The position numbers were made by a program, and so were the translations under genes. This document shows positions 1-64,000 of a stretch of DNA of 64,000 nucleotides, piece after piece (within the stretch, counting starts at the first letter, position 1; the number at the start of each line of letters is the position of its first letter). The stretch is from Cystobacter fuscus (GTDB lineage: Bacteria > Myxococcota > Myxococcia > Myxococcales > Myxococcaceae). The notes beneath the pieces are model-generated. The model was not told the origin of the DNA and did no database searches. It saw only the letters and a program-made list of their open reading frames with translations. The stretch is from the NCBI RefSeq assembly GCF_002305875.1, contig NZ_CP022098.1, positions 3,410,001 through 3,474,000 on the forward strand, given 5' to 3'.

Positions 1-664
1 GGAGTTCCGTGTTGAGCATCACACGGGTCTGGGTGGAGTAGCGGACTTCCTTGCCGTTCTCGTCGAGCGCCACCAGGGTGATGCGCACGCGCGTGGGGAG
101 GATGGACTTCTTCTCCGTGCGCCGGGTGTCCCACTCGTCCTCCCACTCCTTGCGCTCCGAGTCCCAATATTCGAACTCCACCTTCTTGGCTCCCTCGAAG
201 AGCACGTCCGTGGTGCCGCCGCGATCCATCCGGTCCCCGATGTTCGGGTTCTCCCGCCGCATCAGATCCATGCGGCCGTTGGCCCCGCGCTCCGTGGACG
301 TCTGCAGCGAGTACTCCACCACGGCCTGGTCCGACTCCTTGGCGTCCGTGTACAGCCGCTGGTGCGCGAAGGTGGTGAAGGTCAGCGAGTCCGACTCGCC
401 GATGAAGTTGGTGGGCCGGTCGTTCTGGTCCCGGAAGCGCGAGCCGTCGTAGCGGTCGCTCACGTACGCCGAGCCGATCTCCCGCGCCATGCGGTTCATC
501 GCCGCGCGCAGCATGCGGTAGTGGTCCGCTTCCGTCTCCACCACTTCCTTGGCGTGGAAGCCCGTCTGGAAGGCCATGCTCACCATCGCGCCCATCAGCG
601 CGGTGATGGCCACGGCGATCATGATCTCCAGCAGCGTGAAGCCCCGTCGGGAAGCCCTTCTCAT
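1..664 (-). CDS. gspJ: Type II secretion minor pseudopilin GspJ (partial, runs off the left edge)
   Basis: This is a minor pseudopilin of the type II secretion system, expected at the tip of the periplasmic pseudopilus with GspH, GspI and GspK. The frame is open from the ATG at 664 to the window edge (about 221 codons visible). It begins with a short basic leader and a prepilin peptidase site: Gly8, then FTLLE with the conserved Glu at +5, then a hydrophobic helix. Further in, the helix-plus-pilin pattern of GspJ is visible (MNRMAREIGSAY near residue 60 and ESDSLTFTTF near residue 90). The start overlaps the gspI stop by 4 bases (ATGA), so the two are probably translationally coupled. The C-terminus is missing only because the window ends. 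GspK and later genes are expected beyond the edge; that is inference. Confidence 0.9.
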   Translation of the reverse strand, partial: MRRASRRGFTLLEIMIAVAITALMGAMVSMAFQTGFHAKEVVETEADHYRMLRAAMNRMAREIGSAYVSDRYDGSRFRDQNDRPTNFIGESDSLTFTTFAHQRLYTDAKESDQAVVEYSLQTSTERGANGRMDLMRRENPNIGDRMDRGGTTDVLFEGAKKVEFEYWDSERKEWEDEWDTRRTEKKSILPTRVRITLVALDENGKEVRYSTQTRVMLNTEL

Positions 665-1518
665 CGCGTCCTCCCTTGCAACTGGCCGCCGCCCGGCACG
701 ATTCCTCCCGCGCCTGGCTGACCCCCGCCCCGGCCACCCGAGCGCGACAGGAAGTCGGTGCGCCGCATGAGCGGCTGGCCGTTGGCCGGGTTGATCATCT
801 GCCCGTTGGGGCCGGGAGCCGCGTTCTGCACGATGAAGCCCGTGGCCGGGTCCACCCACTGCTCGGACATCCCGGGAGGCTGCGTGCCGTTGTTGGGCTG
901 GAAGCCGCCATTGCGGTCCGAGCCCGGCCCCAGCGACACCATGTGCGTGACGAGATCCAGGCTCTCCACCTGCGTGCCCTCGCGCCAGTACACCGTGAGG
1001 TGCAGCTCGCGCACCGTCTGGGTGATCTGCTGCACCATCTGCGTGAACATGGGCTGGGCCATGCCCATCGCCGCGCCCGCCATCGGGTTGGCCGTCGTCT
1101 GGGAGCTGCTCGAGCCGTCCTTGCCCGTGCCCCCGCCGCCGAACATGGAGGCCAGGCCGCTCAGGTCCCCGCCCTCGCCGATGGGCAGGTTGAAGATGGC
1201 GCCGATGAGCTGCTCGGGCGACACCCCCTCCGTCTGCGGGGCGATGATCTTCGCCCGCCACTTGAAGCCCTCCCACCCCTCCGCGGAGAAGTCGCCCGAC
1301 TCCTCCTGATCGTCGTTGGAGAAGCCCTCGTCGTAGAGCTTCTGCTCCAGGTCCGTCATCTTCGAGCGGGCCAGGAGCGTGGCCACGGTGAGCTTCTTGG
1401 CGTAGGCGTGGTTGGCCACCGCGCCGGAGTTGATGTCGAAGATGGCCATGAGCGCGAGCGCCAGGATGGCGAGCGCCACCACCGTCTCCAACAGGGTGAA
1501 GCCACGTGTGCGTCTCAT
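661..1518 (-). CDS. gspI: Type II secretion minor pseudopilin GspI, with a long extension
   Basis: Minor pseudopilin GspI, 285 residues from the ATG at 1518. The leader is very short (MRRTRG), followed by FTLLE (Glu11 at +5) and a hydrophobic helix, the standard class III signal. The residues after the helix (AYAKKLTVATLLARSKMTDLEQ) look like the usual GspI alpha helix. The protein is more than twice the usual GspI length of about 120-130 residues. There is a glycine/serine-rich insert around residues 140-165, and beyond about residue 210 a Pro/Gly/Asn-rich tail that ends in repeated Gly-Gly-Arg stretches. It overlaps gspH at its 5' end (4 bases) and gspJ at its 3' end (4 bases). The family assignment is firm; the function of the extension is unknown. 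Confidence 0.9.
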   Translation of the reverse strand: MRRTRGFTLLETVVALAILALALMAIFDINSGAVANHAYAKKLTVATLLARSKMTDLEQKLYDEGFSNDDQEESGDFSAEGWEGFKWRAKIIAPQTEGVSPEQLIGAIFNLPIGEGGDLSGLASMFGGGGTGKDGSSSSQTTANPMAGAAMGMAQPMFTQMVQQITQTVRELHLTVYWREGTQVESLDLVTHMVSLGPGSDRNGGFQPNNGTQPPGMSEQWVDPATGFIVQNAAPGPNGQMINPANGQPLMRRTDFLSRSGGRGGGQPGAGGIVPGGGQLQGRTR

Positions 1519-2237
1519 GACCGGGGAACCTCCAGCGCCTCGCCCACGATGTTGACCTTGCCCGTCAGCGGAGAGATGGCGAGCGTCCACACGTTCTCTC
1601 CCTGGCGCACGTACACCTGGGCCTTCTCCGTGAAGCCCTGGGGAAAGAAGTAGAGGTAGGCCAGGCCCTTGTCCGCGGGCTCGCGCTGGTGGCGCGTCCA
1701 CACGGACACGTTCACCCCCGCGGGCAACTGCCGGGGAGAAATCTCCTCGCCGGTGAACTCGGAGAAGCGCGCGGCGTTCTCCACCCGGTCCTGCTCCTGG
1801 GCCATCAGCTCGTCCAGGCCGGGCTCGTCGTCGTCGCCCCGGGTGAAGTTGCGGCGCGGATCGTTCCGGGGCCGGCCCTTCTTCGCGTCCTCGCGGGCGG
1901 TGTCGTCCTCGCGCAGCTGCGTGTCGCGGTCGCGCGCGGTGGTCACGTTGCCCGCGGCGCACTCGGCGCGGTAGCGCGACACGCCTTCCTCGGTCTTCGG
2001 ATCCGCCAGCTCGAAGACGAGCCGGCACGTCTTGCCGGTGAGCGCGGCGGTGTCGTACAGCGAGCGGATGACACCGGCCAGCTCGCTCGCGGACGCCTTG
2101 GCCTTGGCGCCGGTGATGGCGCCCACGGACACGGTGACGGCGGCGAAGAGCACCGCGGCGATCCCCAGCGCGATGGACATCTCGATGAGCGTCAGCCCGC
2201 GCTCGCGGGTCCGGCGCACGGCCCGCGCGCTGTTCAT
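1515..2237 (-). CDS. gspH: Type II secretion minor pseudopilin GspH
   Basis: Minor pseudopilin GspH/FimT type, 240 residues. The leader ends at Gly14 and is followed by LTLIE (Glu19 at +5) and a hydrophobic helix of about 20 residues, so prepilin peptidase should cleave after Gly14. The globular part is longer than the usual 150-190 residues because of a charged stretch at about residues 95-150 that is rich in Asp, Arg and Glu. It lies between the GspG-like gene (4-base overlap) and gspI (4-base overlap), the usual place for gspH. It should act in the minor-pseudopilin tip complex in the inner membrane and periplasm. I call it GspH rather than GspJ or GspK from gene order and the LTLIE start. 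Confidence 0.88.
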   Translation of the reverse strand: MNSARAVRRTRERGLTLIEMSIALGIAAVLFAAVTVSVGAITGAKAKASASELAGVIRSLYDTAALTGKTCRLVFELADPKTEEGVSRYRAECAAGNVTTARDRDTQLREDDTAREDAKKGRPRNDPRRNFTRGDDDEPGLDELMAQEQDRVENAARFSEFTGEEISPRQLPAGVNVSVWTRHQREPADKGLAYLYFFPQGFTEKAQVYVRQGENVWTLAISPLTGKVNIVGEALEVPRS

Positions 2238-2725
2238 CGCGCTTCCTCCTGGGCGGCCTGCCGTTGCTGCTCCTCGGTGCCCACCATGGCGTTGTCGAGC
2301 ACCCCGCCACTGATGAGGTCCGCCGCGTCTCCGCTCCCGCCCGCCACCCCGTCCGAGCCGTAGGACATGATGTAGCCGTTGCCCTTCTCGCTCATCCGGT
2401 ACTGGTACGCATTGCCCCAGGGATCCTGGGGAATCTCCTTGATGAGCCCCACCTGCAGGAGCGGATAGAAGTTCTCCGCCTGCGAGGGGAAGCGCCCGGT
2501 GATGCGGTGGAAGGACTTGAAGTAGCCCTCCAGCCCGCGGATCTCCGCGCGCGCCTGACGCTGCAGGGGGGTGAGCGTCTTGTCGAAGGTGAGGCTGGCG
2601 ATGGCGAAGGCCCCCGCCGAGCCCGCGACGATGACGCCCGCGACGATGAGCCGCCCCGTGCGCGTCGGGCGTGCGGCGGTCGGCTCGGCGAGGCGCGGGG
2701 TAGTGGTGGCGTGCTCGGTGGTCAT
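2234..2725 (-). CDS. GspG-like pseudopilin domain protein without a prepilin signal
   Basis: 163 residues. The second half carries the hallmarks of the major pseudopilin GspG: PQDPWGNAYQY near residue 105 and SYGSDGVAGGSGDAADLI near residue 125, the region that binds calcium in GspG. The N-terminus is not a pseudopilin, however. About 25 polar residues rich in Thr, Ala and Arg precede a single membrane helix (about 27-47), with no Gly-Phe/Met-Thr-Leu-x-Glu motif. It should therefore be an uncleaved membrane-anchored GspG homologue and not a polymerising subunit. It follows gspG by 16 bases and overlaps gspH by 4, so it is part of the operon. A good ribosome site (AAGGA) precedes the ATG at 2725. 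Its role is unknown; regulating or capping the pseudopilus is a guess. Confidence 0.75.
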   Translation of the reverse strand: MTTEHATTTPRLAEPTAARPTRTGRLIVAGVIVAGSAGAFAIASLTFDKTLTPLQRQARAEIRGLEGYFKSFHRITGRFPSQAENFYPLLQVGLIKEIPQDPWGNAYQYRMSEKGNGYIMSYGSDGVAGGSGDAADLISGGVLDNAMVGTEEQQRQAAQEEAR

Positions 2726-2741
2726 GGGCGTCTTGTCCTTG

Positions 2742-3161
2742 CTACTTCTGGGCCGTGGCGTCGCGCGAGGAGATGTCCGCGTCGGGACCCTCTCCCCCCT
2801 GCGTGCCGTCGGCGCCGTAGGAGATGAGGACGGGCTTGCCGCCCTCGTTCATGTACACGTACTCGTGGCCCCACGGGTCCAGGGGGATCTTGTCCAGGTT
2901 CTGCGTCTCCACCAGGGCGCGCAGGCCGGTGCCCGTGTCGGGGTACTTGCCCTTCTTCGTGTAGTAGAGCTTGAGCGCGCTCTGGATGTTCTTGATGTCC
3001 AGCCGGGCCGTGTCCTGCTTGGCCTCCTCGAGCTTGGGAATCACGGACACACCCACCGCGGCCATGATGAGCCCGAGGATGGTGATCACCACCATGATCT
3101 CGATGAGGGTCATGCCGCGGCGGCGGCGCTGCTGCTGTCGCTTCGTCTTCGTGTCGCTCAT
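2742..3161 (-). CDS. gspG: Type II secretion major pseudopilin GspG
   Basis: Major pseudopilin, 139 residues, the typical size. The leader is strongly basic (KTKRQQQRRRRG) and ends at Gly16, followed by MTLIE with Glu at +5 and a hydrophobic helix. The C-terminal half has the GspG signature LDPWGHEYVY and SYGADGTQGGEGPDADI, including the acidic residues that bind calcium. The frame could start earlier, but the ribosome site AGAGG lies six bases before the ATG at 3161. The ATG two codons upstream would leave no spacing, so 3161 is preferred. Subunits of GspG polymerise into the pseudopilus that pushes substrates through the GspD channel. It sits between the 56-residue membrane protein gene and its non-cleavable paralogue. 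Confidence 0.95.
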   Translation of the reverse strand: MSDTKTKRQQQRRRRGMTLIEIMVVITILGLIMAAVGVSVIPKLEEAKQDTARLDIKNIQSALKLYYTKKGKYPDTGTGLRALVETQNLDKIPLDPWGHEYVYMNEGGKPVLISYGADGTQGGEGPDADISSRDATAQK

Positions 3162-3202
3162 GTCCATCCTCTCGTGACTTTTCGGCAATTGCCCCGGGGG
3201 GT

Positions 3203-3373
3203 TCAACGCCGTGTTCCTGTCAAAATGTCCTGGGTCCGGCTGCCGGCGTCCGGCGGGCCGGCCTTGGAGGGAGCGGCATACAACAAGGCCCCCACCGTGA
3301 GCAGCGCCGCCGTGAGGGCGAGCAGCGCCGCGAGCGTGACGCGCTGGATCCACCGGTCGAGCGTGTCGTTCAT
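3203..3373 (-). CDS. Small single-pass membrane protein inside the gsp operon
   Basis: A 56-residue protein I do not recognise. It has a short polar N-terminus (MNDTLDRWIQ), one hydrophobic segment of about 23 residues (about 12-34, rich in Leu, Ala and Val) and a polar tail (residues 37-56) with Pro, Gly, Asp and Arg. The ATG at 3373 is preceded by GGAGG at a spacing of about eight bases. It lies 14 bases after the gspF stop and 41 bases before gspG, where the classical gsp order has no gene. It is probably an inner-membrane accessory protein of the secretion machine. The topology is unassigned; a GspC- or GspL-like helper or a GspF partner are possible roles, and all are inference. Confidence 0.6.
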   Translation of the reverse strand: MNDTLDRWIQRVTLAALLALTAALLTVGALLYAAPSKAGPPDAGSRTQDILTGTRR

Positions 3374-3387
3374 CGCGAGAACCTCCG

Positions 3388-4644
3388 TCACCGGATGGCC
3401 GAGTTCACCTGGAGAATCGGCATCAGGACCGAGAAGGCCACGAATGCAATCATCACGCCCATGAACACCGTGAGCAGGGGCTCGAGCATGGAGGTGAGGG
3501 CGCCGATGCGCACGTTGACCTGGTTCTCGTAGTTGTCCGCGACGGACAGGAGCATGTCCTCGAGCTGGCCGGATTTCTCGCCAATCGACACCATGTGGTA
3601 GACGAGCGGCGGGAACTCGCCCGAGCGCTTGAGGGGCGTGGCGATGCTCTCGCCCTCGCGGATGGCATCGCGCGCCTTCTCCACCACGTCGGCCAGCACC
3701 GAGTTGGTGATGACCGCCTTGGTGATGTCCATGGCGGTGAGCAGGGGCACGCCGCTCTTGAGCAGGGTGGCGAGCGTGCGCGCGAAGCGGGAGATGGCCA
3801 GCAGCCGCAGCAGCCCCCCGAAGATGGGGGCCTTGAGCGCGTAGCGGTCCCACACCGGCTTGCCCTTGGGGCTGCGGAAGTAGGACGTCAGGCCGAAGAT
3901 GATGGCGAAGAGCGTGGGGAAGATGATGAACCACCAGTCCTGCAGCATGGTGCTCGTCCAGATGAGCAGGCGCGTGGTCCAGGGCAGGGTGGCCTTCATG
4001 GTGGTGAAGATCTTCGTCACCTTGGGGATGACCACCACCATGAGCAGGGTGAGGATGCCCACGCCCACCAGCACCATGATGGCCGGGTAGGTCATGGTGC
4101 CGACGATCTTCTGCTGCAGCTTGGACTGGCTCTCGGTGAAGTCGGCCAGGCGCATGAGCACCTTGTCGAGCGCGCCCGAGTGCTCGCCGGCGCGGATCAT
4201 GTTCACGTAGAGCGAGCCGAACACCTTCTGGTGCGTGGCGAGCGCGTCGGCGAGCGAGGAGCCCTCGTTCACCCGGCTCTTCACCTCGGAGAGGATGAGC
4301 TTGAGCCGCTCCTTCTCCACCTGATCCACCAGCGCGGTGAGCGCCTCCACCAGGGTGACGCCCGCGCCCAGCAGGGTCGCGAGCTGGCGCGTGGTGATGG
4401 CGATGTCATCGGTGCTGATGCGGCCGCGCGCCAGCTTGCCGAAGTTCACCTCGCGGTCGGCCTGGGCCGCGTTGGCGCCCTTGCGCACCGCGGCCCGGTT
4501 GCCGTCGGCCTGGCCGATGACCTCGGTGAGGAACTTGTTGTCCTTGCGCAGCTGCGAGCGCAGGGTCTTGGCAGAGTCCGCTTCCAACATCCCGCGGATG
4601 GATTTTCCGGCCGAATCGAGGGCCTTGTACTCGAACACTGGCAT
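3388..4644 (-). CDS. gspF: Type II secretion inner-membrane platform protein GspF
   Basis: GspF, 418 residues, the normal family length. It starts with the typical MPVFEYKALDSAGK and has two T2SSF domains (about 75-195 and 280-400). Each is followed by hydrophobic membrane segments: VGVGILTLLMVVVI near residue 200, a second near 250, and the C-terminal MGVMIAFVAFSVLMPIL. In the cell it is the polytopic inner-membrane platform that couples the GspE ATPase to pseudopilus assembly. The gene follows gspE after 52 bases, and the 56-residue membrane protein gene follows it. Nothing is missing or interrupted. Confidence 0.95.
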   Translation of the reverse strand: MPVFEYKALDSAGKSIRGMLEADSAKTLRSQLRKDNKFLTEVIGQADGNRAAVRKGANAAQADREVNFGKLARGRISTDDIAITTRQLATLLGAGVTLVEALTALVDQVEKERLKLILSEVKSRVNEGSSLADALATHQKVFGSLYVNMIRAGEHSGALDKVLMRLADFTESQSKLQQKIVGTMTYPAIMVLVGVGILTLLMVVVIPKVTKIFTTMKATLPWTTRLLIWTSTMLQDWWFIIFPTLFAIIFGLTSYFRSPKGKPVWDRYALKAPIFGGLLRLLAISRFARTLATLLKSGVPLLTAMDITKAVITNSVLADVVEKARDAIREGESIATPLKRSGEFPPLVYHMVSIGEKSGQLEDMLLSVADNYENQVNVRIGALTSMLEPLLTVFMGVMIAFVAFSVLMPILQVNSAIR

Positions 4645-4696
4645 GGTGGCTCACTCGGTGGGGCCGCGCGCCCCACCGGGGGCCGCGGCGTGTCCC

Positions 4697-6490
4697 TTAG
4701 AGATCCTCTTGGGTGATGCTCAGCACCTCGGCGATGGTCGTCTCGCCCAGGGCGATCTTGCGCGCGCCGTCGTCCAGCAGCGTGTGCATGCCATTGCTCA
4801 TGGCGGCCTTCTTGATGGTGGAGGAGTCCACGTTCTTCAGGGCGAGCTGGCGCACGGTGTCGTCCACGAAGAGCAGCTCGTAGATGCCCGTACGGCCGCG
4901 GTAGCCGTTCTGGCTGCAGGACGTGCACCCGGCGGCCTTGTAGATCTTCTCCACCCCGTGGCGCTCCTTGAGCGTCGCGCGGTTGAGGCTGATCTCGCGC
5001 AGCTCCTCGTCGGTGGGCGTGTACTGCACGCGGCAGTCCGGGCACACGCGGCGCACCAGACGCTGGGCGAGCACGCCGGTGAGCGAGGAGGCCACGAGGA
5101 AGGGTTCCACGCCCATGTCCACCAGACGGGTGATGGCGCTCGCCGCGTCGTTGGTGTGCACCGTGGAGAACACCAGGTGGCCCGTGAGCGACGCCTGGAT
5201 GGCGATTTCCGCCGTCTCCTTGTCGCGGATCTCGCCCACCATGATGACGTCCGGGTCCTGACGCAGGAAGGAGCGCAGCCCCTGGGCGAACGTCAGGCCG
5301 ATCTTCGGGCTGATGGCCATCTGGCCGATGCCCTTGAGCTGGTACTCGACCGGGTCCTCGACGGTGAGGATGTTCAGGTCCGGGGTGTTGATGCGCGAGA
5401 GCGCGCCATAGAGCGTGGTCGTCTTGCCGCTACCGGTGGGGCCCGTCACCAGGACGATGCCGTGCGGGCGCCGGATGAGGTGCTCCATCTGATCGAGCAT
5501 GCTCTTGGCCATGCCCAGCTCGGTCAGATCCAGGAGCGTGGTGTTCTTGTCGAGCAGTCGCATGACGATGCGCTCGCCATACGTGGTGGGGATGGTGGAC
5601 AGACGGATGTCGATGTCGCGGCCGGCCATCTTGATGCGGATGCGGCCGTCCTGCGGCAGGCGCTTCTCCGCGATGTTCAGCTGCCCCATGACCTTCACGC
5701 GGCTGACGATGGCGCTCTGGTAGCGCTTGGGCGGCTTGATGATCTCCTGCAGCACGCCGTCCACGCGGAAGCGCACCATGAGCTCGCGCTCCATGGGCTC
5801 GATGTGGATGTCGCTCGCGCGCTCCTTGGCGGCGCGGAAGAGCACCGAGTTGACGAGCCGGATGACCGGGGCCTCGTCTCCCTCCACGTCGATGAGATCC
5901 TTGACCTCGTCGATCTCCTGGGCGATCGAGTCCAGGTCCTGCGCCTCCAACTCGCCCACGAGCTGCTCGGCCTCGTTGGTGGCGCGGTCATAGACGCTGT
6001 TGATGGCGTCCACGATGGTGGAGGCGAGCGCGATGCGCGGCAGCACGTCCTGGCCGAGCAGCATGCGCGCGTGATCCAACACCGTGGTGTCCAGGGGATC
6101 CGCCACCGCGAGCGCCACGGCCCCCTCCTCCACGGACAGCGGCAGGATGCGCGCCTGCTTGGCGAAGTTGATGGGCACGCGCTTGATGAGCTCCGGATCG
6201 ATCTCCTCGATGAAGATGCGCGCCAGGTAGGGCAGGTCCAGCTGGAGCCCGAGCGCCTTGGCCACCTCCTCCTCGCTCAGGGCCTTGAGGCCCACGAGGA
6301 CCTCCCCCAGCCGGCCACCCTTGTCGGCCTGGAGCTGCAGCGCCTCCTGGAGCTTGTCCTCGGTGAGGCCGCTGGTGCGGCGGAGGATCTCCCCGAGGGG
6401 CCGGCCGCACAGGGTGGTGGGGCCCTGGGCGATGACCTGGGTGGCGGCGTCCGGGGGGACGGCGGGAGGGGCGTCAGCGAGCAGGCTCAT
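4697..6490 (-). CDS. gspE: Type II secretion ATPase GspE
   Basis: GspE, 597 residues, the cytoplasmic hexameric ATPase that drives pseudopilus assembly. The N-terminus (about 30-170) holds a GspE/MshE N-domain with RLGEVLV at residue 60 and LSEEEVAKAL at 71, the type that binds c-di-GMP in some relatives; binding here is untested. The motor core has Walker A GPTGSGKT at 350-357, a Walker B-like DVIMVGE near 414-420 and the His box GHLVFSTVHTND near 438. The zinc-binding tetracysteine motif is complete (Cys483, Cys486, Cys522, Cys525), which favours GspE over a twitching ATPase. The gene begins four bases after gspD ends, consistent with coupled translation. Confidence 0.96.
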   Translation of the reverse strand: MSLLADAPPAVPPDAATQVIAQGPTTLCGRPLGEILRRTSGLTEDKLQEALQLQADKGGRLGEVLVGLKALSEEEVAKALGLQLDLPYLARIFIEEIDPELIKRVPINFAKQARILPLSVEEGAVALAVADPLDTTVLDHARMLLGQDVLPRIALASTIVDAINSVYDRATNEAEQLVGELEAQDLDSIAQEIDEVKDLIDVEGDEAPVIRLVNSVLFRAAKERASDIHIEPMERELMVRFRVDGVLQEIIKPPKRYQSAIVSRVKVMGQLNIAEKRLPQDGRIRIKMAGRDIDIRLSTIPTTYGERIVMRLLDKNTTLLDLTELGMAKSMLDQMEHLIRRPHGIVLVTGPTGSGKTTTLYGALSRINTPDLNILTVEDPVEYQLKGIGQMAISPKIGLTFAQGLRSFLRQDPDVIMVGEIRDKETAEIAIQASLTGHLVFSTVHTNDAASAITRLVDMGVEPFLVASSLTGVLAQRLVRRVCPDCRVQYTPTDEELREISLNRATLKERHGVEKIYKAAGCTSCSQNGYRGRTGIYELLFVDDTVRQLALKNVDSSTIKKAAMSNGMHTLLDDGARKIALGETTIAEVLSITQEDL

Positions 6491-6493
6491 GGG

Positions 6494-9040
6494 TTACTCC
6501 TGGTTTCCGGTGTCCGGCTGGATGCGCAGCCGCTCCGGATCCTCCGGAGGGGGGGCGGACGGAGGCCGGACCTCGGGGGTCTCCGTTGTCGCCGGAGTTT
6601 GCAAACCCCTGGCGCCCGGCGAGACTTCCCCCGGGGCCACCGCGGACCCCGCCGGGGCGGGAGTGGACGAGGGGGCGGGCGTGCTGTTGGCGGGCCGCAG
6701 GACGCGCTCGCCGGGCATGCCGGGACCGCCATTCTCCGCCTTCTGCTCCTCGGTGAGCACCGTGCGGCGCATGCGGCCCAGGGGTCCGCTCTTGCGCTCG
6801 AAGTCCACGGGCACGTCGTAGCCGGCCACCTGGCCGTAGAACTGCTCCACGAACTGCTGCCGCTCCTGCATCTTGCGCTCGAAGATGCGCCGGAAGTCCG
6901 ACTGCTCGCGGATGATGTAGGGCGTGAGGAAGAGCAGCAGGTTCGTCTTGGTCTTGCTCTTGTTGGTGGAGCGGAACAGGTGGCCCAGCAGGGGCACGTC
7001 TCCGAGGATGGGCACCTTGGCGACGGTCTCGATGGTGCGCTCCTGCATGATGCCGCCGATGACCACCGTCTCCTGATCCTTGGCCACCACCGTCGTCTTC
7101 GCGCTGCGCTTGGACGTCGTGGGGCCGAGCACCGCGTCCGTCGAGGCGATCTCCTCCGTCTGCTCGGTGATGGCCATGCGGATGAAGTCGCTCTCGTTGA
7201 TCTGCGGCTTGATGGTGAGCTTGAGCTCCACGTTCTGGCGGGTGATGGGGGCGTAGAGGCTGCTCAAGCCGCCGAGCGAGCCGAGCAGGGAGTTGACGGG
7301 GTTGCCGGTGCCGGTGGTGGTGCCGGTGGTACCCAGCGACGAGGGCGAGAAGCCGGACTGGAAGGGCACGTTCTGGCCCACGGTGATCTCCGCCTCCTCG
7401 TTGTCGCTGGTGAGCAGGTGGGGGGTGGAGAGCACGTTGACGTCCGAGCTCTGCTGGAACGCGTGCAGCACGATGCCGAAGGCGGGGATGTCGATGCCCA
7501 GCGCCTTGAGCTCGGGGATGACGGGGCCCTGGAGGCCCGCGAGGAAGCCGCCGAAGCTGGCCAGGTTGGCGAGCGAGAAGGAGGGAGGCAGGCCGCTGGT
7601 GCTGTACTTGGTGCCCACCAGGCCCGAGCCCGTGCCCAGCGGCGTGCCCACCTGGTAGCCGCTGTGCACGTTCAACCCGAAGTCCTGCTTGCGGTCCAGG
7701 TTGACCTCCATGATGACCGCCTCGACGAACACCTGGCGCCGGGGCTTGTCCAGCTCGCGGATGACGCGCACGAGGCTGCGGTAGTCGCTCTGGCTGGCGA
7801 TGATGACGAGCGAGTTGGTGCCCTTGTCCGCGGAGATCTTCACCTCGCCGGAGAAGAGCTCGGCGGCGCCGCCCGAGCCCGGCTGACGGGGCGCGCCCGG
7901 CACTCCCGGCACGGGAACGGGCGAGCGCGGCCGGTTGCCGGTGCCCTGGGAGAGCGTCTGCAGGGTGCTGGCGATCTCCTCCGAGTTGGCGTTCTCCAGC
8001 GGGTAGACGTTGATGCGCTCGGTGCCGGCGGTGGGGATGTCCAGCTCGCGCACCAGGCTCTGGATGCGCTCGAAGGCCGCGGGGCTGGCCACGACGATGA
8101 GCTTGTTGGTGCGCTCATCCGGAATCATCTGCGAGAACGTCACCGGGCCGCTGGTCGAGTCGCCGCCCGGGCCGCTCGCGGGCATCGTCTCGCCCATCGA
8201 GCCTCCCGGCGGGGTCATCACCGCGGGGGCGCCGCGCGGGGTGCGGCCTTGCGGCATGCCCGGGTTGGGGTTGCCGCCCTTCTGCTCGAAGAGCTTCTGC
8301 ACCGTGGCGGCCACGTCCTGGGCGGTGGCGTACTGCACCTGGATGATGCGCACCTCGTCGCTGGCCGAGCGCGTGTCGAGCTGCTCGATGATGCGCTCGA
8401 GGCGGCGCACGTTGGAGCCCACGTCGTTGATGATGACGATGTCCGGCGGGTACGGGATGGTGTCGCCGTCCTTGGACACGAGCTGCTGGAGCACGCCGCG
8501 CAGGGGCTCCACTTCCACGTTCTTGATGCGGAACAGCTTGGTGATCATCTGCTCGTTGGTCGTGTACGCGCCCTCATCGTCCATGAGCGTGGGGATGGGG
8601 TTCTGCTTGGCGGCGCGCTTGTCCACGATCTTCAGGAAGCGCCCGTGCTGGTAGACGGCCAGGCCGTTGGCGTCGAGCGCCGCGAGGAACGCCGCGTAGA
8701 ACTGGTCCGCGTCCACCTCCACGCGCCCGTTCTCCGGGCCGAGGATGGAGATCTTCCCGCGCACGTTCTCCGGGAGGATGAACGTGCGGCACGTCGCGTC
8801 CGACACCGTCTGCACCAGCTTCTCGATGTCCACCTTGTCGAAGTAGATGTTGTAGCGGGCGCGGCGGCGCACCTCCTCGCACGTGGGCGTGGGCCTCACG
8901 GTCGTGCCATTCCCCTCGGGGTTGGTGCCCTGCGGGGTGATCTGCCGATCGGCGGAGCCGGGAGTGGTGGGGCGCTGGGCCAGGGCGGGCGAGGCCATCG
9001 CCAGGGACAGCAGGAGCAACCAGGACGGAAGCGTCTTCAT
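6494..9040 (-). CDS. gspD: Type II secretion outer-membrane secretin GspD
   Basis: GspD, 848 residues, forms the multimeric outer-membrane channel. It starts with a signal peptide (MKTLPSWLLLLSLAMASPALA). The N0 domain follows at about 65-140, then N1-N3 domains, with the N3 repeat type visible at VRIIQVQYATAQDVAATVQKL (about 260) and a variable linker rich in Gly, Pro and Met. The secretin domain begins at about 440 (RRQVFVEAVIMEVN) and includes VPILGDVPLLGHLF near 685. The tail (about 765-848) is Pro/Ala-rich and low in complexity. No separate GspS pilotin gene is visible in the window. It lies between gspC (27-base gap) and gspE (3-base gap). Confidence 0.96.
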   Translation of the reverse strand: MKTLPSWLLLLSLAMASPALAQRPTTPGSADRQITPQGTNPEGNGTTVRPTPTCEEVRRRARYNIYFDKVDIEKLVQTVSDATCRTFILPENVRGKISILGPENGRVEVDADQFYAAFLAALDANGLAVYQHGRFLKIVDKRAAKQNPIPTLMDDEGAYTTNEQMITKLFRIKNVEVEPLRGVLQQLVSKDGDTIPYPPDIVIINDVGSNVRRLERIIEQLDTRSASDEVRIIQVQYATAQDVAATVQKLFEQKGGNPNPGMPQGRTPRGAPAVMTPPGGSMGETMPASGPGGDSTSGPVTFSQMIPDERTNKLIVVASPAAFERIQSLVRELDIPTAGTERINVYPLENANSEEIASTLQTLSQGTGNRPRSPVPVPGVPGAPRQPGSGGAAELFSGEVKISADKGTNSLVIIASQSDYRSLVRVIRELDKPRRQVFVEAVIMEVNLDRKQDFGLNVHSGYQVGTPLGTGSGLVGTKYSTSGLPPSFSLANLASFGGFLAGLQGPVIPELKALGIDIPAFGIVLHAFQQSSDVNVLSTPHLLTSDNEEAEITVGQNVPFQSGFSPSSLGTTGTTTGTGNPVNSLLGSLGGLSSLYAPITRQNVELKLTIKPQINESDFIRMAITEQTEEIASTDAVLGPTTSKRSAKTTVVAKDQETVVIGGIMQERTIETVAKVPILGDVPLLGHLFRSTNKSKTKTNLLLFLTPYIIREQSDFRRIFERKMQERQQFVEQFYGQVAGYDVPVDFERKSGPLGRMRRTVLTEEQKAENGGPGMPGERVLRPANSTPAPSSTPAPAGSAVAPGEVSPGARGLQTPATTETPEVRPPSAPPPEDPERLRIQPDTGNQE

Positions 9041-9067
9041 GGAAGGGCGGGGTACGGCACGGCGGGG

Positions 9068-9985
9068 TTAGCGAATGGTGTAGTTCTTGCGGATGCTCGA
9101 GCCGTTGCGCTCCAGCTCGATTTCGATCCGCGAGGCTTCCTTCAGCTTGGTGTAGACCTCGAGGGCCTTCTCCGGGCTGTTGAGTTCGAAGCCGTTGATG
9201 CGCTTGATGACGTCGCCGTTCTGGACGCCAATCTTCGAGTAGATGGAGTCGGGGCGGATGGAGAAGAGCTTGAAGCCCTGCGCCTGACCGTCCTTGAAGG
9301 CCGGCACGATGCGCGCCTGCATGGCCACGTCGTTGAGGTTGGCCAGCGTGCGATCGATCTCCGTGCGGGGAATCTCGTAGTCGTTCTCGCCGGTGGCGCG
9401 GATGCCGTTGCCGAGGCCGGCGTTGGGCGTCTGCACGGGCGTGTTGGTGGGCAGCGGCGGCGGCGTGTACGTGGCCACGGCGCCATCGCCCGGCTGGCCG
9501 TCGATGTACTCCTTGCGCCCGTTGTTGAGGACGATGACGCGCAGCCGCTCGATGTCGATGACCTGGGCGCTGCTGCTCTCGATGGTGTCACCCACCATAT
9601 AGGTGTAGGAGCGCTGGTTGTTCATGTCCTGGATGGACGCCACGCTCCACAGCTTGTCGCTGGCCACCAGCGTGCCCAGCAGCTTCACCCGCAGGTTGCT
9701 CTTGACGGGCGCGGCGTTGGGATCCGCCACGGGCTGGGTGGGCTCGGCCACCACGGGGTCGGGCTCGGGAATCTTCACGCCCGTCAGCTCCGACATGCGC
9801 CGGATGTCCAACGAGGCCAGCATCTCGGTGGGCCGGGCCTTCTGCCGTGCCGCCACCTCACCCGAGGGCAGGGGCGTCAGGGCCGACTCGACGAACAGGT
9901 TCACCGTCTTCGCCGCCAGCAGCGCGACGAGCAGGATGAACACCAGGTTCACCGTCCAGAAGTACTTGCGGAAGAGGAGTTCCAT
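9068..9985 (-). CDS. gspC: Type II secretion inner-membrane connector GspC
   Basis: GspC, 305 residues, links the inner-membrane platform to the GspD secretin. It has a short cytoplasmic tail, one membrane helix (about 11-29), a Pro-rich linker and the homology-region domain (about 85-160, with VKLLGTLVAS and YMVGDTI). A PDZ domain follows at about 210-300, with NGDVIKRINGFEL. The frame stays open upstream to a possible start at 10039. I prefer the ATG at 9985 because a near-perfect sigma-54 promoter at 10017-10032 lies inside that upstream stretch and would start the transcript near 10007. The ribosome site before 9985 is weak. It is the first gene of the gsp operon. Confidence 0.88.
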   Translation of the reverse strand: MELLFRKYFWTVNLVFILLVALLAAKTVNLFVESALTPLPSGEVAARQKARPTEMLASLDIRRMSELTGVKIPEPDPVVAEPTQPVADPNAAPVKSNLRVKLLGTLVASDKLWSVASIQDMNNQRSYTYMVGDTIESSSAQVIDIERLRVIVLNNGRKEYIDGQPGDGAVATYTPPPLPTNTPVQTPNAGLGNGIRATGENDYEIPRTEIDRTLANLNDVAMQARIVPAFKDGQAQGFKLFSIRPDSIYSKIGVQNGDVIKRINGFELNSPEKALEVYTKLKEASRIEIELERNGSSIRKNYTIR

Positions 9986-10016
9986 CACACGTCCAGAGAA
10001 GGCCTGCCCGGGATTG

Positions 10017-10032
10017 AGCAAGTGGGGTGCCA
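10017..10032 (-). promoter_or_regulatory. Sigma-54 (-24/-12) promoter for the gsp operon
   Basis: Read on the minus strand the bases are TGGCAC-CCCAC-TTGCT, an exact match to the sigma-54 consensus TGGCAC-N5-TTGCW. The -24 GG is at 10031-10030 and the -12 GC at 10019-10018. The predicted start of transcription is near 10007, about 22 bases before the gspC ATG at 9985. The neighbouring gene upstream encodes a sigma-54 activator, which supports the call. Confidence 0.75.
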
Positions 10033-10177
10033 TCCACATCGGGGAGCGGGCAACCCGAGCCTTACAGCCAAGGTCTTGAAATCATTCCGGAATAACTCGT
10101 CCGGCTGACACGGGCGGTCCGGGCTTCCGGGGCGCGAGACAAAATGTCAACGCGGCGGGAGGCGGCTTGACGCCCTG

Positions 10178-11590
<1,413 letters not shown>

Positions 11591-11612
11591 GGTGGGCGCG
11601 GTCTTGCAATCC

Positions 11613-12608
11613 CTATTCCGCTTCCTCGCTCCCCAACAGGGGTCCGCTCATGCGGCCGAGGTCCTCGCGGTTGACCTTGTCCAGGTTGAACTTGCGGGCG
11701 CTGGAGATCATCCGGGTGAGGGTGGGCTCGAACTCGACGGGGCCGTCCTTCTTGAAGCGCAGGAAGTTGATGCGCGCCACGACGAAGTTCTTGAGGTAGG
11801 GGCTCTGCAGGCCGCGCGCCTTGAGGGCGTCCACCACGCCGGCCACGGTGTCGTCCAGCTCGAGCAGCCGGTCCGCGCGCGCCTCGCGCACCGCGAGCGC
11901 CTCGGCCAGGGGCAGGGGGAGGAAGGCCTCGGCGCGCTTGATGAAGGGGTGGTAGGCGCCGCCGGAGAAGCGCGGCCGTTTCTCGTACGCGGCCCCGAGC
12001 GTGAGGAAGGCGGGCTCCTCGAAGAGGTGGGCGAAGTCCGCCTCGCGCCCGGCGCGCGCGCCGGTGAGGCCCCGGTGCATGCGGATGACCTCCAGGGAGC
12101 GCTCCTTGAGGTTGTGCGCCTTCTCGGTGTTGAGGGCGAGGATCTGATAGGCCACGTCCTCCTCGGGCAGCACCAGGGCCATGATGGCCTTGCCTCCCAG
12201 CAGCTTGGAGGCCTGGAGCCGGTGGTTGCCGTTGGGCGTCCAGTACCGGCCCTCCTTGCGGATGGCGATGATGGGATCCAGGAACCGGTCCAACCGCTCC
12301 ATCGCCGAGGCGAGCCGCTTGACGTGGGGCTCGGACACGTCGCGCTGGTAGGGGGTGGGCTCCACCTTGTCGATCGGCAGGGCGGCGAACACCACGGTGT
12401 GCGCCCCGAGCGGATCCCGATAGAGGCCGACCACCTGGCCGCCGTCGGCGAGGATGCCCTGCACCAGCTCCGTCTCGGGGGCGTGCGCCTCGCTCACCAC
12501 CTCGGCGGGCGAGAGGCCCTTGGAGGCGGGCTCGGCCTTCTTGCGGCGGGGCCGGCGGGTCGTGGTGGACGCACTGGCGGTCTTCTTGCGCGGCGACTTC
12601 GCGGCCAT
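11613..12608 (-). CDS. ParB/sulfiredoxin-fold N-terminal domain protein
   Basis: 331 residues. A basic, Ala/Lys/Thr-rich tail (1-30) precedes a ParB-type domain (about 75-180) with LPIDKVEPTPYQRDVSEPHVKRL and a catalytic-type segment PNGNHRLQASKLLGG near residue 125. In true chromosome-partition ParB this segment is GERRxxA and binds CTP; here it is GNHRLQA, so this is a divergent member and probably not the chromosomal ParB. No parA gene is adjacent. The C-terminal part (about 190-331) is mostly helical and unrecognised; I see no clear helix-turn-helix. The gene is 22 bases upstream of the response regulator on the same strand and may be co-transcribed with it. The target or substrate is unknown. 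Confidence 0.7.
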   Translation of the reverse strand: MAAKSPRKKTASASTTTRRPRRKKAEPASKGLSPAEVVSEAHAPETELVQGILADGGQVVGLYRDPLGAHTVVFAALPIDKVEPTPYQRDVSEPHVKRLASAMERLDRFLDPIIAIRKEGRYWTPNGNHRLQASKLLGGKAIMALVLPEEDVAYQILALNTEKAHNLKERSLEVIRMHRGLTGARAGREADFAHLFEEPAFLTLGAAYEKRPRFSGGAYHPFIKRAEAFLPLPLAEALAVREARADRLLELDDTVAGVVDALKARGLQSPYLKNFVVARINFLRFKKDGPVEFEPTLTRMISSARKFNLDKVNREDLGRMSGPLLGSEEAE

Positions 12609-12771
12609 GGATGCCCCTCGAGCGGAAAACCCGCGGCATGCTTCCGCATCACGCGCGGGGAGTCATTCCCTGGTTTGTCCACTCGGACGTCCCGATGCCA
12701 TGACGGGGTGCGTCAAGCGGGGTGGGTGGGGGTCTTCTCCACGCTGGGGGGGCGGGCACGGGGGGAGTAAG

Positions 12772-14712
12772 ATGCGCGCCGCCATGCCTCCCAACCGTCG
12801 CGACCCCTCTCGCCATCCGTCCACCACCTCCGCCCGGGCCCGGCCTCCCGTCGAGGAGAACGAGGAGGTGGAGGAGCAGGAGGGGGACGCGCCGCCCGAG
12901 GGCGACGAGGGGTCCTTCGACGAGGAGCAGGCCTTCCAGGAGGAGGACGACAATCCGGACGCCACGCGGGCCGGGCCGCCCCTGACGCTGGAGATCATCG
13001 AGGGGCCGGATCGGGGCCGGCGCAAGCGCTTCCAGGGCGTGCGCATGGTCATCGGCCGGGGCGTGGACTGCGAGCTGACGCTCGGGGATCAGTCCGTGTC
13101 GCGCCGCCACGTGGAGCTGGTGTACGGCGGCGAGACGGGGGTGATGTTGCGCGACCTGGTCAGCGGCAACGGCACCCGGGTGAATGACGAGCGCGTGGAG
13201 GAGGTGCGCCTCAACCACGACGACGTCATCACCATTGGCCGCACCAGCATCCGCTTCGTCGACGAGCTGGAGCGCGTCCGGCGCAAGCGCCAGGAGGAAG
13301 AGGAGGCCGAGCGCAAGGAGAAGGAGGAGGCCGAGCGCCTGGCGCTCGAGGAGGAGGAGGCCCGGAAGAAGGCCGAGGAGGAGGCGGAAGCGGCGAAGAA
13401 GAAGGCCGAGGAGGAGGCGGAAGCGGCGAAGAAGAAGGCCGAGGAGGAAGCGGCCAAGGCGCTCCCCCCGAAGCCGCCCCCGCGCGACCCCTTGCGGCTG
13501 ATGGTCGCGGGCGTGCTCGTGCTGGTGCTCGCGCTCATTGGCGGCGGGGTGCTCTTCTTCAAGAAGGACTCCTCGGAGCCCGCCCCCCTCACGCCCAAGC
13601 AGCTGCGCGCCCAGACCCTGTTGCAGGAGGCGCGCAACTCCTTCCGGCGCGGCGACTACGCGGAGGCGGTGGACCTGGCCGAGCAGGCCGACGGGCTCGT
13701 CCCGGGCATGGACGCGGAGAACTTCCTGGCGGCCGCTCGCAAGGAGCTGTCCATCGTGAAGGCCTTCGAGGAGGTGCGCGCGCTCATGGGCTCCTTCGAC
13801 TTCGCCAAGGCGCGCGAGCTGCTCACGTCGACGCCCCCGGGCACCGCGGCGAAGACCGCGGAGGCGCGGGTGAAGCTCGAGGACGAGCTGACCAAGGCCG
13901 AGCTGGCCTACCAGGTGAAGCAGGTGGAGGCCGCGCTGGATGCCCGGGACGTGACCACGGCGCACATGCTCATCTCCCGGTTGCCCGCGGATCGTCAGCC
14001 GCCTTACCTGGCCCGGGTGGCGGAGCTGGAGTCGGTGCTCGCCCAGGAGGCCGTGGACGCGGAGCTCCAGGAGAACAACCGTCGGGCCGCCGCCGCCCGT
14101 CAGGCCCAGGCCCAGCGCGAGGCGTTCGTCGTCGCCGCCCTCAGCCCCGTGCAGCAGCGCTTCGACGCGGGGGACTACGCGCGCGCGGTGCTCGAGTGTG
14201 ACCGGGTCATCGAGCAGTACGCGGCCGACAAGGAGATCCGCGAGCGCGCCCGGCTGCTCAAGAAGCTCATCCCCCAGTTCGCCCGCTTCTACGAGGATGC
14301 CCAGCGCAAGGTGAGCTCCAACGCGCTGGAGTCCGCGGCGCGCCCCCTGCGCTCGGCGGCGGACCTCTACCGGCAGATCGGCTTCAAGGGCGCCGTGGGG
14401 GACACGATCCGCGGTCAGCTCGTGCAGTCCTCGGTGGTCGCGGGCAAGGCGGCCCTGGCGCGCAACGATCTGCCCGGCGCGGCCGGCTTCTTCCAGGAAG
14501 CCGTGCGCATCAACCCGGAGGATCCCCGGGCCCGGGACGGACAGGCGGCCCTGCAGACGCGGCTGGAGACCGTCTACCGGCAGGCCTACATGCAGCGGGA
14601 TCGGGATCCCGAGCGCTCCCTGGAGACGTTCCGGATGATCGCCGAGCTGGCCGCCGAGGGCTCGGTGCTGAAGATCCAGGCCGAGGAGCAACTTCAGGCG
14701 ACGGCCCCGTAG
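12772..14712 (+). CDS. FHA domain / coiled-coil / single-TM / TPR protein
   Basis: 646 residues from the ATG at 12772, preceded by GGGGGAG five bases upstream; the longer open frame to 12454 overlaps the divergent gene and has no ribosome site. After an acidic tail (about 20-65) comes a forkhead-associated domain (about 68-160) with GRGVDCELTLGDQSVSRRHVEL and GNGTRVND, the phosphothreonine-binding residues. Next is a Glu/Lys/Ala-rich coil (about 165-235) with an exact 33-base repeat, then one membrane helix (about 243-263, LMVAGVLVLVLALIGGGVLFF) and a helical TPR-like domain (about 275-640). The FHA side is therefore cytoplasmic and the TPR side periplasmic. It begins a three-gene operon. It probably links a Ser/Thr kinase signal to an envelope complex; the partner is unknown. 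Confidence 0.85.
   Translation: MRAAMPPNRRDPSRHPSTTSARARPPVEENEEVEEQEGDAPPEGDEGSFDEEQAFQEEDDNPDATRAGPPLTLEIIEGPDRGRRKRFQGVRMVIGRGVDCELTLGDQSVSRRHVELVYGGETGVMLRDLVSGNGTRVNDERVEEVRLNHDDVITIGRTSIRFVDELERVRRKRQEEEEAERKEKEEAERLALEEEEARKKAEEEAEAAKKKAEEEAEAAKKKAEEEAAKALPPKPPPRDPLRLMVAGVLVLVLALIGGGVLFFKKDSSEPAPLTPKQLRAQTLLQEARNSFRRGDYAEAVDLAEQADGLVPGMDAENFLAAARKELSIVKAFEEVRALMGSFDFAKARELLTSTPPGTAAKTAEARVKLEDELTKAELAYQVKQVEAALDARDVTTAHMLISRLPADRQPPYLARVAELESVLAQEAVDAELQENNRRAAAARQAQAQREAFVVAALSPVQQRFDAGDYARAVLECDRVIEQYAADKEIRERARLLKKLIPQFARFYEDAQRKVSSNALESAARPLRSAADLYRQIGFKGAVGDTIRGQLVQSSVVAGKAALARNDLPGAAGFFQEAVRINPEDPRARDGQAALQTRLETVYRQAYMQRDRDPERSLETFRMIAELAAEGSVLKIQAEEQLQATAP
13372..13437 (+). repeat. 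Two exact 33-base tandem repeats inside the FHA gene
   Basis: Two identical 33-base units (13372-13404 and 13405-13437) each encode AEEEAEAAKKK, and a third partial copy follows. They extend a charged coiled coil between the FHA domain and the membrane helix. The number of units could change by slippage, altering the length of the coil. Confidence 0.85.
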
Positions 14713-14752
14713 TCAGGTGCGCTAGGGTCGCGCGCCAGCGCGGAGGAGCCAG

Positions 14753-16099
14753 ATGAACGAGTCATCGTTGCGGGAACTGGGGTGGGATCTGCTGGAGGAT
14801 CGGCAGTTCGAGCGGGCACTGGCGGTGTTCGCCGAGTCGGTGCGCCGGGTGCCCGCGGATCACCGCTCGCGGATGATGGCGGCGCGCTGCCTGGCGGAGC
14901 TGGGCGAGCGCGAGCGCGCCGTCACCGTGTACCACGCGTGCGCCGAGGGCCTGTTGCGGCGCGACTACCTGCTGTCCGCCATGGCGGCGTGCAAGCTGGG
15001 ACTGGAGCTGGCGCCCCAGGAGCGGCGCCTGCGCGACACGCTGGTGCGGCTGCATGCACGCGCCTCGCGCAGCGCGGCCGGGCGCGCCTCGGTGCCGCCA
15101 CCGCTGCCGCCCGAGACGCTCTATGACGGCAAGGTGGAGACGGACCTGATGGGCATGGTGGGCGAGGAGCTGAGCGACCGCGCCATCGAGGTGCTCGCCG
15201 CGCCGGACCCCGGCGGCAGCGCCAACCCGGCGGACCGGCCCCCCCTGCCGCTCTTCGCCGAGCTGGACCTGGAGGCCTTCATCGACCTGGTCACGCGCAT
15301 GAGCTACCGCTCCATCAAGGCCGACGAGGTGGTGAGCGCCGAGAACGACAGCCCCGACCGGTTGTACGTCATCGTCGCCGGCAAGGCGGAGGTGACGCGG
15401 CAGGTGGGTGAGGAGGCCCGGACGCTGGGCTTCCTCGGGGGCGGCTCCATCTTCGGCGAGCTGTCGCTGCTCACCGGCGCGCCCTCCACGGCCACCGTGA
15501 CGGCCGTGGTGGACATGGAGGTCTTCGAGGTGCGCCGCGAGCACCTCAACGCGGTGGCCAAGAGCCACCCCTCGGTGCCGCAGGTGCTGGCGCAGTTCGC
15601 GCACAAGCGCATGGAGCGCAACCTCATCGCCACCTCGCCCCTGTTCCAGCCCATGCCCGAGTCCGAGCGCGCCGCGCTCCTGCAGCGCTTCGACTTCCGC
15701 GCCTTGCCGCCCGGGGAGAAGGTGCTGGTGGAGGGTGAGCACTCCCCGGGCCTCTTCCTCGTGCTGGCGGGTGAGCTGGTGGTGCAGAAGGAGGACCCCG
15801 CGGGCGGCATCGTGCGCCTGGGCGTGCTGCGCGAGGGCGAGGTGGCCGGGGAGATCTCCCTGCTCACGGGCCTGCGCGCCACGGCCACCGTGGTGTCCGC
15901 GCGCAAGACGGCCGCCGCCTTCCTCGCGCGCGCGGCCTTCCATGATCTGGTGAAGCAGTACCCGCACATCCAGAAGTACCTCGAGCAGCTGTCCGACCGC
16001 CGGCTCAAGCAGATCGGCGAGGCGCTGCGGCCCGCGGAGATCCTCGACGCGGACGAGCTGCTGGAAGTGGATGCGCCGGGCACCGGGAGCGTGGGATGA
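14753..16099 (+). CDS. TPR protein with two degenerate cyclic-nucleotide-binding domains
   Basis: 448 residues, GGAGGAG ribosome site seven bases before the ATG. Residues 1-100 are TPR-like helices. Two cyclic-nucleotide-binding domains follow at about 170-290 and 300-420. Their phosphate-binding cassettes read FGELSLLTGAPSTATV and AGEISLLTGLRATATV. The glycine and glutamate are kept, but the arginine that normally contacts the cyclic phosphate is not at its aligned position in either domain, so they may bind another ligand or none. There is no DNA-binding domain, signal peptide or membrane helix. It follows the FHA gene by 40 bases and overlaps the next gene by 4, so the three are probably one unit. 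I infer a scaffold or signalling adaptor. Confidence 0.82.
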   Translation: MNESSLRELGWDLLEDRQFERALAVFAESVRRVPADHRSRMMAARCLAELGERERAVTVYHACAEGLLRRDYLLSAMAACKLGLELAPQERRLRDTLVRLHARASRSAAGRASVPPPLPPETLYDGKVETDLMGMVGEELSDRAIEVLAAPDPGGSANPADRPPLPLFAELDLEAFIDLVTRMSYRSIKADEVVSAENDSPDRLYVIVAGKAEVTRQVGEEARTLGFLGGGSIFGELSLLTGAPSTATVTAVVDMEVFEVRREHLNAVAKSHPSVPQVLAQFAHKRMERNLIATSPLFQPMPESERAALLQRFDFRALPPGEKVLVEGEHSPGLFLVLAGELVVQKEDPAGGIVRLGVLREGEVAGEISLLTGLRATATVVSARKTAAAFLARAAFHDLVKQYPHIQKYLEQLSDRRLKQIGEALRPAEILDADELLEVDAPGTGSVG

Positions 16100-16587
16100 C
16101 GTTGTCCCGAGGTCAGGTGCTGGGGGTGGTGCTGGCGCTGCTCGCCGCGGGCGTGGTGCTCGCCCTCTGGCCTCAGCAGGAGCCGGGGGTGAAGGACGCC
16201 ATCACCCGGCGGGTACTCCAGATGAGCGACGCCGCCGAGCGCAAGGACATGGCCGACCTGATGGATGGCGTGGCCGAGTCCTTCCGCTCGGAGCAGGGCT
16301 GGGACAAGCAGCAGCTCAAGGGCGTGTTGTTGGGGCAGGTGCTGCGCGGCCAGTGGGTGCGCGTCTTCGTGAAGGACCTGCACGTGACGGAGGTGTCCCC
16401 GAGCCAGGGCGACGTGCAGGTGAAGCTCATCTTCGGCCGCTCGGAGGCGGACACGCTGGAGAGCCTGGCGCGCGACAGCGTGCTGAGCGCCTACCTGATC
16501 GAGGCCCGCTTCGACAAGCAGGCGGATGGGGAGTGGCGCGTGGTGGGCGCGAAGCACCGGAGCCTGAGTCCCGGCGAGTTGTTCTAG
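16096..16587 (+). CDS. Membrane-anchored NTF2-like hypothetical protein
   Basis: 163 residues. A signal-anchor helix is at about 8-25 (VLGVVLALLAAGVVLAL). The remainder looks like a small alpha+beta NTF2/SnoaL-like domain: an N-terminal helical stretch around AAERKDMADLMDGVAESF, then strands, ending in a typical GEWRVVGAKHRSL strand. I see no catalytic residues. It overlaps the stop of the preceding cyclic-nucleotide-domain gene by 4 bases and converges with the TPR gene on the other strand, also with a 4-base overlap. It is probably a periplasmic accessory protein of the FHA/CNB operon. The fold assignment is by pattern only. Confidence 0.6.
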   Translation: MTLSRGQVLGVVLALLAAGVVLALWPQQEPGVKDAITRRVLQMSDAAERKDMADLMDGVAESFRSEQGWDKQQLKGVLLGQVLRGQWVRVFVKDLHVTEVSPSQGDVQVKLIFGRSEADTLESLARDSVLSAYLIEARFDKQADGEWRVVGAKHRSLSPGELF

Positions 16588-18194
16588 AGCCCGCCCACCT
16601 GGCGCAGCAGCGCGTCCGTCTCGGTCTTCCAGGTGCGCGCCATGGTGGCCTGACCCGAGTCCGTCAGGCGCCTCTCCACGGCCGCCGCCTTGTGCTGGAG
16701 CTCCTCCGGGGATTCGCCCTGTTGGTGCGCGCGGCTCAGGCCCACGTAGTAGTTCTGGCAGCCCTGGGCGAACTCGCCCTGGGAGAAGAGCAGGCGGCCC
16801 ATGGCCTCGTAGGCCTCGGGCAGCGCGCCCATTCCATTCTCCGGTGTCAGCTCCGCGAGCAGGGGCTGGGCGCTGGCCGTGTCCCCGCGCGACAGCAGCA
16901 GTGCCGCCTTGGCGTACTGGGCGCGCGCCCGGCCCACGCCCTTCACCGCCAGGGCTCGATCGTACGCCTCCAGCGCGGCGTCCTCGCGGGCCAGCGTCTC
17001 CATCACCCCGCCCCGCGCGAGCCAGTAGCGCTCATCCCGCTCCAGCGCGCCCACCTCCTGGCCCTCGCCCGCGGGCACCCGTACGTCGCGGAAGACGGTC
17101 TCGTAGGCATCCAGCAGCATCAGCGCGCCCTCTCCGTCGCTCGCCTCCCGGAGCACCCGGGCTCCCTCGAGGTAGAGCAGGGGCGCGGTTCTCCGCCGCT
17201 CCACCGCCGCGAGGAAGGCCTCGCGCGCGCCCGCGTCCCCCCGCCGCGCCAGCGCCCGTGCGCGCAGGAACAGGGCCTGGTACTCGTCCGGCGACGCGGC
17301 GAGCGCCTCTCCCGCGGCCTTGAGGGCCTCGCCGGGCCGATCCTCCACCAGCGCCAGCGCCGCGCGCACGCTCAGGGCCCGTGCCTTCAGGGGAGGGGAG
17401 AGCTCCGCCTCGCGCGAGAGCACGTCCGCCACCGTCTTCCGGGCCTCCTCCTGGCCCGTGCCCTGGTAGAGCCGGGCGAGCGCCAGCGACAGGCGCGCGC
17501 GCAGGTGCCCGGGGGAGGAGACCGTGGCCTTCTTGAAGGCCTCGGCGGCCTGGGCGGCCAGTCCCTCGTCGAGCAGGGCCTCCCCGTGGGCCTGGGCATA
17601 GCGCGGCTCCCGCCACGCCGCCTCGCTCGCCCGGGCGAAGGCCTGCCGCGCCTCGGCGAGCCGGCCCCGGGCGATCAGCACCTGCGCCTCGGCCAGGGCC
17701 AGCTTCGGGTTCTTCGCGCCCTGGGCCCGGAGCTCCTCCAGGTACTTGCCGGCCTGCTCCGTCTTCCCCTCGGCGAGCAGCAGCCGCGCGTGGGTGCCGT
17801 AGCGCTCGCCGGAGCGCGAGTCCAACGCCTCGGCGCGGGCCTGGTGCTCGCGCGCCCGGGCCTGGGCCTCCGGTTGCTGGTGCTCCAGCCACAGCCGCGT
17901 GTTCACGTCGGCCGCCAGCGCCTGGGCATCCTTCACCTGGTCGTCCAGGAGGAACAGGGCGTCCAGCTCCACCAGGGACTGGCGCAGGTCCACCGGGTTG
18001 TCGCGCACGGACAGGGCGCGCGCCGCCTTCAGCCGCGTGTTCACTTCCCGGCGCACCGAGCCCTGGTGCACGAGGTACGCCACCGCTCCCGCGAACAGCA
18101 GCGCCACCAGCCCCACCTGCACGAGGGCGCCCCGAAAGCTCTGCCGTCCGTGCCCTCCCCTCGGTCCACCTGGGGTTGCATTCGACGTGGCCAT
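16584..18194 (-). CDS. TPR membrane protein of unknown function
   Basis: 536 residues. A polar start (1-22) precedes one membrane helix (about 25-43, LVQVGLVALLFAGAVAYLV). The rest is an almost continuous array of TPR-like helix pairs with the usual Ala/Leu spacing, for example EAFKKATVSSPGHLRARLSL near residue 230 and ALEAYDRALAVKGVGRARAQ near 415. It should be anchored in the inner membrane with the repeats in the periplasm. There are no enzyme motifs. The upstream 115-base region is shared with the divergent homoserine kinase gene. The partner is not identifiable from context. Confidence 0.75.
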   Translation of the reverse strand: MATSNATPGGPRGGHGRQSFRGALVQVGLVALLFAGAVAYLVHQGSVRREVNTRLKAARALSVRDNPVDLRQSLVELDALFLLDDQVKDAQALAADVNTRLWLEHQQPEAQARAREHQARAEALDSRSGERYGTHARLLLAEGKTEQAGKYLEELRAQGAKNPKLALAEAQVLIARGRLAEARQAFARASEAAWREPRYAQAHGEALLDEGLAAQAAEAFKKATVSSPGHLRARLSLALARLYQGTGQEEARKTVADVLSREAELSPPLKARALSVRAALALVEDRPGEALKAAGEALAASPDEYQALFLRARALARRGDAGAREAFLAAVERRRTAPLLYLEGARVLREASDGEGALMLLDAYETVFRDVRVPAGEGQEVGALERDERYWLARGGVMETLAREDAALEAYDRALAVKGVGRARAQYAKAALLLSRGDTASAQPLLAELTPENGMGALPEAYEAMGRLLFSQGEFAQGCQNYYVGLSRAHQQGESPEELQHKAAAVERRLTDSGQATMARTWKTETDALLRQVGGL

Positions 18195-18309
18195 GGGCTC
18201 GCCTCCGAGGTTTTGAATGGTTTCAGACGGTGGGGGGTGTCACGATGGATCGCTCGGAGATAGGCACGCTCCCTCGTGGCGGCAACGGGGGGGCGGGGAG
18301 AGGACATCC

Positions 18310-19281
18310 ATGGCGCTCTATACCCAACTCGACGCGGCGGCCCTCCATCGGCTGGTGGACGCCTATGCGCTGGGCACCGTACAGGAGCTGACAGGCATTC
18401 CCCAGGGCTCCATCAACAGCAACTTCCGCCTGGTGACGAGCGCGGGCCGCTACTTCGTGCGCCACACCACGGTGCGCTCCGCGGATGACCTGAACTTCGA
18501 GGCGGGACTGCTCGCGCTGCTCAACGCGTCGCACTTCCCCTCGCCCCGGCTCGTCTCCACCCGCGACGGCGCGCCCTTCCTGGAGTTGCAGGGCGGGCGC
18601 GTGGTCGTCTTCGCGTGGCTCGAGGGCGAGGAGCTCACGCGCGAGCGGCTCACCCCCGAGCACCTGGAGGCGCTGGGCGTGGAGCTGGGCAAGCTGCACC
18701 GCGTCGGTGCGTCCTACCTGGGTGTGCGCGCCAATCCCTACGGCCCGGAGGTGGTGCGCGGCTGGTTGAAGGGACTCGAGCAGCACCCCGACGCGGAGCT
18801 GTCCGCCATCGCCCGGGAGCTGCACGGCCACCTCGCCCGCGCCGAGTCCCTGCGCGGGGGACAGGAGCCGCGCGGCGTCATCCACGCGGACATCTTCCTC
18901 GACAACGTGAAGTGGCTGGGGGACCGGGTGAGCGCCCTCTTCGACTTCGAGATGGCGTGCCAGGACGCGCTGACGCTGGACGTGGCCATCACCCTCAACG
19001 CGTGGTGCTTCGACTCGGGCCGCTACCGCCCGGAGCTGTGCCAGGGCCTCCTGCGTGGCTACCAGGTGCAGCGCACGCTCCTGCCCGCCGAGCGCGAGAG
19101 CCTCTTCGGCCACGCGCTCTTCGGCGCGGTGCGCTACACCGCCAGCCGCATCCGCGACTTCCACCTGTCCGGCCTGCCGCCTGACAAATTGGCACCCAAG
19201 GACTTCCGCACCTACCTGGCCCGGGCGCGCGCCCTGCACCAGATGGGGCCCGAGGGCCTGCGCGCGCTCGTGGGCGTGTGA
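18310..19281 (+). CDS. Homoserine-kinase-like phosphotransferase (ThrB type II / APH fold)
   Basis: 323 residues from the ATG at 18310, which has GGGGAGAGG before it; the earlier in-frame start at 18217 lies in the divergent promoter. The kinase fold of the aminoglycoside-phosphotransferase/ThrB-II family is clear: GSINSNFRLVTSAGRYFVRH at the N-lobe, Brenner motif GVIHADIFLDN (catalytic Asp near residue 198) and the metal-binding LFDFEMA. Type II homoserine kinase phosphorylates L-homoserine to O-phosphohomoserine in threonine synthesis, and N-lobe and motif spacing fit it well. It is not next to other threonine genes, so another small-alcohol substrate is possible. Confidence 0.78.
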   Translation: MALYTQLDAAALHRLVDAYALGTVQELTGIPQGSINSNFRLVTSAGRYFVRHTTVRSADDLNFEAGLLALLNASHFPSPRLVSTRDGAPFLELQGGRVVVFAWLEGEELTRERLTPEHLEALGVELGKLHRVGASYLGVRANPYGPEVVRGWLKGLEQHPDAELSAIARELHGHLARAESLRGGQEPRGVIHADIFLDNVKWLGDRVSALFDFEMACQDALTLDVAITLNAWCFDSGRYRPELCQGLLRGYQVQRTLLPAERESLFGHALFGAVRYTASRIRDFHLSGLPPDKLAPKDFRTYLARARALHQMGPEGLRALVGV

Positions 19282-19300
19282 GCGCGCGCCCTGCTCCGGC

Positions 19301-19768
19301 TCAGATGCCGGAGACGATGCGCCACTCGCCGTCCTCGCGCTGGAGCACCATCTGCTCCAGCTCCGAGTCGCGCTGGGGCCGCTCCATGAGCCCCGGGGCG
19401 CGCCAGCTCGCGTTCCAGTAGTAGATGACCGTGGCCCACCCGTCGCGCTTCACGTCCACCCGGCGCACGTCCATCTCCAGCCGGGGCGCGTCCACCCGGG
19501 CGAGCAGCGCCGGCAGCGTCTGGGCCAGGTTCTCCGCCGTCAGATCATCCAGGGGATCCTCCGTGCCGGCGTTGTCCCGGAAGCTCGGCGAGACGAGCGC
19601 CTGGATGGCCTTGGCGTCACGCGCCTCGACGGCCACGCGGTAGCGCTCCAGCACCTTGAGAATGGCGCGGGTGTCCTGGGTGTCGTTGATCTGCGTGCCT
19701 GGGATGTAGCGGGGGCCACAGGCCGAGAGCACCAGCAGAACAGTGACGAACAACGGGCGGACGTTCAT
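19301..19768 (-). CDS. Small lipoprotein with an NTF2/SnoaL-like domain
   Basis: 155 residues from the ATG at 19768. The lipoprotein signal is short and clear (FVTVLLVLSAC, lipidated Cys17). The mature protein has a SnoaL-like pattern: VLERYRVAVEARDAKAIQALVSP at about residues 40-62, then strands ending EQMVLQREDGEWRIVSGI. It converges with the homoserine-kinase-like gene and is 73 bases downstream of the metalloprotease gene on the same strand, so it may be read as a second gene. No active-site residues are recognised. The open frame extends upstream to 20140, but that part lies over the metalloprotease gene and has no signal sequence. Confidence 0.7.
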   Translation of the reverse strand: MNVRPLFVTVLLVLSACGPRYIPGTQINDTQDTRAILKVLERYRVAVEARDAKAIQALVSPSFRDNAGTEDPLDDLTAENLAQTLPALLARVDAPRLEMDVRRVDVKRDGWATVIYYWNASWRAPGLMERPQRDSELEQMVLQREDGEWRIVSGI

Positions 19769-19841
19769 GGGGATAGGGTCTCCGTGAAGGGGCACAACCG
19801 CGCACGAGAAGATGCATTCCCCGTGCCGCGCTGGGGGGCGT

Positions 19842-22202
19842 CTAGCGGAAAGCATCGCGGGGCACCAGGGGGCCGCCGTAGAGGCGCTCCTCGAAGTCAC
19901 AGCGCTCGGCCCACTCGGTGACGAGGGCGCGCAGGGCGGGGCCCTCGTCGGGCAGCGTTCCCACGGCGTGGCGCACGGCGCCGCAGTCTCCGGCGAGGTA
20001 GGCCGCCTGGACCTGGAGCCGACGGGCCTCGCGGCGGATGGCGGCGGGGGCCTCGCCCTCGATGGTGCGCGACAGGTGGGGCAGGGCGGCGACGGGCGCG
20101 CCCACCTGGAGCAGGCGCCGGCCCAGCAGGTAGTGGACATAGATGTCCTGGGGGGCCGTCTGCAGGGCGGTGGACAGCCGCAACAGGCGCAGCTCCTCGG
20201 CCTCGTTCTGGAAGTAGGCCTGGAGGGTGGCGCGCACGGGCGAGTCCAGCGCGGCGAGCTTCACCTGTGCCGTGCGCGTCACCTCGGGGCTCGGGGCGAG
20301 CGTGAGGACGTGCTCGAGGAAGGCCCGCGCGGGCGCGAACTGGCCTCGCCGCGACTCCACGTCGGCCTGGGCGAGCGCCACCTCGGCCTTCAGGGCGGGT
20401 TGATCCTTCACCTGCTCGGCCACCTGGGCGAGCACCTGGGCGGCCTCGTCGGGGCGCTCGAGGCGATCCAGGGCCAGGGCCTGGCCCATGCGGAAGGAGG
20501 GCTCCTGGGGCTGGAGCAGGGCGGCGCGCTCGTAGGCGGCGAGCGCGCGGGGAGGATCGGCCGCGAGCAGCTCGCGCGCCTCGTCCTGCAGGCGCGCCAC
20601 CTCGCGGGCGCACGAGCGCGTGAAGAGGCTGCCGGTGCGAAAGCGCTGGAAGGCGCGGTTCACCGTGGCCTCGTCGAGCGGCAGCGCGTCCAGGTGCCGC
20701 TCCCACTCGGTGGCGAGCGCGTCGAGCGGACGGCCGTAGGTGGCCTCGAAGTCGGCGTGGGCGTAGAGCTGGCGCAGCTTGTCCGGGCCGTGGGTGTCGG
20801 CGAGGTAGCGCAGGAAGGAGCCCACCAGGGTGTACGCGCGCGCGGGGGCGGACTGGTAGAAGCCCTCGGGGCCCACGAGCTTGCGGATGTCCGGGGCCAG
20901 CTTCTGCCGGCGCATGCCCGCGGCCCACTCGTCGAGCGTGAGATCTCCCTGTACGGGGTTGTCCGCGGCCACCGCCATGCCCTCGATGACGCCCATGAGG
21001 GGCCAGACGCCCAGCCGGGTGGTGACGCGGAAGGGCCCGCTTCCCGAGGGCGCGGCCATGACGTGCGCCAGCTCGTGCTTGAGCGTGGGGTGGGGGTAGT
21101 CCCGGCCGTTGATGTGCAGCTCCTGGCGCCAGGGCTTGGCGAACTGGGTGCGGCCGGCGCCCACCAGCCGCTGCTTCTCGTCGTCGGTGGAGTAGAGCCA
21201 CACGCGGATGCGGCCCTCGGGCACGCGGCCGAGGAAGCGCGCGAGCTGGGCGTAGCGGAACTCCAAGTCTCGGGCGCGCCGGTCCACGTCCTCGCTGCGC
21301 AGGGCGCGCGGGTAGATGAACTCGAAGTGCTCCGTCTCGCGCACGGCTCCCAGCCGCTCGCGCAGCGTGGCGTCCGACATGCGCAGGCCGAGGTCCGTCG
21401 CGTGCGCCTCGATGAGCACCACCGGGCCGAGCGTCAGGCCGAGCAGCAGCAGGGGCCCGACGCGCGGGCGGGGGCGGCCGAGCCGTGCCTGGACGGGGTC
21501 CAACAGCAGCTCGGTGAGCGCGTGGACGGCGAAGATGAGCAGCAGCGTCTCCGCGCGGAACCACAGCAGGGCGGAGGACAGGGAGAGCGTCTCGTCATAG
21601 AGCGGCCCCGGCAGGTGGCCCAGGAAGGCGTTGAAGGCGTAGACCTGGGGCCCGAGGACGATGGGCCAGGCCGTGACGCACAGCGACACGAGGAGGATGC
21701 CGGCGTAGAGCAGCCCGGCCCGGCCCGCGCGCCGGGTGGCGAAGCCGCAGAAGACGCCCACGACGGAGGCGAGCCCCGCGGAGGGCAGGGTGAGCAGGGG
21801 GTAGAAGCCCGCCAGGGCGAAGGGGTCGCACCGGGTGCCGAGCCACGCGTAGAGGGTGGCGGTGAGGAAGGGCGGCACGAGGACGGCCAGGTTGACGAGC
21901 AGTGCGGGTGCGAGCGCTCTCCAGGCGAGCCGCATGGACGCCCCCGGGCGCGGGGGCTCCGCGGCGTCGGGGCTGGCTGCTCGCGTGGCGAGCAGGCGGC
22001 GCTCCTGGTGGACGGAGGCGATGCCGAGGCCACCGCCGAGCAGACCCACGCCGATGGACAGGGCGAGGCCCAGCTCGAGGCCGGGCACCCCGAAGAGGGG
22101 AAGCAGCACGAGGGCCGAGCCACCGAGCGCGAGAATCCCGGCGGGGACCAGGCCCGAGGGTCGCCGCAGGAGGTTCGTGGCACGGATGAGGACTTGGCGC
22201 AT
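19842..22202 (-). CDS. Multi-pass membrane gluzincin metalloprotease with TPR tail
   Basis: 786 residues. The N-terminal 265 residues hold about six or seven hydrophobic helices. The middle (about 275-500) is a peptidase-MA-like domain with the zinc motif HELAHVMA at about residues 375-382 and a downstream glutamate in GVIEGMAV about 35 residues later, the gluzincin pattern. The C-terminal part (about 530-740) is TPR-like. The protease domain is expected outside the cytoplasm, acting on an unknown envelope substrate or as a chaperone-like quality-control protease. The start at 22202 has AGGAG/AAGG upstream and is only 25 bases from the divergent PilZ gene. I do not know a characterised homologue. 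Confidence 0.8.
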   Translation of the reverse strand: MRQVLIRATNLLRRPSGLVPAGILALGGSALVLLPLFGVPGLELGLALSIGVGLLGGGLGIASVHQERRLLATRAASPDAAEPPRPGASMRLAWRALAPALLVNLAVLVPPFLTATLYAWLGTRCDPFALAGFYPLLTLPSAGLASVVGVFCGFATRRAGRAGLLYAGILLVSLCVTAWPIVLGPQVYAFNAFLGHLPGPLYDETLSLSSALLWFRAETLLLIFAVHALTELLLDPVQARLGRPRPRVGPLLLLGLTLGPVVLIEAHATDLGLRMSDATLRERLGAVRETEHFEFIYPRALRSEDVDRRARDLEFRYAQLARFLGRVPEGRIRVWLYSTDDEKQRLVGAGRTQFAKPWRQELHINGRDYPHPTLKHELAHVMAAPSGSGPFRVTTRLGVWPLMGVIEGMAVAADNPVQGDLTLDEWAAGMRRQKLAPDIRKLVGPEGFYQSAPARAYTLVGSFLRYLADTHGPDKLRQLYAHADFEATYGRPLDALATEWERHLDALPLDEATVNRAFQRFRTGSLFTRSCAREVARLQDEARELLAADPPRALAAYERAALLQPQEPSFRMGQALALDRLERPDEAAQVLAQVAEQVKDQPALKAEVALAQADVESRRGQFAPARAFLEHVLTLAPSPEVTRTAQVKLAALDSPVRATLQAYFQNEAEELRLLRLSTALQTAPQDIYVHYLLGRRLLQVGAPVAALPHLSRTIEGEAPAAIRREARRLQVQAAYLAGDCGAVRHAVGTLPDEGPALRALVTEWAERCDFEERLYGGPLVPRDAFR

Positions 22203-22227
22203 GACCTTCTCCTATACTCCGTCGGGC

Positions 22228-22623
22228 ATGGCCGAACAGAAGACAGGTGCCGAAAGCCGCCAATTCGCTCGCGCGCCCATCGAGCTGAAGGTGGACTACA
22301 AGAAGCTCAACTCGTTCTTCGCCGACTACACGAAGAACATCTCCAAGGGAGGCACCTTCATCAAGACGAAGAAGCCGCTGCCCATCGGCACGCGCTTCCT
22401 GTTCAAGCTGACCGTGCCCCAGCGCGACGGGCCCTTCGAGCTGCTCGGCGAGGTGGTCTGGAGCCAGGGCGAGGCGGAGGAGCCCGGCATGGGCATCCGC
22501 TTCATCTACAACGACGAGCGCCAGCGCTCCGAGTTCGAGGGCGTGGTGGAGCGGCTGATGGCGGACAGCCTCGGCACGCAGCTCACCGAGAAGTTGCTCA
22601 ACAAGCAGCTCCACATGGAATGA
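22228..22623 (+). CDS. PilZ domain protein
   Basis: 131 residues. A single PilZ domain (about 10-115) binds c-di-GMP in typical members: RQFARAPIELKVDY at 11-24 resembles the RxxxR motif but in the RxxxR spacing only one arginine is clear (R11, then A14-R15), and the second motif (D/NxSxxG) appears as KNISKGGTFI at 36-45. c-di-GMP binding is plausible but not assured. This size and motif set is common in myxobacteria. A TATACT box lies nine bases before the ATG and no ribosome site is obvious, so the mRNA may be leaderless. The DUF192 gene follows after 7 bases. Confidence 0.88.
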   Translation: MAEQKTGAESRQFARAPIELKVDYKKLNSFFADYTKNISKGGTFIKTKKPLPIGTRFLFKLTVPQRDGPFELLGEVVWSQGEAEEPGMGIRFIYNDERQRSEFEGVVERLMADSLGTQLTEKLLNKQLHME

Positions 22624-22630
22624 GCCGGGG

Positions 22631-23203
22631 ATGAACCGGCGCCACGGGGCGTGGGGACTCGGGGTCGTGGTGGGGCTGACGTGCTGTCGGCCCGCCGAGG
22701 CCCGGGACAAGGTGGAGCACCAGAAGGTGGAGCACCCCACGGCCCGGAAGGTGAAGCACCAGCAGGTGAAGCACCAGGATGGGGAGGATGACGTGGGGCC
22801 CACGTTGCCGCGGGCGCGGGTGTTGCTCGAGGATGTGTCTGGAGGCGTGCAGGTGGTGGACGTGGAGGTGGCGGCGACTCCCGACACGCGCTCGCGCGGC
22901 CTGATGTGGCGCAAGGAACTGCCCGAGGGGCAGGGCATGCTGTTCATCTTCCCGGACGAGGAGGTGCAGCGCTTCTGGATGCGCAACACGCTCATCCCCC
23001 TGGACATGATCTTCATCAACTCCGCGGGGCGCGTGGTGGGCATCATCGAGAACGCCGCGCCGCGCTCGCTCGTCCAGCGCTTCGTGAGCGAGCCGGGGCG
23101 CTACGTGCTGGAGGTGCCCGGAGGATGGAGCCGCAAGGTGGGCCTCGCGCGCGGGGGCCACGTGCGCTTCGAGGGCGTGGAGCGCATCCCCGTCATTCCG
23201 TGA
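22631..23203 (+). CDS. Secreted DUF192 protein
   Basis: 190 residues. The N-terminus looks like a signal peptide (about 1-24, ending near TCCRPAEA; lipidation at one of the two cysteines is possible but the lipobox is not canonical). A lysine/histidine repeat of about 25 residues (27-52) follows, then a DUF192 domain (about 65-185) with the family marks TPDTRSRGLMWRKEL, GMLFIFP, FWMRNTLIPLDMIFI and YVLEVPGGW. DUF192 proteins are small extracytoplasmic beta-barrel-like domains of unknown function. It is probably in one transcript with the PilZ gene. The imperfect inverted repeat after the stop (23209-23250) may end this transcript. Confidence 0.85.
   Translation: MNRRHGAWGLGVVVGLTCCRPAEARDKVEHQKVEHPTARKVKHQQVKHQDGEDDVGPTLPRARVLLEDVSGGVQVVDVEVAATPDTRSRGLMWRKELPEGQGMLFIFPDEEVQRFWMRNTLIPLDMIFINSAGRVVGIIENAAPRSLVQRFVSEPGRYVLEVPGGWSRKVGLARGGHVRFEGVERIPVIP
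22710..22785 (+). repeat. Degenerate 15-base repeat encoding K-V-x-H-Q units
   Basis: The bases read as a run of similar 15-base units of the form AAGGTGGAGCACCAG. They encode KVEHQ, KVEHP, KVKHQ and QVKHQ, with a short non-repeat gap in the middle. The unit lies between the signal peptide and the DUF192 domain and gives a basic, His-rich linker that could bind metal ions or a wall polymer. Confidence 0.6.
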
Positions 23204-23208
23204 GCCTC

Positions 23209-23250
23209 GTGTGGCGGGCATGGCACACGCATGTCGCGTGCTCGCCACAC
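23209..23250 (+). terminator. Inverted repeat after the DUF192 gene
   Basis: GTGTGGCG at 23209-23216 pairs perfectly with CGCCACAC at 23243-23250, and the stem can extend inward by a few bases (GCA with TGC). It lies five bases after the DUF192 stop and 66 bases before the PhoX-like gene. There is no real T-run, so it is either a weak terminator or an operator. Confidence 0.4.
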
Positions 23251-23315
23251 GCCGTTTGTAGCGTCCGTCCCCCTCGGAGCCGCCTCTTGGGCTCGTGCTC
23301 CGAAGCGAGGACACG

Positions 23316-25289
23316 ATGCGATTTGGGCAATCGAAGTGGGAGCGCCGCGCCGGGCGCTGGGTATGTGCGTCGGTGACCGTGCTCGCGCTCTCCGCGTGCA
23401 GCGGTGGCACGGGGCCGCAGGGCCCCCAGGGTCCCCAGGGCGAGCCGGGAGCGCCGGGCGCACCGGGAACTCCGGGTGACAATGGGGCGCCGGGAAGCGG
23501 CAGGTCGCTCACCTTCGCGCCGATCAACGCCGCGAGCACGCAGGCGGAGAAGCGGGTCGTCACCGCCAGCTCGAAGGCGAGCGTGAATGGCCGGGAGATT
23601 CCCATCGGCTACGAGACGGTGCTGCGCAGCGGCCAGGACCTGGGCGGCCAGCGCTTCGGACGCATGATCCAGAAGGACGGCAAGCCGGTGAAGAACACGG
23701 ACGGCTCGGACTTCATCTCTCCGTCCAATGACTTCTCGTCGCTCCTGCAGGCGGGCAACCGCCTCTTCGAGGTCACCCACTTCGAGACCACGCCCGCGGC
23801 GATGTATCTCTCCGAGCTGCGCCAGTCGCCGGACGGCAAGCTCTCGGCGCTGAGCACGCGGCCCATCGACTTCTCGGGAGTGGATGGGCTGTGGACGCCC
23901 TGCGCGGGCAGCGTGTCGCCGTGGGGCACGCACCTGGGCAGCGAGGAGTATCCGCCGGACGCGCGGGCCACCGAGAAGGCGGCCACGGTGAGCGGCCTCA
24001 GCTCGTCCGAGCGCTCGATGCTGCGCTACTGGGGACTGGATGCCACCACGGCCACCCTCGAGCAGGCGCGGGCCGTCTATTCGCCCTACCGCTACGGCTA
24101 CGTGGTCGAGGTCGCGGTCGACGGCTCGGGGACGACGAAGGTCACCAAGCACTACGCGGCGGGCCGGCGCGCGCTCGAGCTCGCCTATGTGATGCCGGAT
24201 CGCAAGACGGTGTACCTGACCGACGACGGCACCAACGACGCCTTCTACATGTTCGTGGCGACGCGGGCCGGGGATCTGTCCGAGGGCAAGCTCTACGCGG
24301 CGCGGTGGTTCCAGACGAGCGCCGCGGGTCAGGGCGCGGGCCGGGCGGATCTCTACTGGCTGCCGCTGGGCCCCAGCGCGACGGACGCGCAGGTCAAGGC
24401 GCTGATCGACGGGGGCATCCGCTTCTCCGACATCTTCGAGACGGAGACCCAGGCATCCGATGGGACGTGCCCCAGCGCGAGCCAGGGGTTCCGCGCCGTC
24501 AACACCGAGACGGGCCGCGAGTGCCTGCGGCTCAAGCCGGACCAGGAAGTGGCGGCCTCGCGCCTGGAGAGCCGCCGGTACGCGGCCTACGTCGGGGGTA
24601 CCACCGAGTTCCGCAAGACGGAGGGGCTCGCGTACAACCCCGCCACCCACCGGCTCTACGTGGCCTTCAGCGAGGTGAACAACGGGATGACCCATTCGCA
24701 TGCGTCGCGCGACCTGGGTGGTCCCAACCACGTGCAGCTCGCCCAGAACGACTGCGGCGCGGTCTATGAGCTGGTCGTCTCGCCCAACGCGGAGGTCGGC
24801 AGTGACTATGTCGCCGAGTCCGCCTCGGCGCTGGTGGAGGGGGCGTGGCTGAAGGCCCCGGGCGCCAGTCTCTATCCGAGCAACAGCCCTTATTACGATC
24901 CCACCTTCACGCTGCCGGACAGCAACGGCGTCGCTCAGCCGGCGACCGGGAACGTGTGCGGTATCAACGGCATCGCCAACCCGGACAACCTGAGCTTCAT
25001 CGACGGGTACGACACGCTGCTCATCGGCGAGGACTCGACGGACGGCCACCAGAACGACATGGTGTGGGCGTACAACGTCGTCACCCGCCAGCTCACGCGC
25101 ATCTTCTCCACGCCCTACGGCTCGGAGACGACGGGCGTCTACTTCTACCCGGACATCAACGGCCACGCGTACATCAAGACGCAGATCCAGCACCCCTATG
25201 GCGAGTCCGACACGGACAAGCTGGGCGCGGATGCGAGCGCGGCGCAGTCGTACACCGGGTACATCGGCCCGTTCCCGGCGATGAAGTGA
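23316..25289 (+). CDS. PhoX-like (DUF839) lipoprotein with a collagen-like N-terminus
   Basis: 657 residues from the ATG at 23316 (GCGAGG before it). The lipoprotein signal ends VLALSAC. Directly after it come about ten collagen-type Gly-X-Y triplets with many Gly-Pro pairs (about residues 27-60). The large domain is of the PhoX/DUF839 type: VDGLWTPCAGSVSPWGTHLGSEE near residue 190, TEGLAYNPATHRLYVAFSEV near 433 and NPDNLSFIDGYDTLLIGEDS near 555, the loops that hold the calcium/iron cluster in PhoX. PhoX hydrolyses phosphate esters outside the cell; alkaline phosphatase activity is likely but not proven for all DUF839 members. A cytochrome c gene follows 85 bases downstream. The collagen stretch probably forms a trimeric stalk. 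Confidence 0.85.
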   Translation: MRFGQSKWERRAGRWVCASVTVLALSACSGGTGPQGPQGPQGEPGAPGAPGTPGDNGAPGSGRSLTFAPINAASTQAEKRVVTASSKASVNGREIPIGYETVLRSGQDLGGQRFGRMIQKDGKPVKNTDGSDFISPSNDFSSLLQAGNRLFEVTHFETTPAAMYLSELRQSPDGKLSALSTRPIDFSGVDGLWTPCAGSVSPWGTHLGSEEYPPDARATEKAATVSGLSSSERSMLRYWGLDATTATLEQARAVYSPYRYGYVVEVAVDGSGTTKVTKHYAAGRRALELAYVMPDRKTVYLTDDGTNDAFYMFVATRAGDLSEGKLYAARWFQTSAAGQGAGRADLYWLPLGPSATDAQVKALIDGGIRFSDIFETETQASDGTCPSASQGFRAVNTETGRECLRLKPDQEVAASRLESRRYAAYVGGTTEFRKTEGLAYNPATHRLYVAFSEVNNGMTHSHASRDLGGPNHVQLAQNDCGAVYELVVSPNAEVGSDYVAESASALVEGAWLKAPGASLYPSNSPYYDPTFTLPDSNGVAQPATGNVCGINGIANPDNLSFIDGYDTLLIGEDSTDGHQNDMVWAYNVVTRQLTRIFSTPYGSETTGVYFYPDINGHAYIKTQIQHPYGESDTDKLGADASAAQSYTGYIGPFPAMK

Positions 25290-25306
25290 GTCTCGAGTCA
25301 TGACAC

Positions 25307-25353
25307 CGCCGCGGGGCCGGGTCCGGGAGTGAGCCCGGGCGGGCCCCGCGGCG
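25307..25353 (+). terminator. Strong GC hairpin between the PhoX-like and cytochrome genes
   Basis: CGCCGCGGGGCC at 25307-25318 is the exact complement of GGCCCCGCGGCG at 25342-25353, and the loop contains a smaller CCGGG/CCCGGG hairpin. No T-run follows. It could lower read-through between the two genes or stabilise the upstream mRNA. Confidence 0.5.
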
Positions 25354-25374
25354 TTCGCGTGTGAAGGCAGGACA

Positions 25375-27138
25375 ATGGATCGCCGAAGAGTGACGAGCGT
25401 GGTGTGGGTGCTGGGATTGTTCGCCGCGGGAAGCGTGGCCGCGTGGCGCTCGACGCGGTTGCCTCCGCCCGCGCCAGACCCCCTGAGCCAGGTGCGCGAG
25501 TCGCTCGCGGCGGCCCAGCCAGCGACGCTCGAGGAAGCGGCGCCCCGGCTCTCGAACCCCTCGGCGTACCTGCCCGCGCAGTGCTACGCGGACACCCGGA
25601 GCACGGAGGGAGGAAGGACGCGCAATGGCTGCTTCGCGTGCCACCAGACGCCGCGGGCGCCAAATTATGTCGAGGACGCGGAACTCCAGACGGTGCTCAC
25701 CGTGTCCCGGTACGCGGAGGACAACCGCTGGACGAACGTGCTCCAGCCGCCGCCGCCCGTCGAGTGGTCCGAGACCGAGGTGCTGGCCTGGGTGCGCACG
25801 AGCAACTACGTGGACGCGCGTGGAGGGCTGCGGCTGGCGTCGGCGCTGGCGAAGCCCCCGGCCGCGTGGGACGCCAATGGAGACGGCCGGTGGGAGGGCT
25901 ATACGCCGGACTGCTGGTTCCAGCCGGACGGGGAGGGGTTCGATCATTCGCCGGACGGGGCGATGACGGGGTGGCGGGCGTTCGCCTACGCACCGTTTCC
26001 GGGCATGTTCTGGCCCACCAACGGCAGCGCGGGGGACGTGTTCATCCGGCTGCCCGAGGCGTTCCGGCGCGACGCGGCGGGGCGGGAGAGCAAGGCCATC
26101 TACCGCCTCAACCTCGCCATCCTGGAGGCGTTCATCCGGCGGGAGGACGTGCCGGTGCCGGCCACGGACGAGCGGGAGCTGGGCTCGGATCTCGATGGGG
26201 ATGGGGTGCTGGGGACGGCGAGGCGCGTGGCCTTCGTGTGGCCGCCGAGGCCGGGGCGCGCGTTCGGGTACGTGGGGCAGGCGGCGGGGTTGGATGCGGC
26301 GCGCGAGGGCTGGCCCGCGGCGGGGCTCTACCCGCGAGGCACCGAGTTCCTCCACAGCCTGCGCTACCTCGATGTGGAGGGAGGCCAGGTGCGCATGGCG
26401 GCGCGGATGAAGGAGCTGCGCTACATGCGCAAGACGCGCTGGCGCACGTACAGCGAGCTGCAACTGGCGGCCGAGGCCGAGGCTCGCGAGAAGATGAAGC
26501 ATCCGGACGTGCTCAAGAAGGTGCACGCGGACGTGGAGCGCGGGGTGGGCACGGGCACGGGCTGGGTGATGCAGGGGTTCATCGAGGCGGCGGACGGCGA
26601 GCTGCGGCCGCAGAATGTCGAGGAGACCACCGCCTGCATCGGGTGTCATGGCGGCGTGGGAGCGACGACGGACAGCACGTTCAGCTTCGCGCGCAAGTAC
26701 GCGCCGGGCATGGCCGTCCAGGAGGGCTGGTACCACTGGGGCACGCGTGGGCTGAAGGGCCTGCCGGAGCCCCGGCGCGCCGATGGCCGGGGGGAATACG
26801 CGCACTGGCTGGAGCAGGTGGGCGGGGGTGACGACTACGGGAGCAACGACGAGGTCCAGGCGCGCTTCTTCCGGGGGGACGGGACGCTCCGGCCCGACGC
26901 GGTGAAGGCGCTGACGCGGGACATCTCGACACTGCTCGTGCCCTCGCCCGCGCGGGCGTTGCGGCTGGACCGGGCGTACCTGGGGCTGGCGAAGGCGCAG
27001 CGCTTCGAGCGCGGCCGGGACGTGGTGGTGGGCACGACGCCCCACGTGCGGCAACGGCTGGAGCAGGACGGGGAGACGGGCCTCGAGGAGGCCGTTCTTC
27101 CGGCGTGGGTGCCGCCGGAGCGGACCGCCTCGCGCTGA
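25375..27138 (+). CDS. Secreted diheme c-type cytochrome-like protein
   Basis: 587 residues. It has an N-terminal signal or anchor helix (about 6-24). Two heme-c motifs are present: CFACH near residue 84 and CIGCH near residue 422. Two EF-hand-like calcium loops, DANGDGRWEG (about 165) and DLDGDGVLG (about 272), suggest Ca-binding. The region between is mostly Trp/Tyr-rich and resembles no family I can name. It should be a periplasmic or outer-surface electron carrier or oxidase/peroxidase-like enzyme. The gene follows the PhoX-like gene on the same strand, separated by a hairpin. Similar pairs of DUF839 and heme proteins may exist, but I cannot confirm that here. Confidence 0.72.
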   Translation: MDRRRVTSVVWVLGLFAAGSVAAWRSTRLPPPAPDPLSQVRESLAAAQPATLEEAAPRLSNPSAYLPAQCYADTRSTEGGRTRNGCFACHQTPRAPNYVEDAELQTVLTVSRYAEDNRWTNVLQPPPPVEWSETEVLAWVRTSNYVDARGGLRLASALAKPPAAWDANGDGRWEGYTPDCWFQPDGEGFDHSPDGAMTGWRAFAYAPFPGMFWPTNGSAGDVFIRLPEAFRRDAAGRESKAIYRLNLAILEAFIRREDVPVPATDERELGSDLDGDGVLGTARRVAFVWPPRPGRAFGYVGQAAGLDAAREGWPAAGLYPRGTEFLHSLRYLDVEGGQVRMAARMKELRYMRKTRWRTYSELQLAAEAEAREKMKHPDVLKKVHADVERGVGTGTGWVMQGFIEAADGELRPQNVEETTACIGCHGGVGATTDSTFSFARKYAPGMAVQEGWYHWGTRGLKGLPEPRRADGRGEYAHWLEQVGGGDDYGSNDEVQARFFRGDGTLRPDAVKALTRDISTLLVPSPARALRLDRAYLGLAKAQRFERGRDVVVGTTPHVRQRLEQDGETGLEEAVLPAWVPPERTASR

Positions 27139-27163
27139 GGGCCGCCGGGAGCGGGGCGGGGCC

Positions 27164-27640
27164 CTACGCCTTGTCGCGCGAGATGGGCCCGACCTTACCC
27201 TTGGTGACCCGGAGGTAGTCCGCGGGCGCGAGGATGATCTGCGTGCCGCGAATGCCCGCGGAGATGGAGATGGTGTCGAACAGCTCGATCGTCTCGTCCA
27301 CGAACACGGGGTAGTCCTTCTTGGCGCCGATGGCCGTGCAGCCGCCGCGCACGTAGCCCGTGAGCGGCTGGAGTTCCTTGAGCGGCACGGTGTCCACCTT
27401 CCGGTCGCCGCTCAGCCGCGCGAGCGCCTTGAGATCCAACTCCCCGTTGCCCGGCACCACGGCCATGAGGACGCCGGTGCGGTCGCCCCGGGCCACGAGC
27501 GTCTTGAAGAGCTGCTCCGGCGGCATCCCCACCTTGGCGGCCACGGACTCGGCGGACAGGTCCTCCAGGTCGACCTCGTAGTCGCGCAGCGTGTAGGCGA
27601 TGCCGAGCGAGTCGAGGATGCGGGCCGCGTTGGTCTTCAT
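27164..27640 (-). CDS. ybaK: YbaK/EbsC-type Cys-tRNA(Pro) deacylase
   Basis: 158 residues, a full-length YbaK/ProX-type editing domain. Family marks are PPEQLFKTLVARGD (about 39-52), a lysine in FKTL that binds the tRNA ester, and GYVRGGCTAIGAKKDYPVFVDE (about 94-115). YbaK hydrolyses mischarged Cys-tRNA(Pro) after prolyl-tRNA synthetase has released it. It lies 9 bases downstream of purK on the same strand and may be co-transcribed with purEK, with no obvious functional link. It converges with the cytochrome gene after 25 bases. Confidence 0.9.
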   Translation of the reverse strand: MKTNAARILDSLGIAYTLRDYEVDLEDLSAESVAAKVGMPPEQLFKTLVARGDRTGVLMAVVPGNGELDLKALARLSGDRKVDTVPLKELQPLTGYVRGGCTAIGAKKDYPVFVDETIELFDTISISAGIRGTQIILAPADYLRVTKGKVGPISRDKA

Positions 27641-27649
27641 GAGCTCCTC

Positions 27650-28792
27650 TCAAGCCCCCATGGCCCGGCGGGCGGCCTGGATGCGGGCGAGTGCCTCCTC
27701 GGGGGTGGAGCCCACGGCGGACAGGTGGCCCATCTTGCGGCCGGCGCGCGCCTCGCGCTTGCCATACAGGTGCAGGCGCACGCCGGGCATGGCGAGCACG
27801 GCCTCGAAGCGGGGCCCACCCTCGCGCAACCACAGGTCGCCCAGCAGGTTGACGATGGCCGCGGGGCGCACCACCTCCACCGAGCCCAGGGGCAGGTTGC
27901 ACACCGCGCGCACCGCCTGCTCGAACTGGCTGGTGAGGCACGCCACCTCGGTGGCGTGGAAGCTGTTGTGGGGCCGAGGCGCCAGCTCGTTCACCAGCAG
28001 CCGACCGTCCTTGAGCAGGAACAGCTCCACCACCAGCAGTCCCTCGACCGCGAGCGCCGTGGCCATGGCGCGTCCCAGCTCCACCGCCTGGGCGCTCACC
28101 TCGGGGGGAATCTGTCCTGGCAGCAGGGACCAGTCGAGGATGCGCTCCTCGTGGTGGTTGTAGGCGGGCGGGTACACCACCACCTCGCCCCGGGGCGAGC
28201 GCGCCACCAGCACGGACAACTCCGCCTCCAGCTCCAGCGCGGCCTCCACCACCACGGGCCGCTGGCCCAGCTCCCGCCATGCCTGGGGTGTCTCGGCGCT
28301 GGACTTCACCGGGTACTGGCCGCGCCCGTCGTAGCCGCCCTCGGACGCCTTCACGAAGCAGCGTCCGCCCAGGGCCTCCACCGTCGAGGTCAGCTCGGCC
28401 TCGCTGTTCGCCTGCCGCCAGGGGCCCTGGGGGAACCCGCCCTGGGCGAGCCAGGCGCGCTGCCGGCCCCGGTTCTGCACCACCTCCAGGACGTGGGCGC
28501 CCGGACGCATGGGCGCGTGCTGGGCCACGGCGTTGAGGGTGGCGAGGGGAATCTTCTCGATCTCCAGCGTCACCACGTCGCTCGCGCGCGCGAGCCGCCG
28601 GGCCTCGTCGGCATTGCCGAAGTCGGCGGTGTAGCACTGGTCCACCACGAAGCGCGCCGAGCACGCGGGATCCGGATCCAACGACTGCACCTGATAGCCG
28701 AGCGTGCGCGCGGACAGCGCCATCATCCGGCCGAGCTGTCCACCGCCGAGGATGCCGATCGTTCCGCCGGGAAGAACGGTGCGCGTGCTCAT
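27650..28792 (-). CDS. purK: N5-carboxyaminoimidazole ribonucleotide synthase PurK
   Basis: 380 residues. The ATP-grasp enzyme PurK turns AIR, ATP and bicarbonate into N5-CAIR in purine synthesis. The N-terminus has [16 protein letters not shown]; the ATP-grasp core includes [18 protein letters not shown] (about 150) and the metal-binding region [26 protein letters not shown] (about 245-275). The start ATG at 28792 overlaps the purE stop by 4 bases, the classic purE-purK coupling. The protein reaches past the C-terminal domain and is complete. Confidence 0.96.
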
Positions 28793-29283
28793 GCGAGCTC
28801 CCGGTCCTGGAGCACTTCGTTGGTGCGGGCCTGGCGCCAGGCGGCGAGCCGCGGGCGCAGCTCGGGGTACTTGAGCGACAGGATGGAGGCGGCGTACAGG
28901 GCGGCGTTGACGGCGCCCGGCTTGCCGATGGCCATGGTGCCCACCGGCACGCCCTTGGGCATCTGCACGATGGACATGAGCGCGTCGAAGCCGTTGAGCA
29001 CGGTGGCGGGGATGGGGATGCCGAGCACGGGCAGCAGCGTCTTGCTGGCCACCATGCCGGGCAGGTGCGCCGCGCCCCCGGCCGCCGCGATGATGACCGA
29101 CAGGCCCCGCGACTCGGCCGTCTCGGCGTACTGCATCATCCAATCCGGCGTGCGGTGGGCGGACACCACCCGGACCTCATGCGGAATGGCCAGCTCCTTG
29201 AGGACGTCGATTCCCGGGCGCAGATGCTCCAGGTCGCTCTTGCCGCCCATGATGACGCCTACCCACGGTGTGTCCGCGCTCAA
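28789..29283 (-). CDS. purE: N5-CAIR mutase PurE
   Basis: 164 residues, class I PurE, an octameric enzyme that moves the carboxylate of N5-CAIR to give CAIR. Active-site segments are visible: [17 protein letters not shown] at the N-terminus, [13 protein letters not shown] (about 41) and [11 protein letters not shown] (about 66), including the catalytic histidine of the AHRTP loop. It is the first gene of the purE-purK(-ybaK) unit. The upstream 149 bases to the vWA gene stop hold its promoter; I see no clear operator or riboswitch there. Confidence 0.96.
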
Positions 29284-29432
29284 GCGCTTGCCTCCTGTGC
29301 GCCCTCCGGGTGATTCCCGCGAGGGGGAGAAAGCACTCGGAGATAGGGTGGGGGGCTGGCGCCGGTCAACACGGAAAATCGAGCCCGGGCGCTCCGTGGC
29401 CCGGCTGGAGCCCGGCCCGGAGTCCGGGGTGT

Positions 29433-30866
29433 TCAGTAGGTGGAGCCCAGGCGTCCGAAGCTCTTCAGGCTCTTGCTCTTCGAGCGCTTGACGGCCGCGC
29501 CCACGGCCGCGTCGTCCTCGGCCTGCTCGTAGTCCCGGAGCAGCTCCTGCTGTTCGGCCAGGTCCGCTGCCACGGCCGAGGGGGTGGCCACCTCACCCGC
29601 CTGCTCGAAGAGTTCCTGGTTGCGCGCCACGTAGCCCTTCGCTTCCTCCTTGCGCCCCTCGCGCAGGGCCTCGGCGGCCAGCGTCAGGTTCTTCGCGCTC
29701 AGGGCCCGGGTCGCATACACGATGGCTTCCTTGTCCCGCCGCGCGCGGATCTCCTCGTGCCGGGGTGTCACCTTCGCGCCCAGGTCCACCACGTGGAGCA
29801 TCGGCTCGTTGTCGCGCAGGTCCCGGAAGGACAGGGACACCTCGGTCACATGCACGGGGTTGCCCTCGCGTGCGTCCTCCACGGTGAGTCGCGCCACCAC
29901 CCGCTCCGTCTGTCCCGAGGAGAAGTCGGGCAGCCGCACCGTCACGCGGCGTCCTTCCTGCTTGAAGCGGTAGCCCAGCACCTCTTCCAGCCGCACCCCC
30001 TGGGGCAGGGTGAAGGACAGCACCACGTCGCGCGCCACGCTGGTGGAGGCCTGCCGCAGATCCTTCTGGAAGAGGGAGCCGAGCTGGGCCGCGTCCTCGA
30101 GGAAGCCGTAGGCGCCCGAGCCCAGCTCGGCGAAGCCCTGCATCAGATCCTCGTTGAAGTCCGTGCCCACGCCGATGGCGCTCACGGTGATGCCTCCGGC
30201 GCGGATGTCCCGGACGAGCGCCAACAGGTCCGCGTCCTCGGTGAGGCCCTCGGTGGGCTGGCCGTCGCTCAAGAGGATGATGCGCTCGACGCAGCCGGTG
30301 CACGCGGAGGCACGCACCTGTGCGCGGCCCTCCTGGAGTCCCGAGGAGATGTTGGTGCCCCCCTCGTCCCAGATGCCGTCGATGTACCGACGCATCTGTT
30401 CGCGATTGCCGGGGGTGGCCGGCAGGCCTCCCAGGCCGCGTACGTCCGAGCCGTAGTGGACGATGGCCAGCCAGTCATCCTCGCGCAGCTGGTCCACGAG
30501 GTGGTGCGCCGCCTGCCGGGCCTGTTGCAGCTTGTAGCCGCCCATGGACGAGGAGCGGTCGATGACCAGCGCCAGGTTCACCGGCAGCCGCCGGGCGCCC
30601 GGCACCTCCATGCCGGTGATGTCCACCGTGGCGAACAGCTCCGAGGAGCCTGGGGGGATGTAGGGATGGGACAGCCGGGCCGTCATCTTCAACGCGCCCG
30701 ACGTCTCCGCTCGGGACTGGAGGTTGATCGGCCCGTGGTGGTCCACCGGGCTGGCTCCATGGGAGTCCTCCGGGGGCGGCGAGAACGGGGAGGGGGGCAG
30801 ACCCAGCACCAGGGCGGTGAGGGCGAGCACACCGGCCAGGGAGACGAAGACGGCCGTCTTGTTCAT
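29433..30866 (-). CDS. von Willebrand factor type A domain protein (signal-anchored)
   Basis: 477 residues from the ATG at 30866 (AGGAG nine bases upstream; a GTG three bases earlier is also in frame). An N-terminal hydrophobic segment (about 8-24) is a signal peptide or anchor. The vWA domain (about 94-265) keeps the metal-binding MIDAS residues Asp103, Ser105 and Ser107 (DRSSS) and a downstream GTNISSG threonine and SDGQP aspartate. Two cysteines (CTGC) sit within it. The C-terminal part (about 275-477) is a beta-sandwich-like region followed by charged helices, as in YfbK-type proteins. It precedes the glt genes on the opposite strand side, next to gltK. It resembles metal-dependent adhesion or chaperone proteins; substrate unknown. 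Confidence 0.8.
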
Positions 30867-30961
30867 CACGAGGGGCTCCTGCGGGAGGACGAGGGGCCCG
30901 GCTGCTCACGCATGGCGTGGCGAAAAGGTCTGAAGACCCTCTCGCGCGCGGTGCGCCGCGC

Positions 30962-31459
30962 TCAGTTCCCCGTCGAACTCAGGCTCGAGGCGCAGAAGTT
31001 CGGCGACTCGTTCTCGCCGAAGATGCTCCGGTACGTGTCCGGATCGCTCTTCTTCAGATCCGACAGCGCCGCCTCGTCGAGCAGCAGCGGACGGCATGCC
31101 AGGGTCGCCTTGACGTCCGGGGCCGTCTGCGGGGAGGTGACCGAGCAGTCGGTGGCGCTGTTCAGGTTGCACGGCGCGCTGCAATAGCCCAGCACCTGGA
31201 GGGCATCGCCCTCGCCCGTCGTCTGGATCTCGGTGCCCGCGGTGCGCACGCACACCAGGTTCTCGCAATCCACCGAGCCGAAGGAGATGAAGTCCTGGTT
31301 GAACCGGAGGTCACTCGGGGCGATGGGGATGGCTCCCAGCCCCGAGGGATCGTTGGGATCCTTCTTCACCAGCACGCAGGGCTTCCCAGTGTCGGAAGGG
31401 ATCTCGCACCCGCCGCACAGCAGGGCGGCACCCATCAGAAGAGCCAGACGCGCAGACAT
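30962..31459 (-). CDS. gltK: Cysteine-rich lipoprotein, probable GltK
   Basis: 165 residues from the ATG at 31459. The signal peptide ends GAALLCGGC with likely lipidation at Cys18. The mature protein has several further cysteines, in part in Cys-rich pairs (for example YCSAPC near 92), so disulfides are likely after export. In Myxococcus xanthus the gliding genes gltK-gltB-gltA-gltC are clustered and GltK is an outer-membrane lipoprotein. Here the lipoprotein gene is divergent from gltB with a shared 287-base intergenic region. Naming it GltK rests on that neighbourhood and on its type, not on sequence comparison. Confidence 0.55.
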   Translation of the reverse strand: MSARLALLMGAALLCGGCEIPSDTGKPCVLVKKDPNDPSGLGAIPIAPSDLRFNQDFISFGSVDCENLVCVRTAGTEIQTTGEGDALQVLGYCSAPCNLNSATDCSVTSPQTAPDVKATLACRPLLLDEAALSDLKKSDPDTYRSIFGENESPNFCASSLSSTGN

Positions 31460-31746
31460 CGACGTGCACCTCACCAGAAATCGGAGTTGAAGCGTGAGGG
31501 GCCACCGTAGCACAGCGTCCCGGTCTGCCAACCGTGTCGCGTGCGCGGCGCGAGGGCGCACCGCCTGCTTGCCCTGGACATTGACCTTGCAAGAATACCG
31601 AGTGGGCAGACGTGGGTCGGGGAAACCATTTTTGATCGGTTGATGGCTCACGAGGGTGGCGCATAGGATGCGGACTCGTAGCCGCCTCCGATGTTGGATC
31701 CACATCGGTCGGTGGGAAGACGCCCCATGACACGGAGCTCCCGGAA
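31460..31746. promoter_or_regulatory. Shared divergent promoter region of gltK and gltBAC
   Basis: 287 bases without a gene between the two start codons. It must contain promoters in both directions. A less GC-rich patch (ACCATTTTTGATCGGTTGATGG at about 31627-31648) and an imperfect palindrome CCGATGTTGGATCCACATCGG (about 31688-31708) are the only structured elements I see. I find no exact sigma-54 site and no clear -35/-10 pair. Confidence 0.45.
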
Positions 31747-32577
31747 GTGAATCGCCTCCAGGCCGTCCTGCTCGCGTTGTTCCTCGCGCCCGCAGCACCG
31801 GCACTCGCACAGAACCAGGAAGAGGGGCTCGGACTCGATCTGAGCGGTGATCCCCAGAAGCCCCAGCAGGAAGAGACGGAAGCCGCCGCGGAGCCGCCTG
31901 CGGAGGAGCCTCCATTGCCCTCGCCCGTCGCGGAGGCCCCACCGGCAGAGCCCCTCACGCCGGCCGAGCGCGACGTCACGCTCGACGATCGCGTGAAGAG
32001 CGTGCAGCGCAAGGTGTACCTGAAGAAGAACCGCTTCGAGCTGGCGCCCTTCGTCACCCTGTCGGTGAACGACCCGTACTACACCAAGCTGGGCACCGCG
32101 GTGCGCGGGGCGTACTACCTGGCGGACACGCTGGCGATCGCCGCGCGCGTCTCGCTCATGCAGGTGCTGCCCGAGGACGACGTTCGCATCGCCAAGTCCA
32201 CCTTCCAGAGCCGCATCTTCTACTCGGTGCCCCAGTGGTCCGCGATGGGCGACGTGGAGTGGAGCCCGCTCTACGGCAAGGTGGCCTTCCTCAACGACAT
32301 CCTCCACTTCGACGCCTACCTCGTGGGCGGCCTGGGCGTGGTGAACACCGAGGCGGCGACGGACTATGCGGTGGGCCCGCTTCCCGCCGCGGACCTCGGC
32401 ATCGGCATGCGCTTCGTGGCCCGGGACTTCTTCGCGGTGAACGTGGCGCTCATCAACACGACCTACGTGGACAGGCCCAAGTTCACCAGCAAGGGCGCCA
32501 CCCAGAACCTCATGACCCTCAACGCCGGCATCTCCATCTTCTTCCCCCTCAAGTCGACTGGACGGGACGCCGAATGA
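31747..32577 (+). CDS. gltB: Outer-membrane beta-barrel gliding protein GltB
   Basis: 276 residues from a GTG start with GGAG about ten bases upstream. A signal peptide (about 1-21, ending APALAQ) is followed by an acidic, Pro-rich segment (22-75), then a barrel-like domain of alternating strands (about 90-276) ending in a typical C-terminal strand NAGISIFF with aromatic residues. This pattern fits the myxobacterial outer-membrane beta-barrel family. GltB in M. xanthus is a porin-like protein of the gliding complex that spans the outer membrane with GltA. The gene overlaps the next one by 4 bases. Confidence 0.8.
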   Translation: MNRLQAVLLALFLAPAAPALAQNQEEGLGLDLSGDPQKPQQEETEAAAEPPAEEPPLPSPVAEAPPAEPLTPAERDVTLDDRVKSVQRKVYLKKNRFELAPFVTLSVNDPYYTKLGTAVRGAYYLADTLAIAARVSLMQVLPEDDVRIAKSTFQSRIFYSVPQWSAMGDVEWSPLYGKVAFLNDILHFDAYLVGGLGVVNTEAATDYAVGPLPAADLGIGMRFVARDFFAVNVALINTTYVDRPKFTSKGATQNLMTLNAGISIFFPLKSTGRDAE

Positions 32578-33419
32578 AGACCGCCCATCGTCTGCTGATC
32601 GCCCTGGCCCTCGTGCCCGGGCTCGTGCTGGCCCAGGCTCCCGCCGCGCCGGCCGCGCCCGCTCCGGCTCCCGCCGCCAAGCCCGCTCCCGCCAAACCCG
32701 CCACCCCGCCCAACGGCCCCACCACGACCGGCTCGGCCGAGCAGGAAGCCGGTGACGTGTCGGAAGTGGACAAGGATCGGCTCGGGCCCCTGCGCGAGCG
32801 CGTGGTGCCCGTCTCCGGTCACCTCTTCCTCAAGAAGGGCCGCCTGGAGCTGAGCCCCTCGGCGACCTTCTCCATCAAGGACGCCTTCTATTCGAAGTAC
32901 ATCTTCGGCGGCGTGCTCACCTACCACTTCACGGAGACGCTGGGCCTGAGCCTGCGCGCCGGCTACTCCCTGCCCACGGTGGCCGCGGCCGCGCAGATCT
33001 GCACCTTCGATTCGACGGGTGGATCCACCACCCGCGGCTGCCGCCGGCCCACCTTCGAGGATCTGGAGGACAAGGCGCCGGGGAAGATCCTGCTGACGGG
33101 CGGGCTCGACGTGCAGTGGGCGCCCATCTACGGGAAGATGTCGCTGCTGTCCGAGCAGTTCCTGCACTTCGATCTGTACGGCATCGCGGGCGCCACCGCG
33201 GTGCAGTACCGCGCTCCCGGCGCGACGGAGCTGACCGTGGGCGGCAACGTCGGTGTCGGCATGCGCTTCTTCGTCAACCGGTGGATGACGGTGCGCACCG
33301 AGTTCCGTGACCTCATCTACGTGGAGAAGGCCCTCAACCCGGCCACCACGCTGCGCAACCAGTTGCTGTTCGAGCTGGGTGTGTCCTTCTTCTTCCCCAA
33401 CGCCCCCCCTGAATCATGA
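32574..33419 (+). CDS. gltA: Outer-membrane beta-barrel gliding protein GltA
   Basis: 281 residues, ATG at 32574 overlapping the gltB stop. A signal peptide (1-20) and an Ala/Pro-rich linker (21-50) precede a beta-barrel domain of the same type as GltB: GHLFLKKGRLELSPSATFSI near residue 84 parallels KVYLKKNRFELAPFVTLSV in GltB, so the two are paralogues. Two cysteines (about 142 and 155) occur in a loop. The last strand ends GVSFFFP. GltA and GltB act with GltC and GltK in the outer-membrane part of the gliding machinery. The 4-base overlap with gltC suggests coupled translation. Confidence 0.8.
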   Translation: MKTAHRLLIALALVPGLVLAQAPAAPAAPAPAPAAKPAPAKPATPPNGPTTTGSAEQEAGDVSEVDKDRLGPLRERVVPVSGHLFLKKGRLELSPSATFSIKDAFYSKYIFGGVLTYHFTETLGLSLRAGYSLPTVAAAAQICTFDSTGGSTTRGCRRPTFEDLEDKAPGKILLTGGLDVQWAPIYGKMSLLSEQFLHFDLYGIAGATAVQYRAPGATELTVGGNVGVGMRFFVNRWMTVRTEFRDLIYVEKALNPATTLRNQLLFELGVSFFFPNAPPES

Positions 33420-35401
33420 AACGTCTGCTCAAGCCCTTCTGCCTCTCCCTCCTCGGGCTCACGCTGACGTGGGCCCAGCCCTCGCCCGCGCAGAGCTTCG
33501 AGGGTCTGGACGTCTCCCAGCCCAAGAAGAAGAAGAAGCCCTCGCGCAAGCCCCGGGGCAAGAAGCCTGGCGCCACCCAGGCTCCGTCCGCCGACGAGTC
33601 GGAGTCGGATGACGCGGCGGATTCCTCGGACTCCTCGGCGGCCACGAACAGCGCGGCGACTCCCGCGGCCCCTCCGGCCGGGGGCACCGCCACCCAGCCT
33701 CCCGCCATGGGGTTGGATCTGACGGCGGACACGCCGCCTCCCACCCAGACCGCGCCCACCATGTCCTTCGACGCGGTGGACGTGTCCGGCAAGAGTGGAG
33801 ACCGCCAGCGTCTGGACGTCGCCGTGTCGCTCTTCAAGAACGACGAGTACGACAAGGCGGCGATGAGCGCCTTCGAGATGATCCAGGATCCCAAGCTCGC
33901 CGGCCTCCACATGGAGGCGCGCTACGTGCTGGCCAAGGCCCTCTACCGCATGGGCCTGTACCACTCGTCGCTCGGTGAGTTCTCGAAGATCCTCGCCGTG
34001 GGCCCGGAGACGAAGTTCTTCCGCACCAGCCTCGAGTGGCTCTTCTTCATCAGCCGCAAGACGAAGAACGAGTCCGTCATCCTGGATGAGCTCGCGCGCC
34101 ACGCGAACCAGGAGTTCCCCGACCGCTTCCGCAGCGAGTTCCACTACCTGCTGGCCCGCTACCACTTCGTGCGCGGCAAGGCGCTCGACGAGGTGGGTCG
34201 CAAGGAGGACGCGGACAAGAGCTTCAACGAGGTCAAGCGCCTCGTGCTGCTCATCCCCAAGACGGACGTGTTCTACCCGCGCGCCAAGTACCTCGAGGGC
34301 CTGGCCTTCTTCCGCTTCGGCAACAAGGCCGCTACCGCCTCCGCGCGCCGCACGGACCTCAACACCCTGGGCGCCATCGACTCCATGAAGGAAGTGGTGC
34401 GCGTCACGCGCAACACCGCCGGCCTGGACGCGGAGCAGGTGTCGGCGAACCAGAAGCTGCGCGAGCTGGCGTTCATGCAGCTGGGCCGCACGCACTACGG
34501 CATGCAGCAGAACCGCTACGCCCTGTTCTATTTCAACAAGGTGGAGCGTGGCACCACGCAGTGGCTCGAGTCCATGTTCGAGTCCAGCTGGGCCAACTAC
34601 CGCGTGGGCCAGTACGAGCAGGCGCTCGGCAACCTGATCACCCTCTCCTCGCCCTTCTTCCGCGAGGAGTACTTCCCGGAAGCGATGATCCTCAAGGCGG
34701 TCATCTATTACGAGAACTGCCGCTACCGCGAGTCGGGCCTCATCCTCCAGGACTTCGAGCGCACCTACCTGCCCGTGCATGATCAGCTGGAGCTCATCAC
34801 CAAGAAGCAGCTGGACGCGGCCGAGTCCTACGGCGTGCTCGCCGACGTGCAGAAGAAGAACAAGGATGGCCAGGAGAAGGGCGAGACGGACCGCATCCTC
34901 GAGCGCATCCTGCGCCTGGCCCTCACCGACCAGGATCTCAAGAAGACGAACGACTCCATCCTCGAGCTGGAGGGGGAGATGGACCTCTTCTCCGAGAAGG
35001 GTGACACCTTCCGCTACTCCGAGCTGACCAAGCAGCTGCTCGAGGGCCTCAAGGTGCAGCGCACCGCGCTCATCGAGAAGGCCGGCATGATGGCCAAGGG
35101 CAAGCTGGAGACGGAGCTCTCGGCGCTCAAGCAATTGCTCGCCAACGGTCTGCGCATCAAGTTCGAGACCGTCACCAAGGAGAAGGAGTTCCTGGAGGAG
35201 CAGCTCAAGGCGGGCGGTCAGGTCTCCATCGTCAAGAAGTACAGGTACTCGGTGGCGGTGGCGGATGATCAGCTCTACTGGCCCTATGAGGGCGAGTACT
35301 GGCGCGACGAGCTGGGCACCTACCAGTACACGATGACCAAGGGCTGCGTGCAGCGCGACACGGCCAACCGGAACGTCCAGCAGGCCAGCGGCTCCAACTG
35401 A
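33416..35401 (+). CDS. gltC: Periplasmic TPR gliding protein GltC
   Basis: 661 residues, close to the length of M. xanthus GltC. Signal peptide 1-26 (ending SPAQS). A Lys-rich patch (about 36-48) and a Ser/Asp/Ala-rich linker (about 55-95) precede an array of TPR-like helices from about 125 to 480, for example LDVAVSLFKNDEYDKAAMSAFE. The C-terminal part has a predicted coil (about 495-605) and a final Trp/Tyr-rich stretch with WPYEGEYWRDELG. It is a periplasmic component that docks with GltA/GltB at focal adhesions. It is the last gene of the unit; a strong terminator lies 63 bases downstream. Confidence 0.82.
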   Translation: MKRLLKPFCLSLLGLTLTWAQPSPAQSFEGLDVSQPKKKKKPSRKPRGKKPGATQAPSADESESDDAADSSDSSAATNSAATPAAPPAGGTATQPPAMGLDLTADTPPPTQTAPTMSFDAVDVSGKSGDRQRLDVAVSLFKNDEYDKAAMSAFEMIQDPKLAGLHMEARYVLAKALYRMGLYHSSLGEFSKILAVGPETKFFRTSLEWLFFISRKTKNESVILDELARHANQEFPDRFRSEFHYLLARYHFVRGKALDEVGRKEDADKSFNEVKRLVLLIPKTDVFYPRAKYLEGLAFFRFGNKAATASARRTDLNTLGAIDSMKEVVRVTRNTAGLDAEQVSANQKLRELAFMQLGRTHYGMQQNRYALFYFNKVERGTTQWLESMFESSWANYRVGQYEQALGNLITLSSPFFREEYFPEAMILKAVIYYENCRYRESGLILQDFERTYLPVHDQLELITKKQLDAAESYGVLADVQKKNKDGQEKGETDRILERILRLALTDQDLKKTNDSILELEGEMDLFSEKGDTFRYSELTKQLLEGLKVQRTALIEKAGMMAKGKLETELSALKQLLANGLRIKFETVTKEKEFLEEQLKAGGQVSIVKKYRYSVAVADDQLYWPYEGEYWRDELGTYQYTMTKGCVQRDTANRNVQQASGSN

Positions 35402-35464
35402 GTCTCCTTCCCCGGATGGGGAGCCTCCCTCCGAGGGGCTTCTCGTCGGGTGAGACCCGCTTCC

Positions 35465-35505
35465 GGGGGGTTGGATCCAGGTGGATCCAACCCCCCATCG
35501 TTTTT
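35465..35505 (+). terminator. Rho-independent terminator of the glt operon
   Basis: A perfect 14-base-pair stem: GGGGGGTTGGATCC (35465-35478) with GGATCCAACCCCCC (35483-35496), loop AGGT. Five T residues follow at 35501-35505. It lies 63 bases after the gltC stop and 25 bases before plsX, so plsX needs its own promoter or read-through. Confidence 0.92.
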
Positions 35506-35530
35506 CCCAAACCAGTAGGATGGGGCTCGC

Positions 35531-36559
35531 ATGGCCATCAAGCCCGTCACCATTGCCTTCGACGTGATGGGGAGCGACCACGGTCCGGCCGAAGTCATCC
35601 GGGGTGCCGCGCAGCTCTCGCTGGAGTCCCCTCACATCCACGCGCTGCTGGTGGGAGACCGAGCCGTCATCGATGACGTGCTGGCGGCCACCCGGCACAG
35701 CGGCGAGCGCATCTCCGTGCAGCACGCCTCGGGGTTCATCGCCATGGACGAGAAGCCGGGCGAGGCCCTGGCGCGCAAGCCGGACGCCTCGGTGTCGGTG
35801 GCGGCGCGGCTGGTGGCCGAGGGCGAGGCGGATGCGCTGGTGTCCGCGGGCAACACGGGCGCGTGCGTGCTCGCGTGCGCGCGCCACTTCCAGCTCCTGC
35901 CGGGCGTGCGGCGCGCGGCGCTCGCGGCGGTGTACCCCACGCGCATGCGCCACGGCGGCAAGGAGGACCCGTTCTCGCTCATCCTCGACGTGGGCGCCAC
36001 GGTGGAGGCCACCGCGGATGACCTGGTGACGTTCGCGGTGATGGGGGCGGCCTACGCGCGCATCATCTCGCGCAACGAGCAGCCCAAGGTGGCGCTCCTG
36101 TCCAATGGCACCGAGTCCACCAAGGGGCCGCGCCACGTGGTGGAGGCGCACGCGAAGATCGCGGGGCTGCCGGGCATGCAGTTCCTCGGCAACGTGGAGG
36201 GCGTGGACATCCCCAAGGGCACCGCGGACGTGGTGGTGACGGACGGCTTCGTGGGCAACGTGTGCCTGAAGATGCTCGAGGGCGTGCACGAGACGGTGTT
36301 CGAGCTGGCCCAGTACGCGCACAAGGAGAGCCTGCGCTGGCGCGCGGGCCTGGCGATGCTGGCCGGCGGCATCCAGCGCATCAAGGACATCACCGACTGG
36401 GAACAGTACGGAGGGGCGCCGGTGCTCGGCTTCGATCGCATCTTCATCAAGGCCCATGGCCGCTCGCACGCGCGCGCCATCGCCAACGCGGGGAAGATCG
36501 CCGCCAAGGCGGCCGCCAATGAGCTGGGCAAGTCCATCCAGCAGGGTCTGGCGCGGTGA
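35531..36559 (+). CDS. plsX: Phosphate acyltransferase PlsX
   Basis: 342 residues. PlsX converts acyl-ACP and phosphate to acyl-phosphate for PlsY in phospholipid synthesis. Family marks are AFDVMGSDHGPAEVIRGA at the start, VSAGNTGACVLACA (about 103), LLSNGTESTKG (about 190) and VVTDGFVGNVCLKMLEG (about 235). Length and ends are normal. It is not next to rpmF or fab genes, which is unusual for a primary plsX; a second copy elsewhere in the genome is possible. It overlaps the App1-type gene by 4 bases. Confidence 0.93.
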   Translation: MAIKPVTIAFDVMGSDHGPAEVIRGAAQLSLESPHIHALLVGDRAVIDDVLAATRHSGERISVQHASGFIAMDEKPGEALARKPDASVSVAARLVAEGEADALVSAGNTGACVLACARHFQLLPGVRRAALAAVYPTRMRHGGKEDPFSLILDVGATVEATADDLVTFAVMGAAYARIISRNEQPKVALLSNGTESTKGPRHVVEAHAKIAGLPGMQFLGNVEGVDIPKGTADVVVTDGFVGNVCLKMLEGVHETVFELAQYAHKESLRWRAGLAMLAGGIQRIKDITDWEQYGGAPVLGFDRIFIKAHGRSHARAIANAGKIAAKAAANELGKSIQQGLAR

Positions 36560-37599
36560 GCCTCCCGGACCGCATCGATCCCCGGCCTCCGCGGCGCATC
36601 TACCGCTGGGATCTGGACAAGACCTACCTGCAGACGGAGTTCGACTCCATCCGGGACATCCTGCGCACGGCCTTCCAGAAGGCCCACGAGAAGCAGGCCG
36701 TGCCGGGCGCGTCCGCGCTCATCCGCGAGCTGGCGGCCAATGGCGACTCGCGCCTGTGCATCGTCTCCGGCAGCCCCCGGCAGATGCGCTCGGTGCTCGA
36801 GGAGAAGCTCAAGCTGGACGGGGTGGTGTGGGACGAGTTCGTCCTCAAGGACAACGTGGGCAACCTGATGCGCGGGCGCTTCCGGGCGCTGCGCGGGCAG
36901 GTGGGCTACAAGCTGCCCGCCATCCTCGAGAGCCGCGCGCTCGCGCCCCTGGAGGCCGAGGAGGTGCTCTTCGGGGATGACGCCGAGGCGGATGCCTTCA
37001 TCTACTCGCTCTACGCGGACATGGTCGCCGGGCGCGTGGACGAGCGGGTGCTCTCGCAGATCCTCTCCCAGGCGGCGGTGTACCCGGACGAGGTCGAGCG
37101 GGTGCACGCGGCGTGGAAGAAGATCGCCGTGTCGGATCCGGTGCGGCGCATCTTCATCCACCTGGATCGGCTCACGCCGCCCGCGCACTTCGCGGACTAC
37201 GGCCCGCGCGTGGTGCCCATCTTCAACTACTTCCAGGCCGCGCTGGTGCTCCTGGCGGATGGCCACCTCACCGCCCCCCAGGTCATCAAGGTCGCCGTGG
37301 AGATGGTGCAGACGGCGGGGCACAACATCATCACCCTGTCCAACTCGTTCCAGGACCTGCTGCGCCGGGGTCTGCCCCTGCAGCAGGCGGCGGCGGCGCT
37401 GGTGCAGGCGCTCGAGGGGCCCAACGCGCTGCTCCAGGCGCTGCGGCCCATGCCGGACATCATCTCGGCCTTCACCAAGCGGCTCGCCGCGCTGGGGACC
37501 GAGCCCGCGCCGCCTCCCGCGCGCGCGGTGGACTACCTGGCCATGCTCCACCACGCCCTGCCGCGCACCCACAAGGCGCGCAAGCCTCCACCGGCATGA
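36556..37599 (+). CDS. App1-type (DUF2183) phosphatidate phosphatase-like protein
   Basis: 347 residues from a GTG that overlaps the plsX stop. The HAD-type catalytic motif is near the N-terminus: WDLDKTYL, with Asp19 and Asp21 in DxDxT. Motif II is IVSGSPRQM (about 74) and the acidic metal site is FGDDAEADAF (about 140). These match the App1 catalytic domain, known in yeast to dephosphorylate phosphatidate. The remaining C-terminal half (about 190-347) is helical and unrecognised. The operon with plsX suggests a lipid-phosphate role. Substrate is inferred. Confidence 0.78.
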   Translation: MSLPDRIDPRPPRRIYRWDLDKTYLQTEFDSIRDILRTAFQKAHEKQAVPGASALIRELAANGDSRLCIVSGSPRQMRSVLEEKLKLDGVVWDEFVLKDNVGNLMRGRFRALRGQVGYKLPAILESRALAPLEAEEVLFGDDAEADAFIYSLYADMVAGRVDERVLSQILSQAAVYPDEVERVHAAWKKIAVSDPVRRIFIHLDRLTPPAHFADYGPRVVPIFNYFQAALVLLADGHLTAPQVIKVAVEMVQTAGHNIITLSNSFQDLLRRGLPLQQAAAALVQALEGPNALLQALRPMPDIISAFTKRLAALGTEPAPPPARAVDYLAMLHHALPRTHKARKPPPA

Positions 37600-38378
37600 A
37601 GGCGCTCGTCACTGGCGCCCATGGCACCGTGGGCTCGCGGCTGTGTGATTTCCTGCAACGCCAGGGCGTGGAGGTGGTGCGCTGGGATCGTTCCCTCGTC
37701 CCGGTGGACGACTACTGGGCGATGGAGCACTTCGTGCGCTCGGTGGCGCCCGACGTGCTCTTCCACCTGGCGGCGGCCTCGAGTCCCTCCCAGCGTCCGG
37801 ACGACTCCTGGCGCGTCAACTACGAGTGGACGAGCGAGCTGGCGTGGATCTGTCGGCAGGTGGGCGTGCGCTTCGTCTTCACCAGCTCGGTGATGGTGTT
37901 CTCGGATGGGGCGCGCGGACCCTTCACGGTGGACTCGGTGCCGGATGCGACCGAGGGCTACGGCAACGAGAAGCGGCTCGCCGAGGCGCGCGTCTTCCAC
38001 CAGTACCCCGAGGCGCGCGTGGCCCGGCTGGGCTGGCAGATGGACTTCGGCTTCTCGGGCAACCAGATGGGGGCGTGGCTGGAGACGCGCGCGCGCGAGC
38101 AGGGGCGGGTGGAAGCGAGCACCCGCTGGTATCCGGCGTGTTCCTTCCTGGACGACACCGTGCGGGCGTTGTTGGCGCTCGCGTGGGTGGAGCCGGGGCT
38201 CTACCTGTTGGATGCGAACGAGCGCTGGACCTTCCATGAGATCGCCTCCGCCCTGAGTGCCTGGCATTCGGGCCGTTGGCGGGTGGAACCCAGTGAACAC
38301 TTCGTGTTCGATCAGCGGATGATCGACGATCGGATCCGCCTGCCCTCGCTCAAGACGCGGCTGCCGGATCTGCCTTGA
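37596..38378 (+). CDS. NAD-dependent epimerase / RmlD-like reductase
   Basis: 260 residues. It has the short-chain dehydrogenase nucleotide-binding motif TGAHGTVGSR at residues 6-15, DVLFHLAAASSP near 50 and a catalytic YxxxK as YGNEK at about 123-127. It resembles dTDP-4-dehydrorhamnose reductase/UDP-sugar epimerases (RmlD class) but is somewhat short and its substrate cannot be assigned. The start overlaps the preceding stop by 4 bases, making it the third gene of the plsX-App1 unit. It could modify a sugar on a glycolipid. Confidence 0.78.
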   Translation: MKALVTGAHGTVGSRLCDFLQRQGVEVVRWDRSLVPVDDYWAMEHFVRSVAPDVLFHLAAASSPSQRPDDSWRVNYEWTSELAWICRQVGVRFVFTSSVMVFSDGARGPFTVDSVPDATEGYGNEKRLAEARVFHQYPEARVARLGWQMDFGFSGNQMGAWLETRAREQGRVEASTRWYPACSFLDDTVRALLALAWVEPGLYLLDANERWTFHEIASALSAWHSGRWRVEPSEHFVFDQRMIDDRIRLPSLKTRLPDLP

Positions 38379-38552
38379 AGGAAACGCGGTGGCCGGTCGC
38401 GGTCCGCCGGTGAGCACAAGCGCCGGGGGGCGGTATCCACGCGGGTTGTCGCTCCCTACCTTGCTTCGTGGGAGGCGTTTCCCGCCTCGGAATCCCCCGT
38501 CCGGAGCCGCACGTTCGGGGTGGGCCCTCCCGTGCACACGAGGAGTGAGCCC

Positions 38553-39164
38553 ATGCCAGGCGTGAAGTCCACCGTTCCCCCGCTGCTTCCCTTCTTCCTG
38601 CTGGCCTGTGGGATGGAGCCCCCGGATGCGGAGCCGCCCCCCGCCACCCAGGTCGCCGCGCTGGACTCGGCGGTGACCCGGGGTTGTCTCTTCCACGTCT
38701 CGTCCCGGCTGAAGCCGGGCCGCATGCCGCCCCAGAGGCAGATCGTCGTCACCCGGGAGGACGGAGGGGGGTGCACGTGGGGCGAGGGCAGCGTGGTGCT
38801 CGGCACCACGTATGACGACTCCTCGCTGTCGCTCGCGGCCAATGAGCTGGGCGTCGCGGTCGGCTTCACCTCCAAGTCCTCGCCGAGCGGCTCCGCCGCC
38901 GTCTCCGTCCAGCTCCGCCACCTGGATCCCCAGTCGTTCGAGGTGCTGCGCGGTACGAGCCTCGGCGCGCTGAACCCGACCCAGGCCGGCCATGTCCACG
39001 ACGTGGATCTCTCCCTCGGCGCGGATGGCACCACCCTGGAGGTGCGCGGCTCCAAGACGGGCGCCATCCCGGGGGAGGTGGGCTCGGGCAGCAACTACGT
39101 CGCCCTCTTCCCGGACTTCTTCACGAGCACCCTGGCGCCCACCATCACCGCCGGAGAGGGGTGA
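38553..39164 (+). CDS. Hypothetical lipoprotein
   Basis: 203 residues from the ATG at 38553, with AGGAG seven bases upstream. The signal peptide is short and ends FFLLAC (lipidated Cys19). The mature part is a Ser/Thr/Gly-rich beta-type domain with two further cysteines (about 45 and 74) and no known motif. It is separated from the epimerase gene by 174 bases, so it has its own promoter. It converges with the YjjX gene with 13 bases between stops. I cannot assign a function. Confidence 0.68.
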   Translation: MPGVKSTVPPLLPFFLLACGMEPPDAEPPPATQVAALDSAVTRGCLFHVSSRLKPGRMPPQRQIVVTREDGGGCTWGEGSVVLGTTYDDSSLSLAANELGVAVGFTSKSSPSGSAAVSVQLRHLDPQSFEVLRGTSLGALNPTQAGHVHDVDLSLGADGTTLEVRGSKTGAIPGEVGSGSNYVALFPDFFTSTLAPTITAGEG

Positions 39165-39177
39165 GGGAGGGCCGGAT

Positions 39178-39717
39178 TCAGCCTCGCGAGGAGGGTGGGG
39201 CGTAGAGCTCGGGATACAGGAATGGAATCAGCGCGCACGCCACGGGGCCCCGCCACATCTCGGTGCGGGTGAAGAGGCCGTTGGTGAGGATGCCCACCGC
39301 GCCGAGGCCCCGCTTGCTGCCCGTGCGCCCGGACACCTCGTCCATCACCGGGCCCAGCTCCTCGCCCCGCAGCGCGCGGGCGGCGATGGTCGGGGGGAGG
39401 GGGAAGCGCACGCCCCAGGTGAAGTTCTCCCGGCCGTCCGCCGCCACCACGGCCACGCCGTTGATGAGGCTGTGGTCCGGATCCACGCCCCCCTCGAGTC
39501 CCAGGCCGAGCTGCGCGTCGGGCACGGCACCGAGGGCCGCCCGGGCACGGTTGCGCGCGCCCTCCGCGGTCTCCGCGGTGCCGATGGGCTGCTCCCGCAC
39601 GCCGCTGGGCACGTCCACCCCGATCACCGTGCAGCCGGGAAACGCCTGTTCGCACACGGCCCGCACGGCCTCGGTCTTGGCGGGATTCGTCGAGCCGACC
39701 GCGATGCGCATGGACAT
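39178..39717 (-). CDS. yjjX: Inosine/xanthosine triphosphatase, YjjX/DUF84 family
   Basis: 179 residues. Family marks are IAVGSTNPAKTEAVR at the N-terminus and TAETAEGARNRARAAL with LGLGLEGGVD (about 48-78), then MDEVSGRTGSKRGLGAVGILTNGLFTR (about 125-150). YjjX hydrolyses ITP and XTP, removing damaged purine nucleotides. GGAGGAAC precedes the ATG at 39717. A second ATG two codons in (39711) is equally plausible as the start. Confidence 0.9.
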   Translation of the reverse strand: MSMRIAVGSTNPAKTEAVRAVCEQAFPGCTVIGVDVPSGVREQPIGTAETAEGARNRARAALGAVPDAQLGLGLEGGVDPDHSLINGVAVVAADGRENFTWGVRFPLPPTIAARALRGEELGPVMDEVSGRTGSKRGLGAVGILTNGLFTRTEMWRGPVACALIPFLYPELYAPPSSRG

Positions 39718-40075
39718 GAGTCAGTTCCTCCCCGAGGGCCCGGGCCGACGGTCGCTGGAATTCATTCCCGCCCGGGGGGCGCCACGGCGCTCCCTGGCCG
39801 CCCGCCTGGACGGCTCCTCCACCCATACGGCCCGTGCGGTGGCCAGAAGATTCTTCGGGGTCCGGGTGTTATGGAGGGCATCCTGGCCGTCCGCCGGCTC
39901 CCGGACGAGGCGTGGAGGTGTGGCTCCCCGCCGCCCCGACGAGAGGCGGACGGGGGTGGTGCCCACCCGGCTTGTTGCCCCCGTCAACAATGTCTCCATG
40001 AGCTACTCCCTCCCGGGGAGGATGCGGTATAGGTCGTCCCCTTAGATTCGCCCCCCTTGGGGCGTCAACCGCGAG
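39718..40075. other. 358-base intergenic region between yjjX and pcnB
   Basis: It holds divergent promoters for yjjX and pcnB. A short hairpin, TTGTTG-CCCCCGT-CAACAA, lies at 39972-39990, and TATAGG at about 40028-40033 could be a -10 box for pcnB. The only open frame is the low-confidence 92-residue ORF listed separately. I see no RNA gene or riboswitch. Confidence 0.4.
39721..39999 (-). CDS. Possible 92-residue small ORF upstream of yjjX
   Basis: An open frame of 92 residues starting at an ATG (39997-39999) that has a strong GGAGG ribosome site about nine bases upstream. It ends three bases before the yjjX start, so yjjX translation could be coupled to it. The composition is mostly Arg, Pro, Gly and Ala with no hydrophobic core and the family is unknown. 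It may be a real small gene, a translated leader or chance. I give it little weight. Confidence 0.28.
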   Translation of the reverse strand: METLLTGATSRVGTTPVRLSSGRRGATPPRLVREPADGQDALHNTRTPKNLLATARAVWVEEPSRRAARERRGAPRAGMNSSDRRPGPSGRN

Positions 40076-41791
40076 ATGACGCGAGACTTCACTGACACAC
40101 CGCCCGCCGGTGACCCGATGCTCCAGCCCGTGCCCGATGACGCGCGCGAGGCTGTGGCCTTCGAGGCCGGGTCCAAGGACCCCCTCGAGGAGCTACCGGT
40201 CCCCGAGCCCGAGGAGGTTTCCTTCCCCATGCCCGCCTTCACGGCGCCGTCGGCCGAGGACACGATCCCGGACACGGATTTCCTTCCCGAACCCCAGCTC
40301 TCCGGCAAGCCCGCGGAGATCGATCCGGACAAGCTCGATCCGGATGCCCTCAAGGTCATCCACCGCCTGCACTCCCATGGCCATGAGGCCTACCTCGTGG
40401 GGGGATGCGTGCGCGACTTGTCGCTGGGCCGCACGCCCAAGGACTTCGACATCGCCACGAGCGCCCACCCGGGTGAGGTGCGCGCCATCTTCCGCAACTG
40501 CCGGCTCATCGGCCGCCGCTTCCGGCTCGCCCACATCTACTTCAAGGGCGGGAAGATCATCGAGGTGTCCACCTTCCGCGCCAACCCCACCGAACTCGTC
40601 GACGCTCCGTCCGAGAGCGGCGAGGAGGAGGGCGGCGAGGCCGAGGAGTCGCAGAACCCGGATCTGCTCATCACCCACGACAACGTCTTCGGCACCGCCG
40701 AGCAGGACGCGCGCCGCCGCGACTTCACCATCAACGGCCTCTTCTACGACGTCGTCGAGGGCCGCATCATCGACTACGTGCGCGGTCGGCGGGATCTCGA
40801 CGAGCACTACATCCGCACCATCGGGGATCCGGAGATCCGCATGCGCGAGGATCCGGTGCGCATCCTGCGCGCCGTGCGCTTCGCCTCCAAGCTGGGCCTG
40901 GACATCGAGTCGCGCACCTATGCCGCCATGGAAGGGGCCGTCGAGGATCTCCCCCGCTGCGCCCCGGCGCGTCTGCTCGAGGAGACCTTCCGCCTCATCC
41001 GCGGCGGCGTGGCGGCGCCCAGCCTGCGCCTGCTCGATGCGCTGGATGCGCTGAAGATCCTCCTGCCGCCCGTGGCCGCCTACTTCAAGGAGCAGGGCCG
41101 CCGCGGTCAGGAGACCTTCTACTCCTTCGCCGAGGCGCTCGACCGGCGCGTGGCTTCCGGGGAGCTGCTGGACGACGCCATCCTGCTCGCCGCGCTGCTG
41201 GTGCCCATCGCCCAGGCCTCGCCCGTCGTGGAGAGCCTGGACGCCGCGGGCCGTCCCTCGGTGTCCCAGGCCATCGAGGACCTGCTGGCCGAGTTCGTCC
41301 AGACGGCGCGGCTGCCCCGCCGCATCGCCGAGCGCTGCCGTCTGCTGCTCATCGCCCAGCGCACGCTGTCGGGGGAGCGGCGCAAGAAGACGGGGGCCTT
41401 CCGCCGCCATCCGCTCTTCGCCGACGCGCTCGTCGTCTTCGAGATCTCCGTCGAGGCCACGAGTCGTCACCGCGACGCGCTCGAGGCGTGGAAGCGCGGG
41501 GACGTGCCTTCCTCCCGTCCGTCCACCGAGGGCTCCGCCGCCGAGGGAGACGCGCCCCGCAAGCGCCGTCGTCGGCGCCGCCGGGGGGGAACTCGCAACA
41601 AGCCCGGGACGACGGAGGGTGCCTCCACCGCCCCGGCGGCCGCGGGCGCTTCCGAGTCCACGGCCACGGAGGCCTCGGAGGATGCCCTGGACGAGGCCTC
41701 GGGCGACGAGGAGTCGGACGACACGTTCGACTCCAGTGACGCGGACGACGACTCCGGCGAGGACGCGGAGAGCGCCTCCGACGAGGGGTGA
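40076..41791 (+). CDS. pcnB: Poly(A) polymerase PcnB with disordered tails
   Basis: 571 residues. The nucleotidyltransferase head is clear: LVGGCVRDLSLGRTPKDFDIATS (about 108-129) with catalytic Asp123 and Asp125, and the PcnB-specific LIGRRFRLAHIYF (about 142-154) that separates it from CCA-adding enzymes. RNA-binding helices follow to about 465. Additions are a 90-residue acidic N-terminal tail, an acidic insert (about 180-197, GEEEGGEAEESQ) and a C-terminal tail with a run of seven or eight arginines (about 498) and then about 65 Ser/Asp/Glu-rich residues. PcnB adds A tails that speed RNA decay. No neighbour is functionally linked. Confidence 0.9.
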   Translation: MTRDFTDTPPAGDPMLQPVPDDAREAVAFEAGSKDPLEELPVPEPEEVSFPMPAFTAPSAEDTIPDTDFLPEPQLSGKPAEIDPDKLDPDALKVIHRLHSHGHEAYLVGGCVRDLSLGRTPKDFDIATSAHPGEVRAIFRNCRLIGRRFRLAHIYFKGGKIIEVSTFRANPTELVDAPSESGEEEGGEAEESQNPDLLITHDNVFGTAEQDARRRDFTINGLFYDVVEGRIIDYVRGRRDLDEHYIRTIGDPEIRMREDPVRILRAVRFASKLGLDIESRTYAAMEGAVEDLPRCAPARLLEETFRLIRGGVAAPSLRLLDALDALKILLPPVAAYFKEQGRRGQETFYSFAEALDRRVASGELLDDAILLAALLVPIAQASPVVESLDAAGRPSVSQAIEDLLAEFVQTARLPRRIAERCRLLLIAQRTLSGERRKKTGAFRRHPLFADALVVFEISVEATSRHRDALEAWKRGDVPSSRPSTEGSAAEGDAPRKRRRRRRRGGTRNKPGTTEGASTAPAAAGASESTATEASEDALDEASGDEESDDTFDSSDADDDSGEDAESASDEG

Positions 41792-41806
41792 GCCGTCGCG
41801 GACGTG

Positions 41807-43012
41807 TCAGTTGGGACGCTTGGGCTTCTTGGGGCGCTCGGGATCGGCCTCGGCGCTCCCGGCGACGTCCGCGGTCGTCACCGCCTTGGAGCCGAAGCGC
41901 TCGGCGATGCGATCCAACGCCGCGTTGAGCTTGTCGCTGCGCTTGGGGGCCTCGGGCTCGGAGAACAGCCCGAGCTGCCGCGGCTCGGCGCCGCCGCCCA
42001 GCTCCTGCATGGAGACGCCGGTCAGCCGCACCGGCTTGTCCTCGTGGGCCTTCTCCAGCAGCTCCCGGGCCACGCGGTAGAGCGTCTGTCCATCATCCGT
42101 GGGGGAGGGCAGGGTGGTCCTCCGGGTGATGAGGGTGAAGTCCGCGAACTTCACCTTGAGCTGCACCACCCGGCCCTTCACTCCCGCGCGCCGCATGCGG
42201 CGGCCCACCCGGAGCGCCTGCGAGTGGATGTAGGGACTCAGGGCGTCCAGGCCCGTCACGTCCTCGTCGAAGGTGTCCTCGGCGCCCACGCTCTTGGCTT
42301 CCCGGTCGGGCACCACCTCGCGCGGATCGATTCCTTGCGCGAGCTCCCACAGGTGACGTCCGGCCGAGCCGAACCGGGCCTCCATCCACGCCACGTCCCG
42401 CCGGGCCACGTCGCCAATGGTCTCCAGCCCCGCGCGCTTGAGGCCCTCCTCCGTCTTGGGCCCCACGCCCCACAACCGGCCCACGGGCAGCGCCGCGAGG
42501 AACGCCACCGTCTCCTCCGCGCGCACCTCGCGCTGGCCGTTGGGCTTGGCCACGTCCGAGGCGATCTTCGCCACGAACTTCACCGCGGCGATCCCCGCCG
42601 AGGACGGCAGGCCCGTCTCCGCGGCGATCTCCTTGCGGATGCGCCGCGCGATGTCCGCCGGGGAGCCGAACAGCCCCACCGAGGCCGTCACGTCCAGGAA
42701 GGCCTCGTCCAGGGACAAGGGCTCGATGAGGGGCGTGTAGCGCTCGAAGATGGAGAACACCTGCTCGCTCGCCTCGCTGTACGCATGGAAGCGGGGCTTC
42801 ACCACGATGGCGTGGGGCGCCATCTTCATGGCACGCGCCATGGGCAGGGCGCTGCGCACGCCGTACTTGCGCACCTCGTAGGAGGCGGCCACCACCACGC
42901 CCCGCCGCGCGTCGCCCCCGACGATGAGGGGCTTGCCGCGCAGCTCGGGACGATCCCGCTGCTCCACCGACGCATAGAAGGCGTCCATGTCCACGTGGAT
43001 GATGGCTCGCAT
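41807..43012 (-). CDS. dinB: DNA polymerase IV (DinB)
   Basis: 401 residues, Y-family translesion polymerase. The start MRAIIHVDMDAFYASVEQ at 43012 is the standard DinB N-terminus, with catalytic Asp8 and Asp10; a longer frame to 43045 lacks a better ribosome site. The third catalytic pair is in IEPLSLDEAFLDV (about 102-114). YELG and helix-hairpin-helix regions, then the little-finger domain (about 240-345), follow. Beyond about 350 a tail rich in Pro/Lys contains QELGGGAEPRQLGLF, similar to the beta-clamp-binding motif QLGLF. It converges with pcnB after 15 bases. Confidence 0.93.
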   Translation of the reverse strand: MRAIIHVDMDAFYASVEQRDRPELRGKPLIVGGDARRGVVVAASYEVRKYGVRSALPMARAMKMAPHAIVVKPRFHAYSEASEQVFSIFERYTPLIEPLSLDEAFLDVTASVGLFGSPADIARRIRKEIAAETGLPSSAGIAAVKFVAKIASDVAKPNGQREVRAEETVAFLAALPVGRLWGVGPKTEEGLKRAGLETIGDVARRDVAWMEARFGSAGRHLWELAQGIDPREVVPDREAKSVGAEDTFDEDVTGLDALSPYIHSQALRVGRRMRRAGVKGRVVQLKVKFADFTLITRRTTLPSPTDDGQTLYRVARELLEKAHEDKPVRLTGVSMQELGGGAEPRQLGLFSEPEAPKRSDKLNAALDRIAERFGSKAVTTADVAGSAEADPERPKKPKRPN

Positions 43013-43052
43013 GGGTGGGCTCACTCTACGGGCTCCCTCCGACACGCGTGGC

Positions 43053-43997
43053 TCACGCGTCGGGCGGCACGGCCAGGGCGTGCTTCTCCAGCACGGCGCG
43101 CAGCTCCGGGGGCAGGGGACTCGTGACGCGCACGGGCTCGTGCGTCACCGGGTGGGTGAGCTCGAGCGCGCGGGCGTGCAGGAAGAAGCGGCCGAGCCCC
43201 GGCTCCTCGCGGCCCTCGTACAGCGCATCGCCCACGATGGGCGCGCCCACCGCGGCCAGGTGGGCACGCACCTGATGCAGCACCCCCGTGGAGATGCGCA
43301 CCTCCACGAAGCTGTACTCGCCCTCGCGCGCCAGCACGCGGAACTCCGAGTGCGCCTCGCGCGCGCCCTCGCCGCCCTCCACCGCGGGCTCCACCCGGTC
43401 CGGGTGCCGTGGATGGTGGCGCAGGGGCAGCTCGATCTCTCCCTCGTCCGCCAGGGGCCCCGTCACCAGCGCCCAGTAGCGCTTGTCCACCGCGCGCCCG
43501 CCGAACGCCTCGCGCACCGCCGCCCACGCCTCGCGCGTGCGTGCCGCCACCATCACCCCGGACGTCTCGATGTCCAGCCGGTGGCACAGCCCGCCCTCGC
43601 GCTCGTCCTCCGAGGCCCCGGCACACTCGGGGTGGCGCGCCACCAGGGCGTTGGCCAGCGTGCCCGTCTCGCCCGGTTGCAAGGGGTGGGAAGGGGTGCC
43701 CGCGGGCTTGTCCAGGAAGACGAGCGCCTCGTCCTCGTGCAGCACCCCCAGCGGCGCTCCCGGCTCCGGCACCACCTCGCGCCGCTCCTCGGGCACCACC
43801 ACGCCGATGCGCTGGCCCGCCGTGACGAGCAACCCCTTCTTCGCCGTGCGGCCATCCACCTTCACCGCGCCCGCGTCGAAGAGCTTCTTGAGCCGCGCGC
43901 GCGACAGCCCCAGGGCTTCTCCGATGAAGAGGTCCACCCGCTGCCCGGCCTTGTCCGCCTCCACCACCAGCGTGTGCGTCGTCGCGCTCGCGTTCAC
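43053..43997 (-). CDS. RluA-family RNA pseudouridine synthase
   Basis: 314 residues. The N-terminus holds an S4-like RNA-binding domain (about 16-70, [20 protein letters not shown]). The catalytic motif is [14 protein letters not shown] with the essential Asp in HRLD (about residue 143), where the family usually has HRLDKDTSG. Later [18 protein letters not shown] is also conserved. RluA-type enzymes isomerise uridine to pseudouridine in rRNA or tRNA. The GTG start overlaps the kinase stop by 4 bases, so the two genes are coupled. The exact RNA target is not deducible. Confidence 0.9.
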
Positions 43998-45130
43998 TCG
44001 GAGAGAGCCTCGTAGACTTCCTCCGCCGTCTGGAACCGGTCATCCGGTTCCTTGCGGAGGAGTCGATGCGCCACCCGCGCCAGTTGGGGATCCGCCCGTG
44101 GGTTGAGGGCCAAGAGGGGAGGGGGCTCGGTTTCCAGCACCTTGTGCCACAAGTCCACCGGGGACTTCGCGTCAAAAGGAGGCCGGCCCGTCAGCAGCTC
44201 GTACAGGACGACGCCCAGGCTGTAGAGGTCCGTGCGCCCATCGAGCGGCTCGCCCAGTATCTGCTCCGGCGCCATGTAGCGCAGCGTGCCCACCAGGCGG
44301 CCGTCCAGCGTCATCCCCGCGTCATCCGCGAGGAACTTCGCCAGGCCGAAGTCCATCAGCCGCACCTGCCGGTCCTCGTCCACCATGATGTTGGAGGGCT
44401 TCAGGTCGCGGTGCACCAGCCCATGCGCGTGGATGTACGCGAGCGCCTCGCACACCTGGAGCAGCGAGTCCTTGAGCCGTCCCATCCGCTCCGGCCGGTT
44501 GAGCTCCTCCAGCCGCAGCACCGACTCGCGCGTCTCCGGATGGGCATGGGGCCTCGCCCTGTCATCCGGCGGCTCGAAGTCCAGCGGATCCATGTCGTCC
44601 GAGTCCGAGTCCAGCCAGGGCTCCACCGGCGCGCGCGACATCCGCTCCGGCGCTTCCGTGGAGCCCGAACTCATGACGTCGCACTCCTCGCTGGGGGACT
44701 CCTCGGCGAAGGCCGACAGATCGAACCTCAGGACGCCCGAGGGCTCGGAGCCTTCTTCCCCGGACTCGTCCTCGGAGTGCTCCAGGCTTGCCTTTCCACG
44801 CACGAGCGGGAGGCGTGGCGCCTCCGCCTTCAAGGCGAGGTAGTCGCGCAGGGTGAGCCCCTCGATGAGCTCCATGACGAGGTAGGGCGAGCTGTGGAAC
44901 ATGCCCGTGTCGTAGACCTTCACGACGTTGGGGTGGGCGAGGTCCGTGAGGGTCTCGAACTCGCGCAGCAGCCGACGTGCCGCGCGGGAGTCCCGGGTGG
45001 GACCTCCCGACAGCACCTTGAGAGCGACCGGCTCGCTGGTCCGGCCATCGAGAGCCCGGTAGACGGTTCCGACTCCCCCACTTCCGAGTGTCTCGAGGAC
45101 ACGGTACCCGCCGATGACCTTGGGTAGCAT
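43994..45130 (-). CDS. Ser/Thr protein kinase with a large acidic insert
   Basis: 378 residues, soluble. The kinase core is a Hanks-type kinase: Gly loop GSGGVGTVY (16-24), Lys38 (VALKVL), catalytic HRDLKPSN (240-247) with Asp242, DFG at 260-262 and APE at 287-289. All are intact. Between the hinge (LVMELIEGL, about 84-92) and the next helix is an insert of about 105-215 that is rich in Ser, Asp, Glu and Pro, absent from ordinary kinases. There is no membrane helix or sensory domain. The gene overlaps the pseudouridine synthase gene. Targets are unknown; FHA proteins in the window are possible partners by general knowledge of the pathway. Confidence 0.9.
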
Positions 45131-45258
45131 CAGGCGGAAGATCCTAGAGAGTCGGTCGCGCCGGGGTCAAACCACCTCGGTTGCGCTCGGCTCCTCGCGG
45201 GTGCCCATTGCTGCTCTGCCGGGGCCCTGTTGGAATACAAAAGAGGGACTTCCGGGAG

Positions 45259-45280
45259 CACGGCCCGTTTCCGGGCCGTG
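45259..45280 (-). terminator. Hairpin terminator after the 592-residue lipoprotein gene
   Basis: CACGGCCCG (45259-45267) pairs with CGGGCCGTG (45272-45280), loop TTTC. On the minus strand it lies about 17 bases after the lipoprotein gene stop, with a T-rich stretch (CTCTTTTG) further on, and about 130 bases before the kinase start. It probably ends that transcript. Confidence 0.6.
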
Positions 45281-45296
45281 TTCCGGTGCCGGTGGC

Positions 45297-47075
45297 TCAG
45301 CGGTTGAGCTGGTAGACTTCCATCGCGCCGCGCCCGGGCTGACTGGCGTCCGGCCGGAGCCAGCCCACCACCGGAGTTCCCGACTTCTCCACCTGCAACT
45401 GGATGGGCCAGGGCGAGGACGTCTCGCCGGAGACGGTTTCATTCAGCTCGCCCACGCGCATCCACGCCGAGCCATTCCAGCGCCACACCTCGGCCTTGCC
45501 CGGCATGCTCCAGGCGAGCACGGGCTGCTCGGTGTTGTCCAGGGCGAGCACGGGTACCACCGAGGTGACGTCCACCGTGGAGGGAATCGGAATGGGCGTG
45601 CCCACGGCCGTCCAGGTGTTGCCTTTCAGGCGGCGCACCTGGATGGCGCCCGGCTCGTTCCAGGCCACGATGGGCTCGCCATTGGAGAGCAGCACCAGCG
45701 AGGGGTTGCCGGGCATGGCACCGCGCGCCTCCAGCGGCCACTCACTCCATTCATAGGCGTTATCCGGGCGGCGGATGACCATGAGGCGGTAGCCGTTGTC
45801 CACGCGCTCGCTCCACGCCAGCGCGAGGGAGTCCCGGGTCGTGTTCGTCTCCATCGACAGGTGGCGTCCCAGGAGGGCCGTGCCTTGCGAGTAGGTATTG
45901 AAGAACGAGGTGTCCTCGGTCGGCCCCCGCCAGTAGACCATCAGGCCCCCGAAGCCGGGAGCCGTCTTCGACCCCGCGAGCCAGGCGAGCCTCGCGGTTC
46001 CGTTTTTCGACAGGCGGAGCGCCGCCCGGTCGATCAAGGGGAAGGGACCCTCGGGATTGGGTCCGACGGTGAACTGCCTCGTCCAGGTATCCCCCTGGTG
46101 GCTCCACACGGAGACCGACGAGCTGTTCGCGTCCTGGCTGATCCAGCCGACGGTGGGAATGCCGGACTCGTCCAACGCGATGTCCGCCCCGACGTCGCGC
46201 AGATCGCTGGCGGGAAAGGGCTTGGGGGGGATCGGCTTCCAGCCCTGCCCGTCCCATTGACGCACGACCACGGAGGAGGAGGACGAACGCCAGGCGACGA
46301 GCGGTTGGCCCTTGCTGTCCAGGCGCAAGGTGGGTCCCTGGGCCGAGAGGAGGGGGGGGCCCTCCGCGGGCAGCAGGCTTTCCGTCACCTTGCCCAGGGG
46401 GATGAAGACGGGCACCTGCCAGGCCCAGGCCGAATCGACGTTCCCCGAGAGGAAGAGATTGCCCGCGGGATCCTCGGCCCGGCCCATCAGCGTGGCGGCG
46501 ATGGTCTGGGGCGGCGTGATGCTCATCGAGTGGGCCGGGAAGAAGAGCGTCTTGCGGTCCTCGGACAGCCCCGAGGGGGAGATCAGTTGTGTTCCCCCGC
46601 CGCTCGCGTTCAGGCGCAGGGTCAGGGTGCCGAGCGCCGAGGTGGTCAGTGGCTCGGAGAACTTGAGCGCGATGGGCGCCGCCTTCACCGGCACCTGGGT
46701 TTCGCCACGCGAGGGGAGGGTGGTGAGGAGCAGTGGCGCCGTGCGGTCCACGATCACCGTGCGCGACTCGCTCTCGTAGACCTGCTCGCCGATCCACGCC
46801 CGGGCCTTCAGCGTGTACTTTCCCTCGGGCCAGCCGGTCGTGTCCCAGCGGTAGCTGGCGTCCCCGATCGTGGCCAGCCAGCCGTCATTCACGTAGAGGT
46901 CCACCCGGTCCGGAGCGCCCCCTGTCACGGTCAGGGCGATGCCCAGATCGCCCCGGGTCTCGGTCCGTTCGGCCGGTGAGAGGAATTCCACCTCCAATTC
47001 GTCTCCGCCACAGCCCTGGACCAGCGCGGCCGCGAGACCCACTCCCAGCATCCACCGTCTCGGTTGACCCAGCAT
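45297..47075 (-). CDS. Large lipoprotein with Ig-like and beta-propeller-like repeats
   Basis: 592 residues from the ATG at 47075 (AGGAG nine bases upstream; the frame to 47177 is not used). The signal ends LAAALVQGC (lipidated Cys22). Residues about 28-120 look like bacterial Ig-like domains (SPAERTETRG and GGAPDRVDLYVNDGWLA). The remainder is a repetitive beta structure: LRLDSKGQPLVAWRSSS, IALDESGIPTVGWIS, LRLSKNGTARLAWLAG, LVLLSNGEPIVAWNE, LALDNTEQPVLAWS and LQVEKSGTPVVGWLR recur at about 50-90 residue spacing, as in a six-bladed propeller. It should sit on the outer membrane or cell surface and bind a ligand. I cannot name it. Confidence 0.78.
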   Translation of the reverse strand: MLGQPRRWMLGVGLAAALVQGCGGDELEVEFLSPAERTETRGDLGIALTVTGGAPDRVDLYVNDGWLATIGDASYRWDTTGWPEGKYTLKARAWIGEQVYESESRTVIVDRTAPLLLTTLPSRGETQVPVKAAPIALKFSEPLTTSALGTLTLRLNASGGGTQLISPSGLSEDRKTLFFPAHSMSITPPQTIAATLMGRAEDPAGNLFLSGNVDSAWAWQVPVFIPLGKVTESLLPAEGPPLLSAQGPTLRLDSKGQPLVAWRSSSSSVVVRQWDGQGWKPIPPKPFPASDLRDVGADIALDESGIPTVGWISQDANSSSVSVWSHQGDTWTRQFTVGPNPEGPFPLIDRAALRLSKNGTARLAWLAGSKTAPGFGGLMVYWRGPTEDTSFFNTYSQGTALLGRHLSMETNTTRDSLALAWSERVDNGYRLMVIRRPDNAYEWSEWPLEARGAMPGNPSLVLLSNGEPIVAWNEPGAIQVRRLKGNTWTAVGTPIPIPSTVDVTSVVPVLALDNTEQPVLAWSMPGKAEVWRWNGSAWMRVGELNETVSGETSSPWPIQLQVEKSGTPVVGWLRPDASQPGRGAMEVYQLNR

Positions 47076-47455
47076 GTTTGTTTTCTCCTGATGTTCGGCG
47101 AAACGTCGGGTTGCTTCACCCTGGGTCTGACGGTTCCGTCCCGCGACCGTGCGCGTTCTCTCTCGACGCCGACGCAAGGCATGCCCCGTGTGAAGCCAGG
47201 CGGTACTTCTCTACCTCAAGATCAGGAGCGTTTGAAATTCGATTTCGTGCACTCGGATCGTGTGCCTTCCATGCAAATCCAGACATCATGAAAGGTAAAT
47301 CCAGAGAGCCGAGTGGACGATTGCGTCCACTCTGGTGGCCGCGGGACGTGAGTCTAAAGTCTCGCGGCGGGATAAAGAGAGACAGAATTCAGAGGGTCCG
47401 GGAGTTTCCCGAGATGAGTGTGGTCGATTCCGTCCACGCCTCGACTCATCACCCG
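47076..47455. other. 380-base intergenic region before the lipoprotein gene
   Basis: Must hold the promoter of the 592-residue lipoprotein gene and the end of the three-gene operon. An inverted repeat GAGTGGACG-ATTG-CGTCCACTC lies at 47311-47332. The stretch 47215-47310 is visibly less GC-rich. I find no clear -35/-10 pair and no convincing gene; short frames here lack ribosome sites. Confidence 0.45.
47311..47332 (-). terminator. Inverted repeat, possible end of the three-gene operon
   Basis: GAGTGGACG (47311-47319) and CGTCCACTC (47324-47332) pair perfectly over 9 bases with a loop of four (ATTG). It lies about 125 bases after the stop of the SleB-like gene. There is no T-run, so termination is uncertain; it may instead be an operator. 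Confidence 0.4.
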
Positions 47456-49624
47456 CTACCCGTTTTTCTTCTCCGAGCGGACCTTGCGCGCCTGGCGGAG
47501 CTCCTCCTGCGTCATGCGCGGCCACTTCTCCGGGTGCTTGAACGCGTAGAACAGGAAGTCATCCGCCTTCTTCCCGCCGGAAGCGGCTTGGGCGGGTTGG
47601 AGCTGGTTGTTGATGCAGACCAGGGCCTTGTCACCGCCTTGCGACACGAAGGCAGGGGTGGAGCGGCCCTTCCCGCTCTGGGCTTGCGGACTGTAGAAGT
47701 AGACCACGTCGCCCATGTTTCCCGCCTGCCGCATGAAGATGGGCGTCACCACGTCGATGATGGCCTTCACCTTGTCGCGATCGCGCATCTGTGAATGGGC
47801 GGGCGCCCGCATGCACTGGAGGGCCTCCTGATAGATCGTCTTCTGGTAGGCCTCGAAGCCCGTGTTCTGGATGACCTCGGCCGCCGAGAGGCAGTCCTTC
47901 CAGATTTCGTATTTGCGTCCCACCCGGTTCATGATCGTGTGGGCGACACCCGCCCAGGCCGTCGGGCTCTGACCGATGGCCTCGCCACAGATCGTGGCGA
48001 CGAAGATCTCGAATTCCTCCCGCCGAGCCGCGGGGACGACGGGCATGGGCGAGTAGAGCGCCTCGATGTGGCCCGCGGGGGTGACGGAGTTGGAGCTGCA
48101 GACCCCCGAGGCGAAGACGCGTGAGACGAACGTGCCGGAATCAAAGGGAGCGAAGCCGGCGGAGGCGTTGTGGCCCTCGCGCGCCGCGTAGTCCGTGATG
48201 GCCCAGACGGGCACGTTCTTGTCCGCCCCGTGGGGCATGGGCGTCAGGACCACGAACACCTCCAGGCCCTTGACCTTCTTGAGTGCCTGCACGTCCTCGC
48301 GCGGCAGGGTCTTCAAGTCGAAGAGCGTGTGCTGGAACCTGTTCTGGTGGCTCGTGACCGACAGGTTCTCCAGTGGAGCCAGCCGCGTCTGGATGTCATC
48401 CGGTGAGCACGTCGCCAGGAAGAAGAAGTCCTCGTTCCGGGGCGCGCGGGAGTGGTTGCCCGCGTTGGACAGGCGCTCGGAGAGCAGCTCCAGGAAGAAG
48501 CCCTCCAGGTAGTCGCCCAACTCCGCGATCCGTTGCGTGTCGGCCTCCGTGTACAGGACATAGGGGGTGAGCTGGAGGTCCAGCGCCACGTTCTCGTGGA
48601 AGCCCTCGAACGCGCCCTGGATGGCCAGTTCGCCGTTGTTCAGCGACACCGAGAAGTCCCTCAACCGGGGCCTGTCCACCGTGAGCGCGGGCCGGGGGAG
48701 CGGCCGGAGCTGTTCCAGCGGCGCGGCCGGTTTCTGGGCGCTCTTCTCCTTCTTCTCCGGAGCGGGAGGAGGCGGGCGCGTGAGCATGAGCTGATACTGG
48801 AACGCCAGCTTCGGTGTCGACTCGACCCCGCCCGTCGCCAGGAGGTGGTCCTCGTTCCACTCCCCCTCCGCATCGCCCGGCGTGGAGGCGAACCCCACCT
48901 TCCAGTGCAAGCGCGGGGCTGCCGCGGAGTCCCCGACCACCCACTCCATCCGGACCCTCGCCTGCTCATCGGGCTCCAAACCCTCGGGCGGCGTGGGATG
49001 GATGTCCACCGTCGCCTGGAGCCCCTTGAAGAGCTCGCAGAAGTCCGGCTCGAGCTGGATGCCGGACCCGACGTGCATCCCGAGCAGGCCGATCGCCTTC
49101 TGGAACTTCTCCTCGAATGCGGGGGCGAGGAGGCTGAAGCGGATGTCCGCCTTCAACGCGTAGGCGATGCTCTTGGGATCCGTGGGGAGCACCTCGACGG
49201 CTTGATTGCCGAAGAGGGACGGCTCGATCCGGTAGCCCATGCGCCCCGTGCCAATGAGGCCGAGTTCCAGGATGGAGACACGCAGCGGCCGGTGCCCCGT
49301 GGCATCCTTCTCCAGGACCTGGAAGGTCTTCCCCTTGGGAACGAGCCAGGTCTCGCGTGGGTGGGAGGCCCGCTTGTCGGCGAGGCTGTCCCCCTGGATG
49401 ATCCATTCGAGCCGGCACGGTATCGGCTCGATCACGTTCTCGCAGCCGCCCCCTATCTGGAGGGGCCAGTCGTTCAGGTCGCGCGGCGCGGGTTGCTCCT
49501 TGCGCTCGGGGGTGAGGACGATGCGAGGCGCCGCCCGGATCCGCAGGACCCCGTCGTAGCCCAGCGGAAGGTGGCAGGTCGTGGACGGCGCTTCGCTCCC
49601 GGGAGCGTTCTCGGTCGGTGCCAT
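47456..49624 (-). CDS. Large protein with a C-terminal SleB-like cell-wall hydrolase domain
   Basis: 722 residues, not recognised as a whole. There is no signal peptide or membrane helix. Residues 1-300 form a beta-rich region without known motifs; about 280-310 is a Pro/Lys linker. Residues about 325-520 form a mixed domain with paired cysteines. The last part (about 535-660) has the SleB/Hydrolase_2 pattern: FVATICGEAIGQSP with a Glu at the position of the catalytic Glu, AHTIMNRV and YFYSP. That family cleaves peptidoglycan. It is the third gene of an operon, 27 bases after the 1842-residue gene. An exported or delivered wall-degrading enzyme is plausible; the export route is unknown. Confidence 0.6.
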   Translation of the reverse strand: MAPTENAPGSEAPSTTCHLPLGYDGVLRIRAAPRIVLTPERKEQPAPRDLNDWPLQIGGGCENVIEPIPCRLEWIIQGDSLADKRASHPRETWLVPKGKTFQVLEKDATGHRPLRVSILELGLIGTGRMGYRIEPSLFGNQAVEVLPTDPKSIAYALKADIRFSLLAPAFEEKFQKAIGLLGMHVGSGIQLEPDFCELFKGLQATVDIHPTPPEGLEPDEQARVRMEWVVGDSAAAPRLHWKVGFASTPGDAEGEWNEDHLLATGGVESTPKLAFQYQLMLTRPPPPAPEKKEKSAQKPAAPLEQLRPLPRPALTVDRPRLRDFSVSLNNGELAIQGAFEGFHENVALDLQLTPYVLYTEADTQRIAELGDYLEGFFLELLSERLSNAGNHSRAPRNEDFFFLATCSPDDIQTRLAPLENLSVTSHQNRFQHTLFDLKTLPREDVQALKKVKGLEVFVVLTPMPHGADKNVPVWAITDYAAREGHNASAGFAPFDSGTFVSRVFASGVCSSNSVTPAGHIEALYSPMPVVPAARREEFEIFVATICGEAIGQSPTAWAGVAHTIMNRVGRKYEIWKDCLSAAEVIQNTGFEAYQKTIYQEALQCMRAPAHSQMRDRDKVKAIIDVVTPIFMRQAGNMGDVVYFYSPQAQSGKGRSTPAFVSQGGDKALVCINNQLQPAQAASGGKKADDFLFYAFKHPEKWPRMTQEELRQARKVRSEKKNG

Positions 49625-49651
49625 GTGGGTTTCCCTTTCCAGGGCGCGGAA

Positions 49652-52600
49652 TCAGCTCTCGAGTTTGAACGGGGCGCTGCACGGCTTCATGTCGGTCTGG
49701 CGCACGGGCCTCGGCTTCTTGCTCTTGGCGTCGAGTGGGCGCTGGACCGAGAACTGGTACTGGACGCCGGGAACCAGTGCCTGGACCTCGACGGTCGCGA
49801 CGAAGTCGCCATTCGGATCACAACCCCCGCGTGGACTCTTCGGGTGCGGCGTGGCGTACCGGATGTTCTCTGGCTTCGGCTTCGAGGCGCTGTTCTCGGG
49901 AGCTTTGTCCTTCGAATCGAAGTCGATGACGAGCTCGAATTCTCGGGCGACCGCCCAGGCGGCTTCATCCTTCGTGCCGGGCACTGGCACTTCGACGCCC
50001 TCGGCATGGCAGCGCAGCTCCACCACCTCGCCCTTGCGCTCCACCTTCAGGCCGCCCTCCCACCGGGGCGTGAAGTCATACTTGCCCTCCGCCTGCAGGC
50101 TCTTGAGGTCGGCGCCCGGGTCGAGCGAGACGAGCTCCAGCTTGAGTTGATGGACCCCTTCGAGGCTCGCCGCCTTGCTTCCGGCGGGGTAGGGCACGCG
50201 CGCCGAGACGAGCCAGTCCGCCACGCCCTCTCCACTCCGGACAGCGAGCTTCTTGGGTTTCAACGCGGCGAAGTTCTTGAGGACCTCCCACTTCTGGCTT
50301 CCCGGGAGGAGGCGCGAGAAGCGGGCGGTGAACTTGTTGAGATCCTCGGGCGTTCCGGACACGCACGCGGAAATCTCCAGCTCGCACACGCCTCTCCTGG
50401 GAACGGGCTTGAAGGCGAGCACGGCGCGTGTCTGGGGATCCATCGGGCGAAAGCCCACCTTCCGGTACAGCCCCGGCCGGGGGTGGGAGATGCGCAGGCT
50501 GTCGGACGCCTCCGCCTTCAACTCCTCGAAGCGTGCCCGCGTGATGGAACCATCACCCTCGCCCGTGGTCTCGCCGCCAAAGGGGTACAGCAGGGGGAGC
50601 CCGCTCAGGGCGGTGAAGTCGAACCAATAGAAGCGCTCGGCGCCGGGGGGGAGGTCTCCCCGGGCGAGCAGGTCGAAGAGCCGGCCGGGGTGGAAGGAGA
50701 CGGACAACCAGTTCTTGCGTCCGGGGTGCGCGGTGAGCCGCAGGAGCCGCTTGTCCGTGGGATCCGCCACATCCACGTCGAAGGTGCCCGCCTCCGCGGC
50801 GGCCACGCGCACCCGGTCCGCCACGCCCTTGCCCTCGACGTTGAGGACGCACGCGAGGCCCCCGGTTTCGATGCGCACGAGCGGAGGCAGCTTCTTGTTC
50901 TGGGCGGCGACCTGGCCGAGCGCCGCCACGAGCATGACGTGCAGGCGTGGGGACTGGCCCGCGCGGCAGGCGCTCTCGTACTTCGAGTAGGGGAGGGCGC
51001 CGAGCTTGGATCTGGCCGTCGTGGGCTTGTTCTTGAGGACGAACTCGCACGCCTCGTCGAAGAGCCACAGCGCCTGCTGCCGTGGAGCCTCGCAGCGGGC
51101 GGACGCGAAGCGGACGTCGAGGGTCGTCTTCTTGCCCTTCGTGACCAGCTTCTCCACCTCCGCGTTCTGCTCCTCGAGGGCGGCGCGGTGCTTGTCCGGC
51201 TTGCCGTCGAACTGGAGGGAGCAGGACAGACCGTCCTCCTCGAGCGTCAGCAGCTCGAAGGGGAGCTTCTTCTCCTTGAGCACGGCGAGCCCCTTCACGA
51301 GCCCCCAGCCCACGCGGATGTCCATGGCCGCCAGGCAGTCGTTGAAGGAGACGCGGTCCTTGATGAGGAAGAGCGTCTTCTTTTGTTTCGTGACGACCTT
51401 GTCGCCCTCCGCCGTCAGGCCGACGATGAAGTCCTTGGCCTCATCCAGCTTGAACATCTTGTCGTCGAGCGGGGGCCCCTCGCTGGGGCTCATGGGACGC
51501 GCGGTGAACGGGATCATCGCCTCGGTTCGAGGCGTGCCGGGGCCCTGTGGCGTCTCGCTGAGCCGCAACGAGATGAAGCCCGGCAGCTCGAGCGGTGCGG
51601 GCTCCTCGAAGGGGAAGAACCAGCGCCAGCTTCCATCCGCCAGCCGGATGGGCTGCTCGATGACGATGGGCTCCTCGCCGTCCAGCTCGCCCATGAGCTT
51701 CGGGCGGGGAATGGAGAACTCTGTCTGGAGAAGCTCGGACGAGTGCCTGGGCGACAGTGTCTTGGGGGGCGTCGAGGTATCGGTGAGCTCCAGGGTCCAA
51801 TCGCCCCAGAAGGACAGCGGGAGGGGTTGCACGATGTTCCCCCCGGGGGCGAACTGCCGGCCCGAGGCGATCGGGAGCGTCTTCGCCCCCTGCCGGGCGA
51901 GGAGCGTGACCCGGTTGTCCTTGTCGTAGCCGTAGTCCTCGTCGATGACGGTCACCAGGATGCTTTCACCCAGGTGCCGCTCGCCCGCCTTCTTCACGCC
52001 ACCGAAGTAGAGCGGGCTCGGGTCTTCCTTGCGGAAGCCCGGTACGGGCCAGTTGTCGCGCACGACGGCCTGCTTCTGCTTGTCGAGCACGTTGAGCAGC
52101 CAGACGGAAGTGACCGGGTGCAGGTTCTCGATCAGGTGGCCCGGCGCGAGCGCGCCCGAGTCGGAGAAGAGGGGAGTGCTGGCCTTCTCCTCGCCCTCGA
52201 TGATGCGCGCGATGTGGGCTTCCTTCTCCGGATCACACCACGCGACCTGCGACACATCCTCTTCCTTCGGTTGCTCCTGGCCCTGCTCCTCGAGCGCGGC
52301 GATCAACTTCTTGAGGACCGTCCTGGCGTGCTCGGGGACCCACTCGTTCTTCTGGATGAGACGGACGTTGCGCCAGCGCCGGGTGATGCCCTCGACGAAC
52401 ATCCGGCCGTCGGCACCCGGCAGGGACATGGTCTGGTCGATGACGAAGCCGCTCGCCGCCTTGAGGCGCATCCGCTCGGCGAGCGCGGGCACCATCAACG
52501 AGAACGAGAGCAGTCTGTCCTTGGCCTCGCCGAGTTTCTTCGCGTCGATCTTGAGGCTCGCGGGTTTGCAACCGGCGCTGCTCCCCGCGAAGGGGCCACA

Positions 52601-55180
52601 ATCGCAGCCCTTGAGGGGGCGCGGCATGGGCTTCCAGTCGTTCCCGTCCGCTCGCTCGAAGAGCAGCTCGAGTTCGTAGCTGCCACCGGAGACCATGCTG
52701 TTCTGGGCTGGAGGGGGCAGGTAGACGGTTTCGAGCTCGAGCGTCAGCGGGTAGTTGAAGCGGTGGCAGGACTCCCAGTCGGGGGCCTTGGCCTGGGGCG
52801 CGAAGGAGGTGTTCTGGTCGAGGAAGTTCGCGACGGCGGGGCCGTAGCCGAAACCGCCGTCATCGGACTGACTGGACTGGGCGAAGTACTGGTGGGTCGC
52901 CTTGTTGAAGTCCGCCTGGTCCTCCGGGGGGAGGGTCGTCGTGAGGTGGTTCTTGAGCTCATCGAGCTCCAGGAAGTTGTCCTGGGTGTCTTCCTTGAGT
53001 TCGACGAAACGGGGCTTGCCGCCGTCCTTGGTGTCGAGCTTCTCCGCCAGCTCGACGAGCAGCTTGATGCCATTGTCGGGGGCGTCTTCCGGGCTGAACA
53101 CCTGGAAGTGCATGAACCCCGCGTCGACCTTCATCTCCTTGCTCTTGCGGGCGAAGGCCGGCGCATTGCGCTCGTCCTCGAAGTCCTTGAGGTGTCCGTG
53201 GAGGATCGCGCTGTGGCCTGGCAGGGGGCGCAAGAAGCCGAGGAGCTCTCCGGCCTCCACGGGGAAGAAGGGCTCCGCGAAGGTGATGACCTGGCCCTTC
53301 TCGAGTGCGATCAGCGCGGCCTTGAGATTGGCCGGGGGCGCCTTGTAGAGCCAGTGGACCTGTCCCTTGTCGTCACAGACGGTGATGTCTTCGAGGGAGA
53401 GATTGTCGGCGAGCACCTTGCAGACCCGCTTCGGGCCGCCGGGCTTGGGGGGCTCCTGGTCGGAAGGGGGAACCGGCTCCTGGGCCCAGCGAAGCGTGCC
53501 GGGCTCGGCCCCCTGGCCGGAGATGTTGACCCAGGCCCCGAAACGCCGCTTGTACAGCTCGCGGAACCAGGGGACCTGGCTGAAGTAGTTGTCCAGCATC
53601 GAGGGCTTCTGGCTCGGCTTGTCCGCGAAGCCAGGCGGAAAGACGGGGGAGCTCAGATGCATGTAGAGCGAGTAGAACGTGCCCCGGCGGGGCCTGGCCT
53701 GTGAATCGGAGGGCACCTCCTCGAGCTCGTGGCGGACGAGGACGAACCCCGGCCAGTTGCCAAAAGCCTCGAGGACGCCGTCCTGGAGGCACGGGGCCTT
53801 GTCACCGGGAAGGCGGGCGGCCACGACATAACCGGGGGCGGCGGCATTGACGGGAGCGAGCTTCTGCTCCGCGGGCGGGAAGAAATGGACACCGCCGTGG
53901 AGGTTGCGCTGGAGGCCGAGCACGTAATAGCCGCCGATGCCGGTGTCGAGCGACTCGTTGTTGTGGTAGCCCTGCCAGGGGCTGGTGGACACGGTGTTCC
54001 CGCGCAAGGGAAAGCTGTATCGGGGCCGGCTGAAGCTGCTGTCGATCACCTCGGAGGGAGCGGTGGTCCGTGTTTCTCGGTAGCAGTAGCGTCCACAGGG
54101 AGTCTGTGAATGATCCAGGAACCGATCATACGTGGACCCCCTGGTTTCAGGATTCTTTTCAAAGAATGCCTTTGCTCGTACCAGATTGAAGGAGGCGAAC
54201 CCTTTCATGCCGGAAACTCCAAGATTCATGCCGGCACGTATCCTGAAAATCATGTGATCTGGACCAATCTTGGCACCTAGATCACGATAGCCATTGGCGT
54301 TTGGCGCGGAAAGCAACCCACCACTGACAAGGCCGTATTTGGAGGATGGATCCGCGGTTACCAGCCAGAGCTGTTCTTCCCCCCCGATCTGCAGGATGCA
54401 ATAGCCAGCGATGACAATGATATGAAGAGGATTACGGGCAAGATCCTTGTTCCATTTTCCAAGGCCCGTGTAGATGACCACCGGGTTGTTGGCCCGCAGG
54501 CACTCGATGATGTGGGCGAATCTTTCCCGGAGCCGTGGTTCGCTGCCTTTGATGGCATCGGCGTCATGACGCATGGCTTTGGGGAGCAGATTGCCGATGT
54601 CCGCATCTTCTGAACTCGGTGTTCGATAGCGGAGAACACCTCCAAGTCCAGTTGGACGAACACCTCTAGAAGGAAATATAAGCTCTAGTGGAAGCGGAAC
54701 CTCTCCATCTGGATCGGAGTGGAACTGTGAGTAATCTCCCCCTATTTCGTAATTTGCCTTCGGATATGTCGTCCATCCTCTCTTGAAGGAATCATCCGCG
54801 GGGATGCCAAAAAAAGCACGTTCTCCCCTGGGATACCGAAGGTCGAGCATGCAAGCGGGGTCGCCTGCTCTCGAATGCGTAATGTACTTCTGACGTTGAT
54901 CGCCCCCTTTGATGAGTTGGTAGTAATTGTAAACCATGGATGCCGAAGTGCGTCCACACCAGTCTGGATTTTCGGCGTCAATCACCTTTTGCCCAAGCAG
55001 CGGGACCTTGAGCACATGCCATTCCTTCGCTTGTCGCTTGATCTCTTCTGGGAATTCGTATTGATCAATAGGAAAAACGCGAAGGACCGAGTTGGACTTG
55101 CTGTCTTGCTCTATGATGTTGGTGCGTACGCCTATGCCTTTCTCGTTTTCCTCGAGAAAAAACTCCTGCTGAATTCCCAT
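49652..55180 (-). CDS. 1842-residue protein with C39-like protease and M23-like domains
   Basis: No signal peptide or membrane helix. Residues 1-370 resemble a C39-type cysteine protease: WCGRTSASM with Cys75, then NPLHIIVIAGY with His253 and Asp277 in TADPSS. Residues about 395-700 have an M23/LytM-like pattern: NLHGGVH (428-432), APVNAAAPGYVVAA, FVLVRHE, LYMHLS (His508), AGELLGF and FMHFQVF (His691). Two active-site positions look changed: the HxxxD aspartate is His432 and the first His of HxH is Phe689. A loop of about 120 residues separates the last motifs. The remaining 1100 residues are beta-rich repeats without known names. The first 370 codons are much less GC-rich than the rest. The role is unknown, possibly wall binding or attack. 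Confidence 0.6.
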   Translation of the reverse strand: MGIQQEFFLEENEKGIGVRTNIIEQDSKSNSVLRVFPIDQYEFPEEIKRQAKEWHVLKVPLLGQKVIDAENPDWCGRTSASMVYNYYQLIKGGDQRQKYITHSRAGDPACMLDLRYPRGERAFFGIPADDSFKRGWTTYPKANYEIGGDYSQFHSDPDGEVPLPLELIFPSRGVRPTGLGGVLRYRTPSSEDADIGNLLPKAMRHDADAIKGSEPRLRERFAHIIECLRANNPVVIYTGLGKWNKDLARNPLHIIVIAGYCILQIGGEEQLWLVTADPSSKYGLVSGGLLSAPNANGYRDLGAKIGPDHMIFRIRAGMNLGVSGMKGFASFNLVRAKAFFEKNPETRGSTYDRFLDHSQTPCGRYCYRETRTTAPSEVIDSSFSRPRYSFPLRGNTVSTSPWQGYHNNESLDTGIGGYYVLGLQRNLHGGVHFFPPAEQKLAPVNAAAPGYVVAARLPGDKAPCLQDGVLEAFGNWPGFVLVRHELEEVPSDSQARPRRGTFYSLYMHLSSPVFPPGFADKPSQKPSMLDNYFSQVPWFRELYKRRFGAWVNISGQGAEPGTLRWAQEPVPPSDQEPPKPGGPKRVCKVLADNLSLEDITVCDDKGQVHWLYKAPPANLKAALIALEKGQVITFAEPFFPVEAGELLGFLRPLPGHSAILHGHLKDFEDERNAPAFARKSKEMKVDAGFMHFQVFSPEDAPDNGIKLLVELAEKLDTKDGGKPRFVELKEDTQDNFLELDELKNHLTTTLPPEDQADFNKATHQYFAQSSQSDDGGFGYGPAVANFLDQNTSFAPQAKAPDWESCHRFNYPLTLELETVYLPPPAQNSMVSGGSYELELLFERADGNDWKPMPRPLKGCDCGPFAGSSAGCKPASLKIDAKKLGEAKDRLLSFSLMVPALAERMRLKAASGFVIDQTMSLPGADGRMFVEGITRRWRNVRLIQKNEWVPEHARTVLKKLIAALEEQGQEQPKEEDVSQVAWCDPEKEAHIARIIEGEEKASTPLFSDSGALAPGHLIENLHPVTSVWLLNVLDKQKQAVVRDNWPVPGFRKEDPSPLYFGGVKKAGERHLGESILVTVIDEDYGYDKDNRVTLLARQGAKTLPIASGRQFAPGGNIVQPLPLSFWGDWTLELTDTSTPPKTLSPRHSSELLQTEFSIPRPKLMGELDGEEPIVIEQPIRLADGSWRWFFPFEEPAPLELPGFISLRLSETPQGPGTPRTEAMIPFTARPMSPSEGPPLDDKMFKLDEAKDFIVGLTAEGDKVVTKQKKTLFLIKDRVSFNDCLAAMDIRVGWGLVKGLAVLKEKKLPFELLTLEEDGLSCSLQFDGKPDKHRAALEEQNAEVEKLVTKGKKTTLDVRFASARCEAPRQQALWLFDEACEFVLKNKPTTARSKLGALPYSKYESACRAGQSPRLHVMLVAALGQVAAQNKKLPPLVRIETGGLACVLNVEGKGVADRVRVAAAEAGTFDVDVADPTDKRLLRLTAHPGRKNWLSVSFHPGRLFDLLARGDLPPGAERFYWFDFTALSGLPLLYPFGGETTGEGDGSITRARFEELKAEASDSLRISHPRPGLYRKVGFRPMDPQTRAVLAFKPVPRRGVCELEISACVSGTPEDLNKFTARFSRLLPGSQKWEVLKNFAALKPKKLAVRSGEGVADWLVSARVPYPAGSKAASLEGVHQLKLELVSLDPGADLKSLQAEGKYDFTPRWEGGLKVERKGEVVELRCHAEGVEVPVPGTKDEAAWAVAREFELVIDFDSKDKAPENSASKPKPENIRYATPHPKSPRGGCDPNGDFVATVEVQALVPGVQYQFSVQRPLDAKSKKPRPVRQTDMKPCSAPFKLES

Positions 55181-55204
55181 TTTCGCCCCCCCCCTTGGGT
55201 GGTA

Positions 55205-56470
55205 TTACTCGTCGCTGTTATTGCAATGTTGGTGACGAACTTTGTTGGGTGCGCCTTTGTTTATGGAGTAATGCTCATCCAGCGTGTGGCTTTTTCCATC
55301 CGACCCTTGGGCTTGTTCGAGCTTCCATCGAGCGATGCCCTGTTCGTCTGTTGGCCAGGTCAGTGTGATTGAATCCTGGCAGCCCTGATGATTGCAGAGT
55401 TGTAGCTTGTAGATGGAGTCGTCTTTTGAAATATCCTTGACTCTGTCGACTTGTCGGAAGTCTCCCTCGGGTAGATCGCTGGTTAGAACGCTTGCTCGGT
55501 GATGCAAGTCTATCCGCAGTACGCTTCCACTGATGGATCCGCAGTTGACCAGGATGAATCTTTCCCCTGATTGTTCCTGCAGTTTGTACCAGACGGGGGG
55601 GAGCGAACGGAAGATTTGGTAGGCCTCCGAGGATAGCGTCGGCATATCCGCGGATTCCGAATCGAACATTGAGTACTTGTCTTCGCTCCGCGCCGAGGGG
55701 CGTGCCCCCTTTTGCAATGAAGCCCTGAGTGTATCCGAGAGCGTGGACCTGCTTCGCGACTCAATTACGATATTGAATTCATCATCCTCGGGATCGAACC
55801 GGCCCTTCGCTCTCGACTTCATGTACCCGGTGTAGACGACCAGATTGCCCTCCCGGAACATGGCGCTGACGAAACGGCTGTCCCTGATGCTGAGTTGATG
55901 CCAGTCGTATTCAATCTTCTCCAGTTCATCGGTCAGGCATTGCTCGTGGGTCCTTCGGTTTTGCTGCGCGCGCTCATTGCACACGACGAGGAAGGACTCG
56001 TGGAGGCCGCCCTTTCTCTTGTCCTTGGCGAGTTGCTTGAAGTTGACGTCGAAGAAGAGCTGGGAGAGCAGTTGGGACGCCTGCTCGTTCTGCGGGTCCA
56101 GCGTGGCCGCGCGCGCCGCGGCGTCCAGGCGCTCCTTGGTGCTCTTCGCCACGTCCTGGGCCTGCGCCAGCAGCGCCTCCAGGCTGGGCTTGTCCGCCCC
56201 CACGAGCTTCTCCAGCGTGAAGCCCTCCGTCTCGCCGCACTTCAGGCGCACCCACCCCTTCTTCTCCGCGCCTTCCAGCTTCTGGCACTCCGTACCGATG
56301 AGGACCTTCTTCACCACCTCCCCATCCGTGCTCTCGCCGCCGCGCAGATTCACCTCCGAGCCCTGGATGTAGACGGGCCCGGCCTCCTGCGCCCGGCTCG
56401 GCGTCCCCCAGCTCACTCCCAGACACAGCGCCCAGGTGCATAGGTGAATCCCACTGGTCCTCTTCTTCAT
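55205..56470 (-). CDS. Secreted SH3-domain protein of the three-gene operon
   Basis: 421 residues from the ATG at 56470 (GGAAGGA before it). A signal peptide ends near residue 28 (SRAQEA). An SH3b-like domain follows at about 31-95 (VYIQGSEVNLRGGESTDGEVVKKVL and GWVRLKCGETEGFTLEKL), a domain that often binds wall peptides. A helical linker (about 100-160) leads to an unrecognised C-terminal region (about 165-421) with several cysteines. The GC content falls from about residue 170 onward, in contrast to the SH3 part. It is the first gene of the operon, 24 bases before the 1842-residue gene. It could be an exported partner or an inhibitor of the downstream enzymes. Confidence 0.65.
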   Translation of the reverse strand: MKKRTSGIHLCTWALCLGVSWGTPSRAQEAGPVYIQGSEVNLRGGESTDGEVVKKVLIGTECQKLEGAEKKGWVRLKCGETEGFTLEKLVGADKPSLEALLAQAQDVAKSTKERLDAAARAATLDPQNEQASQLLSQLFFDVNFKQLAKDKRKGGLHESFLVVCNERAQQNRRTHEQCLTDELEKIEYDWHQLSIRDSRFVSAMFREGNLVVYTGYMKSRAKGRFDPEDDEFNIVIESRSRSTLSDTLRASLQKGARPSARSEDKYSMFDSESADMPTLSSEAYQIFRSLPPVWYKLQEQSGERFILVNCGSISGSVLRIDLHHRASVLTSDLPEGDFRQVDRVKDISKDDSIYKLQLCNHQGCQDSITLTWPTDEQGIARWKLEQAQGSDGKSHTLDEHYSINKGAPNKVRHQHCNNSDE

Positions 56471-56653
56471 GAATCCTTCCCTCGAGAATGTAGGGCGGGG
56501 TGGGCCCGCGTCGGCGCCAGTCAAGGCGGGCCCCTCCTGTCCCGCCGGGCCGACGTTCCTCACGAGGCGGCAGCCTGCTCGAAGCGCCGGATTGGGGTCA
56601 AGGACGGCTCCGGCCGCGCCACATTCATGCGCTGGCAGCTCCTACTCTCGGTG

Positions 56654-58171
56654 CTAGGCCGCGAAGCGCGGGGGCGCGGCCTTGTCGTCTCCCCGCACCG
56701 CTTCCGGCTTCAGGAGGACGAACCGCGTGCTCTCCCGGGCCTCCACCTGGAGTGGCTTCCGGGCCTCCAGGAGCGTGGCGCCCCGCTGGGACACCCTCAG
56801 TCCCTCGTGCTCGAAATCCACCGCGCCCGACAACACGAAGAGCTGGGCGCCCTCTTCGAGCTCCTGCACCTCTCCTGGCGCCAGCTCGTGGTGCTCGCCG
56901 TGCTGGAACAGGCCGAGCCGATCCTTGCGCCCGAGGAACCCGTACCGCTCGAACCCGCGCACCAGGTCGTCGAAGCGCCGCTCGGCGAACGTCTTCCACA
57001 TCCCCTCGCGCAGATGCTCATCCCCCTCGAGCAGTGGCAGCAGCGCCGAGCGGGGAATGCGCACCAGTGTCGAGGCCGCCGCCGTGCGGATGGAGGCCGA
57101 GCGGCGCTCGCCCGTGAGCAGGGCGCTCTCCCCGAACACGGTGCCGCCGCCGAGCTCGTCCACGAGCGTCTCGCCGTGGGCCGTGGGGGCCAGCACGTAG
57201 ACCGCGCCGCGCTCGAGCAGGTACAGCTCGTCGCTGGTGCTGCCCGCCTGGAAGACGTACTGGCCCGCGGGCAGCACGTGGCGCTCCGCGCGTGTGGCAA
57301 TGCGGCGCAGGGTGGTCTCGTCGAGGTGGGCGAGGAATGGCACGCGGCGCAACGATTGGACCATCTGGGTGGAGCGCAGGTGGGCCCCGAGCCACGTGCG
57401 CTGCACCCGGGCCGCGAGTTTCTCCAGGGGCTGGCGCAGCCGCCGCTCCACCTGGGTCCGGGCGATGCTCAGCAGGTTGCTCGGGGTGATGGGCATCACC
57501 GTCACCAGTCCGTGCCCCTGGCCATAGCCCGGGTTGGCCTCGATGAAGTAGCGCGCCCCGGGCTTGTCACAGTGTTTCCAGTACTCGCTCTCCATCTCCG
57601 ACTCGCGCGTGCGCCAGCCGACCCGGCGGATCAGCGGCCGGGCCGGATCCACCATCTCCTGGCCGAACTCCGAGGCCAGCGCGGACATGAAGGACAGCAG
57701 CTCCGGTGGCGTCTCCTGTTCGCGCCGCGGCCACACCTCGGCGCAGTGGCTGGCGAACAGCGAATAGCTGGACGGGTGCACCAGCGAGCCCAGGTAGAGC
57801 ACGCGCCGGCCCGGGTGCCTCAGCACGTAGCGCGCCACCCGCGTCACGAAGAAGCGCGCGTTGACGTTGCCTCCCCGGTAGGCGCGCAGCGAGCCCGCCT
57901 CCGCGCGGAACACGGCCAGGGGCTCTCCGCCGAGCTGCTTCTCGAAGAGGTGCATGGCGAAGTAGCCGACGAGGGCTCCCTCCTCGTTCTTGTGAACGAG
58001 GATCCACGTGTGCTCGGCCTTCGATTCGACGACGTAGTGGGCGAAGGCCTCCCGGTCCACCCCATCGAAGATCTGCTGATGGACGGCGTAGAGGTCGTCG
58101 GCGAGCTGGCGGCGCTCCTCGGTGGACAAGGCGTGGGGGCGGATGACGTCGGTGCGCGTGATGCGGGACAT
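56654..58171 (-). CDS. GNAT-like domain fused to a cyclic-nucleotide-binding domain
   Basis: 505 residues from the ATG at 58171 (GAGG six bases upstream; the frame extends to 58222). Residues about 1-240 resemble a GNAT acetyltransferase (HTWILVHKNEEGALVGYFAMHLF near 55-75 and RYVLRHPGRRVLYLGSLVHPSSYSLF near 115). Residues about 285-410 form a cyclic-nucleotide-binding domain with an intact phosphate-binding cassette VFGESALLTGERRSASI, including the glutamate and the arginine. The order is the reverse of the mycobacterial cAMP-controlled acetyltransferases, where the binding domain comes first. cAMP-controlled acylation of proteins or small molecules is a fair inference. The gene diverges from proline iminopeptidase. 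Confidence 0.72.
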   Translation of the reverse strand: MSRITRTDVIRPHALSTEERRQLADDLYAVHQQIFDGVDREAFAHYVVESKAEHTWILVHKNEEGALVGYFAMHLFEKQLGGEPLAVFRAEAGSLRAYRGGNVNARFFVTRVARYVLRHPGRRVLYLGSLVHPSSYSLFASHCAEVWPRREQETPPELLSFMSALASEFGQEMVDPARPLIRRVGWRTRESEMESEYWKHCDKPGARYFIEANPGYGQGHGLVTVMPITPSNLLSIARTQVERRLRQPLEKLAARVQRTWLGAHLRSTQMVQSLRRVPFLAHLDETTLRRIATRAERHVLPAGQYVFQAGSTSDELYLLERGAVYVLAPTAHGETLVDELGGGTVFGESALLTGERRSASIRTAAASTLVRIPRSALLPLLEGDEHLREGMWKTFAERRFDDLVRGFERYGFLGRKDRLGLFQHGEHHELAPGEVQELEEGAQLFVLSGAVDFEHEGLRVSQRGATLLEARKPLQVEARESTRFVLLKPEAVRGDDKAAPPRFAA

Positions 58172-58253
58172 GGTGGCCTCGAACGGGAATGTCGTGTCGT
58201 GGGGAGTGGCTTGCCCTGACACGAAGCACTCTGCTCCGAGGGGGGCGGGGCGG

Positions 58254-58294
58254 CTGTGACGGCGCCAACATGCGGCGAGTGAGCGCCGTCACAG
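58254..58294. promoter_or_regulatory. Perfect 12-bp inverted repeat between divergent genes
   Basis: CTGTGACGGCGC (58254-58265) is the exact inverse complement of GCGCCGTCACAG (58283-58294), with 17 bases between. It lies in the 169-base divergent region, 46 bases before the pip start and about 83 bases before the start of the GNAT/cNMP gene. Likely an operator for a dimeric regulator or a hairpin in the pip leader. I cannot name the regulator. Confidence 0.55.
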
Positions 58295-58340
58295 AGCGCC
58301 CTCTGCTAGGGTGCCCGGCCCGACCGAAAGAGAGGTTGCC

Positions 58341-59300
58341 ATGGCCCCCCCCGCGCTTCGTTCCCTCTACCCGCCCATCGAGCCCTACAACACCGGCCGT
58401 CTGCGCGTGTCCACCCTCCATGAGATCTACTTCGAGGAGAGCGGCAACCCGAAGGGCAAGCCGGTGATCTTCGTCCACGGTGGGCCGGGCGGGGGCTCGG
58501 ATCCCAAACAGCGGCGCTTCTTCGATCCCTCGGCGTACCGCATCGTCCTCTTCGACCAGCGCGGCTGCGGCAGGAGCACGCCCCACGCGTGCGTGGAGGA
58601 GAACACCACCTGGCACCTCGTGGAGGACATGGAGGCGCTGCGCCGCCACCTGGGCATCGAGCGGTGGCTCGTCTTCGGGGGCTCGTGGGGGAGCACGCTC
58701 GCGCTGGCCTATTCCCAGAAGCACCCGGAGCGCGTCACGGAGCTGGTGCTACGCGGCATCTTCCTCTTGCGCGAGCAGGAGATCCGCTGGTTCTACCAGC
58801 ACGGCGCGCACACCTTCTTCCCGGATGCGTGGGAGGACTTCCTCGCGCCCATCCCACCCGAGGAGCGTGGAGACCTGGTCCAGGCCTACCACCGGCGATT
58901 GATGGGAGAGGATGCCCGGGTGCGCCAGGAAGCGGCTCGGGCCTGGAGCGTCTGGGAGGCCCGGACCAGCAACCTCGTGCCCAACCCGGATCTCATCGCG
59001 CTCTTCGGCCAGGACGCGTACTCGCTCGCCTTCGCGCGCATCGAGTGCCACTACTTCGTCCACCGCGCCTTCCTGCGCGATGACACCCAGCTCCTGGACG
59101 ACGTGCCGCGCATCCGCCACATCCCGGCCGTCATCGTCCAGGGCCGCTACGACATCCCCTGTCCCATCGAGAGCGCCTGGGCCCTGCACAAGGCCTGGCC
59201 CGAGGCGGAGCTGAAGATCATCCCGGACGCGGGGCACTCGGCGTACGAGCCGGGCACCACCCACGCGCTCGTCGAGGCCACGGACCGGTTCCGCGTGTAG
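58341..59300 (+). CDS. pip: Proline iminopeptidase
   Basis: 319 residues, AGAGG five bases before the ATG at 58341. An S33 alpha/beta hydrolase: HGGPGGGSDP is the oxyanion loop, GGSWGS (nucleophile Ser near residue 113) the nucleophile elbow, GRYDIPCP the acid and DAGHSAYEP the catalytic His. The family removes N-terminal proline from peptides in the cytoplasm. The N-terminal FDQRGCGRSTPH is also characteristic. Complete and ordinary. Confidence 0.95.
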   Translation: MAPPALRSLYPPIEPYNTGRLRVSTLHEIYFEESGNPKGKPVIFVHGGPGGGSDPKQRRFFDPSAYRIVLFDQRGCGRSTPHACVEENTTWHLVEDMEALRRHLGIERWLVFGGSWGSTLALAYSQKHPERVTELVLRGIFLLREQEIRWFYQHGAHTFFPDAWEDFLAPIPPEERGDLVQAYHRRLMGEDARVRQEAARAWSVWEARTSNLVPNPDLIALFGQDAYSLAFARIECHYFVHRAFLRDDTQLLDDVPRIRHIPAVIVQGRYDIPCPIESAWALHKAWPEAELKIIPDAGHSAYEPGTTHALVEATDRFRV

Positions 59301-59308
59301 TTCCTTGC

Positions 59309-60946
59309 TCAGCCCATGACGGGCAGCACGAGGGCGGAGGGGTGGGCGGGGTCGTGGAAGACGCTCTGGTCGGCGGGCACGAGCGTCTTCGCGGTGGCGA
59401 GGGGCTCGCCGCTGCCGGGGTTGCGGGCGAAGCGCGGGTGGGCCCCGCTGGACACCTGGAGCCGGAGGCGGTGGCCCGCGAGGAAGCGGTGGGCGGTGGG
59501 CCACAGCTCGATGGTGACGCGCAGGGTGCCATCGGGCTCGGGCGCGGGCTGGCCGGGAACCAGGCGCAGCAGTCCATCGCAGACGTTGAGGGACCTGCCC
59601 GAGGCGTCGACGTCGCACAGGCGGGCGAAGAAGTCGGTGTGGGCGAGGCTGGAGCGGACGAAGAGCTCGGCTCGGACGGGGCCGATGACCTCGAGGTCCT
59701 TCTCCAAGGGCGCGCTGGTGTACGTGAGGATGTCGGGGCGGGACTCCAGGGGCTGGTTGTCCCGGGGGCCCGCCTCCTTCGTCAGGAGCGCACCGCCCAC
59801 GGTGGGAGTCGGATCGGCCGGATCGTAGCGGTAGCGGTCGGGCTCCGAGGCTCCGGGCGTGGCGGGAGACAGGCCCCGGCCGGCTTGCAGGTGCCAGCGC
59901 TGCGGACGGGCGCCCGGCGGGGGCCACTCCGAGAAGTCGCGCCAGGTGTTCGCGCCCATGACGAAGAGGCGCACGGGGGCCTCGCGCAACAACTGGCGCT
60001 CCCCCTTGAGGTGGGCCTTGAGCCACACCAGGGACTCGCGCACGGCGGCCGCCATCCCCTCGGGCGCGACGTGGGTCCAGGGTCCGATGGTCAGGTAGGG
60101 GTTGCGTCCGGCCCGGCGGAGCGCGGCGTAGTCATCCACCTGCCAGGGCAGGAAGATGTCGTACCAGCCGCCAATCAGATGGGCGGGGGCGGTGACCTCG
60201 GAGACCGAGCCGCTGAAGTCCGCGGGATTCCACCATGGGTCGCCCGCCGCGTCGTGCTCGAGCCAGTCCTGGAAGAAGGGAACGCGCTCGCCGACCGCGA
60301 GTGTGTCCATCTCGTTCAAGGGCAGGTGCCGGAAGAGGGGCTTGAGCTTGCGGGCCGCGCCGAGCCGCGCGAGCACGGCGCCCAGTCCGGTCTTCTCCTG
60401 GGTGCGCACGAGGTGGACCCAGGACAGCACGGTATCGAGCGAGAAGGCACCGCCCGCGTAGGTCTGGCCACGGAACTGGGACGCGGTCTCGTGCGCCACC
60501 ATCGCCTTCAAGGAGAGTCCCGCGTCCCGCGCGAGCGCCCATTGCACGAGGCCCAGGTAGCTGGGCCCCAGGGTGGCGAACTCCCCGGAGAACCACTCCT
60601 GCCGCTTCATCCACTCGAGCGTCGCCAGCCCATCGGCCCGCTCGTCGCGGAACGGGTCGAACCGGCCTCCCGAGCCGAAGGTGCCGCGCACGCTCTGGAC
60701 GAGCACCTGGAAGCCACGCTCGGCGAAGAGCCTTCCGAACATGAGCCCGAAGAAGCCCCGCCGGCCATACGGCGAGCGCACCAGGAGGGTGGGAAGCCTG
60801 CTGTTCCCGCGAGGCGTGTATCGGTCCGCCAGCAGCTTGACCCCATCGGGCATCGGCACCTCGAGGTCGTGCTCGGCGGTGACGTCGTGGGTATCCGCGG
60901 GAGGCAGTTCGAGGAAGCGCGAGAAGACGCGGCTGGCGACGGTCAT
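59309..60946 (-). CDS. CocE/NonD-type alpha/beta hydrolase
   Basis: 545 residues from the ATG at 60946 (a GTG 18 bases upstream is also in frame). The X-Pro dipeptidyl peptidase/CocE class: GVKLLADRYTPRG, SVRGTFGSGG, the nucleophile elbow GPSYLG (Ser near residue 131) and GGWYDIFLPWQ (acid), with GPWTHVAPEG (His). The C-terminal jelly-roll domain (about 350-545) has typical VRAELFVRSS and RLRLQVSSGAHPRFARN. The class acts on ester or amide bonds. It has no signal peptide. Substrate cannot be assigned. It converges with pip after 8 bases. Confidence 0.88.
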   Translation of the reverse strand: MTVASRVFSRFLELPPADTHDVTAEHDLEVPMPDGVKLLADRYTPRGNSRLPTLLVRSPYGRRGFFGLMFGRLFAERGFQVLVQSVRGTFGSGGRFDPFRDERADGLATLEWMKRQEWFSGEFATLGPSYLGLVQWALARDAGLSLKAMVAHETASQFRGQTYAGGAFSLDTVLSWVHLVRTQEKTGLGAVLARLGAARKLKPLFRHLPLNEMDTLAVGERVPFFQDWLEHDAAGDPWWNPADFSGSVSEVTAPAHLIGGWYDIFLPWQVDDYAALRRAGRNPYLTIGPWTHVAPEGMAAAVRESLVWLKAHLKGERQLLREAPVRLFVMGANTWRDFSEWPPPGARPQRWHLQAGRGLSPATPGASEPDRYRYDPADPTPTVGGALLTKEAGPRDNQPLESRPDILTYTSAPLEKDLEVIGPVRAELFVRSSLAHTDFFARLCDVDASGRSLNVCDGLLRLVPGQPAPEPDGTLRVTIELWPTAHRFLAGHRLRLQVSSGAHPRFARNPGSGEPLATAKTLVPADQSVFHDPAHPSALVLPVMG

Positions 60947-61245
60947 GCTCGCCAGCCATAACACCCGGCCCCGCGTCTGTCCCTGGGGCGGTCCGCGCGG
61001 CGGCTCCCGGATGTCCCGGTGTCCAGATGTCGACCGCGCGCGTCCATCCCACCCGGTTCACCCACCGTGCTCCTCTCCGCCGGCCTGGATTCCGGCTGGG
61101 TGGAAAAGAGGGGTGCTTCGGGAAACCCGCCTGGGGAGGAGGGGACCGTTCCCGTTGACGGGACGACCGCTCGGGGGGGCTGGACGACCACTCCCGCACG
61201 CGCCCGTGGACGCGGCCCGGTGGGATCTCTATCTTGCGCACCCTC

Positions 61246-62039
61246 ATGGAACGCCCTGCCTCACCCCCTTCTCTGACAGCCCTCGAGCGACTCGTGCAGG
61301 AGCGCCCTCTGCCGCGCCATGTGGGTATCATCATGGATGGCAACGGCCGATGGGCGGAGATGCGTGGCCTGCCGCGAATGGAGGGCCACCGCGAGGGCTC
61401 CACCAGCGTGCGCGAGGTGACCCGCTGTGCCCGCCGCGTGGGGCTCCAGGCCCTCACCCTCTACGCCTTCTCCTCCCAGAACTGGGCCCGCCCGGCCGAG
61501 GAGGTGGCCGCGCTGATGGACTTGCTGCGCGAGTACCTCGAGAGCGAGCGGGAGGAGATCCTGCAGAACGGCATCCGCCTCAACGCCATTGGCGAGGTGG
61601 ACAAGCTGCCGCGCTTCGTGAAGGAGCCGTTGGACAGGCTGCGCGCGGAGTCGGCGAAGAACACGGGCATGGTGCTCACGCTGGCGCTTTCCTACGGAGG
61701 GCGCGAGGAGCTCTTGCAGGCGGCGCGCCGGATGGCCGAGGCCGCCAGCCGGGGCGAGCTGGCGCCCGAGAACCTGGACAGCGAGACCTTCGAGTCCTAT
61801 CTCTGGACGCACGATCTGCCCGCGGTGGATCTCGTGGTGCGCACCAGTGGCGAGCAGCGCATGTCCAACTTCCTCCTCTGGCAGATGGCGTACGCGGAGC
61901 TGTGTTTCAGCGACGTGCTGTGGCCAGACTTCCGGACCGAGGCCTTCCTGCGGTGTCTGGCGCAGTTCCAGCAGCGCGAACGGCGCTTCGGTCTCACCTC
62001 CGCGCAAGTCAAGCGAGAGGACTCCCAGCGGGCCAAGGC

Positions 62040-62043
<4 letters not shown>
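61246..62043 (+). CDS. uppS: Isoprenyl (undecaprenyl) diphosphate synthase UppS
   Basis: 265 residues from the ATG at 61246 (a TTG at 61234 is also in frame). A cis-prenyltransferase with HVGIIMDGNGRWA (catalytic Asp31), YAFSSQNWARP (about 79), LSYGGREEL (about 148) and the C-terminal VDLVVRTSGEQRMSNFLLWQMAYAEL (about 190-215). It makes the C55 carrier lipid needed for peptidoglycan and O-antigen. The cdsA gene begins at its stop (GTGA). The gene order uppS-cdsA-rseP is widespread. Confidence 0.96.
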
Positions 62044-62867
<824 letters not shown>

Positions 62868-62945
62868 CATCGAATGTCCGCTCGCCTGGCGACCGGGCCT
62901 CGAAGCGGATTGTCGTGCCGGAGGCCCACGGTTACTGTTGGGCCC

Positions 62946-64000
62946 ATGTTTCAAGATACCGCCCTGTTCATCCTGCTGCTCGGCGTGCTCGTCACCGTCC
63001 ACGAGCTGGGTCACTTCCTGGTGGCCAAGGCCTGTGGGGTGAAGGTCATCCGCTTCTCCATCGGCTTCGGGCCCAAGCTGTTCGCCTTCACCAAGGGGGA
63101 GACGGAGTACCAGGTGGCGCTCCTGCCCCTGGGCGGCTACGTGAAGATGGCCGGCGACGCGCCCCACGAGGAACTGGCGCCCGAGGACGCCGAGCGGGGC
63201 TTCCTCAACGCTCCGCCGTGGAAGCGCGCGCTCATCGTGGTGGCCGGGCCGGTCTTCAACCTCGTCTTCCCCATCCTCATCTACTTCTTCGTGTTCGTGG
63301 GCGCGCACGAGGCCACCTCCACCCGCGTGGGCTTCGTGGATCCGGCCATGCCCGCGGCCGTCGCCGGCATCCGCCCGGGTGACCGCATCACCGCGGTGGA
63401 GGGCGAGCCGGTGCGCACCTTCGAGGACCTGCGCGAGTCCTTCGTCGGCCGCTTCGATCGTCCCGTGCCCGTCACCATCGAGCGCGATGGTCAGTCGACG
63501 ACGCTCAACGTGACGCCGCGGAAGATCGTCGAGTCCAATGCCGTCGACTCGGTGGAGCGGGGCCAGATTGGCATCCAGCCCATCCGCAAGCCCGCGGTGC
63601 TGGGCGTGCCCGCGGGCTCGGTCGCCGCCCAGGCGGGATTCAAGAGCTTCGACCGTGTCCTGTCCGTCAACGGGGTGAACATCCCGGACGAGGCGGCGCT
63701 CCATGAGCAGCTGGCGAAGCTGCAGGGGCCGCTCGAGGTCACCGTGCAGCGCGTGCTGCCGGTGGAGGTGGGCGCGGTGACGGGCGGCGTGCCCTCGCTC
63801 ACCACGGTGAAGGTGGAGCGGCAGCCGGGTGGAGATGGTTTCTCCGCCCTGGGCGCCGAGCCCTCGGACATGTACGTGTCGGCCGTGTTCCCCGGCAGCG
63901 TGGCGGAGAAGGCCGGCCTGCGCGCGGGAGACCGGCTGGAGAGCTTCAACGGCGAGCCGCTGCGCTCCTTCAACGTCCTGGCCGGAGAGCTGAGCACCCT
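62946..64000 (+). CDS. rseP: RIP metalloprotease RseP (partial, runs off the right edge)
   Basis: At least 351 residues visible. The site-2 protease zinc motif is HELGH at 19-23, in the first membrane helix, with VVAGPVFNLVFPILIYFF in the second (about 100). Three PDZ-type segments follow: PAAVAGIRPGDRITAVEGEPV (about 137), GSVAAQAGFKSFDRVLSVNGVNI (about 220) and GSVAEKAGLRAGDRLESFNGEPL (about 317). E. coli RseP has two, so this one is expected to be longer than usual. RseP cleaves anti-sigma factors in the inner membrane. The second zinc ligand (in a late NxxP/LDG motif) lies beyond the window. It follows cdsA by 78 bases. Confidence 0.93.
   Translation, partial: MFQDTALFILLLGVLVTVHELGHFLVAKACGVKVIRFSIGFGPKLFAFTKGETEYQVALLPLGGYVKMAGDAPHEELAPEDAERGFLNAPPWKRALIVVAGPVFNLVFPILIYFFVFVGAHEATSTRVGFVDPAMPAAVAGIRPGDRITAVEGEPVRTFEDLRESFVGRFDRPVPVTIERDGQSTTLNVTPRKIVESNAVDSVERGQIGIQPIRKPAVLGVPAGSVAAQAGFKSFDRVLSVNGVNIPDEAALHEQLAKLQGPLEVTVQRVLPVEVGAVTGGVPSLTTVKVERQPGGDGFSALGAEPSDMYVSAVFPGSVAEKAGLRAGDRLESFNGEPLRSFNVLAGELST

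Follow-up and report, generated by a model that had tools for sequence, protein, structure and literature searches.

A predicted one-helix membrane protein encoded between gspF and gspG in the type II secretion operon of Cystobacter fuscus and related families

In the type II secretion system (T2SS) operon of Cystobacter fuscus, does the gspF–gspG junction hold a gene and, if so, what might its product do? Descriptions of the T2SS usually list a fixed set of Gsp proteins, and genes as small as the candidate at this junction may escape annotation. An earlier note on the 64,000-nt stretch of C. fuscus DNA analyzed here (the window) had pointed to a 56-residue frame between the two genes and suggested that it may encode an undescribed small T2SS component. 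Based on the analyses described below, our best explanation is that this small ORF is a real gene, the predicted product of which is a single-pass inner-membrane protein, and we lean toward the view that this protein is a lineage-specific, one-helix accessory protein of the T2SS inner membrane.

The small ORF occupies positions 3203..3373 on the minus strand and comprises 56 codons and a stop codon. Its translation, MNDTLDRWIQRVTLAALLALTAALLTVGALLYAAPSKAGPPDAGSRTQDILTGTRR, followed by the stop, has the sequence DRWIQR near the N-terminus, a membrane helix at approximately residues 10–32, and a short, variable C-terminal tail. A GGAGG sequence (3382..3386, minus strand; read directly) lies 8 nt before the ATG and is likely the ribosome-binding site. 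The frame starts 14 nt past the gspF stop codon and ends 41 nt ahead of gspG. Thus, the position and translation given in the earlier note, its strong ribosome site at 3386–3382, and the tight fit within the operon all hold. An in-frame GTG, which overlaps the gspF stop by 4 nt, is an alternative start that would give a 62-aa protein in the C. fuscus genome; several relatives likewise have a 4-nt overlap between the gspF stop and the earliest possible start. We prefer the ATG because MND-x-x-DRW opens the frame at the first start in relatives such as L004, L006, and L007. The first 12 kb of the window contain 65 ORFs of at least 40 aa, as this DNA is GC-rich; because such frames are common here, the case for a gene rests on conservation and not on ORF length.

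The genes around the small ORF are encoded on the same strand. gspF (3388..4644), which encodes the inner-membrane platform protein, scores 505.6 bits with TIGR02120 (cut-off 424), and gspG (2742..3161), which encodes the major pseudopilin, scores 99.4 bits with TIGR01710 (cut-off 88.85). These are accompanied by genes for a gspH-like pseudopilin (1515..2237; N_methyl PF07963; TIGR01708 with E 8.5e-6, below its cut-off) and a gspI-like pseudopilin (661..1518), which starts at an internal ATG of a longer frame that matches N_methyl PF07963 and has the same operon place in relatives. On the other side, gspE for the ATPase (4697..6490) and gspD for the secretin (6494..9040) were assigned by eye based on sequence and place in the operon, while gspC (9068..10039) matches PF11356 (E 4.5e-11), has a PDZ match below cut-off, and may have first codons that do not belong to the gene. 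gspJ, gspK, gspL, and gspM, together with a weak gspN below its cut-off, lie at or beyond the low edge of the window. Because gspC to gspN are all present, the gsp set is complete without the small ORF; the earlier note had stated that no standard gsp gene occurs at this position. Of 40 operon loci, 29 have all twelve genes gspC–N by tblastn (E <= 1e-3), and several of the others end at a contig edge. The 29 include 18 of the 19 loci with the small ORF, the remaining one being cut by a contig end, and 9 of the 12 loci that lack the small ORF but belong to the same taxonomic order. In all 59 genomes in which the small ORF was read, it lies between gspF and gspG.

Directly after gspG, a frame at 2234..2725 (minus strand) encodes a GspG-like protein (PF08334, E 5.1e-13), which keeps the membrane helix and the T2SSG domain and lacks the prepilin cleavage signal GFxxxE (no N_methyl match). 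This protein was matched in six of 10 operon loci of the window's family, here called f1 (L139, L140, L141, L144, L145, and L150), and in none of 30 loci of other families.

We found no known family to which the predicted product of the small ORF belongs. The window protein matched no Pfam family, and in NCBIfam it gave two 13-bit matches with cut-offs of 100 and 127, neither of which is a Gsp family; PHROG gave no meaningful match, and the best match among solved structures (PDB) had E 0.085, which is not meaningful. An f1 profile compared with alignments of GspC, F, G, the second GspG, H, I, J, K, L, M, and N (D and E were not among these) gave hhalign probabilities of at most 5.7%. These comparisons lend no support to the idea that the small ORF is a homologue of the membrane helices of GspC, GspL, GspM, or GspN. 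A prepilin remnant was rejected, given that the product has no GFxxxE and no N_methyl or IV_pilin_GFxxxE match, both of which gspG gives, that its usual start is DRW[IVL]QR, and that it has no profile relation to pilins.

By contrast with these Gsp comparisons, the f1 profile and a profile of the other five families with the small ORF (f2, f3, f6, f9, and f10, of which f10 belongs to another order of the same class) match each other in register through the helix, with hhalign probabilities of 96.4–96.7% (E 1.1e-9 and 4.3e-10). When the f1 profile was run against six-frame translations of 80 junction loci (2145 frames), all 32 loci with the small ORF ranked on top. Of these, 24 are from f1 and match by construction, so that the informative rows are the eight from f2–f10, which scored 9.2–21.2 bits (E 0.11 to 1.9e-5) compared with 5.2 bits for the best unrelated frame. 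Against 40 operon loci (11945 frames), the 19 loci with the small ORF again ranked first; the lowest of them scored 9.1 bits (E 0.63), compared with 6.3 bits for the frame that followed. In the reverse direction, the f2–f10 profile placed 19 of 24 f1 loci above the best unrelated frame (9.0 bits) in the junction set and seven of 10 (14.2 bits) in the operon set. Several of these cross-family E-values are individually weak. In a genome-wide search of 193 genomes, a match at E <= 1e-4 was present in 92 of 95 listed f1 genomes; the other three (G005, G012, and G194) are assemblies in >700 pieces. Fifty-nine of the 193 genomes had no match and were taken as outside f1 from the kinship order of the listing. 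Among the best 33 first-look candidates scored per genome, a depth at which weak copies could be missed, we observed no convincing paralogues elsewhere, and matches outside the gsp copies were no better than E 1.4e-4, a level to be expected for a membrane helix.

The earlier note had suggested looking for a conserved small ORF at the same place in other myxobacterial gsp operons. A pairwise search with the small ORF gave E-values of 4.9e-31 to 4.0e-6 in 20 of 59 genomes, the C. fuscus genome included. Among the weaker rows with a locus (E 0.0012 to 0.057), eight of 10 lie between gspF and gspG and two (L025 and L027) do not. Altogether, 28 of the 30 loci returned by this search hold gspF, the exceptions being the same two, and all 28 show a small hydrophobic frame before gspG. 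A sequence scan of named genomes gave at least five loci (one Myxococcaceae MAG, three Corallococcus, and one Archangium MAG). For a sample independent of the small ORF, we used gspF matches from two overlapping samples, one of 117 genomes from the order and one of 146 from the phylum, and read 80 chosen junctions. A homologous frame is present at the junction in 49 of 49 f1 genomes (26 found via the small ORF and 23 via gspF) and in all 10 genomes of the other families (f2, 1/1; f3, 4/4, two of them via the small ORF; f6, 2/2; f9, 2/2; f10, 1/1), eight of which were picked by gspF. The small ORF thus passed the refutation test set in the earlier note, in which a lack of a conserved frame at this position in relatives would have counted against it. 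No homologous frame was found in the 15 genomes read from four further families of the window's order (f4, 0/1; f5, 0/8; f7, 0/5; f8, 0/1), and gspF and gspG are <30 nt apart in all 14 of those from f4, f5, and f7. Likewise, none of 33 loci from other classes has a homologous frame; in 26 of these, gspF and gspG are <100 nt apart, six have another gene in between, and in one (L090) the gspG query gave no match, although a pseudopilin frame follows gspF. Among the genomes read, the small ORF is confined to part of one class. Since f4, f5, f7, f8, and other classes have T2SS operons that lack it, the T2SS in general does not depend on it. The earlier suggestion of a small T2SS component stands as far as a conserved one-helix frame under protein-level constraint in an otherwise complete gsp operon is concerned; a general T2SS component is not supported by the genomes read, since related families have T2SS operons without it.

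In a tree of GspE and GspF from 41 sequences, the families with the small ORF group together with f5, while f4, f7, and f8 lie outside. f5 joins f1 and f10 with a support of only 0.49. From these sequences, the simplest reading would be a single gain of the small ORF and a single loss in f5.

Which part of the product is conserved? Among 58 distinct homologues, residues 12–32 are free of gaps in all 58, Leu24 is present in all 58, and Gly28 is present in 55; in most f1 members, D-[RK]-W-[IVL]-Q-R precedes the helix. The stretch after position 32 varies from 1 to 40 residues and comprises three or fewer residues in 14 of the 58. In 36 f1 sequences, the core has pN 0.217 and pS 0.418 (median pairwise dN/dS 0.36), while the tail has pN 0.566 and pS 0.555. 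In 29 sequences, differences in the core are distributed over the codon positions as 33/15/52%, with second positions changing least, and this pattern flattens to 34/25/41% with 58 more divergent sequences and L044. We conclude that constraint on the core is moderate and that the tail drifts freely. In the window's genus, a QDILTG motif is kept in the tail (window 3203–3240, minus strand; L002, L003, and L008) despite a shorter preceding linker in L008, which hints at a genus-specific tail function.

These data bear directly on the possibility that the frame is a chance open frame or a remnant in a long gspF–gspG gap. Open frames are abundant in GC-rich DNA, and the tail indeed drifts freely; however, the profile matches across six families, the fixed place, and the constraint on the core contradict this reading, and we regard it as very improbable.

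The single membrane helix proposed in the earlier note is backed by hydropathy and by an AlphaFold2 model (mean pLDDT 81.0), in which residues 3–33 are helical (block pLDDT 96–97 for residues 11–30). Past residue 30, block pLDDT falls to 63–71, and the model has one four-residue helix (residues 47–50) and no folded periplasmic domain, such that the predicted protein consists of one membrane helix without another folded domain. Lys and Arg average 2.5 on the N-terminal side of the helix and 1.2 on the C-terminal side, with an excess on the N-terminal side in 38 of 58 homologues, on the C-terminal side in five, and a tie in 15, which favors an N-inside orientation. The N-terminus would thus probably be cytoplasmic and the short variable tail periplasmic. 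Within the helix, conservation is periodic, with a maximum at 105 degrees per residue (permutation p ~0.02). Leu17, Ala/Thr21, Leu24, Gly28, and Leu31 have a 4-3-4-3 spacing, a face that was named after the profile had been seen; Leu18 and Val27 lie elsewhere on the helix and yet match Leu17 in conservation.

Could the frame matter for translation rather than for its product? The ORF might act as a translational spacer that lets ribosomes pass on from gspF to gspG, thereby setting the level of the major pseudopilin, with the peptide doing little. Its closeness to gspF fits this idea, as do the 4-nt overlap of the earliest start with the gspF stop in several relatives and the distance of <30 nt in the 14 f4, f5, and f7 genomes; in addition, RNA covering the end of the ORF and the gspG leader has a somewhat better fold than most shuffled versions (z −1.84; matched by 10 of 200). 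However, the amino-acid sequence itself is conserved and not merely an open frame, as indicated by the gap-free helix, the invariant Leu24, and the second codon positions, which change least. Moreover, shuffled versions of the first 130 nt fold just as well (z 0.05), window positions 1–12000 gave no Rfam match, and neither a sigma-70-like promoter nor a minus-strand terminator-like site was found within positions 2700–3700. Altogether, we find a spacer quite improbable. An RNA element or internal promoter was rejected based on the same Rfam and promoter results, with one of the two stretches folding slightly better than shuffles (10/200).

Thus, a one-helix membrane protein remains the preferred reading, and the question becomes which protein it might contact. 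Genetic linkage by itself is no proof of a physical part of the T2SS. A conserved helix, a free tail, a fixed place, and one conserved face point to a helix that packs against another membrane protein of the T2SS. We suggest that the peptide would be made together with GspF and GspG, that its helix may pack on a neighbor's membrane helix via Leu17, Ala/Thr21, Leu24, Gly28, and Leu31, and that it may stabilize or modulate the platform while the pseudopilus is assembled. Our first guess for the partner is GspF because it is encoded by the adjacent upstream gene, with the 4-nt overlap in several relatives, and because PulF is reported to form a trimer with a central channel; GspC, GspL, GspM, and GspG are other candidates. 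GspF/PulF is an inner-membrane protein for which this trimer and channel were reported (PMC10790770, accessible part); the small ORF is its neighbor gene, has no profile relation to it, and no such small partner is mentioned in the passages of that report that were examined.

If the partner had adapted to loss of the small protein, compensating changes might be visible in it. We counted columns that are conserved to at least 90% in the families with the small ORF and changed throughout f5 or f7, using f3, f9, and f6, which have the ORF, as controls; the group sizes are unequal (5 versus 2–3). In GspF, 3/164 columns are changed in f5 and 5/164 in f7, compared with 4/146, 7/143, and 8/149 in f3, f9, and f6, respectively, and thus this test does not favor GspF as the partner. 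By raw counts, GspC (f5, 7/70; f7, 7/70; controls, 0/67, 4/60, and 2/60), GspH (5/40 and 6/40; controls, 2/34, 2/32, and 2/33), and GspM (2/16 and 3/12; controls, 2/20, 1/17, and 2/21) are somewhat above the controls; the counts for GspG are 2/36 in f5 and 4/33 in f7. In every f5 and f7 sequence examined (operon loci L124–L161), GspC has another residue in place of Phe8, which directly precedes the membrane helix. We rejected this as a change linked to the small ORF, as f13, f19, and f8, which lack the ORF, keep Phe8, while f10, which has it, does not. We speculate that the helix may sit in or beside the GspF trimer, or a GspC/L/M bundle, and gate the channel or couple it to the entry of GspG, as an unrecognized subunit of a platform of the type IV filament class that was gained within the class and lost in f5; in this full form, the proposal has a low likelihood.

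Alternatively, the protein could serve GspG or a substrate, and not the platform, as a one-helix membrane partner that keeps the major pseudopilin or lipid-anchored MYXO-CTERM cargo in the membrane prior to assembly or export. The small ORF lies immediately ahead of gspG, and MYXO-CTERM proteins use the T2SS to reach the surface of Myxococcus xanthus, as described in the accessible part of PMC11980579. The same part of that work reports MYXO-CTERM in all examined genera of the phylum, while the small ORF is present in only part of one class; moreover, the small ORF has no profile relation to pilin helices. We therefore consider a role as GspG or cargo partner unlikely.

Returning to the accessory protein that we favor, its size and single helix are like those of CydX, KdpF, AcrZ, and CcoQ, one-helix accessory subunits of bacterial membrane complexes with ~30–60 residues; this likeness is by description, and membership in a complex would be a prediction for the small protein. 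With GspC, GspL, GspM, GspN, and the pseudopilins, it shares one membrane helix near the N-terminus and the same operon; it differs from them in profile (hhalign <=5.7%), in having no prepilin signal, and in the lack of a folded periplasmic domain in the model. In the literature searched, no description of the small ORF was found in titles and abstract starts among the matches listed; this search covered few subscription papers and is, therefore, weak evidence of absence. If the proposal is correct, an extra conserved helix in one lineage would imply that small subunits can be added to the inner-membrane platform, and the small ORF would offer a short, easily mutated handle on how the platform works in bacteria that place surface proteins by the T2SS. 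T2SS genes of M. xanthus have been reported to be upregulated with prey (PMC10196010, accessible part).

A second gspG above the TIGR01710 cut-off was observed at G000:C1:2196496-2196849 (L118); by eye, it is seemingly solitary, with no gsp gene within 1.5 kb on either side. Other frames also occur at the gspF–gspG junction. In f8 (L044), the gap is filled by an unrelated 92-aa hydrophobic frame (hhalign 2.6%; no Pfam match). In f13, all six loci read (L063, L071, L076, L082, L085, and L087) carry an LspA-like frame of 175–191 aa between gspF and gspG; two of these were scanned and belong to Peptidase_A8, signal peptidase II (E 1.1e-29 and 1.2e-27), and the other four were judged by eye, placing a lipoprotein peptidase inside the T2SS operon.
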